Shown here in pieces: positions 1 through 45,562 of a stretch of 45,562 bases of DNA. The stretch spans positions 1 to 45,562 of the forward strand of contig NZ_JAATVW010000029.1 in assembly GCF_011947225.1 (NCBI RefSeq), in the 5' to 3' direction. Position 1 is the stretch's first letter; each line of letters begins with the position of its first letter. The DNA is from Planosporangium flavigriseum. Lineage in GTDB: Bacteria; Actinomycetota; Actinomycetes; Mycobacteriales; Micromonosporaceae. Both the position numbers and the translations under genes were made by a program. The notes under the pieces were generated by a model that ran no database searches, was not told the origin of the DNA, and saw only the letters and a list, made by a program, of their open reading frames with translations.

Positions 1-72
1 GCACGGTCACCACGCTCGGCACGGTCACCACGCTCGGCACGGTCACCACGCTCGGCACGGCCGCCGCGCTCG
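1..72 (-). repeat. 18-bp in-frame tandem repeat in the rho insertion
   Basis: Three identical 18-bp units occupy 1-54, followed by a diverged fourth at 55-72. On the coding strand each unit encodes the hexapeptide GDRAER. Related but less perfect units continue to about 200. The repeat is coding and in frame, so copy number could vary without breaking the gene. Confidence 0.9.
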
Positions 73-656
73 GCGCGCTCGGCCCGCTCGCCGCGGTCGG
101 CCCGCTCGCCGCGGTCGGCCCGCTCCACGCGCTCGGCCCGCTCGCCACGGTCGGCCCGCTCCACGCGCTCGGTGCTCTCGGCGCGGTCACCCCGCGTGGG
201 GCGCTCAGCGCGCTCGGTCGTCTCGGTACGGGCGCTCGCGTCGGCCCGCTCGACGTTTTCCTTGCTGGTAGCGCGCGACTCCGGCGGGCCCGCAGGCCGG
301 TTGGCGCGGCGCGGCGCGCGCACCTCGGTGTCAGCCGCCTCGTCGGCGCGCACCTCTGCTCGTACTTCGGCACGGGGGGCTTCTGCGCGAGCAGCGACCT
401 CACCGCGAACGCCGGACGTCCGCACGTCACCGCTCTGCTTTTCTTGAATGGCGGCAACCAGCTCGCTCTTGCGCATGCGCGCGATGCCGGAAATGCCGAG
501 CGACGAGGCCAGATTCTGCAGCTCAGGCAGCAGCATCGCAGACAGCCCGCTGCCGGTGCGGCGACGGCGGGGCGCGGTCGCGCGCTCAGCGCCTTCGGCC
601 ACGACCGACGAGCGGTCGCCAGAGACGTCCGACGTCACGTCGGTAGTGTCGCTCAA
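1..656 (-). CDS. rho: Transcription termination factor Rho, N-terminal part (cut by window edge)
   Basis: Rho is the hexameric RNA-dependent ATPase that ends transcription. Only the first 218 residues are in the window; the RNA-binding core and ATPase lie beyond position 1. Translation from the TTG at 656 begins MSDTTDVTSDVSGD and reaches a Rho_N helical domain at about residues 38-72 (LSAMLLPELQNLASSLGISG, then RMRKSELVAAI). A long Arg/Asp/Glu-rich insertion follows and ends in repeated GDRAER-like hexapeptides. Such insertions are known in actinobacterial Rho and bind RNA. The TTG start is supported by GGGAAGGA 5-12 nt upstream. The gene is downstream of thrB on the same strand after 276 bp, the arrangement seen in many actinobacteria. 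Identification is firm although the catalytic part is missing. Confidence 0.93.
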   Translation of the reverse strand, partial: MSDTTDVTSDVSGDRSSVVAEGAERATAPRRRRTGSGLSAMLLPELQNLASSLGISGIARMRKSELVAAIQEKQSGDVRTSGVRGEVAARAEAPRAEVRAEVRADEAADTEVRAPRRANRPAGPPESRATSKENVERADASARTETTERAERPTRGDRAESTERVERADRGERAERVERADRGERADRGERAERAERGGRAERGDRAERGDRAERGDR

Positions 657-932
657 TGGATTCCTTCCCTCGATAGGCCGGGACTGCCCGGGTCGAGATA
701 CGACGGCCGGTGCGGTCCGCGGATACACCCGTTTCGCGTAGGCGTTACGGGAGTCTTTGCAGCCGTGCGGAACCGGGCCACCAGTGCGGTCAGGCCCCGC
801 TCAACGCAGGCGATCTGTGGAAACTGCGGTTGGCTTCCGAGGCTTTAGCAAGGGGTGCCACGGGTAAATTTGGGGTACGCCGTCCCGCTCGAGATCGCCG
901 CACTTGAAGCGGCTACTAGCTCTAGAGCGTAG
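657..932. other. Intergenic region between thrB and rho (rho leader)
   Basis: This 276-bp gap on the minus strand presumably holds the rho promoter and leader. I see a 10-bp palindrome GCTCTAGAGC at 919-928, just after the thrB stop, and no convincing intrinsic terminator hairpin. No ORF here has a ribosome-binding site or a recognisable product. Confidence 0.5.
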
Positions 933-1883
933 TCAACCGGCCCAACCTGCGGCAACAGGGTCCCGCTCGGCGTGTTCAAGAGTACCCGATCTCGTGCCGA
1001 TCGTCACGGTCGCCCCCCTCGTGTCGATTTCCAGGGGCCAGACCTCCCAGCCAGGGACGTCCGGCGATGTCCAGCCGTCGGTCACGAGCGCCAGGACGGT
1101 GGGTCCGGCACCGCTGACCACAGCGGCGACGCCGTCGGCGCGCAGCCGAGCCACCAGGTCCGCGCTGGCCGGCGCTCCGCTGGCCCGGTACGGCTGGTGC
1201 AACCGGTCTTCCGTGGCGGGAAACAGCAGCTCAGGGGCCTTGGTCAGGGCGTACACGAGCAGCGCTGACCGACCGGCGTTGAACGCGGCGTCCCGGTGCG
1301 GAACGACGTCCGGCAGGGCCGCGCGGGCGACCTCGGTCAGACCGCGCTCGGTCGGCACGAACACCACCGGACGAACCGCAGGGGCCGGGTTGTCACGAAC
1401 GGCACGCGCCCCATCGCTCTGCGTCCACGCGATCGTGAAGCCGCCGAGCAGGCAGGGCGCGACGTTGTCGGGGTGCCCTTCGAGCCGGGAGGCGAGCCGG
1501 AGCACCGCCTCGTCCGACATCCGGACAACACCATCCACAACAAGCGCCCGCGCGGCGAGTATTCCCGCGACGATGGCGGCCGACGACGACCCGAGTCCGC
1601 GCGCCTGTGGGATGCGGTTGTGGCAGCGCAGTTCCAGCCCGGCCGGGTGCTCGCCCAACTCGTCGAAGACGGCCTTCATCGAGCGCACGACCAGGTGGCT
1701 CTCGTCGGTGGGCAGGTCACCGGCGCCCTCTCCGGTCACCTCCACGCTGACGCCGCCCGGGGTGACCCGGGCCATCACCTCGTCATAGTGTGCGAGCGCG
1801 AGCCCGAGCGCGTCGAAGCCGGGCCCCAGATTCGCGCTCGTCGCGGGGGTTCGAACCCATATCGGTTCGGTCAGGAACGCCAT
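933..1883 (-). CDS. thrB: Homoserine kinase
   Basis: Phosphorylates homoserine to O-phosphohomoserine with ATP, the step before threonine synthase. It is a GHMP kinase: the N-terminal TPATSANLGPGFDALGLAL and the glycine-rich ATP loop PQARGLGSSSAAIVAGI (about residues 85-100) are both present, and a C-terminal VSGAGPTVLAL matches GHMP motif 3. Length of 316 aa is normal. Start codon is uncertain: ATG at 1883 (MAFLTEPIWV) fits the family, with alternatives ATG 1892 and TTG 1901; none has a good Shine-Dalgarno. It lies 61 bp after the MFS gene, which separates it from thrC. Confidence 0.93.
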   Translation of the reverse strand: MAFLTEPIWVRTPATSANLGPGFDALGLALAHYDEVMARVTPGGVSVEVTGEGAGDLPTDESHLVVRSMKAVFDELGEHPAGLELRCHNRIPQARGLGSSSAAIVAGILAARALVVDGVVRMSDEAVLRLASRLEGHPDNVAPCLLGGFTIAWTQSDGARAVRDNPAPAVRPVVFVPTERGLTEVARAALPDVVPHRDAAFNAGRSALLVYALTKAPELLFPATEDRLHQPYRASGAPASADLVARLRADGVAAVVSGAGPTVLALVTDGWTSPDVPGWEVWPLEIDTRGATVTIGTRSGTLEHAERDPVAAGWAG

Positions 1884-1944
1884 GCCGCACATGCTAGGCA
1901 ACGACTGCGACGAGATCGGTCACCGAGGGCGTACCGGCGCGGCG

Positions 1945-3180
1945 TTACCGGGTGGTAACCGTCGACTCGACGTCCGACCCGACCCGGCGGAGGACCCTGC
2001 GGGTGAGCAGGCGCCAGCCGATGGCGTACGCGACCGTGACCGCTCCGCAGCCGGCGACCAGCACCCGCGTGTCGACGCGGTCGATGGCGACGCCGACGGC
2101 GAGCTGACTGAGAGTGATCGCCAGCGTCGTGATCATGACGTTCGTCGCGATCACCCGTCCCCGCAGCTCGTCCGGCACCTCCGCTTGCAGGGCGAAGGTC
2201 GCCATCGCCCAGTTGCCGCCGCCGCCCATGTGTGCGATCACCACGAGGGCCACGACCAGCCAGAACCAGGGCGCCACCGCCACCCCGAGGTACGCCAGTC
2301 CGTAAGCGACCATGGACACTGCCATCCCGGGCAGCAGCCACGACCGGTTGACCAGCGCCCGCCGCAGCAGCAGCGGCCCGATGACCGCGCCCAGCCCGCG
2401 GGCGGCGAACAGCACGCCGGTACCGGTCGCGCCCACCGTGAAAACGGTCGTGGCGAGCAGCGGGAACGCCGTGAGCACGCCGTTGCCCAGCCCCACCCCG
2501 GACTGGACGGTCACCAGCGAGGCGACGCGCGGCCGGGCGCGGATGTAGCGCAGCGCCTCGCCGATGGCGGTGAACGTGCGCACCGGCGGCCGTACGACGC
2601 TCACCTGCATCGGCCGGCGCACCGACCCGACCAGCAACGCGGCCGACGCCAGGCAGACCGCCGTGACGACGAAGCACGTGTACGGGCCGACGTGAGCGGC
2701 AAGCACTCCGCCCAGTGACGAGGCGACGACGGCCATCGTTCCCCACGCCGAACCGGCGACGGCATTGGCGGCGGCGAGATCCTCCGGCTCGACGAGGTTG
2801 GGCAGCGCCGCCGAGGCGGCCGGCGTGTAGAAGGCCTTCGCGACGGCGAGGGCGGCGACCGCGGCCGGCGCGACCCAGGCCGTGCCCGGTGACCGGACGA
2901 ACAGGAGCGCGAAGACCGCGACCACGCCGGCGGCGTTGGCCACCAGCATGACGCGGCGGCGATCCAGCCGGTCGGCGACCGTACCGGCGAACGGCAGCAG
3001 TACGGCCTGGATGCCGGTGTCGACGGCGAGGACCAGGCCGCCCCACAGCCCGCTGCCGGTCAGTCGCGGCAACAGCACCAGCAACGGGACCATAACCAGC
3101 CAGTCGCCGCCGAACATGACCAGTTCGGCGGCGACCAGGCGACGGAAGTCGCGGTTACGGCGGAGTACAGCGAAGATCAA
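1945..3180 (-). CDS. MFS transporter (MFS_3/EntS-like), inserted in the threonine operon
   Basis: A 411-aa major facilitator with about twelve hydrophobic segments. The loop [14 protein letters not shown] (about residues 65-78) is the MFS motif-A equivalent between helices 2 and 3. The sequence resembles the MFS_3 exporters used for siderophores, macrolides and other small molecules; the substrate cannot be read from sequence. Its TTG start at 3180 shares four bases with the thrC stop (TTGA), so it is probably translated by coupling to thrC. In the usual actinobacterial order thrC is followed directly by thrB, so this gene looks like an insertion. Export of threonine, homoserine or an analogue is a guess from position only. 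Confidence 0.85.
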
Positions 3181-4232
3181 GCCAGGCCAAGCTCCCGGGC
3201 GGCCGCGAGCGCGTCAGCCGGAATCGTGGTCGGCTTAGGCGCGGTGGAGATCGCCCAGTCGGGGTCCTTGAGGCCGTGTCCGGTGACGGTGCAGACGATC
3301 GTGGAGCCGGCCGGCACGAGACCGGCCTCGGCCGACTGCAGCAGTCCGGCGACGCTCGCCGCGCTGCCCAGTTCGACGAAGACGCCGACCTTGCGGGCCA
3401 GCAGCCGGTACGCGTTGAGGATGTCCCGGTCGCTGACGGCATGGATGAGGCCACCCGACTGGTCCCGCGCGTCGACCGCCTTGGTCCACGACGCCGGGTT
3501 GCCGATCCGGATCGCGGTGGCGATCGTCGACGGCTCGCGTACCACCTGGCCGTTCACGATCGGCGCCGCACCGGAGGCCTGGAAGCCGTACATCTTCGGC
3601 TTGCGGGTCGACTCCCCCGCGTCGAACGCCTCGTTGTAGCCCATCCAGTACGCGGTGATGTTGCCCGCGTTGCCGACCGGCAGGCAGTGGATGTCGGGAG
3701 CGTCACCGAGCGCCTCGACGATCTCGAACGACGCCGTCTTCTGCCCGTGCAGCCGGTCCGGGTTGACGGAGTTGACCAGCGCCACCGGGTAGTCGATGGA
3801 CAGTTTCGAGGCCAGCGAAAGGCAGTCGTCGAAGTTGCCGTTGACCTGCAACAGCCGCGCACCGTGCACCAGCGCCTGCGCCAGCTTGCCCACCGCGATC
3901 TTGCCCTGCGGCACCAGGACGGCGCAGGTCAGGCCGGCGCGGGCCGCGTACGCCGCCGCGGATGCCGACGTGTTACCGGTCGAGGCGCAGATGACGGCCT
4001 TCGCACCGGCCCCGACGGCCTTGGACACGGCCATCGTCATGCCCCGGTCCTTGAACGACCCGGTCGGGTTGGCGCCCTCGATCTTCAGGTACACGTCGCA
4101 GCCGGTCCGGTCGGACAGCTCCGGCGCCGACACGAGCGGCGTGTTGCCCTCCAACAGGGTCACCACCGGGGTGGACTCGGTTACCGGCAGGCGGTCCCGG
4201 TACTGCTCGATCAACCCACGCCACATGGCCAC
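3177..4232 (-). CDS. thrC: Threonine synthase
   Basis: Converts O-phosphohomoserine to threonine with PLP. The PLP lysine is in TGSFKDRGM (Lys61), followed by the [18 protein letters not shown] loop that binds cofactor phosphate and substrate, and LPVGNAGNI around residue 185. At 351 aa it is the short actinobacterial/Bacillus-type enzyme. I chose GTG 4232 because AGGGGGAG ends 7 nt upstream; ATG 4226 ([14 protein letters not shown]) is the alternative at a longer spacing. It starts 4 bp after the hom stop and overlaps the MFS start by 4 bp, so hom, thrC and the exporter form one coupled unit. Confidence 0.95.
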
Positions 4233-4236
4233 TTAC

Positions 4237-5526
4237 TTACTCCCCCTCGACGCGCAGAACGCTCGCGACAGACCGGACGATATCCAGGGACCGCAGTTCG
4301 GCGACTGTCGCGGCCAGAGCCGCGTCCTTCGCCCGGTGCGTCACGATCACCAGCACGGCCTCGTTGCCGCGCCCCGACTGGTGAACGGTGGCGATGCTCA
4401 CGCCGTGCTTCGCGAAGACCCCCGCCACCGCGGCCAGCACGCCGGCGCGGTCGGAGACGTCGAGGCTGATGTGGTAGCGGGTGGTCGCCTCACCGATCGG
4501 ACGGACGCGCAGGTCAGCGTAGGCGGACTCGCTCGCCGCCCGTACGCCGGCGAGGCGGTTGCGCGCGACGGCGACGATGTCGCCGAGCACCGCGCTCGCG
4601 GTCGGCGCGCCGCCGGCGCCGCGACCGTAGAACATCAGCTGTCCGGCCGCCTCCGCCTCGACGAAGACGGCGTTGAACGCGTCGCTGACGCTGGCCAGCG
4701 GGTGGGTCCGCGGGATCATCGCCGGGTGCACCCGCACGCTCACCGCGTCGCCGGACCGCTCCGCCAGGCACAGCAACTTGATCGTGCAGCCCATCGCCTT
4801 CGCGCTGGCGACGTCCGCCGCGCTCACCTCGGTGATGCCCTCGCGGTACACGTCCGCAGCCCGTATCCGGGTGTGGAAGGCCAGCGACGCGAGGATGGCG
4901 GCCTTCGCCGCGGCGTCGAAGCCCTCCACGTCGGCGGTGGGGTCGGCCTCGGCGTACCCGAGCGCGGTCGCCTCGTCCAGGGCCTCGGAGAACCCGGCGC
5001 CGGTGGCGTCCATCGACGACAGGATGAAGTTGGTGGTCCCGTTGACGATGCCGGTGACCCGGGTGATGCGGTCGCCGTGCAGCGACTCGCGCAGGGGCCG
5101 AAGCAGCGGGATCGCGCCGGCGACGGACGCCTCGTAGTAGAGGTCGGCGCGCCCGTCCACGGCCGCCTGGTGCAGCGTGGGGCCGTCCTCGGCGAGCAGC
5201 GCCTTGTTGGCCGTCACCACACTCTTACCCCGGTGCAACGCCTCGACCAGCCAGGTCCGCGCCGGCTCGATGCCGCCGACCACCTCGACCACGATGTCGA
5301 CGTCGTCGCGCTTGACCAGGTCCAGCGCGTCCGTCGTGAACAGGGCAGGATCGACGGGCAGGTCACCGCGGTCGCGGGCAGGCCGCCGCACGGCGATCCC
5401 GACTAACTGCAGCGGGGCACCGATACGGGCGGTCAGGTCGGCGGCCTGCTCATTCAGCAGACGTACGACATCAGCGCCCACCGTGCCGCAGCCGAGTAGC
5501 GCAACCCTGACGGGATTCATGCTCAC
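4237..5526 (-). CDS. hom: Homoserine dehydrogenase with C-terminal ACT domain
   Basis: Reduces aspartate semialdehyde to homoserine with NAD(P)H. The N-terminal Rossmann motif VALLGCGTVGADVV is at about residues 8-21. The catalytic domain holds GIVNGTTNFILSSM and the YAEADPTADVEGFDAAAK segment. The last 80 residues (YHISLDVSDRAGVLAAVAGVF and onward) are an ACT domain, the usual seat of threonine feedback inhibition. Length of 429 aa is typical. The start is GTG 5526, whose last two bases and the following A form the lysA stop (GTGA overlap); ATG 5520 is possible. Confidence 0.96.
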   Translation of the reverse strand: MSMNPVRVALLGCGTVGADVVRLLNEQAADLTARIGAPLQLVGIAVRRPARDRGDLPVDPALFTTDALDLVKRDDVDIVVEVVGGIEPARTWLVEALHRGKSVVTANKALLAEDGPTLHQAAVDGRADLYYEASVAGAIPLLRPLRESLHGDRITRVTGIVNGTTNFILSSMDATGAGFSEALDEATALGYAEADPTADVEGFDAAAKAAILASLAFHTRIRAADVYREGITEVSAADVASAKAMGCTIKLLCLAERSGDAVSVRVHPAMIPRTHPLASVSDAFNAVFVEAEAAGQLMFYGRGAGGAPTASAVLGDIVAVARNRLAGVRAASESAYADLRVRPIGEATTRYHISLDVSDRAGVLAAVAGVFAKHGVSIATVHQSGRGNEAVLVIVTHRAKDAALAATVAELRSLDIVRSVASVLRVEGE

Positions 5527-6908
5527 CCCATGTCCAACGCGAGAAGGTCATCCTCAGTCTCCCGCCGGACGATCACGCGGGTGGCGCCTTCGGTGACAGC
5601 CACCACGGACGGCCGCGGCACGTGGTTGTAGTTGCTGGCCATGCTGCGGCAGTACGCCCCCGTGCCGGGCACGGCGAGAAGATCTCCTGGCCGCACGTCA
5701 GCGGGCAGGAATTCATCCTTCACGACGATATCCCCGGCCTCGCAATGTTTTCCCACGACACGGGCGAGCATCGGTGTGGCATTTGATGCACGGTTGGCGA
5801 CTGTGGCCGAATACGACGCGTCGTACAGCGCCGTACGGATGTTGTCACTCATGCCGCCGTCGACACTGACATAGCTGCGGATTCCGTCGACGTCCTTGAC
5901 CGTGCCCACCTCGTACAGCGTGAACATCGCCGGACCGACGATCGCCCGGCCGGGCTCGATCGACACCTGCGGGACGGCCAGCCCAGCCAGATTGCACTCG
6001 TCCTCGACGATCTTGCGGAGACGCTTGGCCAGGTCGCCCGGCTCTGCCGGGTCGTCCTGGGAGGTGTACGCGATACCGAAGCCGCCGCCGAGGTCGAGTT
6101 CGGGTAGCTCGACGCCGCGCGCGTCGCGGATCCGCGCCTGGAGTTCGACCACCCGCCGGGCCGAGACCTCGAACCCGCCGGTGTCGAAGATCTGCGAGCC
6201 GATGTGCGAGTGCAGTCCACGCAGCTCGAGCGCGTCCTCGTCGATGATCTTGAGTGCGGCGGCGAGCGCCGCCCCACCGGCGAGCGAGAAGCCGAACTTC
6301 TGGTCCTCGTGGGCCGTAGCGATGAACTCGTGGGTGTGCGCCTCGACGCCGACGGTCACCCGGATCAGCACGCTCGGGCGGACCCCGCGCTCCCGCGCGA
6401 TCGCCGTCAGCCGCTCGATCTCGTCGAACGAGTCGACGATGATCCGGCCGACACCGGCTTCGACCGCCCGGGTCAGCTCGGCGACCGACTTGTTGTTGCC
6501 GTGGAAGCCGAGCCGCTCCGGCGGGAATCCTGCAGCGAGGGCCACTGCCAGCTCGCCGCCGGAGCACACGTCGAGGAAGAGCCCCTCCTCGGCGACGATC
6601 CGCACGATTGCCTTGCAGATGAACGCCTTGCCCGCGTAATAAACGTCACAGTCGGAGAACGCAGCCGCGAACTCCCGGCAGCGGGCCCGAAAGTCGGCCT
6701 CGTCGAGCACGTACACCGGAGTGCCGTGCTGGCGCGCGATCTCGCGCACGTCGACGCCGCCAACGGTCAGGGCGCCGGAGTCCGCGCGGGTCACCGTCCG
6801 CGGCCACAACTGCGGGAGGAGGGCGTTGACGTCTTCGGGGGGACGCAGCCAGCTCGGCCCGCGGTGGCCGAGATCGGCGTGGAGCGCCCCCGCCTCGTGT
6901 GCTCGCAT
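5523..6908 (-). CDS. lysA: Diaminopimelate decarboxylase
   Basis: Decarboxylates meso-diaminopimelate to lysine, with PLP. Fold type III barrel: the PLP lysine is in VYYAGKAFICKAIVRI (about residue 93), followed by FHGNNKS, the HSHIGSQIFD loop, the ELDLGGGFG phosphate site and EPGRAIVGPA. The active-site cysteine region reads HCEAGDIV, where most homologues have CESGD; the cysteine itself is kept. The C-terminal GAYCRSMASNYN is standard. ATG 6908 lies 7 bp after the argS stop and has only a weak ribosome-binding site. The 4-bp overlap with hom ties lysine and threonine branches together. Confidence 0.96.
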   Translation of the reverse strand: MRAHEAGALHADLGHRGPSWLRPPEDVNALLPQLWPRTVTRADSGALTVGGVDVREIARQHGTPVYVLDEADFRARCREFAAAFSDCDVYYAGKAFICKAIVRIVAEEGLFLDVCSGGELAVALAAGFPPERLGFHGNNKSVAELTRAVEAGVGRIIVDSFDEIERLTAIARERGVRPSVLIRVTVGVEAHTHEFIATAHEDQKFGFSLAGGAALAAALKIIDEDALELRGLHSHIGSQIFDTGGFEVSARRVVELQARIRDARGVELPELDLGGGFGIAYTSQDDPAEPGDLAKRLRKIVEDECNLAGLAVPQVSIEPGRAIVGPAMFTLYEVGTVKDVDGIRSYVSVDGGMSDNIRTALYDASYSATVANRASNATPMLARVVGKHCEAGDIVVKDEFLPADVRPGDLLAVPGTGAYCRSMASNYNHVPRPSVVAVTEGATRVIVRRETEDDLLALDMG

Positions 6909-6915
6909 CAGTTGT

Positions 6916-8568
6916 CTACATCCGTTCCGGAGCGGAGACGCCCAGCAGGTCGAGTCCGTTGGCGAAGACGGTCCGGGCGGCCTCGACCAGCCACAGCCGG
7001 GCCCTGGTCAGATCGGTGGCCTCCTCGTCACCCTGAGGCAGAACGCGGCAGGCGTCGTAGAACCTGTGGTACGCGGTCGCCAGCTCCTCAAGGTAACGCG
7101 CCACCCGGTGCGGTTCACGCAGCTCAGCGGCGCTGGCCACGATCTCGGGGAACTCGCCCAGCGCCTTGAGCAGGTCGTTCTCCTTCTCGTGGCTGAGCAG
7201 GCCCGGATCGAAGTCGTCGCCCCGCGTGACGCCCAGCTCGGCGGCGTTGCGCAGCAGGCTCGCGATCCGGGCGTGTGCGTACTGCACGTAGAAGACCGGG
7301 TTGTCGTTGCTGCGCCGGGTCCACAGGTCGAGGTCGAGGTCGATCGGCGAGTCGACCGAGAACCGCGCCAGGGCGTACCGGGCGGCGTCCACACCGATCG
7401 CCTCGACGAGGTCCTCGATGGTGACCACCGTGCCGGCGCGCTTGCTCATCCGCAGCGGCTGCCCCTCCCGCAGGAGGTTGACCAGCTGACCGATCAGGAT
7501 CTCCAGGTTGCGCTTGGGATCGTCACCGAAGCAGGCCGACATGGCCTTCATCCGGCCGATGTAGCCGTGGTGGTCGGCGCCGAGCATGATCACAACCCGC
7601 TCGAAGCCGCGCTCCCGCTTGTCCAGGTAGTACGCGCAGTCGGCGGCGAAGTACGTCCACTCGCCGTTGGACTTACGCAGCACCCGGTCCTTGTCGTCGC
7701 CGAAGTCGGTGGTGCGCAGCCAGGTCGCGCCCTCGGCGTCGTACACGTGGCCCTGCTCGCGCAGCCGGGCCAGCGCGGCGTCCAGCTTGCCCTGGTCGTG
7801 CAGGTCCTTCTCGTTGAAGTACCGGTCGAAGTGAACGCCGAACTGAGCCAGCGACTCCTTGATCTCGTCGAACATCAGCGCGATGCCCTCGACCCGGAAG
7901 ATCTCCTTGGGGTCGGGCGCGCTCAGCGCGTCGGGCCGCTTGGCCAGCACCGCGTTGGCGATGTCGGTGATGTACCCACCGCCGTAGCCGTCCTCGGGCG
8001 TCGGCTCGCCCTTCGCGGCGGCCAGCAGCGAGTTGGCGAACCGGTCGATCTGCGAGCCGGCGTCGTTGAAGTAGTACTCGGTGCCCACCTGCGCCCCGAC
8101 CGCGCGCAGCAGCCGGCCCAGCGCGTCACCGACGGCCGCCCAGCGCACGCCGCCGATGTGCAGCGGACCGGTCGGGTTCGCCGACACGAACTCCAGATTG
8201 ATCGACTCGCCGGCCAGGGCGGCGCTCCGCCCGTACTCGCGGCCGGCCTCGACCACGACGCGGGCCAGGCGGCCAGCGGCCGCCGGGTCGAGCCGGACAT
8301 TGAGGAAGCCCGGACCGGCGACCTCGACGGCCTTGACGCCGTCGACGGTCTCCAGCCGGCCGGCGATCGCCGTGGCGAGCTCCCGGGGGTTTGCCCCGAC
8401 CTTCTTCGCGACCTGCAGCGCCACTGTGGAGGCATAGTCACCGTGCTCGGGATTGCGCGGTCGCTCGACGCCGATCGAGTGCGGAAGAACGGACGTGTCG
8501 AGGCCTCGCTCGGTCAATACAGCACGGGTGGAGTCGAGGATTGCGGCAGCAAGGTCGGCGGGAGTCAC
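6916..8568 (-). CDS. argS: Arginyl-tRNA synthetase
   Basis: Class I synthetase that charges tRNA-Arg. The HIGH motif is in [14 protein letters not shown] (about residues 125-138) and the KMSKS loop is [15 protein letters not shown] (about 375-390). The C-terminal anticodon-binding DALR domain runs to the end ([23 protein letters not shown], then [13 protein letters not shown]). Length of 550 aa is normal. The GTG at 8568 has no Shine-Dalgarno, but TAGCAT (TANNNT type) ends 6 nt before it, so the transcript may be leaderless. It is the first gene of the lysA-hom-thrC cluster; the tRNA-Arg at 10622 is nearby. Confidence 0.96.
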
Positions 8569-8574
8569 TGAGCA

Positions 8575-8580
8575 ATGCTA
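8575..8580 (-). promoter_or_regulatory. Candidate -10 element of a leaderless argS transcript
   Basis: On the minus strand TAGCAT lies exactly 6 nt before the argS GTG, the spacing expected when transcription begins at the start codon. No Shine-Dalgarno is visible and no good -35 was found, so this remains a candidate. Confidence 0.4.
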
Positions 8581-8689
8581 TCGGGGGTAGACTGCCTGAC
8601 CTGGCGGCGGCCCAAGATACTGGTCACAATTCGGGACGCTGTCATGCCCCGGGACCGATATCCCAGATCACCCGACGTGACGAGGCCCC

Positions 8690-9559
8690 ATGAGCATGAG
8701 TACACAGCACGGCGGTGGCGGAACGCGCCGGCCGGCGAGCACGAAGCCCGGCGGCAAGCCCAAGGACGCCCCGGTCGACAAGCCCGGGTCGGCGGCCAAG
8801 AGCGCCAGTGCCGGCGCCGGCAAGAAGGGCGCTCGGCCCACCGCCGGGGGCGGCAAGGGCCGCAAGCCGATCACCCCGGTAAAGGTCAGCCAGGGTCGCA
8901 ACTGGGGACCGATCGTGACATTCGCCGTGGTCGGCGCGATCGCGCTGGGCATCATCGGCTTCGGCGGCTACCAGGTCTACGTCAACGGCATGACCTGGGA
9001 AGATCGCGCGGCGAAGATCTCCGGGATCACGAACTTCCGCAAGTCGGACGCCAAGATGCTCGTGTCCGACCACGTGACCGGCCCGGTCAAGTACTCGGTC
9101 CTGCCGCCGGTCGGCGGCGCGCACAACATCAACTGGCAGCGCTGCCTCGGCGACGTCTACGACGCCCCGATCGCGAACGAGCACGCCGTCCACAGCCTGG
9201 AGCACGGCGCGGTCTGGATCACGTACCGTCCCGGCCTCGCCCAGGGCGAGATCGACAAGCTGGCCAGCAAGGTCAAGGGCCACGACTTCACGCTGATGAG
9301 CCCGTTCCCCGGGCTGGACAAGCCGATCTCGGTGCAGACCTGGGGATACCAGCTCAAGGTCGACAAGGCCGATGACCCGCGCATCGACGACTTCATCAAG
9401 GCCCTGCGCGAAGTCTCCGCGAAGGAGCCCGGCGCGACCTGCTCCGCCGGCGCCTACATCACCGAGACCGGCACGACGCCGCACGACCTGCAGCCCCCGG
9501 CCAACTCGAACGGCGGCATGCCCGCCCTTCCCGGCGGCACTCCGGGCGGCACCGGCTGA
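8690..9559 (+). CDS. DUF3105 membrane-anchored extracytoplasmic protein
   Basis: 289 aa. Residues 1-75 are a basic Gly/Lys/Pro/Ala-rich cytoplasmic tail, followed by one transmembrane helix (IVTFAVVGAIALGIIGFGGYQVYV). The outer domain carries the DUF3105 signature: LPPVGGAHNINWQRC, then ANEHAVHSLEHGAVWITYRP. The conserved His residues in HNINW and HSLEHG suggest a metal or redox site; function is unknown in the family. The tail ends in a Gly/Pro-rich stretch. ATG 8690 follows GAGG by 4 nt. Its stop overlaps the DUF305 start (TGATG), so the two are coupled and probably act together outside the membrane. Confidence 0.88.
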   Translation: MSMSTQHGGGGTRRPASTKPGGKPKDAPVDKPGSAAKSASAGAGKKGARPTAGGGKGRKPITPVKVSQGRNWGPIVTFAVVGAIALGIIGFGGYQVYVNGMTWEDRAAKISGITNFRKSDAKMLVSDHVTGPVKYSVLPPVGGAHNINWQRCLGDVYDAPIANEHAVHSLEHGAVWITYRPGLAQGEIDKLASKVKGHDFTLMSPFPGLDKPISVQTWGYQLKVDKADDPRIDDFIKALREVSAKEPGATCSAGAYITETGTTPHDLQPPANSNGGMPALPGGTPGGTG

Positions 9560-10191
9560 TGCCCGTGTCCATCCTGCCCACCTCGCGGCGGGTCCGGCTG
9601 TTGCTTGCCGGGTTCGCCGCGGTGGTGGTGCTGGTGCTGACGTACGCCGCGGGTGTCGTCTCGGCCGGGTTCTACGCGCCCGGCGAGAACTCGCCGGAGG
9701 CCGGCTTCGTCCGGGACATGTCCGTGCACCACGCCCAGGCGGTCGAGATGGGGATGCTGGCGTACCAGCGGGCGACGAACCCCGAGGTCCGCCATGAGGG
9801 GTACGACATCGCCCTGACCCAGCAGAGCCAGATCGGCGCCATGAAGTCGTGGCTGGACAAGTGGCGTGTCAGCCGAGCGAGCAGCACGGCGCCGATGTCC
9901 TGGATGCCCGGCGGCAAGATGACGCTCGCCTCGGACGGCCGCATGCCGGGCATGGCCTCACACGAGGAACTGACGAAGCTCAACACGGTGACCGGCAAGG
10001 ACTTCGACATCCTCTTCTGCCAGCTGATGATCCGCCACCACCTGGGCGGCATCCACATGGCCGAGGAGATCGTGAAGGTGAGCGACAACGCCGACGTGCG
10101 GTCGCTGGCCGAAGCGATGAAGGCGGGTCAGCAGGGCGAGATCACCATCTTCAACAACCTGCTGACAAGCATGGGCGCAAAGCCCATGTAG
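9559..10191 (+). CDS. DUF305 domain protein, membrane-anchored
   Basis: 210 aa with an N-terminal signal anchor at residues 12-34 (LLLAGFAAVVVLVLTYAAGVVSAG shortened here to its core LLAGFAAVVVLVL). The DUF305 fold is a ferritin-like bundle with two His-rich motifs, both present: VRDMSVHHAQAVEMGMLA and LMIRHHLGGIHMAEEIV. A Met-rich stretch lies between (MSWMPGGKM, GRMPGMAS), which together with the His pairs points to metal binding, perhaps copper; this is inference. It follows DUF3105 with a 1-base stop/start overlap, a pairing that recurs in actinobacteria. Transcription probably ends at the hairpin 10198-10245. Confidence 0.88.
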   Translation: MPVSILPTSRRVRLLLAGFAAVVVLVLTYAAGVVSAGFYAPGENSPEAGFVRDMSVHHAQAVEMGMLAYQRATNPEVRHEGYDIALTQQSQIGAMKSWLDKWRVSRASSTAPMSWMPGGKMTLASDGRMPGMASHEELTKLNTVTGKDFDILFCQLMIRHHLGGIHMAEEIVKVSDNADVRSLAEAMKAGQQGEITIFNNLLTSMGAKPM

Positions 10192-10197
10192 TTCCTG

Positions 10198-10245
10198 GAT
10201 CTTGGAAGGTTTGACATCGAAATCAGTGTCAAATCTTCCAAGATC
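10198..10245. terminator. Bidirectional hairpin with 19-bp stem
   Basis: Left arm 10198-10216 (GATCTTGGAAGGTTTGACA) pairs with 10227-10245 around a 10-nt loop; the only non-Watson-Crick pair is one G-T. It starts 6 nt after the DUF305 stop and its right arm touches the stop codon of the small minus-strand gene, so it can end both converging transcripts. There is no long U tract, as is common for high-GC actinomycete terminators. Confidence 0.7.
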
Positions 10246-10430
10246 TAGCGGCGCTCCTGGCTCTCTGCCTCGAAGGCAGCAGCGGTGTCGGGAACGCCGG
10301 CCAGGGCGCGCTCAACCTCCCAGGTGGCCCTCCTGGGCTCAGCGATGGACACCGGCAGGCACCGGAGGGCGGACAAGGCGGCATTCGCGCTACTGACCGC
10401 CGCGACCGCGGCGATTCGGTAGCTCGTCAT
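10245..10430 (-). CDS. Small hypothetical protein, 61 aa
   Basis: The reading frame starts at ATG 10430 with an excellent ribosome-binding site, GGGAGG five nt upstream, and ends with TAG at 10245-10247 inside the hairpin arm. The protein begins MTSYRIAAVAAVSSANAAL and has an Ala-rich, mildly hydrophobic N-terminal third, a single Cys (residue 24) and an acidic/Arg C-terminus. I do not recognise a family. Support is the ribosome-binding site and the flanking terminator, not homology. Confidence 0.45.
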   Translation of the reverse strand: MTSYRIAAVAAVSSANAALSALRCLPVSIAEPRRATWEVERALAGVPDTAAAFEAESQERR

Positions 10431-10564
10431 GGTTGCCTCCCGGGAGCAAATTGGTTGCAGAGGGAGATCCTGCCGCCCCCGAGGCCCGCAACAAGTCCCC
10501 TGAACAGCCAGGATTCTCGCCGCATACGGGACGCAACACCGCATATCCGGCAGTCGGCGCCGCT

Positions 10565-10590
10565 CCGGCGACCTGCGCGCAGGTCGCCGG
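10565..10590. repeat. 26-bp perfect palindrome upstream of tRNA-Arg
   Basis: The half-site CCGGCGACCTGCG is followed at once by its exact reverse complement with no spacer. It lies 32 bp before the tRNA gene, so it may sit at or just above its promoter. A protein-binding operator or a cruciform/hairpin are both possible. Confidence 0.6.
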
Positions 10591-10621
10591 AAGTCTCTGC
10601 TAGTCTTCTCTGGTCGCCAGG

Positions 10622-10696
10622 GCCCCCGTAGCTCAGGGGATAGAGCACCGCCCTCCGGAGGCGGGGGCGCAGGTTCGAATCCTGCCGGGGGCACCA
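10622..10696 (+). tRNA. tRNA-Arg (anticodon CCG)
   Basis: A 75-nt cloverleaf with encoded CCA. The acceptor stem GCCCCCG pairs with CGGGGGC, the D arm contains AGCTCAGGGGATAGAGC, the anticodon stem CCGCC/GGCGG closes loop CTCCGGA giving anticodon CCG (reads CGG), and the T arm is GCAGGTTCGAATCCTGC. A possible -10 TAGTCT is at 10601-10606. Confidence 0.97.
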
Positions 10697-10712
10697 GTAC
10701 TGAGCAGGACAA

Positions 10713-10751
10713 AGAAGCCCTTGACCAGGGAGTACCCGGTCAAGGGCTTCT
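10713..10751 (+). terminator. Hairpin terminator after tRNA-Arg
   Basis: AGAAGCCCTTGACC (10713-10726) pairs perfectly with 10738-10751 over 14 bp with an 11-nt loop, and the right arm runs into a short pyrimidine-rich stretch (TCTCATTT). Position 16 nt after the tRNA 3' end supports a terminator. Confidence 0.75.
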
Positions 10752-10875
10752 CTCATTTGCCCGGCTGTACCCGGCCGTATCCGGTGATCACCGGCTGGTC
10801 TTGCCGAACACGTGCCGAAGATGAGGCCTCAGCTGGCGAGGCGAACGCCCGCCGCACTGGGAGGTTCGTTCATTC

Positions 10876-12768
10876 TCACCTTCCCGCGTCGTCGGATTTC
10901 GGTACGTACACGTGGAGGCCCATCGCCTGGTCCGGGGTGAGGAGCAACCGATAGTCCGCGGGGAATTGCAGACCGCACGACCAGAGCGCCGCGATATCGA
11001 TCGAGCGGACGGGCCGGCCGAAGATCAGGACCGGCGCCCGATCGCCCCACCAGCCACGACCGCCCGGGCAGGACAGACGGATGCCCTCCGCCGTCCGATC
11101 CTGATCCATCCGGGCGTACCACGCCTCGCCGACCGGCCGGCCATCCAGCAGCAGCACTACGCCGGCCATCTCGTCGAACGCCATGACGGCGCGCCCCTCG
11201 GGGCGGATATAGGGCAGCAGCCGCTGATGGAAGTCGCTGTACGCCTGGGCGGTGAACGGGTCCAGCCGCACCGAATCGAGCGCCGGCACGCCCGCGACCG
11301 GCGCGGTCGTGACCGCGTACCCGGCCGTGCGATAGGGGTACGACCAGAGCCCGCTGGTGCCGATCGACGCGGAGAGCGCGACGGCGCCCGCCGTCACAGC
11401 GCCCGTCAGCCACCGCGCCACTACGCGGGTGCTCTCGATGCCGGTCAGCACAACGACCATCAGTGCGGCCCAGGAGGCGAATCCGTTGACCGCCACGAAG
11501 TGCAGGGCGTTATTCGTACCTGCGGCCTGCAGCACCGGCAGCAGCGCCAGCATGCCGATGATGGCCACGCCTCGCCGTCGTTCCCAACGCGGCCTGGGCG
11601 CCCCCGTTCCGGCACGCCAACGATGGAGCCGTACAACCACGCCCACCAGAAGGGCCACCGTCAACACCAGCAGAACGGCGACGGGGAAGCGCTCGATGTT
11701 GACCGCTCCACCGAACAGGTTGCCATCGGTCACCAGCCGCCAGCTCGAGACGGCGAGGCCGAGCGCGGCGGCGACACCGGCGCACAGCCGCCCGACCCGG
11801 CCGCGGGCCACCACCGCGAACAGCGCGGCGAGCAGCAGCACCGCATGGTCCGTCACGATCGTCGTGAACAGCTGGTACCCGCTCGTCACGTACATCGTCA
11901 GCAGCACGGTGGGCGCGTAGGCCCGCGCGGCGATGAGGCGGTTCGTCTCGAGCATCTCCGGCACGGCGGCGGTGAGCGGGACGACCAGCACCTGGAACAC
12001 CGCGGCGGTGATCAGCGCGCTGGCGAGCGCCCAGGCGGCCAGCCGGGCGACCTCGCGTGGTCCCCTCTGTGCCACCACGACGACCGCGATGACGGTGATG
12101 AACGCGAGGATCACTCCTGCCGAGGCCCACTTCGCGAGCAGCATGCCGACGGCGACCGGCCCGAGCGCGGCCGCGACCCAGGCCGGTACGGCCCGCCCAC
12201 GGTCCACATCAGCCGCCATCCGCATCACGACCGCCCCCAGGAGCAGGGCGCCCAGCAGCGACACGTCGTTGTAGCCCGGGCTGAGCGGAAGCCAGCTGTA
12301 GATCATGCCGCCGCAGGCCACGATGGCCGCCGTACCTGCGATTTCCCACCAGCGTGACGCCGGTGCGTCCGGGCGGCGCAGCCGCAGCCAGCGCATGAAG
12401 GTCCAGCCGAACAGAAGGTGGACGGCCACGACCGTGAACAGCCGGAACAGGCGCAGCCCCGCGATGTCGTAGCCGAGCAGTTGGAAGACCGGCCCGTAGA
12501 GGTACTGCGCGCCGCTGAACGCGCGAAGGTTCGTGCTCCACCAGCGGTAGGACAGGAGGTAGTAGCCCTCGTCGGTGACGTCGAACCCGTGCCCGGCGGT
12601 GACGACGGCCGCACCGATCCAAGACCCGGCGGCCAGAGCAGCCGCGATCGTGGCCAGCACGAGCCCGCATACGACGGCGGGGGCGGGCGCGGTGGTAGGT
12701 GCCGGACCATCGGGCGGCGCGACGGGCTGTTCCGGTGCGCCTACGATACCGGCGCTCTTATGCTCCAC
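10876..12768 (-). CDS. Polytopic membrane protein, GT-C glycosyltransferase-like
   Basis: About 630 aa with some ten to twelve hydrophobic helices and a C-terminal soluble domain. After the first helix it reads GFDVTDEGYYLLSYRWW; an acidic pair in the first outer loop is typical of GT-C enzymes that use polyprenyl-phosphate sugars. The C-terminal third (DPFTAQAYSDFHQRLLPYIRPEGR onward) looks extracytoplasmic. The exact donor and acceptor cannot be inferred, and a non-enzymatic role is possible. Start: GTG 12768 (MEHKSAG) has TACGCT 8 nt upstream, compatible with a leaderless transcript; GTG 12810 is the longer alternative. No partner gene for cell-wall polymer synthesis is adjacent. Confidence 0.65.
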   Translation of the reverse strand: MEHKSAGIVGAPEQPVAPPDGPAPTTAPAPAVVCGLVLATIAAALAAGSWIGAAVVTAGHGFDVTDEGYYLLSYRWWSTNLRAFSGAQYLYGPVFQLLGYDIAGLRLFRLFTVVAVHLLFGWTFMRWLRLRRPDAPASRWWEIAGTAAIVACGGMIYSWLPLSPGYNDVSLLGALLLGAVVMRMAADVDRGRAVPAWVAAALGPVAVGMLLAKWASAGVILAFITVIAVVVVAQRGPREVARLAAWALASALITAAVFQVLVVPLTAAVPEMLETNRLIAARAYAPTVLLTMYVTSGYQLFTTIVTDHAVLLLAALFAVVARGRVGRLCAGVAAALGLAVSSWRLVTDGNLFGGAVNIERFPVAVLLVLTVALLVGVVVRLHRWRAGTGAPRPRWERRRGVAIIGMLALLPVLQAAGTNNALHFVAVNGFASWAALMVVVLTGIESTRVVARWLTGAVTAGAVALSASIGTSGLWSYPYRTAGYAVTTAPVAGVPALDSVRLDPFTAQAYSDFHQRLLPYIRPEGRAVMAFDEMAGVVLLLDGRPVGEAWYARMDQDRTAEGIRLSCPGGRGWWGDRAPVLIFGRPVRSIDIAALWSCGLQFPADYRLLLTPDQAMGLHVYVPKSDDAGR

Positions 12769-12891
12769 GGACAGCGAGCGTACATTGCCACGATCGGCGC
12801 GAGCGTGCACACAGGGGCAGTTTGTGGCTTTTGGGCAAATCTCGGCCGAGCCTTTCCACCGTCCGATACCGGCCGCGCCCCAACCAATGCC

Positions 12892-13476
12892 TCAACCGTC
12901 GGCGTAGATCACGTCCCGCCCCTCGGCGAAATGGCACGCGCTCGGATGCGTCGAACCCTCCCGTACGACCAACTCCGGCTCCCGCAGGGCACAGATCTCC
13001 CGCGCCTTCCAACACCGCGTCCGGAACCGGCACCCGCTGGGCGGGTTCGCCGGGGACGGCACGTCGCCTTCGAGGATGATCTGGTCGCGCAGCCCGCGCA
13101 GCATCGGGTCGGGCACCGGCACCGCAGACAGCAGCGCCTGCGTGTACGGGTGGGTCGGATTCTCGTAGATCTCGACGTCGGCACCGGTCTCGATGATCTT
13201 CCCCAGGTACATCACCGCGACCCGGTCGGAGATGTGCCGCACCACGGACAGGTCGTGGGCGATGAAGATGTACGCCAGCCCCAACTCCCCCTGCAGCCGC
13301 TCCAGCAGGTTGATCACCTGAGCCTGGCACCTCCTGCCAGAAGTGGCACGCGCTGATACGCCCGGGCTCCACGTCGTACAGCGGTGGCGGCGGGTCCTGC
13401 CGGCAGACGGTTCGCGCGTACCGGCAGTGCGGATTGAACGCGCAGCCAACCGGTGTGGCCGGTGCTGTAACTACGA
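12892..13476 (-). pseudogene. Remnant of dipeptide/oligopeptide ABC transporter ATPases (DppD end fused to DppF end)
   Basis: Two C-terminal pieces are joined by a deletion. From about 13476 to 13330 one frame reads [18 protein letters not shown], then [18 protein letters not shown], the Cys-rich tail of a DppD-type ATPase. From about 13325 another frame reads [20 protein letters not shown], then [21 protein letters not shown], and ends with the DppF-type tail ([14 protein letters not shown]). Walker A, the LSGGQ signature and Walker B of DppF are absent, the frame shifts at the junction, and no start or ribosome-binding site precedes it. No permease or binding-protein genes remain nearby. 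It is a decayed operon relic. Confidence 0.88.
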
Positions 13477-13893
13477 CACGAGGACGACCTGGAGCGCGCG
13501 GTCGACGCCGCAGCCGGCCGGCACCGCGCCCGGCCGTCCCCGTACGGTGACCCGGCTCCCGTCCCGTAGTTGTCCGGCCTTGTCACCCAGCAGCGCCCAC
13601 CGCTGCGCGCCGGTGTCGAGGATCGCGCAACCACCCGCGGTCGACACGGTGCCGGTGAGCGTTGTCGGCCCACCGGCCAGGTCCATCGGCTGCTGCGGAT
13701 CGGCGGACGGGGCGCTGGCCATCGGTGTGCTCCCCTCCGAAGCGCTCACGCTGGGTCGCGGGACGGGTGACGGAGACTCGAGCACCCGGTACGCCGGCCC
13801 GGCCGAGGAGCAGGCGGACAGCAGGACGACGGCGGCCACCGCGGCCACGGGTGTCGCGATTTTCATGGCCCTTAGACGGAGATCGGCGTTCAT
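13471..13893 (-). CDS. Lipoprotein of unknown function
   Basis: 140 aa from ATG 13893, preceded by GAGGGAG. The signal peptide MNADLRLRAMKIATPVAAVA has a basic start and hydrophobic core and ends in the lipobox LSAC, so the mature protein should be lipid-anchored outside. A Ser/Pro linker follows, then a compact domain (TTLTGTVSTAGGCAILDTGA to the end) with beta-strand-like periodicity and two conserved-looking Cys (GGCAIL, AGCGVD) that resembles small OB-fold lipoproteins. ATG 13866 is an alternative start. It is transcribed away from the propeller gene and runs into the pseudogene. Confidence 0.72.
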   Translation of the reverse strand: MNADLRLRAMKIATPVAAVAAVVLLSACSSAGPAYRVLESPSPVPRPSVSASEGSTPMASAPSADPQQPMDLAGGPTTLTGTVSTAGGCAILDTGAQRWALLGDKAGQLRDGSRVTVRGRPGAVPAGCGVDRALQVVLVS

Positions 13894-14017
13894 GGCTCCC
13901 TCGTCCGACCCTATCCCCCACCCTCGCCATCTCCCATCGTGATTGCCGTTGCTAAACGATGCCGCAGGTAGGCGCCGGGCACCCCACCGGCGCGTCCCTT
14001 GTGGATAGGGAGGGGCA

Positions 14018-16696
14018 TTGTCGCCCACGTTACTGCCCACGCGGCATCGAAAAATCGCTCTGATCAGCATGCTGGCCGCGGTCTCACTCGGCCTGAGCGC
14101 GGCACCGGCTCAAGCGGCGAATCCGCAGCCCGGTTCCCCCAGAACGGTGAGCGCCCTCGGTGAACGCACCAAGGAGGCCGAGGACGGCAACGAGATCCAG
14201 GAGGGGGCCGACCAGTACGCCGAGGCCCGCTCCGCCCCCGGCGTGGTCGCGCCCGGCGCGTACTCGGCGGCCTGGGCCCAGCAGCAGTCGTTGCGCCGGA
14301 CCGGCGGTCGCTGGACCGACGAGACCGCGCTGCCGTACAACTCCGACGACCCGCGTTACCGGGACAACCCCTCCAACTCGTCCGGCGGCGCCGGCCAGGT
14401 GAGCGGCCGGATCACCGGCCTCGCGGCCGACGACTCCGGCTACGTCTACGCGGGCGCCGCGAACGGCGGCGTCTGGCGCTCGCGTACCGGCGGCGGCACG
14501 TGGGAGCCGATCTCCGACAAGCTCCCCTCCCCCGCCACCGGCGACCTGCAGTTAGACGGCAAGGGCCGGCTCTGGTACGCCACCGGCGAGGCCAACACCA
14601 GCTCGACCGCGTTCGTCGGCTCCGGCGTGTACGTGCTCGCCGACCCGAAGAAGGGCCAGTTCCAGCCGGGCACCCGGGTCGGCGGCACGGAGCTGGAGAG
14701 CACCATCATCCGTGCGCTGCGCTTCGGCGGCGACAAGGTCTGGGCCGCCACCAACCGCGGCGTGTGGAGCCACTCCACGACCACGCTGTCAGGTCCGTGG
14801 ACGCTGGAGTTCGCGCCGAACCCCAGCTACCTGCCGGGCGGCGCGAACGCCAAGGAGCCCAGCGCGCCGTACAAGAACATTGCCAACGACATCGCCATCG
14901 ACCCCAAGGATCCGTCCAAGGTGGTCCTCGCGATCGGCTGGCGCAGCGGCGACACGTACAACGGCTTCTACGCGAAGCAGGGCGAGGCGTGGCAGCGCGT
15001 CCCGCTACCCGGTGACATCGCGAGCGACCCCGCCACCGTCGGCGCGGTGACCTTCGCGGCGGCGGCCGACGGCTCGAGGTTCTACGCGATCGAGCAGTCC
15101 CCGTCCATGGACCCGGCCCTGGCGACCGGCCTCTACGGCGTCTTCGTGTCCGAGTCCGGCTCGCCGTTCAGCACGTGGACGCGCATCGCGGACTCGAAGA
15201 AGCTGGCGGCCTCCGGGTCGGGTATCGCCGACCTGCCGGGCTACCAGCCGGGCATCCAGGCCTGGTACAACCAGTTCCTACAGGTCGATCCGACCGACCC
15301 GAACCACCTGTACCTGGGCCTTGAAGAGGTCTTCGAGACCGTCGACGGCGGCAAGACCTGGACCACGCCCGGCCCGTACTGGAACTTCTTCTTCCCGTGC
15401 TGGAGCCCGGACCCGAGCAAGCAGACGGGCGACTGCCACCAGACCACCCACCCGGACCAGCACTCGGTGGCCGTCGGGAAGTACCAGGGCAAGGCGTACG
15501 TCATCGTCGGCAACGACGGCGGGGCCTACCGGCGTCCGCTGCGCGGCCAGGCCGACGCCGCGGGCCACGCGACCGACTGGACCTCGCTCAACGACGGCAC
15601 GATGGACGTGCTGCAGTACTACTCGGTCGGCGTCGGCCGGGACCCGGGTGTCAAGAACAACGACTACGGCCGGGGCAGGAGCCTGAAGGTCGCGATCAGC
15701 GGCGGCCTGCAGGACAACGGCCAGTCCATCAAGCGCTCCGGCGACAAGGTGATGGGCTCCAACTTCGGCGGCGACGGTGGTGACACCATCGTCGATCCGA
15801 GGAACGGCTGCAACATCGCGGAGGAGTACGTCTACCTGGCGATGCAGGTGACCAACGACTGCGCGGCCAACGCCGGGATGTGGGACCCGGAGACGGCGAC
15901 CAGCCGTGACATCGCGCCGCCGGACAACAAGCTCGGCCCGGACGGTGCCCGCTTCATCGCCCCGTTCACCTTCGACGCCAAGGACAGCAACGTCTGGGTT
16001 GCCGGTGGACGGCACGTATGGGTCCAGGACAAGGGCTGGAACATCCAGTCCGGCAGCGACTGGACGAGCGTGTTCGACCTCGGCGCCACGGTGATCGGCA
16101 AGGATCCGGCGACCGGAAAGGACATCCTCTCGCCCCACGTGGCGACCGCGGTGGCGGTCTCCGACGGCATGGCCTACGTCGGCTGGTGCGGCCCCTGCAA
16201 CAACCAGGGCTTCACCCGCGGCATCGCCGTCGGCAAGGTCAACGATCCGGCCAGTTGGCGCCAGCTCGACCTCCCGGCCGAGGGCCAGCTGCCGAACCGG
16301 TACGTCTCCGGTTTCGACGTCGACCCCGACAGCCCGAACCACGTGTTCGTCGCGATCAACGGCTTCAGCCGTCGGTGGACCGAGGGTCCGGGCGCCGGGA
16401 TCGGCCACGTCTTCGAGTCCCGCAACGCCGGCAAGACGTGGACCGACATCTCGGGGAACATGCCCGACGTGCCGGCCGGCACGGTGAAGATGGTCCGCGG
16501 CGGCGGCCTTGTCGTCGGTACCGACCTGGGCGTGTTCTACCGGGCACCGCGCGGCAAGGAGTGGACGGCGCTCGGGCAGAACCTGCCGACCACGACGACG
16601 ATGCAGCTCAAGACCGGCCCGGACGGCAAGCTGTACACCGCCACGCACGGGCGCGGTATCTGGTCCTACGACCTGAGTCAACTCAGGGCGGACTAG
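14018..16696 (+). CDS. Secreted Asp-box/BNR beta-propeller protein (sialidase/VPS10/GH74-like)
   Basis: 892 aa with a Sec signal peptide ending at about residue 33 (LGLSAAPAQA-AN). The rest is a repeat-rich propeller. Asp-box motifs recur: SRTGGGTWEP (about 152), TVDGGKTWTT (about 443) and SRNAGKTWTD (about 806), and blades carry DPxDP(N/S) turns before HLYLG, KVVLA or HVFVA strands. This fits the family annotated as glycosyl hydrolase, WD40/YVTN/BNR-like or sortilin-like, possibly two seven-bladed propellers as in GH74. I do not see enough to assign a glycosidase activity. Start TTG 14018 has GGGAGGGG directly upstream. A strong hairpin follows the stop. Confidence 0.8.
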   Translation: MSPTLLPTRHRKIALISMLAAVSLGLSAAPAQAANPQPGSPRTVSALGERTKEAEDGNEIQEGADQYAEARSAPGVVAPGAYSAAWAQQQSLRRTGGRWTDETALPYNSDDPRYRDNPSNSSGGAGQVSGRITGLAADDSGYVYAGAANGGVWRSRTGGGTWEPISDKLPSPATGDLQLDGKGRLWYATGEANTSSTAFVGSGVYVLADPKKGQFQPGTRVGGTELESTIIRALRFGGDKVWAATNRGVWSHSTTTLSGPWTLEFAPNPSYLPGGANAKEPSAPYKNIANDIAIDPKDPSKVVLAIGWRSGDTYNGFYAKQGEAWQRVPLPGDIASDPATVGAVTFAAAADGSRFYAIEQSPSMDPALATGLYGVFVSESGSPFSTWTRIADSKKLAASGSGIADLPGYQPGIQAWYNQFLQVDPTDPNHLYLGLEEVFETVDGGKTWTTPGPYWNFFFPCWSPDPSKQTGDCHQTTHPDQHSVAVGKYQGKAYVIVGNDGGAYRRPLRGQADAAGHATDWTSLNDGTMDVLQYYSVGVGRDPGVKNNDYGRGRSLKVAISGGLQDNGQSIKRSGDKVMGSNFGGDGGDTIVDPRNGCNIAEEYVYLAMQVTNDCAANAGMWDPETATSRDIAPPDNKLGPDGARFIAPFTFDAKDSNVWVAGGRHVWVQDKGWNIQSGSDWTSVFDLGATVIGKDPATGKDILSPHVATAVAVSDGMAYVGWCGPCNNQGFTRGIAVGKVNDPASWRQLDLPAEGQLPNRYVSGFDVDPDSPNHVFVAINGFSRRWTEGPGAGIGHVFESRNAGKTWTDISGNMPDVPAGTVKMVRGGGLVVGTDLGVFYRAPRGKEWTALGQNLPTTTTMQLKTGPDGKLYTATHGRGIWSYDLSQLRAD

Positions 16697-16710
16697 GCGC
16701 CACATCTGAC

Positions 16711-16750
16711 GCGATGGCCTGGAAGGCGCGCTCGCCTTCCAGGCCATCGC
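16711..16750. terminator. 18-bp perfect hairpin, bidirectional terminator
   Basis: GCGATGGCCTGGAAGGCG (16711-16728) pairs perfectly with 16733-16750 around the loop CGCT. It lies 15 bp after the propeller stop and about 55 bp after the converging thioesterase gene, so it can serve both. Confidence 0.8.
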
Positions 16751-16806
16751 ACGTCTACGGGCGTACGGCCACGCTCGCGCACGTCTACGGGCGTACGGCC
16801 ACGCTC
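16749..16806. repeat. 30-bp period tandem duplication at the thioesterase 3' end
   Basis: A 28-bp unit (16749-16776) recurs exactly at 16779-16806. The second copy runs into the thioesterase stop codon (16805-16807), so the duplication copied the sequence just downstream of that gene. The unit includes the near-palindromic TACGGGCGTA. Confidence 0.85.
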
Positions 16807-17314
16807 AGGAGTCGACCGGGAAGATCATGCAGGACGACGTGGCGTGGGCGATCAGCCGATCGGCGTCGTCGAACACCTGCGCCTGGGCCAGCGCGGTCCG
16901 CTGTCCCCGCGACAGCACGGTCCCCTCGCAGCGGAGCGCGCCGGACCGCAGCGTGACCGGCCGCAGGAACTTCGTGGTCAGGTCCAGCGACGTGTACCCG
17001 ACGCCGGCCGGCAGCGTCGTCTGCACCGCGCACGCGGCAGCCGAGTCGAGCAGGGTCGCCAGCACGCCGCCGTGCATGGTGCCGATCGGGTTGAAATGGA
17101 ACTCCTGCGGTTGCAGGCCGAACACCATGCGCCCCGGCTCGACCTCGATCGGGGTGATGCCGAGCGTCTGCATCACCGGCGGCCGCGGGATCTCACCGGT
17201 GCCGATGGCCTGGAGAAATTCGAGTCCGCTGCGGCTGCCCACCATCGCCGCGCTGATGGTCGGGTCTTCCCAGGTGTACGTCCGGGCCCTGACGGCCTGC
17301 TGAGTCTCGGTCAT
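16805..17314 (-). CDS. PaaI-family hotdog-fold thioesterase
   Basis: 169 aa. Hydrolyses acyl-CoA or aryl-CoA thioesters; substrate unknown. The hotdog core includes HFNPIGTMHGGVLATLLDSA (about residues 74-93), the HGG(V/M) helix start that carries the catalytic region in PaaI-type enzymes, then YTSLDLTTKFLRPV and CEGTVLSRGQRTALAQAQV. ATG 17314 is divergent from the HxlR regulator with a 54-bp gap that holds an inverted repeat, which suggests that the regulator controls it. Confidence 0.9.
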   Translation of the reverse strand: MTETQQAVRARTYTWEDPTISAAMVGSRSGLEFLQAIGTGEIPRPPVMQTLGITPIEVEPGRMVFGLQPQEFHFNPIGTMHGGVLATLLDSAAACAVQTTLPAGVGYTSLDLTTKFLRPVTLRSGALRCEGTVLSRGQRTALAQAQVFDDADRLIAHATSSCMIFPVDS

Positions 17315-17339
17315 GGACGCAGAGTTCCACCCCTTGCTG

Positions 17340-17362
17340 GGTCTGTCAATAAGACCTAGCCT
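17340..17362. promoter_or_regulatory. Divergent promoter/operator between thioesterase and HxlR genes
   Basis: GGTCT (17340-17344) and AGACC (17352-17356) form an inverted repeat with a 7-bp spacer. TAGCCT at 17357-17362 ends 6 nt before the HxlR GTG, the geometry of a leaderless -10. The repeat abuts that -10, so autorepression is plausible. Confidence 0.45.
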
Positions 17363-17368
17363 GGGGAC

Positions 17369-17842
17369 GTGGAACCGCCCGCTCTCCTGTGGTCAGTCGA
17401 CAACTGCACCATCGCCCGCGCGATGGCGATCATCGGTGACAAGTGGACATTCGTCGTGCTGCGCGACGTCTTCCAGGGCATCCACCGGTTCGACCAGATG
17501 CGGGTCCGCACCGGTATTCCCCGGCAGGTGCTCACCAACCGGCTCGACCGGCTGGTCGCCGAGGGACTCCTGCGCCGAGAGCCCTACCGCGAAGAGGGCT
17601 CCCGTACCCGTACCGAGTACCGCCTCACCGACAAGGGGCTCGACCTGTACCCGGTTCTCGTCGCGATCCTGGCGTGGGGCGACCGGTACCTGGCAGATCC
17701 GGAAGGCTCCCCGATCGAACTGGTCCACCGCGACTGCGGCGCCCCGGTACACGCGCCGCTGAACTGCACAGCCGGTCACGAGGTGAAGTCACCGCGCGAG
17801 ATCGCACCCCGGCCGGGGCCGGGCGCCCGCCGGCGGGTCTGA
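17369..17842 (+). CDS. HxlR-family winged-helix regulator
   Basis: 157 aa. The HxlR domain spans about residues 13-105: NCTIARAMAIIGDKWTFVVL, GIHRFDQMRVRTGIPRQVLTNRL as the recognition helix, and YRLTDKGLDLYPVLVAILAW for the dimer helix. A Cys is present near the N-terminus (Cys13), as in redox- or electrophile-sensing HxlR proteins, and two more follow in the extended tail (HRDCGAP, LNCTAGH). The GTG has no Shine-Dalgarno but a correctly spaced TANNNT, so the mRNA may be leaderless. It probably regulates the divergent thioesterase. Confidence 0.9.
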   Translation: MEPPALLWSVDNCTIARAMAIIGDKWTFVVLRDVFQGIHRFDQMRVRTGIPRQVLTNRLDRLVAEGLLRREPYREEGSRTRTEYRLTDKGLDLYPVLVAILAWGDRYLADPEGSPIELVHRDCGAPVHAPLNCTAGHEVKSPREIAPRPGPGARRRV

Positions 17843-17926
17843 CACCCGTCAGCGCACCAGGATCCGGTCGATGTCCGGTGCGTAGCCGCGCGGGTTGCCC
17901 GGTGCGTCCTCGGCGGGTTCGCCCGC

Positions 17927-18217
17927 TCAGGGGCGGGGGTTGACGCGGGTCCAGGACCGCCGGCCCGGCTTCGCTCCTCCGGCGGCCGCCGTGCAGCGCG
18001 GGCAGATCCAACCGACCCGGTCGGCCTCGGTCAGCACGTCGGTCGCCGTGTACTCCCAGCGCACGTGGGCGAAGCGGCGCAGCCGCGATCGGCTCAGGGC
18101 CAGCCCACACACCGTCTGGTTGGTACCGGGCAGCCAGCCGTGCACCTCGCCGGCGGGCTGGCGTACGCCGTCGCCATCTGTCCACTCGTCCGACGCGGCG
18201 ACCGAGAACCGTGCCAT
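17927..18217 (-). CDS. Small Cys-containing hypothetical protein, 96 aa
   Basis: The protein begins MARFSVAASDEWTDGDG and carries TVCGLALSRSRLRRF and, 30 residues on, GWICPRCTAAAGG. Three cysteines in a C...C-x2-C pattern suggest a small metal-binding knuckle, though a fourth ligand would have to be His or Asp. The fold is unknown to me. ATG 18217 follows AAGGA closely. The gene ends 84 bp from the converging HxlR gene. A 22-bp tandem repeat lies directly upstream. Confidence 0.65.
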   Translation of the reverse strand: MARFSVAASDEWTDGDGVRQPAGEVHGWLPGTNQTVCGLALSRSRLRRFAHVRWEYTATDVLTEADRVGWICPRCTAAAGGAKPGRRSWTRVNPRP

Positions 18218-18224
18218 GGGTCCT

Positions 18225-18268
18225 TAATGCCCAGGGGCGCCGGCGATAATGCCCAGGGGCGCCGGCGA
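18225..18268. repeat. 22-bp perfect tandem duplication
   Basis: The unit TAATGCCCAGGGGCGCCGGC plus GA occurs at 18225-18246 and again at 18247-18268. It includes the palindrome GGCGCC. It lies 8 bp upstream of the 96-aa gene start, in its promoter region. Confidence 0.85.
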
Positions 18269-18404
18269 TAAGCGAATCTCGTCCGCAGCCGCCGTTTGTC
18301 CGCCCCGGTACCGGGAATCGCGGCACGTGAGCCGATGAACCGGGCGAGCGGCCGCAGCCGCGGCCGCCGCCGGTCGTCCGACCGCACTAGGAGGTGGCAC
18401 GTAG

Positions 18405-18875
18405 ATGGTCACCCTTCCCCACCCCAGAGCCGAGGCCCGCCCGCTGTCGAGCCGACTCGCCCTCGGATTCGGCGTGCTGTTTCTGGTTATCGGCATCCTC
18501 GGCTTCATCCCCGGCATCACGACGAACTACGGCGCCATGACCTTCGCCGGTCACCACTCCGGCGCGCTGCTCCTGGGCGTATTCCAAGTGTCGATCCTGC
18601 ACAACCTCGTCCACCTGGCGTTCGGGGCAGCCGGCATCGCGATGGCCCGCGACGCCGACACCGCCCGCCTGTTCCTGGTCGGCGGCGGCGCGATCTACCT
18701 GCTGCTGTGGCTGTACGGGCTGGTCATCAACCGGGCCAGTCCCGCAAACTTCATCCCGCTCAACACCCCGGACAACTGGCTGCACTTCCTACTCGGGGTA
18801 GCCATGGTGGCCCTGGGGGTCTATGTGACCCGCGGCGCACGGGTCGACCGGACTGACCGGGCGGACCGGCGCTGA
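18405..18875 (+). CDS. DUF4383 four-helix membrane protein
   Basis: 156 aa with four transmembrane helices at about residues 20-45, 60-82, 92-110 and 125-145. The family pattern is clear: HNLVHLAFGAAGIAMARD after helix 2, and NTPDNWLHFLLGVAMVALG in helix 4. Function is unknown; members are small inner-membrane proteins common in actinobacteria and deinococci. AGGAGG lies 10 nt before ATG 18405. A charged tail (RVDRTDRADRR) ends the protein. Confidence 0.88.
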   Translation: MVTLPHPRAEARPLSSRLALGFGVLFLVIGILGFIPGITTNYGAMTFAGHHSGALLLGVFQVSILHNLVHLAFGAAGIAMARDADTARLFLVGGGAIYLLLWLYGLVINRASPANFIPLNTPDNWLHFLLGVAMVALGVYVTRGARVDRTDRADRR

Positions 18876-18881
18876 CGCCGG

Positions 18882-18915
18882 TGCTGTTGTAGGAGGGCGC
18901 CTGCTGTTGTAGGAG
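18882..18915. repeat. 14-bp direct repeat, period 20
   Basis: TGCTGTTGTAGGAG occurs at 18882-18895 and 18902-18915, just after the DUF4383 stop. No function is evident; it is the third short duplication in this 2-kb stretch. Confidence 0.75.
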
Positions 18916-19050
18916 CGCGCCCCTCTTCCGGCCTGTTCCGGACTAGGACGCCCTCCTCATGTACGGGGAACATCGCGGGGCGCTGCGAATGCCGGGCACC
19001 CCGACGGCCGCCCTATGCTTGTGCGCGTCTGTTCAGGGGGTGGCGCGTCG

Positions 19051-22000
19051 GTGCTGGTGGTCCACGGTCTGTGGCTGGCAGGCGGCCGACTGGCCCTCTG
19101 GGGGGAAGATCCGACGCTGCCGGCGCGACGTCGCGGGCGACAGCGCCGCCATCCGTATGCAGCCTCGCCCGAAGCGCTCACCGAAGCGCTGGCTTCCGCG
19201 GGCCCGAAGCCCGTGCCCGGCTCCGTCACTCTGGCGCTCCCCACGGCCGGCGGTGGCCCGCTGGCCTCGCCCGAACTCGTACGCGACGAGCTGCCCCCGA
19301 AATCCCGCGGACCGGTCACCGTCGGCGAGTGGCTGGTGCCGACCCTCGAGTACGAGCCCGACGACGCCCTCGCCGTGCTGCGCGCGCTCGGCGACCCCGA
19401 GCGGGCCGGCGGGGTCACGTGCGGCGCCACCATCGCCCACCTGAACGCGGTGATCGACTTCGCCGGTGACCTTGTCACTCGTGGTCGGCTGCTACCCACG
19501 GTGCAGCCCGGCCCGGTCGCCGTGTGGCGACCGGTGCTGTCCGGCGCCGACGCCGCGTGGGCCCAGGCGCTCGCGCTCGCGCTGCCACCGGTTGGACGGG
19601 CCGAGATCCGCGGGGACGCCGATGAAGCGGGGACGGGCCTGCTCGCCGCCGCGCTCGACGTGCTCGTCGACGCGGCCGCCCGCGCCGCGCTCGACGGGTA
19701 CCCGATCGCCGGCGGCCAACCACGCACGGCCACCGACGCCTGGCTACGGGCCCTGACCGGATGCGAACGCCGCTTCGAAGCCCACCCGACCGACGTGGCA
19801 CGGCTGGCCGACGAGCTGGCCGAGTGGCAGCGCGACGCAGTCGGCGGCCCGGTCCGCGCCGCCTTCCGGCTGATCGAGCCGGACGCCGACGACGCCGGCG
19901 AGGACGGCGAGGACGGCGAGGACGGCGACAGCAGTTGGCGGCTGCAGTTCGCGCTCCGGGCGACCGATCAACCGAGCCTCGTCGTGGACGCCGAGCAGGT
20001 CTGGCGCTCACACGGGACGCTGTCGGCGCACATCGACTCCCCCCAGGAGACGCTGCTGGCGGAGCTGGGCCGCGCGAGCCGGCTGCACCCGCCGATCCGT
20101 GAAGCGCTCCGGGACGCGAAGCCCTCCGGGCTCACCCTCGGATCCGACGGCGCCCACGCGTTCCTCACCGAAGGCGCTCCCGTCCTCGCCGCCGCCGGGT
20201 TCGGGGTGCTGCTCCCCTCGTGGTGGGGCCGGCCCTCGGCCCGGCTGGGCGTACGCCTGGCCGCCCACTCCCCGACCGCGCCCGGCACGGTGGCGGCCAA
20301 GAGCATGCTGAGCCAGGACGCGATCGTCGAGTACCGGTGGGAGCTGGCCCTGGGCGACGAGCCGCTCACCGCCGCGGAGCTGGAGGCGCTGACCGCGCTC
20401 AAGACTCCCCTCGTACGGCTGCGCGGGCAGTGGGTACAGGTGGACCCCAAGCGCCTCGCGAACGGCGTGAAGTTGCTGCGCGCGAACGGCCACGGGCAGG
20501 CGACCGTCATCGAACTGCTGCGCACCGCCGCGGCCCCCGACGCGGCCCCCGGTGGCCTGCCGGTCGTCGGGGTCACGGCCGACGGCTGGCTCGGCGAACT
20601 GCTTTCCGGGCAGGCCGAACGCCATCTCACCCCCGTCCCGGCACCGCCCGACTTCGCCGGCACGCTCCGCCCGTACCAGGAGCGCGGCGTCGCCTGGTTG
20701 ACGTTCCTGCAGTCGCTGGGGCTCGGCGGCATCCTCGCCGACGACATGGGACTGGGCAAGACGATCCAGTTGCTCGCCCTGCTGGCGGCCGACCCGCCGG
20801 GCGCCGGCCCGACGCTTCTCGTCTGCCCCATGTCGCTGGTCGGCAACTGGCAGCGGGAAGCGGCGAAGTTCGCCCCACACCTGCGCGTACACGTGCATCA
20901 CGGCGCCGAACGGGCCCGCGGCGATGACTTCACCGCGGCCGTCCACGACGCGGACCTGGTCGTCACGACGTACTCCCTCGCGGCGCGGGACGCCGCCGCA
21001 CTGGCCGAGATCTCCTGGCACCGCCTCGTCGTCGACGAGGCGCAGGCGATCAAGAACGCGGCCACCCGCCAGGCGGTCGCCGTCCGGTCGCTGCCCGCCC
21101 GGCACCGGGTCGCGGTCACCGGTACGCCGGTGGAGAACCGGCTGGCCGACCTGTGGTCGCTGATGGAGTTCGCCAACCCTGGCCTGCTCGGCGCCGCCGC
21201 GACCTTCAAGAAGCGCTTCGCCGAACCGGTGGAGCGGCACGGCGACGAAGACGCCGCCGCCCGACTCCGCCGGCTGACCGGGCCGTTCATCCTGCGGCGG
21301 GTCAAGACCGACAAGACGATCATCACCGACCTGCCGGAGAAGCTGGAGATGGAGGTGCTCTGCAACCTCACCGCCGAGCAGGCCACCCTCTACCAGGCGG
21401 TCGTCGACGACATGCTCGCCCGCATCGAGAGCAGCGACGGCATGGAACGGCGCGGTCTGGTGCTCGCGACCATGACCAAGCTCAAGCAGGTGTGCAACCA
21501 TCCGGCGCAGTTCCTGCGCGACGGCACCCGGCTGGCCGGCCGGTCCGGCAAGCTGGCGCGACTGGACGAGATCCTCGACGAGGTCCTCGCCGCCGGGGAG
21601 AAGGCACTGCTGTTCACCCAGTACGCCGAGTTCGGCGCGATGCTGCGGGCGCACCTGTCGACGAGGTTCTCCCGCGAGGTGGCGTACCTGCACGGCGGCG
21701 TGCCGAAGTCCGCGCGTGATGAACTGGTAGCGCGGTTCCAGGATGACGGTGGACCGTCGTTGTTCGTCCTGTCCCTCAAGGCCGGCGGCACCGGACTGAC
21801 GCTGACCGCCGCCAACCATGTCGTACACGTCGACCGGTGGTGGAACCCAGCCGTCGAGGACCAGGCCACCGACCGGGCGTTCCGTATCGGACAGAGGCGG
21901 TCCGTACAGGTGCGCAAGTTCGTGTGCGCCGGCACCGTCGAGGAGAAGATCTCCGCGATGATCCGCGACAAGCGCGGGCTGGCGGCACGCATCGTCGGCA

Positions 22001-22083
22001 CCGGCGAGCAGTGGCTCACCGAGCTGTCCACGTCGGAGCTTCGCGACCTGTTCGCGCTGGAGCGCGGGGCGGTGGTGGAGTGA
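19051..22083 (+). CDS. SNF2/Rad54-family DNA helicase (ATPase)
   Basis: About 1010 aa. A long N-terminal SNF2-associated region (with an Asp/Glu-rich stretch near residue 285) precedes the motor. Walker A is ADDMGLGKTIQLLALL (about residue 566), motif II is VVDEAQAIKN (about 663), and the C-terminal lobe has LFTQYAEFGAMLRAHL, LSLKAGGTGLTLTAANHVVH and DQATDRAFRIGQ (about 945). Such proteins translocate on duplex DNA, and remodelling or repair is likely. Start: GTG 19051 (MLVVHGLWLAGG) fits homologues; ATG 19015 is the longer option, but that ATG overlaps a TATGCT -10 candidate. The gene overlaps the SWIM gene by GTGA, so the products are probably partners. Confidence 0.93.
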   Translation: MLVVHGLWLAGGRLALWGEDPTLPARRRGRQRRHPYAASPEALTEALASAGPKPVPGSVTLALPTAGGGPLASPELVRDELPPKSRGPVTVGEWLVPTLEYEPDDALAVLRALGDPERAGGVTCGATIAHLNAVIDFAGDLVTRGRLLPTVQPGPVAVWRPVLSGADAAWAQALALALPPVGRAEIRGDADEAGTGLLAAALDVLVDAAARAALDGYPIAGGQPRTATDAWLRALTGCERRFEAHPTDVARLADELAEWQRDAVGGPVRAAFRLIEPDADDAGEDGEDGEDGDSSWRLQFALRATDQPSLVVDAEQVWRSHGTLSAHIDSPQETLLAELGRASRLHPPIREALRDAKPSGLTLGSDGAHAFLTEGAPVLAAAGFGVLLPSWWGRPSARLGVRLAAHSPTAPGTVAAKSMLSQDAIVEYRWELALGDEPLTAAELEALTALKTPLVRLRGQWVQVDPKRLANGVKLLRANGHGQATVIELLRTAAAPDAAPGGLPVVGVTADGWLGELLSGQAERHLTPVPAPPDFAGTLRPYQERGVAWLTFLQSLGLGGILADDMGLGKTIQLLALLAADPPGAGPTLLVCPMSLVGNWQREAAKFAPHLRVHVHHGAERARGDDFTAAVHDADLVVTTYSLAARDAAALAEISWHRLVVDEAQAIKNAATRQAVAVRSLPARHRVAVTGTPVENRLADLWSLMEFANPGLLGAAATFKKRFAEPVERHGDEDAAARLRRLTGPFILRRVKTDKTIITDLPEKLEMEVLCNLTAEQATLYQAVVDDMLARIESSDGMERRGLVLATMTKLKQVCNHPAQFLRDGTRLAGRSGKLARLDEILDEVLAAGEKALLFTQYAEFGAMLRAHLSTRFSREVAYLHGGVPKSARDELVARFQDDGGPSLFVLSLKAGGTGLTLTAANHVVHVDRWWNPAVEDQATDRAFRIGQRRSVQVRKFVCAGTVEEKISAMIRDKRGLAARIVGTGEQWLTELSTSELRDLFALERGAVVE

Positions 22084-22943
22084 AGTTCGAAGAATTCGGC
22101 AAGCCGCGCAAGGTCTCCGGCGGCATCAAGGCGCGCAGCGCCCGGGGCGTCATCGGCGAATCCTGGTGGTCGAAGCGCTTCCTCGCCGTCCTGGAGTCGT
22201 TCGCGCTGGGCACGCGGCTCACCCGCGGCCGCGCGTACGCGCGGAAGGGGCAGGTTCTCTCGCTGGCCGTTGCGCCCGGCGCGGTCACGGCGTCGGTACA
22301 GGGCTCCCGGGCTGAGCCTTACTCGCTGACGATCGGGTTGAAGCCGTTCGCCGACGATGTCTGGGCCCGGGTCGAGGAGGCTCTCGCCGCGCAGGCGCTG
22401 TTCGGCGCCCAACTGCTCGCCGGCGAGATGCCACCCGAGATCGAGGACGTGTTCCGGGCGGAGAATGCGCCGCTGTTCCCGGAGTCGACGGCCGATCTGT
22501 CGATGACGTGCTCGTGCCCGGACTGGAGCGTGCCCTGCAAACACCTGGCCGCTACGTTCTACCTGCTCGCCGAGGCGTTCGACGCCGATCCGTTCCAGAT
22601 CCTGTACTGGCGCGGCCGCGACCGGGAAACGCTGCTCGCCAACCTACGGGTGCTGCGGACCGGGGTCGACGAGCTTTTTTCGCCCGCGCCGGCCGCCCCA
22701 CCCGTCATTCCCCTCGGCGCAGGTCCGGCCCTCGCCGACCTCGCCACGCCGCCGCTCGCGCACACACTCGACCGGTTCTGGGTCTCGCCGGTACCGCTGC
22801 CGCCGCGGCCGCCTACTCTCGATGTCGAGCCGGACCTACTGCTGCGACAGCTTCCACCGCCCGGACCGACGCTCGGCGGTGCGGACCTGACCGACCGGCT
22901 GCGCCGGGTTTACCGCGATCTTGGACAGGTGGACCGGCGGTAA
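22080..22943 (+). CDS. SWIM zinc-finger protein
   Basis: 287 aa. The SWIM motif CxCx(n)CxH reads CSCPDWSVPCKHLAA at about residues 144-158, preceded by the usual N-terminal domain (ARSARGVIGESWWSKRFLAVL) and followed by a Pro/Leu-rich tail. SWIM fingers bind DNA or protein. The GTG start sits inside the helicase stop (GTGA), so expression is coupled, and helicase/SWIM pairs recur in actinobacteria. The stop codon lies within the loop of a long hairpin that should end the operon. Confidence 0.9.
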   Translation: MKFEEFGKPRKVSGGIKARSARGVIGESWWSKRFLAVLESFALGTRLTRGRAYARKGQVLSLAVAPGAVTASVQGSRAEPYSLTIGLKPFADDVWARVEEALAAQALFGAQLLAGEMPPEIEDVFRAENAPLFPESTADLSMTCSCPDWSVPCKHLAATFYLLAEAFDADPFQILYWRGRDRETLLANLRVLRTGVDELFSPAPAAPPVIPLGAGPALADLATPPLAHTLDRFWVSPVPLPPRPPTLDVEPDLLLRQLPPPGPTLGGADLTDRLRRVYRDLGQVDRR

Positions 22944-22967
22944 CCGGACCACCCGTCCAAGATCGCG
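22914..22967. terminator. Long hairpin spanning the SWIM gene stop codon
   Basis: CGCGATCTTGGACAGGTGG (22914-22932) pairs with 22949-22967 with one mismatch, and the stem extends inward by four more pairs (CCGG/CCGG) past one further mismatch. The TAA stop is in the loop. It shares the GATCTTGGA core with the hairpin at 10198-10245 and serves the converging permease operon as well. Confidence 0.7.
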
Positions 22968-22980
22968 ACGGCGGCCGCAG

Positions 22981-23397
22981 CTACTGGCCGCAGGAACCAG
23001 TGTCGAAGCGGAAGTACCTCGTGTTGGCCCAGCGGCAGAGCCAGGTACCCACGGCGATGCCGGCGATCGTGACGAAGGCCGGAAGGTATCCGCTGGCGAC
23101 CTGAACGATCGGGATCGCCGGGCAGCCACCCGAGATCGCCCAACCGGTGCCGAACAGCACCGCGCCGGGTATCACGCCAGCGTGGATGCGGCCTGGTGTG
23201 CGGCGGACGCGCAGCACGGCGAAGACCACGACGATGATGGCCACGGCGCCGGCGAAGGCCAGGAACATACGCAGATCCTGGAAGGTGAACATGCGGTTCA
23301 GTTCGGCGAAGTCGCCGAACCCGATGTTCCCGACGGTGTAGCCGAGGGCCAGCCCAGCGATGATGTTGGCGACAAGGATTCCGCCCCGCGTACGCAT
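22981..23397 (-). CDS. YeeE/YedE-type sulfur-compound permease, second half
   Basis: 138 aa, four hydrophobic helices. It carries the second Cys-Gly signature of the family, FGTGWAISGGCPAIPIVQVA (about residues 85-104), which in the YeeE thiosulfate importer contributes a substrate-passing cysteine. Full-length YeeE is a single chain of about 350 aa; here the two halves are separate genes. ATG 23397 shares one base with the stop of the first half (TGATG). Substrate is probably thiosulfate or a similar sulfur anion by family; not proven. Confidence 0.85.
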   Translation of the reverse strand: MRTRGGILVANIIAGLALGYTVGNIGFGDFAELNRMFTFQDLRMFLAFAGAVAIIVVVFAVLRVRRTPGRIHAGVIPGAVLFGTGWAISGGCPAIPIVQVASGYLPAFVTIAGIAVGTWLCRWANTRYFRFDTGSCGQ

Positions 23398-24065
23398 CAG
23401 ATCACCTTCCACAGCACGAACGACACGAGAACGGCGGCGCCGAAGAAGACGGCGGTCGCGACGATGCTGACCGGCCGTAGCCGGCCACAGCCACTGAGCC
23501 CGTGACCGCTGCTGCACCCTCCGGCGAGGCGGGTGCCGAAGCCGACGAGTACACCGCCGATGAACAACACGCCGACCATGTGCGTCGGGTTGCCGGTCAC
23601 CAGGTGGCGGAAGCCGTCGCCCATGTCGAGGCGGAGGTGGAAACGGCCGGAGGTGACCGCCGCGATCAAGCCACCAATGAAGATCGACAAGAGCAGCGCG
23701 GCCTGGCTGGCCAGCGGCGCCGGCAGCAGGCTCGCGACCCGGCCCCGCGTTGCCGCCGTTCGCCGCACCTGCTGCTCCGGTACCGGCGGTTGCACCGGCG
23801 CGCCGCCGTACGGGGGGAAGGCGGCGGTAGGTACCGCCGGACGACCGCCGAACTGCTCGGCGGTCGCAGCGGCGAGCGCCTCGACGAGGACGCGATCGTC
23901 AGTGACCCGGTCGTTCAGCCGTTCGACGCGCCGTTCTTTGCGCCAGTGCAGGACCCGGTCCCACGCTCCGGACACGCCGATGAACCGGTCAGTCGTGACG
24001 GTGTAGTTGATGGTGACGAGAGCGAGTCCGATGGCACCCGCCCACCAAGGCCAGTACTCATTCAT
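23397..24065 (-). CDS. YeeE/YedE-type sulfur-compound permease, first half
   Basis: 222 aa from ATG 24065. Residues 1-25 form a helix, then a cytoplasmic stretch with a Pro/Ala-rich loop (about residues 40-95), then four more helices. The family signature GFGTRLAGGCSSGHGLSGCGRL is at about residues 175-196 and holds three cysteines. The insert between the first helix and the transport core is unusual for the family. Its start overlaps the stop of the Cys-rich gene upstream (ATGA), and its stop overlaps the second half, giving a three-gene coupled unit. Confidence 0.85.
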   Translation of the reverse strand: MNEYWPWWAGAIGLALVTINYTVTTDRFIGVSGAWDRVLHWRKERRVERLNDRVTDDRVLVEALAAATAEQFGGRPAVPTAAFPPYGGAPVQPPVPEQQVRRTAATRGRVASLLPAPLASQAALLLSIFIGGLIAAVTSGRFHLRLDMGDGFRHLVTGNPTHMVGVLFIGGVLVGFGTRLAGGCSSGHGLSGCGRLRPVSIVATAVFFGAAVLVSFVLWKVI

Positions 24066-24613
24066 GCGGGACCTGCAATCCAATCGGCGAGTCGGGTCCA
24101 CCACCGGCGCTGCCTGGGTGGCGCCGGTCGGACCGATGGAATTCCGGAGTGGTGCGGAACCTGTGGCGAAACCGGGTGCGAAACCGGGCGGGAAACCGGG
24201 TGGGAAATCGGGTGCGAGACCGGGTGCGGAACCGGGTGCGGAACCTGCGGCGGAACCTGTGCGGGTGGTACCGGGTCGAACCCGCGGGCCGGTCGCAGCG
24301 CGGGCTCCGGTGGCGGCGCCGACTCGAACCGGGCGGCATTCACCCAGGGGAGCCCGGGTTCGCTCCGCGGTTGCGGTACCGGTCTCGGTCGGGCCGGGAC
24401 AGACCCGTCAGCCGAGGGGATGCCTCTCAGGTGTAGTGCGTCGTGCCCGTTCGGCAGGAGCGTAATCGGCACAAGCTGACCCGTGGTCGACAACTTGTAC
24501 CGCGCACAGTCCCGCCATCCGGCCGCGCTATCGCAGTAGTAGTTGCGCCAGTCGCGCAAGCTCGCGTTGAGCAGCGGGAAGAGCGGGCATTCTCTGGTAT
24601 GCGAGCAGCCCAT
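24062..24613 (-). CDS. Four-Cys protein with His-Pro repeat tail, coupled to sulfur permease
   Basis: 183 aa from ATG 24613 (GGAG 4 nt upstream; GTG-region start at 24640 is less likely). The N-terminal 65 residues form a Cys-rich module: MGCSHTRECPLFPLLNAS, then YYCDSAAGW and CARYKLSTTG, then VPITLLPNGHDALHL. Cysteines are at 3, 9, 27 and 36. The middle is Pro-rich, followed by a four-residue repeat of the PHPV/SHPV type (about 10 units) and a basic WWTRLADW end. I do not recognise a family name. Four Cys suggest a metal or Fe-S site, and the His-Pro tail could bind metal. ATGA overlap with the permease implies a shared job. Confidence 0.7.
   Translation of the reverse strand: MGCSHTRECPLFPLLNASLRDWRNYYCDSAAGWRDCARYKLSTTGQLVPITLLPNGHDALHLRGIPSADGSVPARPRPVPQPRSEPGLPWVNAARFESAPPPEPALRPARGFDPVPPAQVPPQVPHPVPHPVSHPISHPVSRPVSHPVSPQVPHHSGIPSVRPAPPRQRRWWTRLADWIAGPA
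24154..24261 (-). repeat. Degenerate 12-bp tandem repeat (about 9 units) coding the His-Pro tail
   Basis: Nine 12-bp units related to GCGAAACCGGGT (plus-strand reading) run from 24154 to 24261. In the coding frame of the minus strand they give the alternating PHPV, SHPV, SHPI and SRPV tetrapeptides. Copy number is likely to vary between strains. Confidence 0.85.
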
Positions 24614-24905
24614 GTCGCTCCGATCTGATCCGCGCGCCACCCGGAGAGGTGGGCGGTTTGACGTGAGTTGGCGCTGCAGACCTCAGCCAGCGAGCATAGG
24701 CCATGCTGAATGTAGTTGCAGCAACTCGTTGCGTGATCAACGGACCATTGGGTAGCGCCCCGCACAGCGCTCCCGCCGCGACCACGCCCGTTAACTGCGC
24801 CGGTCACCCTGGCTCCATCGTCATCATCCTGAACCCGACAAGCGTCACCATACACGGCACTCGATGGCAAACCAGCAGCCATGATTGCCAACAGCCACTA
24901 CCGCC
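24614..24905. other. Intergenic stretch with no recognisable gene
   Basis: 292 bp between the conservon GTPase end and the Cys-rich gene start, both on the minus strand. Base composition is less GC-rich than the surroundings around 24690-24740 and 24840-24890. It must hold the promoter of the sulfur-permease unit and perhaps the conservon terminator; I found no strong hairpin or ORF with a ribosome-binding site. Confidence 0.4.
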
Positions 24906-25502
24906 CTAGCGGGGATACTCTGCCCGAGCCAGGCTCATGTGCAGCACCGAGAGCAGCGCGTCCCGTACCGACCGGCGCTGACGTGCATCGAAGCTAATCA
25001 GAGGCGTCTCCTCGGACACCGCGAGGGCCCACCGCACGTCTTCGAGGTGGTGCTCGAGCTTCCCGTGGAACCGGTTGGCCGCCACGACGAACGGGATGTC
25101 GTGGTGTTCGAAGTAGTCCACCGCCGCATAGCAGTCCTCCAGCCGCCGCGTGTCCACAATGACCAGTGCGCCGAGCGCCCCCTGCGTCAGGTCCTGCCAC
25201 ATGAAACCGAAGCGGTCCTGGCCGGGCGTGCCGAACAGGTACAGCTTGATCTCCTCGTCGATCGTGATGCACCCGAAGTCGAGCGCCACCGTCGTCGTCG
25301 TCTTCTGCGGCACGTGACCAGTGCGGTCGATCTCCGCGGCCACCTCCGTCATCGCGGCTTCGGTGGTGAGCAGCGGAATCTCGGAGATCACCGACACGGT
25401 GGTGGTCTTTCCGACGCCGAATCCGCCGGCAACGACGATCTTCACCGGCAGCGGCGGTTTCCCGGCCAGCTCTCCGGCTTCATCGGATGGCTTGGAGTCC
25501 AC
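24906..25502 (-). CDS. Conservon small GTPase (CvnD-like)
   Basis: 198 aa. Walker A GGFGVGKTT (Gly26-Thr34), switch-like TTTTVALDFGCITI, the G3 motif LFGTPGQDRF and VVAANRFHG in place of NKxD. This is the conservon GTP-binding protein, thought to act with the roadblock and kinase proteins at the membrane like a heterotrimeric G-protein assembly. GTG 25502 has AAAGGG 6 nt upstream; TTG 25517 is alternative. It overlaps the DUF742 gene by 23 bp and is the last gene of the operon. Confidence 0.93.
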   Translation of the reverse strand: MDSKPSDEAGELAGKPPLPVKIVVAGGFGVGKTTTVSVISEIPLLTTEAAMTEVAAEIDRTGHVPQKTTTTVALDFGCITIDEEIKLYLFGTPGQDRFGFMWQDLTQGALGALVIVDTRRLEDCYAAVDYFEHHDIPFVVAANRFHGKLEHHLEDVRWALAVSEETPLISFDARQRRSVRDALLSVLHMSLARAEYPR

Positions 25503-25932
25503 GGATGACCCTTTCAATGATCTTCTTGTTCTGGGGAAGCCCGACGTCCGGCCGGCGCACCGCCAGGTAACCCGCTTCGATGAGATCGCTGACGAGTACC
25601 CGCGCCACGCCCAGATGCAGGCCCAGCCGGGCGGCGACCTCGGCGATCGAGATCGGCTGTGCGCAGAGCACGACGATGTCGCGGTGCTCGAACATCAGCC
25701 GGTCGGCGTCGCTGTGCCCGGCCGGCGTGGTCTGCACCTGAGCCTCGATCTCCAGGCTGGCATCGGCGGGGCGCACCCGGCCGCCGGTGAGCAGGTACGG
25801 GCGTACCCCGGAGGCCTCCCGTACCGGAGGCGGGACGTCCACCCCGCCCGCCTCGTCGAGGTAGGGCCGGGTCAGTCCCGGATCCGGCGGTTGCCGCCAG
25901 TCCTCGCCGCCTGCCATCGCGCTCAGGGCCAT
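25480..25932 (-). CDS. DUF742 protein of the conservon (CvnC-like)
   Basis: 150 aa. The DUF742 region begins at about residue 40 with VRPYLLTGGRVRPADASLEIEA and continues through DIVVLCAQPISIAEVAARLGLH, then GVARVLVSDLIEAGYLAVRR, a winged-helix-like pattern. In conservons this protein sits between the roadblock protein and the GTPase. ATG 25932 lies 5 bp after the roadblock stop; ATG 25917 is possible. Confidence 0.92.
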   Translation of the reverse strand: MALSAMAGGEDWRQPPDPGLTRPYLDEAGGVDVPPPVREASGVRPYLLTGGRVRPADASLEIEAQVQTTPAGHSDADRLMFEHRDIVVLCAQPISIAEVAARLGLHLGVARVLVSDLIEAGYLAVRRPDVGLPQNKKIIERVIRGLQAIR

Positions 25933-25937
25933 CGCCG

Positions 25938-26366
25938 TCAGGACCCGACGCTGATCTTCAGCTCCTCGACGAGCTGCGGCGTGAGGAAGTCACCGGCCCG
26001 GTTGGCGAACATCGCCATCTCGTAGGCCAGTACACCGAGGTTGGCCTCCTTCATCGCCAGCACGCCCAGCGAGGATCCGATTCCCAGGGTGCACACCATC
26101 AGGTATCCGCGCTCCAGATCGATGATTACCTTGTTTGCCACGCCGAGGTCGTACACCCGGGAAGCGCCGGAGGCCAGGCTGTTGATCGCCGAGGTGATGG
26201 CGGCCAGCCGGTCGGCGTCGGCCCGCTCCAGGGTGTCCGACATGGCGATGAGCAGGCCGTCGGATGAGACTGCGATCGCCTCGATCACCCCTGCGGTGCC
26301 CGCGGCGAACCGCCGCAGCAGCCAGTTGAAGCGCTGAACGTCGCTATTGATGCTCTGCGTTGTCAT
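25938..26366 (-). CDS. Roadblock/LC7 protein of the conservon (CvnB-like)
   Basis: 142 aa from ATG 26366. The Roadblock/LC7 domain covers nearly the whole chain: FNWLLRRFAAGTAGVIEAIA, VSSDGLLIAMSDTLERADAD, then YLMVCTLGIGSSLGVLA. Such proteins act as GTPase-activating partners for the CvnD-type GTPase (MglB-like). It lies 38 bp after the kinase stop. Confidence 0.94.
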   Translation of the reverse strand: MTTQSINSDVQRFNWLLRRFAAGTAGVIEAIAVSSDGLLIAMSDTLERADADRLAAITSAINSLASGASRVYDLGVANKVIIDLERGYLMVCTLGIGSSLGVLAMKEANLGVLAYEMAMFANRAGDFLTPQLVEELKISVGS

Positions 26367-26404
26367 CGCCACTCCCTTCCGTCGTGCGTCACTGCCGTTG
26401 CGCA

Positions 26405-28879
26405 TCAGTTGTTCGCGCGGGTATCACTTGCGGCTCCCGTGGCGCGGGCCACGCCGGCGACGAAGCTCTCCAACTCCGCCCGCTCACCTACCGGGTCCCG
26501 CGTCTGCGTACTGTGCACCGCCGGCCGGGGTGACGCGTGGTCGACGCGAAGGGACCGGTCCAGGTGCGCGCCCGGTACCCGGCGCGTCAGCTCTCCGCGC
26601 ATCGTTGACGCCTGCTCGGGGATGGTCGACCGCTTCCTATCGGGCTGCTCGGTACGGGGTTCGTCCATGACGAAGGAGGGCAGGTGGTCGCCCGGTTGGC
26701 GGCGGATCAGGCCACCCCGGGTCAGCGCCGGCGCGGCCGGTCGCTCCGGCGCAACCTGCTCCGGCACGGCCGGCTCCGACGGGAGGGCGGCCGGCTCGTG
26801 CTCCTCCATCACCTCAGCGTCCATGACCACGCCATTCACGGCCGTGCCGGTCACGACCGCACCCCGCGGAGCCTCCAGCTCGTGCGGCGCGAACCAGGTG
26901 AAGGAGCCAGCCCGCTCGGACGCCGCCCAGTCTGCGAGTTGTGCCAGCTCTCGGGTGTCGTCGAAACCGGGGTCGTACACCCGCGGCGGCCGCGGCGCGG
27001 CGCTCCTCGGCCTGGTCGGCGACGGCGGCGAGGCGGGGCGCGACAGGGCGCGAGGAGCGGTGGTGAACAGCTCCGGCGGCACCCGCACCTCGACGCTCAC
27101 CCCCTGTCCGGGGCTGTGGCGCAGGTGGACACGCAGGCCGTGGCGACGGGCTATCCGGCCCACCACGAACAGGCCCAGGACGCTCGTCGGCGCGATGTCG
27201 AGCCGTTCCCGCTCGACCAGCCGGCGGTTCTCCTCCGCGAGGCGCTCGTCGGACATCCCGATACCGTGGTCGACCACGGTTATCTCGCAGTGCCCGGACA
27301 CCCGCGCGTACACCTCCACCGGCGCGCCGGGCGGCGAGAAGGCGGTCGCGTTCTCCAGCAACTCCGCGAGCAGCAGCCGAAGGTCCGCCACCAGCTGCGG
27401 CAGGATCGTGACGTCGGAGACGGCGGCGATGCGCACCGCCTGGTACCCCTCGATCTCGGCCACCGCGGACCGCACCACCTCCAGCAGCGAGGCATGCGCG
27501 CAGATCGGCTCGTCCTCCCGGATCCCGGACACCACGAGCAGGCTGTCGGCGCTGCGACGCAGCCGGGTCGTCAGGTGGTCGAGCCGGTACAGCTTGACGA
27601 GCATCCGCTCGTCCTGCTCATTGCGCTCGAACTCGTCGATGAACGCGAGCTGGCGGGCGACCAACCCGCGGGTACGCCGGGCGATGTTGGCGAACATGAC
27701 CGACACGTTGCGCCGGCTGGCCACCTGCTGCTCCATCAACAGGGCCGCCGTGGTCTGCACCCGGTTGAACGCCGCCGCCAGCTCGCCAATCTCGTCGTTG
27801 CCGCGGACCCGCACCATCGCGAGCGTCGGCGGGTGGGAATGGCTGGCATCGCCGTCGGCGACCCGGACGAGCTCGGCACCGGCGAGGTCGGCCACCCGCT
27901 TGGCCGCCGAGGTCAGGTGCCGCAGCGGCACTGCGACCGAGCGGCTCACCCGGAAGCTCATCCAGACGACGCCGACCAGCAGCGCGACCGTGAGTCCGAT
28001 CAGCGTGGCCGCGCTCAGCCGGGCCTGGCCGGCACGGGACTGCGCGCGTACGAGGGTGGCGTGCACGACCCGCTCCTGCAGCGCGCCGGCCTGGACGGCA
28101 GCGGACCGGACGGCCGCCATGACGTCGGTCAGCGGCGCCGGCAGCCCGTTGCCGGCACCGACCCCGGCCGACAACTCGTCCAGGCGACGGGCGTTGGTGC
28201 CCCGCTCGACCGCGTCGAGCATCGCCACCGCCGGCGCCTCGGCCTGCTGGCGGAACCGGTCGACGTCGATGCGGCGCAGCGACCTGGCCTCGATGGCGAG
28301 CTGCGCCGCGCCGCGCCTGTCGGTGACCGCGACCAGCGCCGCTGCGCCGATCCGGTTGGCCTCCTCGTTCGCGCGTAGCAGCGCGTCCAGTGCGCTCAAC
28401 TGCCGGAGCCCGGCGAGGTCGACGCGCGGCAGCCAGGTCAGCCCCAGCGCGTCGATCAGGCGGACGATCCCGGCGTGGTAGGCGTCCTGTACCTCGGCCG
28501 GCGCCGCCGTACCACCGAGCACCTGGCGCCGGACGGCGTCGAGCGAGCCGAGCTGGCCGACCGCCCGGCGTACCGGCGGGGTGCCGCCCTCGACGGCCTC
28601 CTGGGCCAGATCGGCGCTGGTCGCGCTGAGCGCGGCGTAGGCGCTCCGGTCGACGGCGGGCGTGGCCAGCGAGGCGAGGGCGAGCAGCCGCTCCTGCTGC
28701 AGCCCCTCGATCAGTTCGGCGACCTCCCGCGCCTTGCGCGCGGCGTCGACGGTCACCGTCGCCGAGATCGCCGAGTCGAGGCGGCCGACCGCGAAAGGCA
28801 CTCCGGTGAGCACGAGCGCGGCGAGGGGCAGCGTGAGCAGCAGGCTGAGCTTCTGCTGGACGTTCAACCTACCTAACAT
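26405..28879 (-). CDS. Conservon sensor kinase with NIT-like sensor domain (CvnA-like)
   Basis: 824 aa. Transmembrane helices at about 10-30 and 297-317 flank a helical extracytoplasmic domain resembling the nitrate/nitrite-sensing NIT domain (AREVAELIEGLQQERLLALA). Then a HAMP segment, the phosphoacceptor-type helix KLYRLDHLTTRLRRSADSL, and the HATPase boxes LLLAELLENATAFSPPG (N), VVDHGIGM (G1) and GLFVVGRIARRHG. The Pro-rich tail carries two RRxPGxHL motifs typical of conservon kinases. Whether it truly phosphorylates is uncertain in this family. Start ATG 28879 overlaps the upstream sensor gene by 11 bp. Confidence 0.92.
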   Translation of the reverse strand: MLGRLNVQQKLSLLLTLPLAALVLTGVPFAVGRLDSAISATVTVDAARKAREVAELIEGLQQERLLALASLATPAVDRSAYAALSATSADLAQEAVEGGTPPVRRAVGQLGSLDAVRRQVLGGTAAPAEVQDAYHAGIVRLIDALGLTWLPRVDLAGLRQLSALDALLRANEEANRIGAAALVAVTDRRGAAQLAIEARSLRRIDVDRFRQQAEAPAVAMLDAVERGTNARRLDELSAGVGAGNGLPAPLTDVMAAVRSAAVQAGALQERVVHATLVRAQSRAGQARLSAATLIGLTVALLVGVVWMSFRVSRSVAVPLRHLTSAAKRVADLAGAELVRVADGDASHSHPPTLAMVRVRGNDEIGELAAAFNRVQTTAALLMEQQVASRRNVSVMFANIARRTRGLVARQLAFIDEFERNEQDERMLVKLYRLDHLTTRLRRSADSLLVVSGIREDEPICAHASLLEVVRSAVAEIEGYQAVRIAAVSDVTILPQLVADLRLLLAELLENATAFSPPGAPVEVYARVSGHCEITVVDHGIGMSDERLAEENRRLVERERLDIAPTSVLGLFVVGRIARRHGLRVHLRHSPGQGVSVEVRVPPELFTTAPRALSRPASPPSPTRPRSAAPRPPRVYDPGFDDTRELAQLADWAASERAGSFTWFAPHELEAPRGAVVTGTAVNGVVMDAEVMEEHEPAALPSEPAVPEQVAPERPAAPALTRGGLIRRQPGDHLPSFVMDEPRTEQPDRKRSTIPEQASTMRGELTRRVPGAHLDRSLRVDHASPRPAVHSTQTRDPVGERAELESFVAGVARATGAASDTRANN

Positions 28880-30050
28880 CGCCTACTCGTTCCCCCCGGT
28901 TGGCACGGACCGCGCGACCGAGGTGTGACAACTCCTCGAAGGCGAACGTGTCGAACGGGTCGGCCACTCGGCTCTCCGTCCGCGCGGTCCGTGCCCGTCC
29001 GGAGCCACCGGACGGGGCCGGCTCGGCCATCGCGGCCGGCGGCCGGGCGGGGAGCAGCAACGCCAGCAGGAAGCCGAGGAGCAGCAGACCGACGCCGGCA
29101 CCGAGCAGTGTCCAGGTCCGCCGGATGGACAGCCGGTCGGCCCGTTCGCGCAACAGGGAGTCCAGTTCGCCGAGCGCCGCGCTCGCGAGGGGGCGGGTCT
29201 GCTGGCGTACCCGCTCCGAGCCGCCCGTGAGCCCGGGGACGTCGACCTTGCCGAGCCTGTGCAGCCAGATCGCCGGCGGCACGAAGGCGTCCACCGCGGA
29301 GGTGAACGCGTCGAGCTGACCGGCGAGGTTGGGTCCGAGGGTGGGGGCGCCAACGCCGCCGGCGGCCCGGCTGTCGAGCGCCTTGTGCAGGCTGCTGCTC
29401 ACCTGCTCGCTGGCTACGGCCACCTGGTAGCGCGCCACCGTGACCCGGGTCTGCGCGTCGTCCGACGGGGTGCGCTCCCCGAGCACCGCCATGTCGACGG
29501 CGCGTCCCGCGAAGACCAGGACATTCGGTATCCACCGCAGCGCCGCGTCCGCCAGGTAGTACGACTCGAGCTCCGGGTCGGGTACGAGCTTCGAGGCGTC
29601 ACCGACGGCGCGGATCAGGTCCGCCGCGAGGGCCACCACCGCCGAGTACGCCGAGTACGCCTGCTCGCCGCCCAGGTGCTGGCCCATCACGGTGGCGATC
29701 CGGCCGCGCAGCTCGGTCCAGCGACGGTGGGTACCGAGCGGATCGCCGTGGATGTCGTCGGCCGTGTCGACTCCGGCGATCGCGGCGTCGACCTGGTTCG
29801 CGTCGGGCTGTGCCCCGCGAATGGCCGCGGACTGGGCGTCGGTCAGCTCACCGACGAGTTGGACGAGGGGTTGCAGGTACGCCACGCCGTGGCGCTCGGC
29901 CTCGATGGTGGCGAGCCCCTTGTTGGTGGCGCTCCACGACTGTGCCATCACGGATACGAACAGCGTGCCGGCCGCGACCACGACGGCGAGGCGCACGAAC
30001 ACGTGCGAGCTCCAGCGTCGCGGTATCGCGGAACGAACCCCGTTGGGCAT
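28869..30050 (-). CDS. Membrane sensor-like protein at the head of the conservon
   Basis: 393 aa. A transmembrane helix at about 16-36, a long helical extracytoplasmic domain (HGVAYLQPLVQLVGELTDAQ and onward to about 300), a second helix at about 310-333 (LLGAGVGLLLLGFLLALLLP), then a 60-residue cytoplasmic tail. The topology matches the sensor half of the kinase next to it but no kinase domain follows, so it may be a co-receptor or a duplicated sensor module. ATG 30050 has GGAAGGGGAA upstream. It is not one of the usual conservon partners that I know. Confidence 0.75.
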   Translation of the reverse strand: MPNGVRSAIPRRWSSHVFVRLAVVVAAGTLFVSVMAQSWSATNKGLATIEAERHGVAYLQPLVQLVGELTDAQSAAIRGAQPDANQVDAAIAGVDTADDIHGDPLGTHRRWTELRGRIATVMGQHLGGEQAYSAYSAVVALAADLIRAVGDASKLVPDPELESYYLADAALRWIPNVLVFAGRAVDMAVLGERTPSDDAQTRVTVARYQVAVASEQVSSSLHKALDSRAAGGVGAPTLGPNLAGQLDAFTSAVDAFVPPAIWLHRLGKVDVPGLTGGSERVRQQTRPLASAALGELDSLLRERADRLSIRRTWTLLGAGVGLLLLGFLLALLLPARPPAAMAEPAPSGGSGRARTARTESRVADPFDTFAFEELSHLGRAVRANRGERVGDVR

Positions 30051-30110
30051 GATCGTTCCCCTTCCTGACGGGCAGGGTAGAAACAGTTGGGTCGAAGGAG
30101 CAGAAACGGA

Positions 30111-31439
30111 TCAGCGACGCCGGGTACGGGCTACGGACGCGGCGCTGGGTACGGGCGTCGAAGCGCACGAGCGGGCCCGGGGCGGCACGATCTCGTACGC
30201 GGACTCGCCGTGCTGTGACAGGTCCAGCCCGGCGGCCTCTTCACGCGGGTGTACGCGGTTGCCGAGCAGCCGATTGGTGAGGCTGCCCACCAGGCACGTC
30301 ACGATGAATGAGTACGCCACGACCGCGCAGACGGTCACGAGTTGCGCGCCGAGCAGCCGGTACCCGCCGCCGTAGAAGAGCCCGTCGGCGCCGGCGGGGT
30401 TGACCGACCTGGTGGCGAAGAGGCCCACGGCGAGGGTTCCGAGCACACCGCCACCGAGGTGGACGGCGACCACGTCGAGGGCGTCGTCGAGGTCGAACCA
30501 CGACTTCAGGCCAGCGGCGAGTTGGCAGACGGCGCCGGCGAGCAGACCGATGGCGGTCGCGCTGAGCGGGGTCACGTACCCGGCCGCAGGGGTGATCGCG
30601 ACCAGGCCGGTGACCGCACCGTAGGCGGCCCCCAGCGTCGTACCCTTGCCGAACCGCGTCCGCTCGATCACGATCCAGGCCAGGAGCGCCGCGGCGGCAC
30701 CGAGCTGGGTGTTGATGACCGCGGTGGCGGCCACCCCGTTCGCCGCCAGGGCGGATCCGCCGGTAAGCCCGAACCACCCGAACCACAGCAGGGCGGTGCC
30801 GATCATGACGAGCGGCAGGTTGTGCGCGCGGTGCTGCTCCAGCGGCCAGCCGCGACGGCGGCCCAGAACCCACGCCATAGCCAGGGCCGCGGCGCCGCCG
30901 TTCGCGTGCACGACGGTGCCGCCGGCGAAGTCGAGGGCCCCGAGTCGGCTCGCCCATCCCTCGGGAGAGAAGACCCAGTGCGCTACGACCGCGTACACCA
31001 GCACCGTCCACAATGCAGTGAAGACGACGTACGCATCGAACCTCCACCGCTCGGCGGCCGCGCCGCTCACGAGGGTGGGCGCGAAGACGGCGATCATCAT
31101 CTGGAATGCCACGAAGGCCAGTACCGGTACGCGGAGGTGGGCCAGGCCGGGTAGGTGTCCGTCGGGTTGGTACACGTCGGCGCCGGCCAGACCGGCGAGG
31201 TCGAACCCGCCGAGCCACCGGCCGGTCCCGAACGCGAACGAGAATCCGATCGCCGCCCATATGAGACTGACGACGCCGATCGTGGTGAAGCTCTGCATGA
31301 TCACCCCGAGCACGTTCTTCTGGCGCACCATGCCGCCGTAGAAGAACGCCACTGCGGGGGTCATCACCAGGACAAGGGCCGTGCTGGCCAGTACCCAGGC
31401 GGTCGCACCGACATCCCACGATCCTTGACCAGGATTCAC
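30111..31439 (-). CDS. amtB: Ammonium transporter (Amt/MEP family)
   Basis: 442 aa with eleven expected helices. Family motifs: FFYGGMVRQKNVLGVIMQSF (helix 1-2), DFAGGTVVHANGGAAALAMA with the first pore histidine, GWFGLTGGSALAAN, and DVVAVHLGGGVLGTLAVG with the second histidine (commonly GCHGxGG). The N-terminus is MNPGQGSWDVGATAWVLAST, without an obvious signal peptide. The usual partner glnK is not next to it; instead the conservon operon starts 60 bp downstream on the same strand. GTG 31439 follows AGGAGG by 9 nt. Confidence 0.93.
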   Translation of the reverse strand: MNPGQGSWDVGATAWVLASTALVLVMTPAVAFFYGGMVRQKNVLGVIMQSFTTIGVVSLIWAAIGFSFAFGTGRWLGGFDLAGLAGADVYQPDGHLPGLAHLRVPVLAFVAFQMMIAVFAPTLVSGAAAERWRFDAYVVFTALWTVLVYAVVAHWVFSPEGWASRLGALDFAGGTVVHANGGAAALAMAWVLGRRRGWPLEQHRAHNLPLVMIGTALLWFGWFGLTGGSALAANGVAATAVINTQLGAAAALLAWIVIERTRFGKGTTLGAAYGAVTGLVAITPAAGYVTPLSATAIGLLAGAVCQLAAGLKSWFDLDDALDVVAVHLGGGVLGTLAVGLFATRSVNPAGADGLFYGGGYRLLGAQLVTVCAVVAYSFIVTCLVGSLTNRLLGNRVHPREEAAGLDLSQHGESAYEIVPPRARSCASTPVPSAASVARTRRR

Positions 31440-31668
31440 CTGTTCGTCCTCCTCGCAGCATTGCGAGCTGTGGACGGGTTCGCCGTGGCCCGACCTTCTT
31501 CGCCGGTGACGGAAGCCGGCGAGGAGTCTCTAGCTCACTCCCAGTGGTCTATGTGACCTCGGCCACTATAGGCACGCGTCGACAACCGGCGCGACCGAAC
31601 GGCCATGAAAAGCTCCAACTGGGACACCTGGCGGATATTTCCCGGCCGGAGTAGGAGAAAGGCACTCC
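31440..31668. promoter_or_regulatory. Divergent promoter region of amtB and the phosphoesterase
   Basis: 229 bp. The sequence ACTATAGG at 31565-31572 offers -10-like hexamers on both strands. GGTC-TATGT-GACC near 31546-31558 is a short inverted repeat. I looked for a GlnR box (GTnAC-n6-GaAAC) for amtB and found no convincing copy. Confidence 0.35.
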
Positions 31669-32613
31669 ATGGGTTCGACCGCGAGATGGACGCTGTTCCG
31701 GGTCGCCGTGGTGGCGGCACTGGTCGCGATCCTCGTACCGGTCTCGTTCGGCCGCAGGCCCGCGCACCTGGGACCGTCGGTGACCGCGCAGGGCCCCGCT
31801 CCGAGCCGTGCCGTTCCGGACGCCGCTCCCGCGCCGTCGGCCACCTCGGCGGTGGACGGCGCCCTCCACCCCGACCACGTCGTTGTCGCCATCTTCGAGA
31901 ACACGGCGTACGCCAAGATGGCCGGCAACAAGAAGGCGCCCTACCTGAACTCCCTGATGAAGCGGTCGGCGGTGTTCACCAACGCGCACGCCGTGACGCA
32001 CCCCAGCCAGCCCAACTACCTGGCGCTTTTCTCCGGCTCCACCCACGGCGTCAAAGATGACCACTGCCCCGTCGATCTGCGGGGAAAGCCCAATCTGGGC
32101 CGCCAACTGCTCGACGCGGGCCTGGGCTTCACCGGCTACTCCGAAGACCTGCCCATGCCCGGTTTTCTCGGCTGTTCGCACAAGCGCTACGCGGCCAAAC
32201 ACAACCCGTGGGTCGACTTCGACAACGTGCCCGCTAGCGCCAACCAGCCGTACAGCGCCTTTCCCACCGACTTCAGCACGTTGCCGACGGTGTCCTTCGT
32301 CGTGCCCAACCTGTGCGACGACATGCACGACTGCGGCGTGGAAACCGGTGACCGGTGGGCCCGGGCGCACCTCGACCCGTACCTGCGGTGGGCGGAGCGG
32401 CACAACAGCCTGCTCATCGTCACGTTCGACGAGAACGACGGCAGCCCGAAAAACCAGATCCTCACGCTCTTCGCCGGCGCCGGGGTCGCCCCGCGCAACC
32501 ACCGGGAGCCGATCAACCACTACCGGGTGCTGCGTACCATCCAGGACTTCTACGGGCTCCCCCCGATCGGGCAGACCGCGCGGAGCAGCCCCATCCGGGA
32601 CCTCGGCCGGTGA
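31669..32613 (+). CDS. Secreted phosphoesterase family protein (acid phosphatase/phospholipase C type)
   Basis: 314 aa. An N-terminal hydrophobic helix (residues 8-27) acts as signal or anchor, followed by a Pro/Ala linker. The catalytic domain has HVVVAIFENTAYAKMAGN (metal-binding Glu-Asn of the phosphoesterase family), AVTHPSQPNYLALFSGST, GYSEDLP, NPWVDFDN and LLIVTFDENDGSP. This matches the alkaline-phosphatase superfamily branch that includes AcpA and bacterial phospholipase C; substrate is probably a phosphomonoester or diester outside the cell. ATG 31669 has AGGAGAAAGG upstream. The stop is part of a terminator stem. Confidence 0.88.
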   Translation: MGSTARWTLFRVAVVAALVAILVPVSFGRRPAHLGPSVTAQGPAPSRAVPDAAPAPSATSAVDGALHPDHVVVAIFENTAYAKMAGNKKAPYLNSLMKRSAVFTNAHAVTHPSQPNYLALFSGSTHGVKDDHCPVDLRGKPNLGRQLLDAGLGFTGYSEDLPMPGFLGCSHKRYAAKHNPWVDFDNVPASANQPYSAFPTDFSTLPTVSFVVPNLCDDMHDCGVETGDRWARAHLDPYLRWAERHNSLLIVTFDENDGSPKNQILTLFAGAGVAPRNHREPINHYRVLRTIQDFYGLPPIGQTARSSPIRDLGR

Positions 32614-32652
32614 GAGGAAAGGGCACCCCGCTGCGGGGTGCCCTTTCCTCTC
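32612..32652. terminator. 19-bp perfect hairpin, bidirectional terminator
   Basis: GAGAGGAAAGGGCACCCCG (32612-32630) pairs perfectly with 32634-32652 with a 3-nt loop. The right arm ends in CCCTTTCCTCTC, a pyrimidine tract on the plus strand. It begins within the phosphoesterase stop codon and lies 14 bp from the converging gene end. Confidence 0.88.
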
Positions 32653-32666
32653 AGGTTGTCGGGTCG

Positions 32667-33086
32667 TCAGGCGGTCGGGCTGACCGACGGGGACGGACTC
32701 GACGACTGCGTGGGCGCCGAGGTGCTGCTGGACGGCGTCGGCTTCGGCGATTTCCGGTGGGGCTCGTGCCGCGCCCCGCGCCGGTCGCCCTCGTCTCCGC
32801 GCTGCCCGTCGTTGCCCCAGCCACCGTCACGGTTGTAGCCACGCTCGTGGTAGCCGCGGTCGCCGAAACCGTGTGAGACCGCCGCGCCGGCGACGAAGCC
32901 GACGCAGCCGATCACGCAGGCGCTGAGCAGGGCGGCCGCCGCGATCCAGATGCTCAGGCGACCGGGCAGCCGGCGGTACCACGCGGGCCGGGAGCCGGCA
33001 GCGGGAGCCAACGGCGTGGTCGGGCTCTCCTGTCGCGGCTGGTCGGCGGGCGGCACAGCACTGGAATTGTCAGGTGGGTTGGTCAC
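32667..33086 (-). CDS. Single-pass membrane protein with charged and Ser/Pro tail
   Basis: 139 aa from GTG 33086, chosen because AGGAG lies 7-8 nt upstream. A Pro-rich N-terminus precedes one helix (IWIAAAALLSACVIGCVGFVAGAAV, about residues 46-70). After it come a Gly/Asp/Arg-rich stretch (DRGYHERGYNRDGGWGND) and a Ser/Pro/Thr tail, probably extracytoplasmic. No enzymatic motif. It is 75 bp downstream of the sensor kinase on the same strand and may be part of that system's output or an accessory of it. Confidence 0.7.
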   Translation of the reverse strand: MTNPPDNSSAVPPADQPRQESPTTPLAPAAGSRPAWYRRLPGRLSIWIAAAALLSACVIGCVGFVAGAAVSHGFGDRGYHERGYNRDGGWGNDGQRGDEGDRRGARHEPHRKSPKPTPSSSTSAPTQSSSPSPSVSPTA

Positions 33087-33111
33087 TGTTGGGCTCCTGA
33101 GTCGAGGCTTC

Positions 33112-33127
33112 CTGTCGCCTACGACAG
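33112..33127 (-). repeat. Short inverted repeat between kinase and membrane-protein genes
   Basis: CTGTCG, loop CCTA, CGACAG. It lies about 35 nt after the kinase stop and could attenuate read-through into the membrane-protein gene. Confidence 0.4.
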
Positions 33128-33161
33128 TGACCGCCGTGCCTAAACGCAGCCGCCGCGCCAC

Positions 33162-34682
33162 TTAAGAATCGGATGAGAAGCCAGCATCAGCCGAAATGCC
33201 GTTCCGCTCCAGCGGAAGCCGTACGGTCATCAGCGCCCCACCCGTCGCGGAGCGGCCAACGGTGACGGTGCCGCCGTGCTGGGCGATGGTCTGCGCGACG
33301 ATCGCGAGGCCGAGGCCGGAGCCGGGCATGGACCGCGCGGTGGCCGCCCGGTAGAACCGCTCGAAGACCCGGGGTACGTCCTCCTCCGCGATCCCCGGAC
33401 CGGAGTCGGCGACGGTGAGCACCACGCTGTCGGCGTCCAGGGACAGCGCCGTGTGGACGGCGCCCTGGGGCGGGCTCCACTTGGCGGCGTTGTCGAGGAG
33501 GTTGAGCACCATGCGCTCCAGCGCGAGCGGCCGCCCGGCGACGACGGCGGGCCGTACGTCGGTCTCGAAGCTGACGGCGGTCGCCCGCAGCCGGACGCGT
33601 TGCACCGCCGCGCCGACCACCTCGGCGAGGTCGACCTCCTCGACCGGCTCCGGACTGGCGTCCTGCCGCGCCAACTCGACGAGTTCGTTGGTCAGCTGAG
33701 CCAGCTCGATGACCTGCACCTCCAGGTCCTGGAGCAGTTTCGTCCGGTCCTCGGCCGGCAGCAGCCGGCCGGTGCCCGCTCCGCAGGCCTCCGCCCGTAC
33801 GAGTAGCTCGATGTTGGTGCGCAGGCTGGTCAGCGGGGTACGCAGCTCGTGGCTGGCATCCTCGACCAGCATCCGCTGCGCCGTACGGGACGCGTCCAGC
33901 GCGGCGAGCATCGCGTTGACCGACCGGGCCAGCCGGGCGATCTCGTCCTCCCCGCTGACCGGGATCGCCGCCTGCAGGTTCTGGGTGGCGGCCACGTGCT
34001 CGACCGCGCCGGTGAGGCGCTCGACCGGGGCGAGCCCGGCGCGGGCGACCGTGCGTCCGAGCAGTGCGGCCCCGGCCACGCCGGCCAGGCAGCCGATCGT
34101 CAGCAGCAACCCGAGCTCGCCGAGCGTACGTTGGGTCGGGCCGAGCGCGATGGCGACCTGCACCGCTCCCCCGCCCTTGGCGGGGACGGTGAGCATGCGG
34201 TAGGTCCGCGGGCCGACCTCGACCTCTTCACGTACCGCCGCCTGACGGCCGGTGGCGATGGACCGCGCGGAGGGGGTCACCGGCAGCACGGGGGTCGCGC
34301 CGTTGGCGAGCATGCCGGTGGCGTCGAGGATCTGCCAGCGCGGGCCGATCTCCCTGCGTCCCTGAAAACCGTTACCGGAGTGCTCATCGGAAAAGTCGGG
34401 CCCACCCGGATAGGACTTGTCGGGCACCGCCGGCGTGAGCGACGTCGGCCACTGGCCGGGCTGGGCGGCGATCGCACTCGCGTCGGTGGTGAGCTGCGCG
34501 TCCAGCTGGCGGTACAGCTCCGCGCGTACGGCCAGCCAGGCGAGGCCGCCGACGGCGACCACCGCCACCGCGACCGCCAGCGCGGCGATCGACGACAGCC
34601 GCGCCCGCAGCGACAGCCTGGCCCACCGCCGCGCCAGGAGCTGCCGCCCACCCTTCAAGCTGCCGAATGGGTTGATCTTCAC
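33162..34682 (-). CDS. Sensor histidine kinase of a two-component system (MprB-like)
   Basis: 506 aa from GTG 34682. Transmembrane helices at about 32-54 and 187-210 flank an extracytoplasmic domain of about 130 residues. Then HAMP, HisKA with [19 protein letters not shown] (His near residue 278), and HATPase with [15 protein letters not shown] (N box), [14 protein letters not shown] (G1), [20 protein letters not shown] (F and G2). All catalytic features are present. The start shares GTGA with the regulator stop, so regulator and kinase are coupled. Confidence 0.94.
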
Positions 34683-35395
34683 AGTGGCTGCTCCCGCAGC
34701 GCGTACCCGACGCCCCGGACGGTGTGCAGCAGGCGCGGCTCGCCGTCGGCTTCCAACTTGCGGCGCAGATAGCCCAGGTACACGTGCAGGCTGTTGGAGG
34801 TCTCGCCGAAGTCGTACCCCCAGACGTGTTCGAACAGGATCGGCCGGGTCAGCACCTGGCGCGGGTGGCGCAGAAAGACCTCCAGGATGGCGAACTCGGT
34901 ACGGGTCAGCCGTACTTCGCGCGGGCCCCGTCGCACCTCCCGGGTGGCCGGGTCGAGGGTCAGGTCGGCGAAGCGCAGGACGCCGGAGTCGACCGGCTCC
35001 GCGGCCGGCTCGGCGGCTTCGTTCGGGCCGGCGAGGTTCGACCGGCGCAGCAGCGCGCGCAGCCGGGCCAGCAACTCCTGCAGAGCGAACGGCTTGATCA
35101 GATAGTCGTCGGCACCGGCATCGAGCCCGGCGACCCGGTCCCCCACGCTGTCGCGAGCGGTGAGCATGAGCACCGGAAGCAGCATGCCCTCGGCACGCAT
35201 CTGCCGGCACGCCTCCAGCCCGTCCAGGCGCGGCATCATCACGTCCATGATCACAGCGTCGGGCTCCTGGCTGCGGATCAGGTCAATGGCGGCGAGCCCG
35301 TCCTCCGCGGCGGCCACCTCGTAGCCCTCGAAGCGGAGCGTGCGCGACAGCGAGTCGCGCACCGCCGCATCGTCGTCGACCACCAGAATCCGCAC
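34679..35395 (-). CDS. OmpR-family response regulator (MprA-like)
   Basis: 238 aa from GTG 35395, with GGGGGGAG 4 nt upstream. The receiver has acidic residues Asp7-Asp9, phosphoacceptor Asp51 ([12 protein letters not shown]), Thr79 and Lys101 (YLIKPF). The winged-helix effector reads [20 protein letters not shown], then [20 protein letters not shown] with the recognition helix, and [12 protein letters not shown]. It is MprA-like; that label rests on general resemblance only. Targets may include the divergent glycosyltransferase operon, 442 bp away. Confidence 0.95.
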
Positions 35396-35837
35396 CCGAC
35401 TCCCCCCAATTCCACCTATCGCGTTGGCCGTACCGCGTTTGCCAGATGGCGGGCGGGCAGGTACCAGTTTGCGAAGCACGCCGACTTCCGGAGCAGGCCG
35501 ACGAACAGCACCGCGAGCCGAGCCGACCGCCAGCGAGCAGCGCCCGGGCAACACAATCTACCCGCCCGGGCCCGTAGGCCCGCCGTGCACGCCGGTCCCC
35601 AACTACCTGACCGCCACAACCTCAGTACTCCATAAGAGGGGCCTAAGAAACCGGTAGGAGCACGACGAAACCGCCCGGCAGCGCCTTGGCAACGGTCCGA
35701 GAATGCCTATGATCCGCATGCCCCTACGACCTGTAGTGATGAGTGGGGAACGGCAACCGGTTGTTCAGACGGGCACCAGCCGGCTGTAACGCGCTCACGG
35801 GACAGTGATCTTCTGCCCGTTCGCCGAAAGGAACGCC
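35396..35837. promoter_or_regulatory. 442-bp divergent intergenic region
   Basis: No ORF here is supported by a ribosome-binding site. GCCCGGGC-type palindromes flank CAACACAATCTACCC around 35547-35571. Facing the glycosyltransferase there is a weak promoter candidate, TTGTTC (35761-35766) and TGTAAC (35785-35790) with an 18-bp spacer. The region must also hold the promoter of the two-component system. Confidence 0.4.
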
Positions 35838-37040
35838 ATGGCAGTCGCCACCGCGCGCCATCAGCCCAGCGCCGGTACACCGGACGCCGCGATCGCTCAG
35901 GCCAGGCCGCCGGAGGTTGCGCCCCCGCAGACCCTGGTGCCACAGGTCGCGGCGGCCCGGCAGCACGGGCGCGTGGTCGTGGTGTCGGCCAGCGTCGGGG
36001 CCGGACACGACGGGGCGGCCGCCGAACTCACCCGGCAACTGCGCGCCGCCGGGCTCACGGTCGACCGCCATGACTTTCTCGACATCCTTCCCCGCGGCTG
36101 GGGTCGCCTGGTCCGGAGCGTGTACCGGGCCGAACTCACGGTGGCGCCACGAACCTGGGGGTGGGTCGCGAACGCGACCGGGAGCAGCGCGACGTCGACC
36201 CGCACCTCGGCCGGGCTCAGCCGCGTCGCGGGCGCCCGCATGATGGAGGCGGTCGGATCGGACCCGTCCGTCGTGCTGTCGACGTACCCGCTCGCCAGCC
36301 AACTCCTCGGGCGACTGCGGCAGGAGGGGCGGCTCACCGCACCCGCCGCGACGTTCCTGACCGACATGTCGGTACATCCACTGTGGGTCGCGCCCGGAGT
36401 CGATGCCCATCTCGCGCTCCACCCCGTACCCGCGACCCAGGCCCGCTCGCTCGGCGCGCGCAACACCGTCGTAGCCGGCGCCGCCGTGGCCCCGGGCTTC
36501 CGCCCCCGCCGGGACGACCCGGAACGCCTCGCCGCGCGGCGGGCGTTCGGGCTGCCCGGCCACGCGCGGCTGGCGCTGGTCGTGGCCGGCTCGTGGGGTG
36601 TCGGGTCCGTCGGCCGCTCGGCCCGCGACATCGCCGACACCGGCCTGGCGGTGCCGGTGGTGGTGTGCGGGCGGAACGAGCCGCTCCGCAAGCGGCTGAG
36701 CCGCGACCGCCGGGTCATCACGCTGGGCTGGGTCGACGACATGGCGACCCTCATCCGAGCCTGCGACCTCGTCGTCCAGAACGCCGGTGGGCTGAGTTCG
36801 CTGGAGTCATTGGCGTCGGGCGTACCCGTACTGACCTACCGCTGCCTCCCCGGGCACGGCGAGACCAATGCCGCGGCCCTCGAACGGGCCGGCTGGGCGG
36901 AGTGGGTACAGCACCGCCGTGACCTGGGCACGGCGCTCACCCGCACGTTCGCGCTGCCGGGACCGTCGACCTTCCCTCGCATCCACGCCGTTGACGCGAT
37001 CATGGGAATCGCCGCCCGCGCTTCTAGCGTCCTCGCGTGA
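35838..37040 (+). CDS. MGDG-synthase/MurG-like glycosyltransferase
   Basis: 400 aa from ATG 35838 (AAAGGA 5 nt upstream). The N-terminal domain has VVVVSASVGAGHDGAAAELTRQL (about residues 51-73), the GxGH loop of the MGDG synthase/MurG class. The C-terminal GT-B domain has VVAGSWGVGSVG and VVQNAGGLSSLESLASGVPVLTY, the nucleotide-sugar site. These enzymes transfer sugar from a nucleotide donor to a lipid on the inner leaflet. The next gene, a NodB deacetylase, overlaps by GTGA, which suggests an N-acetylhexosamine-containing glycolipid as product; inferred. Confidence 0.87.
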   Translation: MAVATARHQPSAGTPDAAIAQARPPEVAPPQTLVPQVAAARQHGRVVVVSASVGAGHDGAAAELTRQLRAAGLTVDRHDFLDILPRGWGRLVRSVYRAELTVAPRTWGWVANATGSSATSTRTSAGLSRVAGARMMEAVGSDPSVVLSTYPLASQLLGRLRQEGRLTAPAATFLTDMSVHPLWVAPGVDAHLALHPVPATQARSLGARNTVVAGAAVAPGFRPRRDDPERLAARRAFGLPGHARLALVVAGSWGVGSVGRSARDIADTGLAVPVVVCGRNEPLRKRLSRDRRVITLGWVDDMATLIRACDLVVQNAGGLSSLESLASGVPVLTYRCLPGHGETNAAALERAGWAEWVQHRRDLGTALTRTFALPGPSTFPRIHAVDAIMGIAARASSVLA

Positions 37041-37750
37041 AAGGCTCCCGGATTCTCGCCACCGGCGCCGCGCTCACGCTAGCCGCCCACGCGGCTCCCG
37101 CGCTGACCTCGATCGCACCGCTACGCCGCCGCCTGCTACCCGGCCTGTCCGGCACGGGGCTGCGCAACCATGTGGCGCTGACCTTCGACGACGGCCCCGA
37201 TCCCCGGTCCACGCCCGCGTTCCTGGACCTCCTGCGCGCCCAGCACGTACGCGCGACGTTCTTCCTCCTCGGCAACATGCTCATCCGGGCGCCGCAACTC
37301 GGCGCCGAACTGGTGGCGGCCGGGCACGAAGTCGCCATTCACGGCTGGGAGCATCGCTGCCTGATCGCCCGCGGCCCGCGCGCCACGTACGACGACATCG
37401 CCCGCGCCCGCGACCTGGTCGCGGCGGTCACCGGCCGGCAACCACAGTGGTACCGGCCGCCGTACGGCGTGCTGACCACCGCGGCGCTGAACGCCGCCCG
37501 GCGGCTCGACCTCGCCCCGGTGCTGTGGACGGCCTGGGGACGCGACTGGGAGGCCCGCGCCACGCCGGAGTCGGTGCTGGCCACCGTCGCCGGCCGGTTG
37601 CGCGGCGGCGGGACGGTCCTGCTGCACGACTCCGACTGCACGTCGGCGCCCGGATCCTGGCGGCGTACCCTCGCGGCGCTGCCTGAGTTGATCGACGACG
37701 TCCGGGGCCGGGGGCTGCGCATCGGCCCGCTGGCCGAACACGGCCACTGA
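37037..37750 (+). CDS. Polysaccharide deacetylase (NodB/CE4)
   Basis: 237 aa. An N-terminal signal-like helix (ILATGAALTLAAHAAPAL) precedes the CE4 domain. All five motifs are visible: LTFDDGPDP (catalytic base and metal Asp), AIHGWEH (H-x3-H metal ligands), RPPYG, LWTAWGRDW and TVLLHDSD. Removes acetyl from N-acetylated sugars. GTG start overlaps the glycosyltransferase stop. A 14-bp hairpin follows the stop, closing a two-gene operon. Confidence 0.92.
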   Translation: MKGSRILATGAALTLAAHAAPALTSIAPLRRRLLPGLSGTGLRNHVALTFDDGPDPRSTPAFLDLLRAQHVRATFFLLGNMLIRAPQLGAELVAAGHEVAIHGWEHRCLIARGPRATYDDIARARDLVAAVTGRQPQWYRPPYGVLTTAALNAARRLDLAPVLWTAWGRDWEARATPESVLATVAGRLRGGGTVLLHDSDCTSAPGSWRRTLAALPELIDDVRGRGLRIGPLAEHGH

Positions 37751-37753
37751 GCC

Positions 37754-37791
37754 TCGGAGGCGGCTGGCCACAGTGGACCAGCCGCCTCCGA
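37754..37791 (+). terminator. 14-bp hairpin after the deacetylase
   Basis: TCGGAGGCGGCTGG (37754-37767) pairs perfectly with 37778-37791 around a 10-nt loop, starting 3 nt after the stop codon. Confidence 0.75.
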
Positions 37792-37950
37792 TGCGATGAC
37801 GATTAGTTCCAGATGCCGATCAGTTACCGGAGCGCCGGCGGGTACCGGCGTCGGTCCGGCAAAGCATCACACGCCAGAGAGAACCTAGACATAGGCGAAA
37901 ATGGGTATAACGCGACGGCTCGACAGACCGAGCTTCCCCCGGGCAAACGA

Positions 37951-37983
37951 ACCCCGCACCGTCGACATCAGACGGTGCGGGGT
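37951..37983 (-). terminator. 12-bp hairpin downstream of the HTH protein gene
   Basis: ACCCCGCACCGT (37951-37962) pairs with 37972-37983 around a 9-nt loop. On the minus strand it starts 15 nt after the stop of the HTH gene, so it is most likely that gene's terminator. The 160-bp stretch 37792-37950 otherwise shows no gene. Confidence 0.7.
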
Positions 37984-37998
37984 CGCTTGTGACGCACC

Positions 37999-38637
37999 CT
38001 ATGACTCGAGCAGCCCCAGATTGCGCAGGCGGCGCAGCCATCCGGTCGCGGTGTGACGGGGCACGCCGTAGTGCCGCGCGAGCGCCGTGGTACCACCCAC
38101 CTCACGGTACGCCGAAAGCACCTCACCCGGCTCCGGCATCCGGCGGTACGCCCGGCGGCCGTTCGCCGGCTGCGCCGCGGCGGCCGCGGCGGCCGCCGCG
38201 GCCGCCCGGTCGGCCTTCGGCTGGCGCGTACGCGACGGCGCCTTCTTCGCGGGCGCCGCGCGAGCCGTCTTCTTCGGCCGGGATGACCGGCCAGTGCGCA
38301 CGGACGACACTGACGCCTCCGACGCCTCCGGCACCTCCTCGGCAACCTGAGCTTCGGAGACTTCAGCCGCCAACCCGGAGACATCAACCTGCGTCGACCC
38401 ATGCCCGTTCGGTCCGGGCGTCGCCGTCACGGCCGCCGGCGCGGGCGGAACGAGCGCGGCGATGAGTTGGTCCAGGTTCAGCGCCGGTAGCTGCTGCGGA
38501 AAGATCGCGCCGCCCGCTGTCGCCCGTACGGTCAGTTCGGTAATGCGCGCGCTACCGGATGTCGTGTCCACCCTGATGGTGGTGCGCGCTCCGGCTTCGT
38601 CATCGTTGGGGGTGATGGTGATGGTGTAGCCAGCCAC
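37999..38637 (-). CDS. HTH protein with histone-H1-like Ala/Lys linker, possible nucleoid protein
   Basis: 212 aa from GTG 38637 (GGAGG 7 nt upstream). Three parts: a beta-rich N-terminal domain (VAGYTITITPNDDEAGARTT to about residue 70), a long low-complexity linker with acidic then Lys/Arg/Pro/Ala segments (PKKTARAAPAKKAPSRTRQP) and an 11-Ala run, and a C-terminal helix-turn-helix (EVLSAYREVGGTTALARHYG, then VPRHTATGWLRRLRNLGLL). The linker resembles those of HupS-like or H1-like DNA-bending proteins. I do not know a characterised homologue. It looks like a DNA-binding architectural or regulatory protein. Confidence 0.72.
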   Translation of the reverse strand: MAGYTITITPNDDEAGARTTIRVDTTSGSARITELTVRATAGGAIFPQQLPALNLDQLIAALVPPAPAAVTATPGPNGHGSTQVDVSGLAAEVSEAQVAEEVPEASEASVSSVRTGRSSRPKKTARAAPAKKAPSRTRQPKADRAAAAAAAAAAAQPANGRRAYRRMPEPGEVLSAYREVGGTTALARHYGVPRHTATGWLRRLRNLGLLES

Positions 38638-38867
38638 GGTGGAGCCTCCATGGAGCTTCAACGATCGGCTGCCGCCCGGAGGGGAGCAGTCTGGGCGGCG
38701 ACGACAACAGACCACGAATTCCTCGTGATCATTGAGATACTGCCATGGACGAAAGCGTTTTCCTAAGGGAGTTCAACGGATTCCAACGCCTCGCGCTGCC
38801 TACATAAATAAATGTCGATTCTCAGTAAACGAGCTGTCACAACTGGTGCAACAGACAGCGATGCGGC
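38638..38867. promoter_or_regulatory. AT-richer intergenic region upstream of the HTH protein
   Basis: 230 bp between the molybdo-enzyme stop and the HTH gene, both on the minus strand. It is unusually AT-rich for the window around 38740-38820 (for example ACATAAATAAATGT at 38802-38815). The HTH gene promoter should lie here; no single -35/-10 pair stands out. Confidence 0.4.
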
Positions 38868-41057
38868 TCAGGTCGACTCGACCGTCACCGGCACGCCATT
38901 GAGCACCGCGGTACCCGACAAGGGATCCACCCGCAGGTCGTCGGTGAGCCGGTTGGCGTTGACCCCCGCGGTTCCGGCGGCGACGGAAAGCTCCACACCC
39001 GGCAGGTCATGACCCCAGCCGTGCGGGATGCTCACCACGCCCGGCGCGATGTCGTCGGTGACCTCGACGGTGAGCTCAACCCGGCCGACCCGGGAGGAGA
39101 CCCGCGCCTTCCCGCCGTTCACCAACCCGAGCCGCGCCGCGTCGGCCCGGTTGACCACGACCGTGCACAGCTCGCGGCCTTTCACCAGCGCCGGCACGTT
39201 GTGCATCCAGGAGTTGTTGGAGCGCAGGTGCCGCCGGCCGACGACGACGAAATCCCCCGACTCCGGTGCCGGCGCGGCAGCGAGTGCGCGGACCTCGTCG
39301 GCGATCGGCTGCGGACACAGCTCGATCCGCCCCGACGGCGTACGCAGGATCTCCGGGATACGCGGCGTGAGCGGACCGAGGTCGACCCCGTGCGGCTGCT
39401 CACGCAGCCGGGCCAGGTTCAAGCCATCGGGTACGCGGCCGAAGCCGTCGCCGTACGCCCCCGTCCGCAGCCGCAGGTCGACCAGCCGTTCGGCGGCGGT
39501 GTCGCCGGTCAGCAGCGCCGGGTCGGCCCCGAGCTTCGCGCAGGCCTGCCGCAGTTCGCCGTCCTGCCAGGCCTCCACGTCGGCGCGCCAACCCAGGCCG
39601 GCGAAGATGGCCATCAGGCGCAGGTAGATCTCGCACTCGTCACGCATCTCCCCGTCCAGCGGCAGAACCGGCGGCGAGAAGTTGGCGACGTTGCGTACGG
39701 CGAACCCGTAGAACGCGACGTCGTAATGGGCGCCGCGGCTGGGCGGAGGCGGCGGCAGGATCACGTCGGCGTGCCGCGACGTCTCGTTGACATACGGGTC
39801 GACGCTGACGACGAAGTCGAGCGTCGAGATCGCGCGGGACAGCCGGTCGGCGTTGGGTACCGACGACGCGGGGTTACCCGCCACCGTGACCAGCGCGCGG
39901 ACCTGCCCCTCCCCGGGCGTCTCGATCTCGTCGGCGAGCGTGACGGCCGGGAACTCGCCGAGGACCTCGGGCAGCCCGCGTACCCGGCTGCGCCAGCGAC
40001 CGGTGGTGAAGCCCGGGCCGGTCCCCTTGCCCCGCCGGCTGTGCGCCGGCAGCGGGAACATCGCCCCGCCTGCCCGGTCGAGGTTGCCGGTGAGAATGTT
40101 CAGCACGTCGACCAGCCAACTCGTCACGGTGCCGCACGCGACGGTCGTGGTGCCGATTCGCCCGTACACGGCGGCGCGCGGCGCGGCGGCGAGCTGGGCC
40201 GTGAGCTCCCGGATGGTCGCCGCGTCCACCCCGCAGCGCGCGGCCATCGCCTCCGGGGTGAACGGCGCGACCAGATCCCGCACGGCGTCGACCCCGTTGA
40301 CATGCTCACTCAGCCTGCCCGGTTTCACCAGCCCGGCCCCGAACAGCGCATTCACCATGCCGAGAAGAAGGAACACATCGGTACCGGGCCGGATCGGCAC
40401 GTACTGGTCGGCCGCCTGAGCGGTGCGACTGCGGCGCGGGTCGACCACGACGAACCGGCCGCCACGCGCCCGCAGCGCCTTCAGCCGTCCGGGAGCGTCG
40501 GGAACCGTCCACAGGCTGCCGTTGGACGAGTAGGGGTCGGCGCCGAGTATCACCAGGAAGTCGGTGCGATCGATGTCGGGTACGGGGATCGCGAACGGGC
40601 CGCCGAACAGGTATCCGCACGACACGTGCTTGGGCATCTGGTCGAGCGTCGAGGCGGTGTAGACGTTGCGCGAGCCGAGCGCCTTGCGCAGCAGGCCGGC
40701 GTAGAGGTTGCCGGCGAGCGTGTGCACGTTCGGGTTGCCGAGGTAGATCGCGACGGCGTCCCGGCCATGCTCAGAGATGATCCGGGTGAGGCCGGCGTCG
40801 ACCGCGGAGAACGCCTCGTCCCACCCGGCCGGCACGAGCGCGCCGTCCCGGCGGATCCGCGGGGTCCGCAGCCGGTCGGGGTCGGCGTCCAGTTCCCCGA
40901 ACGAGGCGCCCTTGGGGCAGATGAAGCCGTGGCTGAGCACGTCGTCGGCGTCCCCGCGGACGCGGGTGAGGCGGTCACCGGAGACGGTGAGCTCCAGGCC
41001 ACAGGTGGCTTCACACAGTGGACAGGTGGTGTACGCGGTGCGTGGTTGGTCGACCAT
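38868..41057 (-). CDS. Molybdopterin-dependent oxidoreductase (DMSO-reductase superfamily)
   Basis: 729 aa, cytoplasmic (no Tat signal). A [4Fe-4S] site is formed by Cys12, Cys15, Cys19 and Cys47 (TTCPLCEATCGLEL, FICPKG). Molybdopterin-binding regions follow: LVILGADPYSSNGSLW, VVVDPRRSRTAQAADQYVPI, and the C-terminal NRADAARLGLVNGGKARVSS domain. By eye the metal-ligand position of formate dehydrogenase (Sec140 in FdhF) aligns with Asp139 (ASTLDQMPKH), so formate dehydrogenase activity is unlikely. The redox partner and substrate are unknown. ATG 41057 lies 28 bp after the TetR gene, so it may be in the same transcript as the kinase/dehydrogenase pair. Confidence 0.88.
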   Translation of the reverse strand: MVDQPRTAYTTCPLCEATCGLELTVSGDRLTRVRGDADDVLSHGFICPKGASFGELDADPDRLRTPRIRRDGALVPAGWDEAFSAVDAGLTRIISEHGRDAVAIYLGNPNVHTLAGNLYAGLLRKALGSRNVYTASTLDQMPKHVSCGYLFGGPFAIPVPDIDRTDFLVILGADPYSSNGSLWTVPDAPGRLKALRARGGRFVVVDPRRSRTAQAADQYVPIRPGTDVFLLLGMVNALFGAGLVKPGRLSEHVNGVDAVRDLVAPFTPEAMAARCGVDAATIRELTAQLAAAPRAAVYGRIGTTTVACGTVTSWLVDVLNILTGNLDRAGGAMFPLPAHSRRGKGTGPGFTTGRWRSRVRGLPEVLGEFPAVTLADEIETPGEGQVRALVTVAGNPASSVPNADRLSRAISTLDFVVSVDPYVNETSRHADVILPPPPPSRGAHYDVAFYGFAVRNVANFSPPVLPLDGEMRDECEIYLRLMAIFAGLGWRADVEAWQDGELRQACAKLGADPALLTGDTAAERLVDLRLRTGAYGDGFGRVPDGLNLARLREQPHGVDLGPLTPRIPEILRTPSGRIELCPQPIADEVRALAAAPAPESGDFVVVGRRHLRSNNSWMHNVPALVKGRELCTVVVNRADAARLGLVNGGKARVSSRVGRVELTVEVTDDIAPGVVSIPHGWGHDLPGVELSVAAGTAGVNANRLTDDLRVDPLSGTAVLNGVPVTVEST

Positions 41058-41085
41058 GAACCCTCCCCGTCAAGTTACCGGCCAG

Positions 41086-41679
41086 TTAACCTTCTGCGAC
41101 CCCGGATGGCGAGAGCCCCGCAAGGACGAAGTCGGCGATCTCGTCGGCCAGTTGCCGGGGCGAGGTCGGGCCGCCGGGCTGGTACCACTGTGGCAACTGG
41201 TTGACGACGCCGAACACGACCAGCGTCACGGTGTCGGCCGAGGCGACGGCCGCGAAGGTTCCGTCCGCCTGCCCGCGCGCCACCAGGTCGCGGAACGCCT
41301 CGTGGTACCGGCGGCGCTGCGCCCGCAGCGCCGCCATCGGCTCGGTGGGGAGCTTGTGCATCTCCCGGGCGAACACCGCGGCCTCGGCCAGCCGTGCGGT
41401 GGTCGTCTCGACGAGGTCGACGATCAGCGCCCGGATGACGTCGCCGGGCACGCCACCAGCAGCCAGGATGCCGTCGAGGTGCGCCAACTGCTCGCTGATG
41501 AGCCGGTGGTAGATCTCGTACAGCAGGTCGTCCTTGGACCGGAAGTAGTGGTACATCGCGCCCTTGGTGACCGCAGCCCGCGCCACGATCTCCTGTACGG
41601 ACGTGGCGTCGAAGCCCTGGGTCGCGAACAGGCTGACCGCGGCATCGAGCAGCCTCCCCTGGACGGGGCTCAACGCCAT
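41086..41679 (-). CDS. TetR-family regulator
   Basis: 197 aa from ATG 41679. The HTH domain is at residues 8-55: [39 protein letters not shown] and [13 protein letters not shown]. The C-terminal ligand domain resembles regulators of acyl-CoA metabolism. The start lies inside the last codons of the dehydrogenase (10-bp overlap), so it is co-transcribed with the genes it probably controls, through the palindrome at 43893-43906. Confidence 0.93.
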
Positions 41680-42881
41680 CTGGCCAGCTCGCGGCGCGCC
41701 ACCGAGCGGCGGTGCACCTCGTCCGGCCCGTCGGCGAGCTGGAGGGTACGGGCGTGTGAGTACAGGTTGGCCAGCGGCGTGTCCTGGCTGACACCGGCCG
41801 CGCCGTGCGCCTGGATCGCCTTGTCGATGACCCACCGCGCGACCTCCGGCGCGACCACCTTGATCGCCGAGATCTCCATGGCCGCGCCCTTGTTGCCGAC
41901 CGTGTCCATCAGCCAGGCCGTCTTGAGCGTCAGCAGCCGCGCCTGCTCGATCCGGATGCGCGCTTCCGCGATCCACTCCTGCACCACGCCGTGCTGCGCG
42001 ATGGCGACGCCGAACGTCTGCCGGGACAGCACCCGCTGGCACATCAGCTCCAGCGCGCGCTCCGCCATGCCGATCAACCGCATGCAGTGGTGGATGCGCC
42101 CCGGCCCGAGGCGGGCCTGGGCGAGCGCGAAGCCCTCGTTCTCGGTACCGAGGAGATTCGCAGCGGGTACCCGGACGTTGTCGAATCCGATCTCGGCGTG
42201 CCCGCCGTGCGGGCCGTCGGTGTACCCGAAGACGGTCGTGGGGCGCACGATCGTCACCCCGGGGGTGTCCAGGGGTACGAGAATCATGCTGTGCCGGCGG
42301 TGCTTGGGCCCGTCGGGGTCGCTGACGCCCATCACGATGGAGACCTTGCAGCGCGGGTTCATCGCACCCGACGACCACCACTTGCGGCCGTTGATGACGT
42401 AGGAGTCGCCGTCACGCTCGATCCGGGTGGCGATGTTGGTGGCGTCGGAGCTGGCCACCTCCGGCTCGGTCATCGAGAAGCAGGAGCGGATCTCGCCGTC
42501 GAGCAGGGGCTTCAGCCAGCGCTCCTGCTGCTCCGGCGTGCCGAACATGGCCAGGATCTCCATGTTGCCGGTGTCCGGCGCGGCGCAGTTCATCGCCTCC
42601 GGTGCGATCAGCGGGCTGCGGCCGGACAGCTCCGCGATCGGCGCGTACTCCAGGTTGGACAGTCCGGCGCCGAACTCGGAGTGCGGCAGGAACAGGTTCC
42701 ACAGGCCGCGCTTGCGCGCCTCCGCCTTCAGCTCCTCCATGATCGGCGGGGCATCCCACTCGCCGGGGCGCTGCGCGACCTGCTCTTCGAACATCTTCTC
42801 CGCCGGGTACACGCAGTCGCGCAGGAACTCCGCGGCTTTTTCGTGCATCTCCTTCGCGCGATCGCTGAATGCGAAGTCCAT
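41670..42881 (-). CDS. Acyl-CoA dehydrogenase (ACAD10/11-like)
   Basis: 403 aa flavoprotein. Typical segments: [20 protein letters not shown], the FAD/substrate loop [40 protein letters not shown], and the C-terminal [20 protein letters not shown] with [10 protein letters not shown]. The sequence type is that of the long-chain ACADs related to the ACAD domain of human ACAD10/11 and bacterial relatives such as LvaC. It follows the APH-like kinase by 4 bp, mirroring the kinase-dehydrogenase fusion in the animal proteins. It probably oxidises or removes phosphate from a phosphorylated hydroxyacyl-CoA; this is inferred from context. Confidence 0.92.
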
Positions 42882-42885
42882 CTGG

Positions 42886-43878
42886 TTACTCCCCTAGAGT
42901 CGCGGCAGCTCGTTCGATGAGCTGCGGCACGGCCGGCCCGAACGTCTCGAACCCCGCGCCGACGGTCTTGCCCTGCAGGTAGCGGGCGTGGATGCCTTCA
43001 CTGATGACGGCGAGCTTGTAGTTGCCGAAGGCGACATACCAGTTCAGCCGCGCGACGTCGATGCCCGTCGCCGCCGCGTAGCGCGCCGCAAGCTCCGCAC
43101 CGGTCGGAAAACCACGGGGTACGGGCGGCAGCAGGCTCAACTGCGCCAGGTCGGTGTACACGACGAGCAGCCCCACGTCGGCGAGCGGATCACCGATCGT
43201 GGCCATCTCCCAGTCCATGACCGCGAGGATGGCGCTCAGGTCGTGGGAGAACATGACGTTGTCGAGGCGGTAGTCGCCGTGCACGATCCCCGCGCGGGGC
43301 GAGTCCGGGAGCTCCTTGGCCAGCCGTTCCGTTACCTGTTCAAGAAGTGGCAATTCACGCGTCTTCGAGCGCTCCCACTGCTGGTGCCAACGCCGTACCT
43401 GCCGCTCCAGATAGCCCTCGGGGCGCCCGAAGTCGGCGAGGCCGACCTCGGAGTGGTCGACGCCGTGCAGCCGGACCAGCAGGTCGATCAGCTTCTCCCC
43501 ACACTGCGAAGCAGCCTCGGGGCCGATGTTTGCGCCTCTCACGACGATGCCGTCGACGTACTCCATGACGTAGAACGGCGCGCCGATCACGTCCGCGTCC
43601 GGGCACAGCAGCAGCGACTCCGGTACCGGGAACCCGACCTGCGCCAGCGCGGTAATCACCCGGTACTCCCGGGCCATGTCGTGCGCGGACGGCAGGACGT
43701 GCCCGAGCGGCGGGCGCCGGAGAACAACCTGCTTCGTCCCGTCGGTCACGACGTACGTGAGGTTTGATCTCCCGCCACTGATCACCGAGGCGGTGAGCGG
43801 ACCGGTCAGCCCCGCCTGCGCGAGGTAGGGCTCGGCTCGCGTGAGATCGAGCCCGGGTGGACTGGTGTCGGATGCCAC
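42886..43878 (-). CDS. APH-family kinase, probable hydroxyacyl-CoA kinase
   Basis: 330 aa from GTG 43878 (GGAGGAGG 4 nt upstream). Aminoglycoside-phosphotransferase fold: [20 protein letters not shown] nucleotide loop with VVLRRPP lysine region, catalytic loop [17 protein letters not shown] (about residues 205-221), and metal-binding [17 protein letters not shown]. This subtype, with the DWE-ATIGDPL block, is found fused to or next to acyl-CoA dehydrogenases (ACAD10/11, LvaA). An aminoglycoside resistance role is unlikely. It is the first gene of the operon with the dehydrogenase, TetR and perhaps the molybdo-enzyme. Confidence 0.9.
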
Positions 43879-43892
43879 TGCGCCTCCTCCGT

Positions 43893-43906
43893 ACCGACCG
43901 GTCGGT
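43893..43906. promoter_or_regulatory. TetR-type operator palindrome
   Basis: The perfect 14-bp palindrome ACCGACCGGTCGGT lies directly upstream of the kinase ribosome-binding site. It is of the kind bound by TetR regulators of fatty-acid and acyl-CoA genes in actinobacteria. The operon's own TetR is the obvious ligand. Confidence 0.72.
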
Positions 43907-43967
43907 TTGGACCGTAGCCGCGTATCGACGGGGGTGTCAACGGTCGGAATTGGCAGAGCGAGTGGCG

Positions 43968-44006
43968 GGATTTCCCCGTTATATCCGCCGTATAACGTGG
44001 AAATCC
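43968..44006. promoter_or_regulatory. 39-bp interrupted palindrome between divergent operons
   Basis: Arms GGATTTCC-c-CGTTATA (43968-43983) and TATAACG-t-GGAAATCC (43991-44006) match at 15 of 16 positions around the spacer TCCGCCG. TATAAC on each strand resembles a -10 element, so the site could be an operator covering two divergent promoters. It is markedly AT-richer than its surroundings. Confidence 0.65.
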
Positions 44007-44112
44007 GACCACCGGTGTGGCCAGTCGCCCGGGCGCCACCGCGCAGACGGGCCGTGCTGATCATCTGCTTAACTCTTCCCGAAGACACCCGAAGACCAGA
44101 CGGGAGCTCATC

Positions 44113-44736
44113 GTGCAGCACCAGGAGATCGGCGCCTGGCTCGACGACCTCGCCTCCTCGGCGCCGGCGCCAGGCGGTGGCGCCGTCGCCGCGATGCAGG
44201 TGGCCATGGCCGCCGGCCTGGTGGAGATGGTCACGAACCTGACCATCGGAAACCCGCGGTACGCCGAGCACGAGCAGACCATGGTCGAGGCCCGGGAGCA
44301 GGCCGCGGAGCAGCGGCGCCTGGCGCTCCAACTGGCCGAGGACGACGCCACCGCCTTCACCGCGGTTACGGACGCGTACAAGTTGCCAAAGTCCACGGAT
44401 GAGGAGAAGGCCGCCCGTTCCGCCCGGATCCAGCAGGCCTTGCTCGGGGCTGCGGAGGTGCCGTGGCGGACCGCGCAGGCCGCCGCGACAGTTCTTGACC
44501 TCGCCGAAAGAATTCTTCCCGGCGCGAACGTCAACGTGCTCTCCGATGTTGCGGTGGCTGCCTCCTCGGCTCGCGCGGGCCTGGAGGCCGCAATCGTCAA
44601 CATCGAAGTCAACCGGACTGCCATCAAGGACGAGGACGAGCGGGCCCGCCTCGGCGACGCGGTCGCCGCGATCGAGCGTGACCTCGACCGGGCGAGCGCC
44701 GTGGTGGCTTCCGTACGGAAGGGACTGAGCCGATGA
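44113..44736 (+). CDS. Cyclodeaminase/cyclohydrolase family protein (FTCD C-terminal domain, Fch-like)
   Basis: 207 aa from GTG 44113 (GGGAG 6 nt upstream). The FTCD_C fold: WLDDLASSAPAPGGGAVAAM with the PAPGGG turn (18-23), MVTNLTIGNPRYAEHEQTM, LAEDDATAFTAVTDAYKLPK with the conserved Asp, and NVLSDVAVAASSARAGLEAA, then VNIEVN. Standalone members act as methenyl-tetrahydrofolate cyclohydrolase (Fch/FchA) or formimino-THF cyclodeaminase. No formiminotransferase is attached. It overlaps the FolD homologue by ATGA, so cyclohydrolase is the more likely role. Confidence 0.9.
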   Translation: MQHQEIGAWLDDLASSAPAPGGGAVAAMQVAMAAGLVEMVTNLTIGNPRYAEHEQTMVEAREQAAEQRRLALQLAEDDATAFTAVTDAYKLPKSTDEEKAARSARIQQALLGAAEVPWRTAQAAATVLDLAERILPGANVNVLSDVAVAASSARAGLEAAIVNIEVNRTAIKDEDERARLGDAVAAIERDLDRASAVVASVRKGLSR

Positions 44737-45562
44737 CCCTCATCGACGGACGCGCGATCTCGAAGGCGATCCTCGAGACGGTGACCGCGGACGTGGAGGC
44801 GCTCCGGGCCGCCGGTACGACGCCGACGCTCGCGATCGTCGTGCCGACCGACGACGAGGCGACGGCCTGGTACGTGCGCTCGATCGTCCGGGCCGCGGAA
44901 CGGGTCGGCATCACCGCCCGCCAGATCGATCTGCACGGCACGACCGCCCCGGAGCTGATCACCGAGCTCGCCGCGCTCTCGGCCGACCCGGGCGTGCACG
45001 GGATCATCTGTCAGACGCCGCTGCCGAAGGGCGTCACTCTCGACCAGATCGGCCAGCACATCGCGCCGGCCAAGGACGTCGACGGCGCCAACCCGGAGAG
45101 CCTCGGCCGGCTCGCCGCCGGGCTGCCCGCGTTCGCGCCGGCGACCGCGCAGGCGGTGGTCGAGATCCTGCAGCGGGAGCAGGTGCCGCTGGCGGGCGCC
45201 GACGTGGTCGTCGTGGGCCGCAGCAACGTCGTCGGCAAGCCGGCTGCCCTGCTGCTGCTGGCCGAGAACGCGACCGTGACGATCTGCCACTCCCGTACCC
45301 GTGATCTCGCCGCCCACACCCGGCAGGGAGAGGTCCTGGTCGCCGCGGTGGGACGCGCGAAGATGCTGGGCGCCGACCACGTCAGGCCCGGTGCGGTCGT
45401 CATCGACGTGGGTACCAACCCGACCGAGGACGGCGGGCTCGTCGGCGACGTGGACACCGAGGCCGTGGAGTCGGTGGCGGCCGCGATCACGCCGGTTCCC
45501 GGCGGGGTCGGGCCGGTGACCACCGCGCTGCTGCTGCGCAACGTGGTCACCGCCGCGCGGGG
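44733..45562 (+). CDS. folD: FolD-like methylene-THF dehydrogenase lacking the cyclohydrolase lysine (partial, runs off the end)
   Basis: 276 residues are visible and the stop lies beyond the window. Family motifs are GIICQTPLPKGV, KDVDGANPESLG, VVVGRSNVVGKPAALLL, TICHSRT, VIDVGTN and ITPVPGGVGPVT. In FolD the key catalytic lysine follows a Tyr in YVxxK (Lys56 in human, Lys54 in E. coli); here Tyr47 is kept but the lysine position is Ile51 (TAWYVRSIVRAAERVGI). The PCTPxG segment is also altered (FAPATAQAV). Loss of that lysine abolishes cyclohydrolase but not dehydrogenase activity in mutants of the human enzyme. The Fch-like gene just upstream could supply the missing step. Confidence 0.9.
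   Translation, partial: MTLIDGRAISKAILETVTADVEALRAAGTTPTLAIVVPTDDEATAWYVRSIVRAAERVGITARQIDLHGTTAPELITELAALSADPGVHGIICQTPLPKGVTLDQIGQHIAPAKDVDGANPESLGRLAAGLPAFAPATAQAVVEILQREQVPLAGADVVVVGRSNVVGKPAALLLLAENATVTICHSRTRDLAAHTRQGEVLVAAVGRAKMLGADHVRPGAVVIDVGTNPTEDGGLVGDVDTEAVESVAAAITPVPGGVGPVTTALLLRNVVTAAR

Follow-up and report, generated by a model that had tools for sequence, protein, structure and literature searches.

Whether one enzyme or two carry 5,10-methylene-THF to 10-formyl-THF in Planosporangium flavigriseum is the question raised by the 3' end of the window (the whole stretch of DNA analyzed, 45,562 nucleotides). A folD gene there follows directly behind a gene of the FTCD_C family, and the initial annotation had read the two as a bifunctional reaction divided between two proteins. 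Its structural claims were confirmed: the ATGA overlap of the two genes by the sequence and open reading frame coordinates, the family of the upstream gene by Pfam (PF04961, 191 bits, the only Pfam match), and the Ile51 at the essential lysine position together with the altered PCTPxG segment by alignment to Escherichia coli FolD. The features of the pair were:

44103 to 44106, plus strand: GGAG, a plausible ribosome-binding site judging by the sequence, 6 bases 5' of the GTG start.
44113 to 44736, plus strand: stand-alone FTCD_C protein, 207 aa, GTG start, FchA-like; proposed methenyl-THF cyclohydrolase (PF04961, PDB relative, conserved residues).
44733 to 44736, plus strand: ATGA, FTCD_C stop overlapping the FolD start; translational coupling presumed from the overlap.
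44733 to 45560, plus strand: FolD without the catalytic lysine, 276 codons readable, 3' end missing; proposed monofunctional methylene-THF dehydrogenase (Pfam, alignment, model).
44871 to 44885, plus strand: Tyr47-Val-Arg-Ser-Ile51, the YxxxK motif with Ile for Lys (alignment).
45012 to 45014, plus strand: Gln94, equivalent to E. coli Gln98, kept (alignment).
45138 to 45155, plus strand: PATAQA where PCTPxG is expected (alignment).

The FolD end is missing because the contig stops at 45562; in the alignment, FolD of the nearest relatives stops one residue past the last residue of the window, and some others run several residues further. The adjoining genes on the minus strand (38868-44331) encode an APH-family phosphotransferase, an acyl-CoA dehydrogenase, a TetR regulator and a molybdopterin oxidoreductase, and no folate link was seen among them. 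No fhs gene lies directly 5' of the pair.

The downstream protein belongs to the FolD family by its domains and fold. PF00763 (101 bits) and PF02882 (204 bits) were both matched above the curated cut-offs, and the predicted structure was that of a full FolD (mean pLDDT 95.4), with 4b4u as the best PDB match (TM 0.94) and solved FolDs matched over its length. Tyr50-Lys54 of E. coli (YVASK) aligned with Tyr47-Ile51 (YVRSI), which puts Ile51 (codon 44883-44885) at the position of Lys54. E. coli PCTPRG is PATAQA here, and the place of E. coli Ser65 is substituted. The equivalents of Gln98 and Asp121 were retained, as were GRSxxVGxP, Tyr47, Gln94 and the KDVDG aspartate. Of the residues expected of a bifunctional FolD, Gln98 and Asp121 are therefore present, and the catalytic lysine and the PCTPxG segment are not. 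The 25 of 30 matching NCBIfam models that were listed were all bifunctional FolD models, and the protein scored below every cut-off listed. Passages of two papers (PMC6443876, PMC3368264) assign a catalytic role to the human equivalents of Lys54 and Gln98 (Lys56 and Gln100) and name the lysine as a possible proton carrier during cyclohydrolysis. As a computational study could not, in the portion available, settle the role of the lysine in cyclohydrolysis (PMC9173628), its loss need not abolish cyclohydrolase activity.

For the upstream protein, the best PDB relative was 7vg4, named methenyl-THF cyclohydrolase (E 7.1e-41, 143 bits); animal FTCD (1tt9) and 1o5h, named formimino-THF cyclodeaminase, were weaker, with 72 bits against FTCD. 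Residues conserved in 166 FTCD_C copies (e.g. P16-G19, D74, R98, N135, D141, N163) were also found in the window copy. Its score against the NCBIfam FchA model NF045657 was 172.9 bits, below the equivalog cut-off of 275. The domain stands alone, as in FchA, and the locus combines adjacent genes with altered FolD cyclohydrolase residues, as in a split FolD/FchA pair.

The arrangement recurs in relatives. All 13 actinobacterial loci encoding a relative (L005-L017) have Ile or Leu at the lysine place, and 12 of them have FTCD_C directly upstream of FolD, so the combination in the window is not a chance one. The exception was L013, from a Kutzneria metagenome-assembled genome, whose FolD is of the Ile type and whose 14.8 kb contain no FTCD_C; four other Kutzneria loci differ. 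Two further loci, L021 and L022, have Leu and no FTCD_C within the 14.8 kb locus. No third gene was common to all 20 long loci of relatives. In six of them (L015, L121, L122, L126, L130 and L131) a short open reading frame (cluster c2, open frames of 141-284 aa) lies directly downstream of FolD, no more than about 0.5 kb away, and a phosphofructokinase gene lies beyond it in all six; the copy in L122 had no Pfam match. The remaining loci carry other genes (transporters, RecA and others), and FTCD_C adjoins FolD despite differing surrounding genes between groups of genera. As no third gene was shared, the pair was treated as the unit.

The initial annotation had made the choice between a replacement and a specialized second pathway depend on whether the genome also encodes a normal FolD. 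The genome (5.72 Mb, 85 contigs, 99% complete) was searched at E 0.001, and two FolDs and two FTCD_C genes were found. A second folD thus exists (contig 78, 67046-67945, minus strand), but its motif is YERRV, with Val for the lysine, and Gln98 and Asp121 are replaced by Leu and Glu. It closes a set of adjoining genes in the order fhs-FTCD_C-folD (Fhs 68508-70190, FTCD_C 68029-68484). The second FTCD_C (G000:C78:68029-68484, L025) has Ala for two of the three PGGG glycines and scored 87.3 bits against the FchA model (cut-off 275), and its activity may therefore be reduced or altered. Both FolDs lack the lysine and sit directly behind FTCD_C, and the genome search yielded no FolD with the lysine. 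This argues for replacement of the bifunctional enzyme, with two split pairs in the genome, rather than for a specialized second pathway.

The family was then represented by 61 genomes, including this one, drawn evenly from a larger group, with adjacency of FolD and FTCD_C scored by Pfam coordinates. FolD was found above cut-off in 59 of 61 genomes (the two without it are 69% and 80% complete) and FTCD_C in 23, and all 87 FolD places above cut-off were inspected. The lysine was absent from 24/24 FolDs adjacent to FTCD_C (17 Ile, 6 Leu, 1 Val). Among the 63 non-adjacent FolDs, one was a fragment without the motif region and the lysine was present in 62/62 readable ones. Twelve of the 59 genomes with FolD, 96 to 100% complete, have no lysine FolD (G000, the genome of the window, and G004, G011, G013, G014, G021, G022, G035, G043, G046, G049 and G053), and FTCD_C is present in all twelve. 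Fhs was matched in 6/61 family genomes, and three of these six belong to the twelve. As the other nine, of which G004 and G013 are single-contig assemblies, have neither a lysine FolD nor an Fhs match, FTCD_C appears from gene content to be the only candidate seen there for making 10-formyl-THF; a methenyl-H4MPT cyclohydrolase or slow chemical hydrolysis would be conceivable alternatives.

The survey was extended to 197 genomes of Actinomycetota, with FTCD_C above cut-off in 67 and FolD in 191. Outside the family, 95 FolDs were inspected. All 38 adjacent to FTCD_C lacked the lysine, and all 57 non-adjacent ones had it (27 with FTCD_C elsewhere in the genome and 30 from FTCD_C-free genomes, the latter being the best-scoring and no random sample). 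Several FolDs of genomes with FTCD_C (e.g. G082, G104, G109, G141, G215) and those of about 100 FTCD_C-free genomes were left out. Across Actinomycetota, the lysine was absent in 62/62 adjacent FolDs inspected and kept in 119/119 readable non-adjacent ones.

Bacillota, as the phylum of L018 (an uncultured Eubacteriales) is named in this analysis, was represented by 119 genomes (FTCD_C above cut-off in 70, FolD in 119), and 96 FolDs were inspected. Where FTCD_C precedes FolD, 13/13 lacked the lysine. Where FolD comes first (n = 19), 17 kept the lysine with Gln98 changed to Glu and two lacked it, so that 17 of the 32 adjacent FolDs keep the lysine and carry this change. Judged from the alignment, Gln98 to Glu alters the same site of FTCD_C-adjacent FolDs in a different way. 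Where the genome has FTCD_C at another place (n = 42), 24 FolDs had Lys and Gln, 7 had Lys and Glu and 11 were without the lysine; in genomes without FTCD_C (n = 22), 20 had Lys and Gln and two lacked the lysine. The predicted correlation of lysine loss with FTCD_C adjacency across genomes therefore stood in Actinomycetota and is not universal.

In the three surveys together, Lys54 or Gln98 was changed in 94/94 adjacent FolDs, and both were present in 163/183 non-adjacent FolDs inspected. Gly145, the last PCTPxG position, was absent in 93/94 adjacent FolDs (92 Ala or Ser, one gap) and present in 162/168 intact non-adjacent ones (five from genomes outside the three surveys). Ser65 was found in 0/94 adjacent FolDs vs. 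93% of the intact non-adjacent ones.

Individual loci added several observations. The 17 FolD-first pairs of Bacillota that keep the lysine (e.g. L228, L229, L343) have Glu at Gln98 and lack Gly145. The two lysine-less FolDs from FTCD_C-free genomes were those of G280 (L383), where Ile replaces the lysine and no gene matched FTCD_C, and G319, where one of two FolDs has Gln at that place, again with no FTCD_C match. G280 has a second, distant FolD match (84 bits). Two FolD genes stand side by side in G291 C37, G331 C1 and G367 C72 (L359, L363, L367) and in G319 C2 (L384, with about 2.4 kb between them). In each case one copy carries Gln for the lysine and Glu for Asp121, and the other has Lys; such pairs possibly form a hetero-oligomeric FolD.

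We consider it very likely that labor is divided, FolD serving as dehydrogenase and FTCD_C as cyclohydrolase, and that the window pair and the second set have replaced the bifunctional FolD. The initial proposal of a divided reaction is thus supported, at the level of sequence, by the genome without a lysine FolD, the correlation in Actinomycetota and the nine of twelve genomes without Fhs. From the observed genes, their order and residues, their co-occurrence and the failure to find a lysine FolD, we infer activities as follows. The lysine-less FolD would oxidize 5,10-methylene-THF to 5,10-methenyl-THF with NAD(P), having lost the hydrolysis, and FTCD_C, as a stand-alone FchA-type cyclohydrolase, would open methenyl-THF to 10-formyl-THF, both reactions presumably running in this direction in the cell. 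The two genes would share a message, with translation coupled at the ATGA, and the proteins may be in physical contact.

That FTCD_C is instead a formimino-THF cyclodeaminase, feeding methenyl-THF from histidine or purine breakdown to a FolD still bifunctional through another residue in place of the lysine, is improbable, though it has some footing: in animal FTCD (1tt9) this domain is the cyclodeaminase, the window FolD retains both Gln98 and Asp121, and the part of the lysine in cyclohydrolysis is unsettled in the portion of PMC9173628 available. The formiminotransferase domain FTCD_N, fused or elsewhere, had no match in any of the 61 family genomes, that of the window included, and the same search returned a match in the control, Thermotoga maritima; the pair is therefore distinct from the histidine-degrading FTCD. 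Moreover, the nearest relative among solved structures is named a cyclohydrolase (143 vs. 72 bits for FTCD), and a cyclodeaminase gives no explanation for a lysine lost in Actinomycetota only beside FTCD_C (L013 excepted).

Less probable still is phylogenetic hitch-hiking, in which one old FolD lineage lost the lysine and sat beside FTCD_C by chance, with no functional link. It was weighed on a 293-row FolD tree from which columns 54 and 98 had been excluded. On it, 5 changes were counted for the lysine state, only 2 for the combined state of an alteration at Lys54 or Gln98, and 9 for FTCD_C adjacency (L013 taken as non-adjacent). The window clade forms a single branch (99 starred, 34 rows; 100 starred in a 65-row tree), and the second FolD of the genome lies on a different branch (99 starred). 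A single clade of all lysine-less FolDs was not rejected by the AU test (p-AU = 0.44), nor was joining the window clade with that of the second FolD (p = 0.24), and independent losses of the lysine were accordingly not supported. The independent-pairs sign test was without power, there being too few events for significance. The large counts are not independent, since the pattern stems from very few events on the trees; the correlation holds in counts and rests on few evolutionary events. All of this would suit hitch-hiking. Against it, twelve family genomes have only such a FolD, nine of them without Fhs, so the lysine-less FolD should do essential work there. Among 28 rows, a canonical FolD alongside the pair was gained or lost 4 times, with at least 2 of these changes on starred branches, and FTCD_C keeps adjoining FolD while the surrounding genes vary. 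A FolD that is no folate dehydrogenase and has taken a new substrate, with FTCD_C as partner in another pathway, is hardly credible: the PATAQA active-site segment and the substitution at the Ser65 place would allow it, but such FolDs are the sole ones in 12 genomes, GRSxxVGxP, Tyr47, Gln94 and the KDVDG aspartate are retained, and the model matches FolD over its full length.

With the division of labor as the preferred reading, a wider proposal seems rather probable, at a lower grade of confidence: that a FolD subfamily (Gly145 to Ala or Ser, Ser65 lost, Lys54 or Gln98 changed) gave cyclohydrolysis to FchA, that the actinomycete pair repeatedly ousted the bifunctional enzyme, and that FchA there is the sole 10-formyl-THF route, essential for purines. 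If true, natural variation would reveal the FolD residues that serve cyclohydrolysis alone. The residues that differ beside FTCD_C (Lys54, Gln98, Gly145 and Ser65) bear on the question of FolD cyclohydrolysis as raised in the available part of PMC9173628. Automatic annotation treats FolD as bifunctional; the label is probably wrong for this lineage, and likewise for metabolic models that rely on it. In genomes with the split pair only and no Fhs, actinomycete genetics could test what FchA does.

Among known systems, the anaerobe Clostridium perfringens, which has Fhs, reportedly has a FolD without cyclohydrolase activity and a separate FchA that supplies it. That description resembles the monofunctional FolD and separate FchA proposed here from the genes; unlike C. 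perfringens, P. flavigriseum is an actinomycete, carries two pairs and yielded no lysine FolD, and in nine family genomes the split arrangement occurs without an Fhs match. Yeast Mtd1 is a monofunctional NAD-dependent dehydrogenase with the FolD fold and without the lysine, in an organism that also keeps trifunctional enzymes; it is not known to have an FTCD_C partner. The FolD of P. flavigriseum would likewise be a monofunctional dehydrogenase. MtdA of Methylobacterium extorquens is only distantly related to FolD. MtdA and Fch of that organism are a separate dehydrogenase and cyclohydrolase in separate genes, as here, according to a passage of PMC9618320. The separate FchA of C. perfringens is credited to Aluri et al. 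(2016) in the part of PMC7219735 available. Fch is mentioned for acetogens in an excerpt of PMC7325909, where fch is reported absent from Wood-Ljungdahl Actinobacteria, and fhs, fchA and folD of Clostridium autoethanogenum have neighboring locus tags in an excerpt of PMC9618320. The second set of P. flavigriseum (fhs-FTCD_C-folD) has this gene content, whereas the window pair has no fhs directly before it. In the portion available of a study that surveys the FolD family across life (PMC11064299), neither FchA nor lysine occurs as a term. Among the open-access literature matches listed (subscription journals being mostly outside), only clostridial, acetogen and methylotroph cases appeared, with no report of the split pair in these actinomycetes. 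The division of labor is thus already known from clostridia and acetogens; by the same open-access matches, the Ile/Leu type appears to be new, and so does the replacement of the bifunctional enzyme in actinomycetes.
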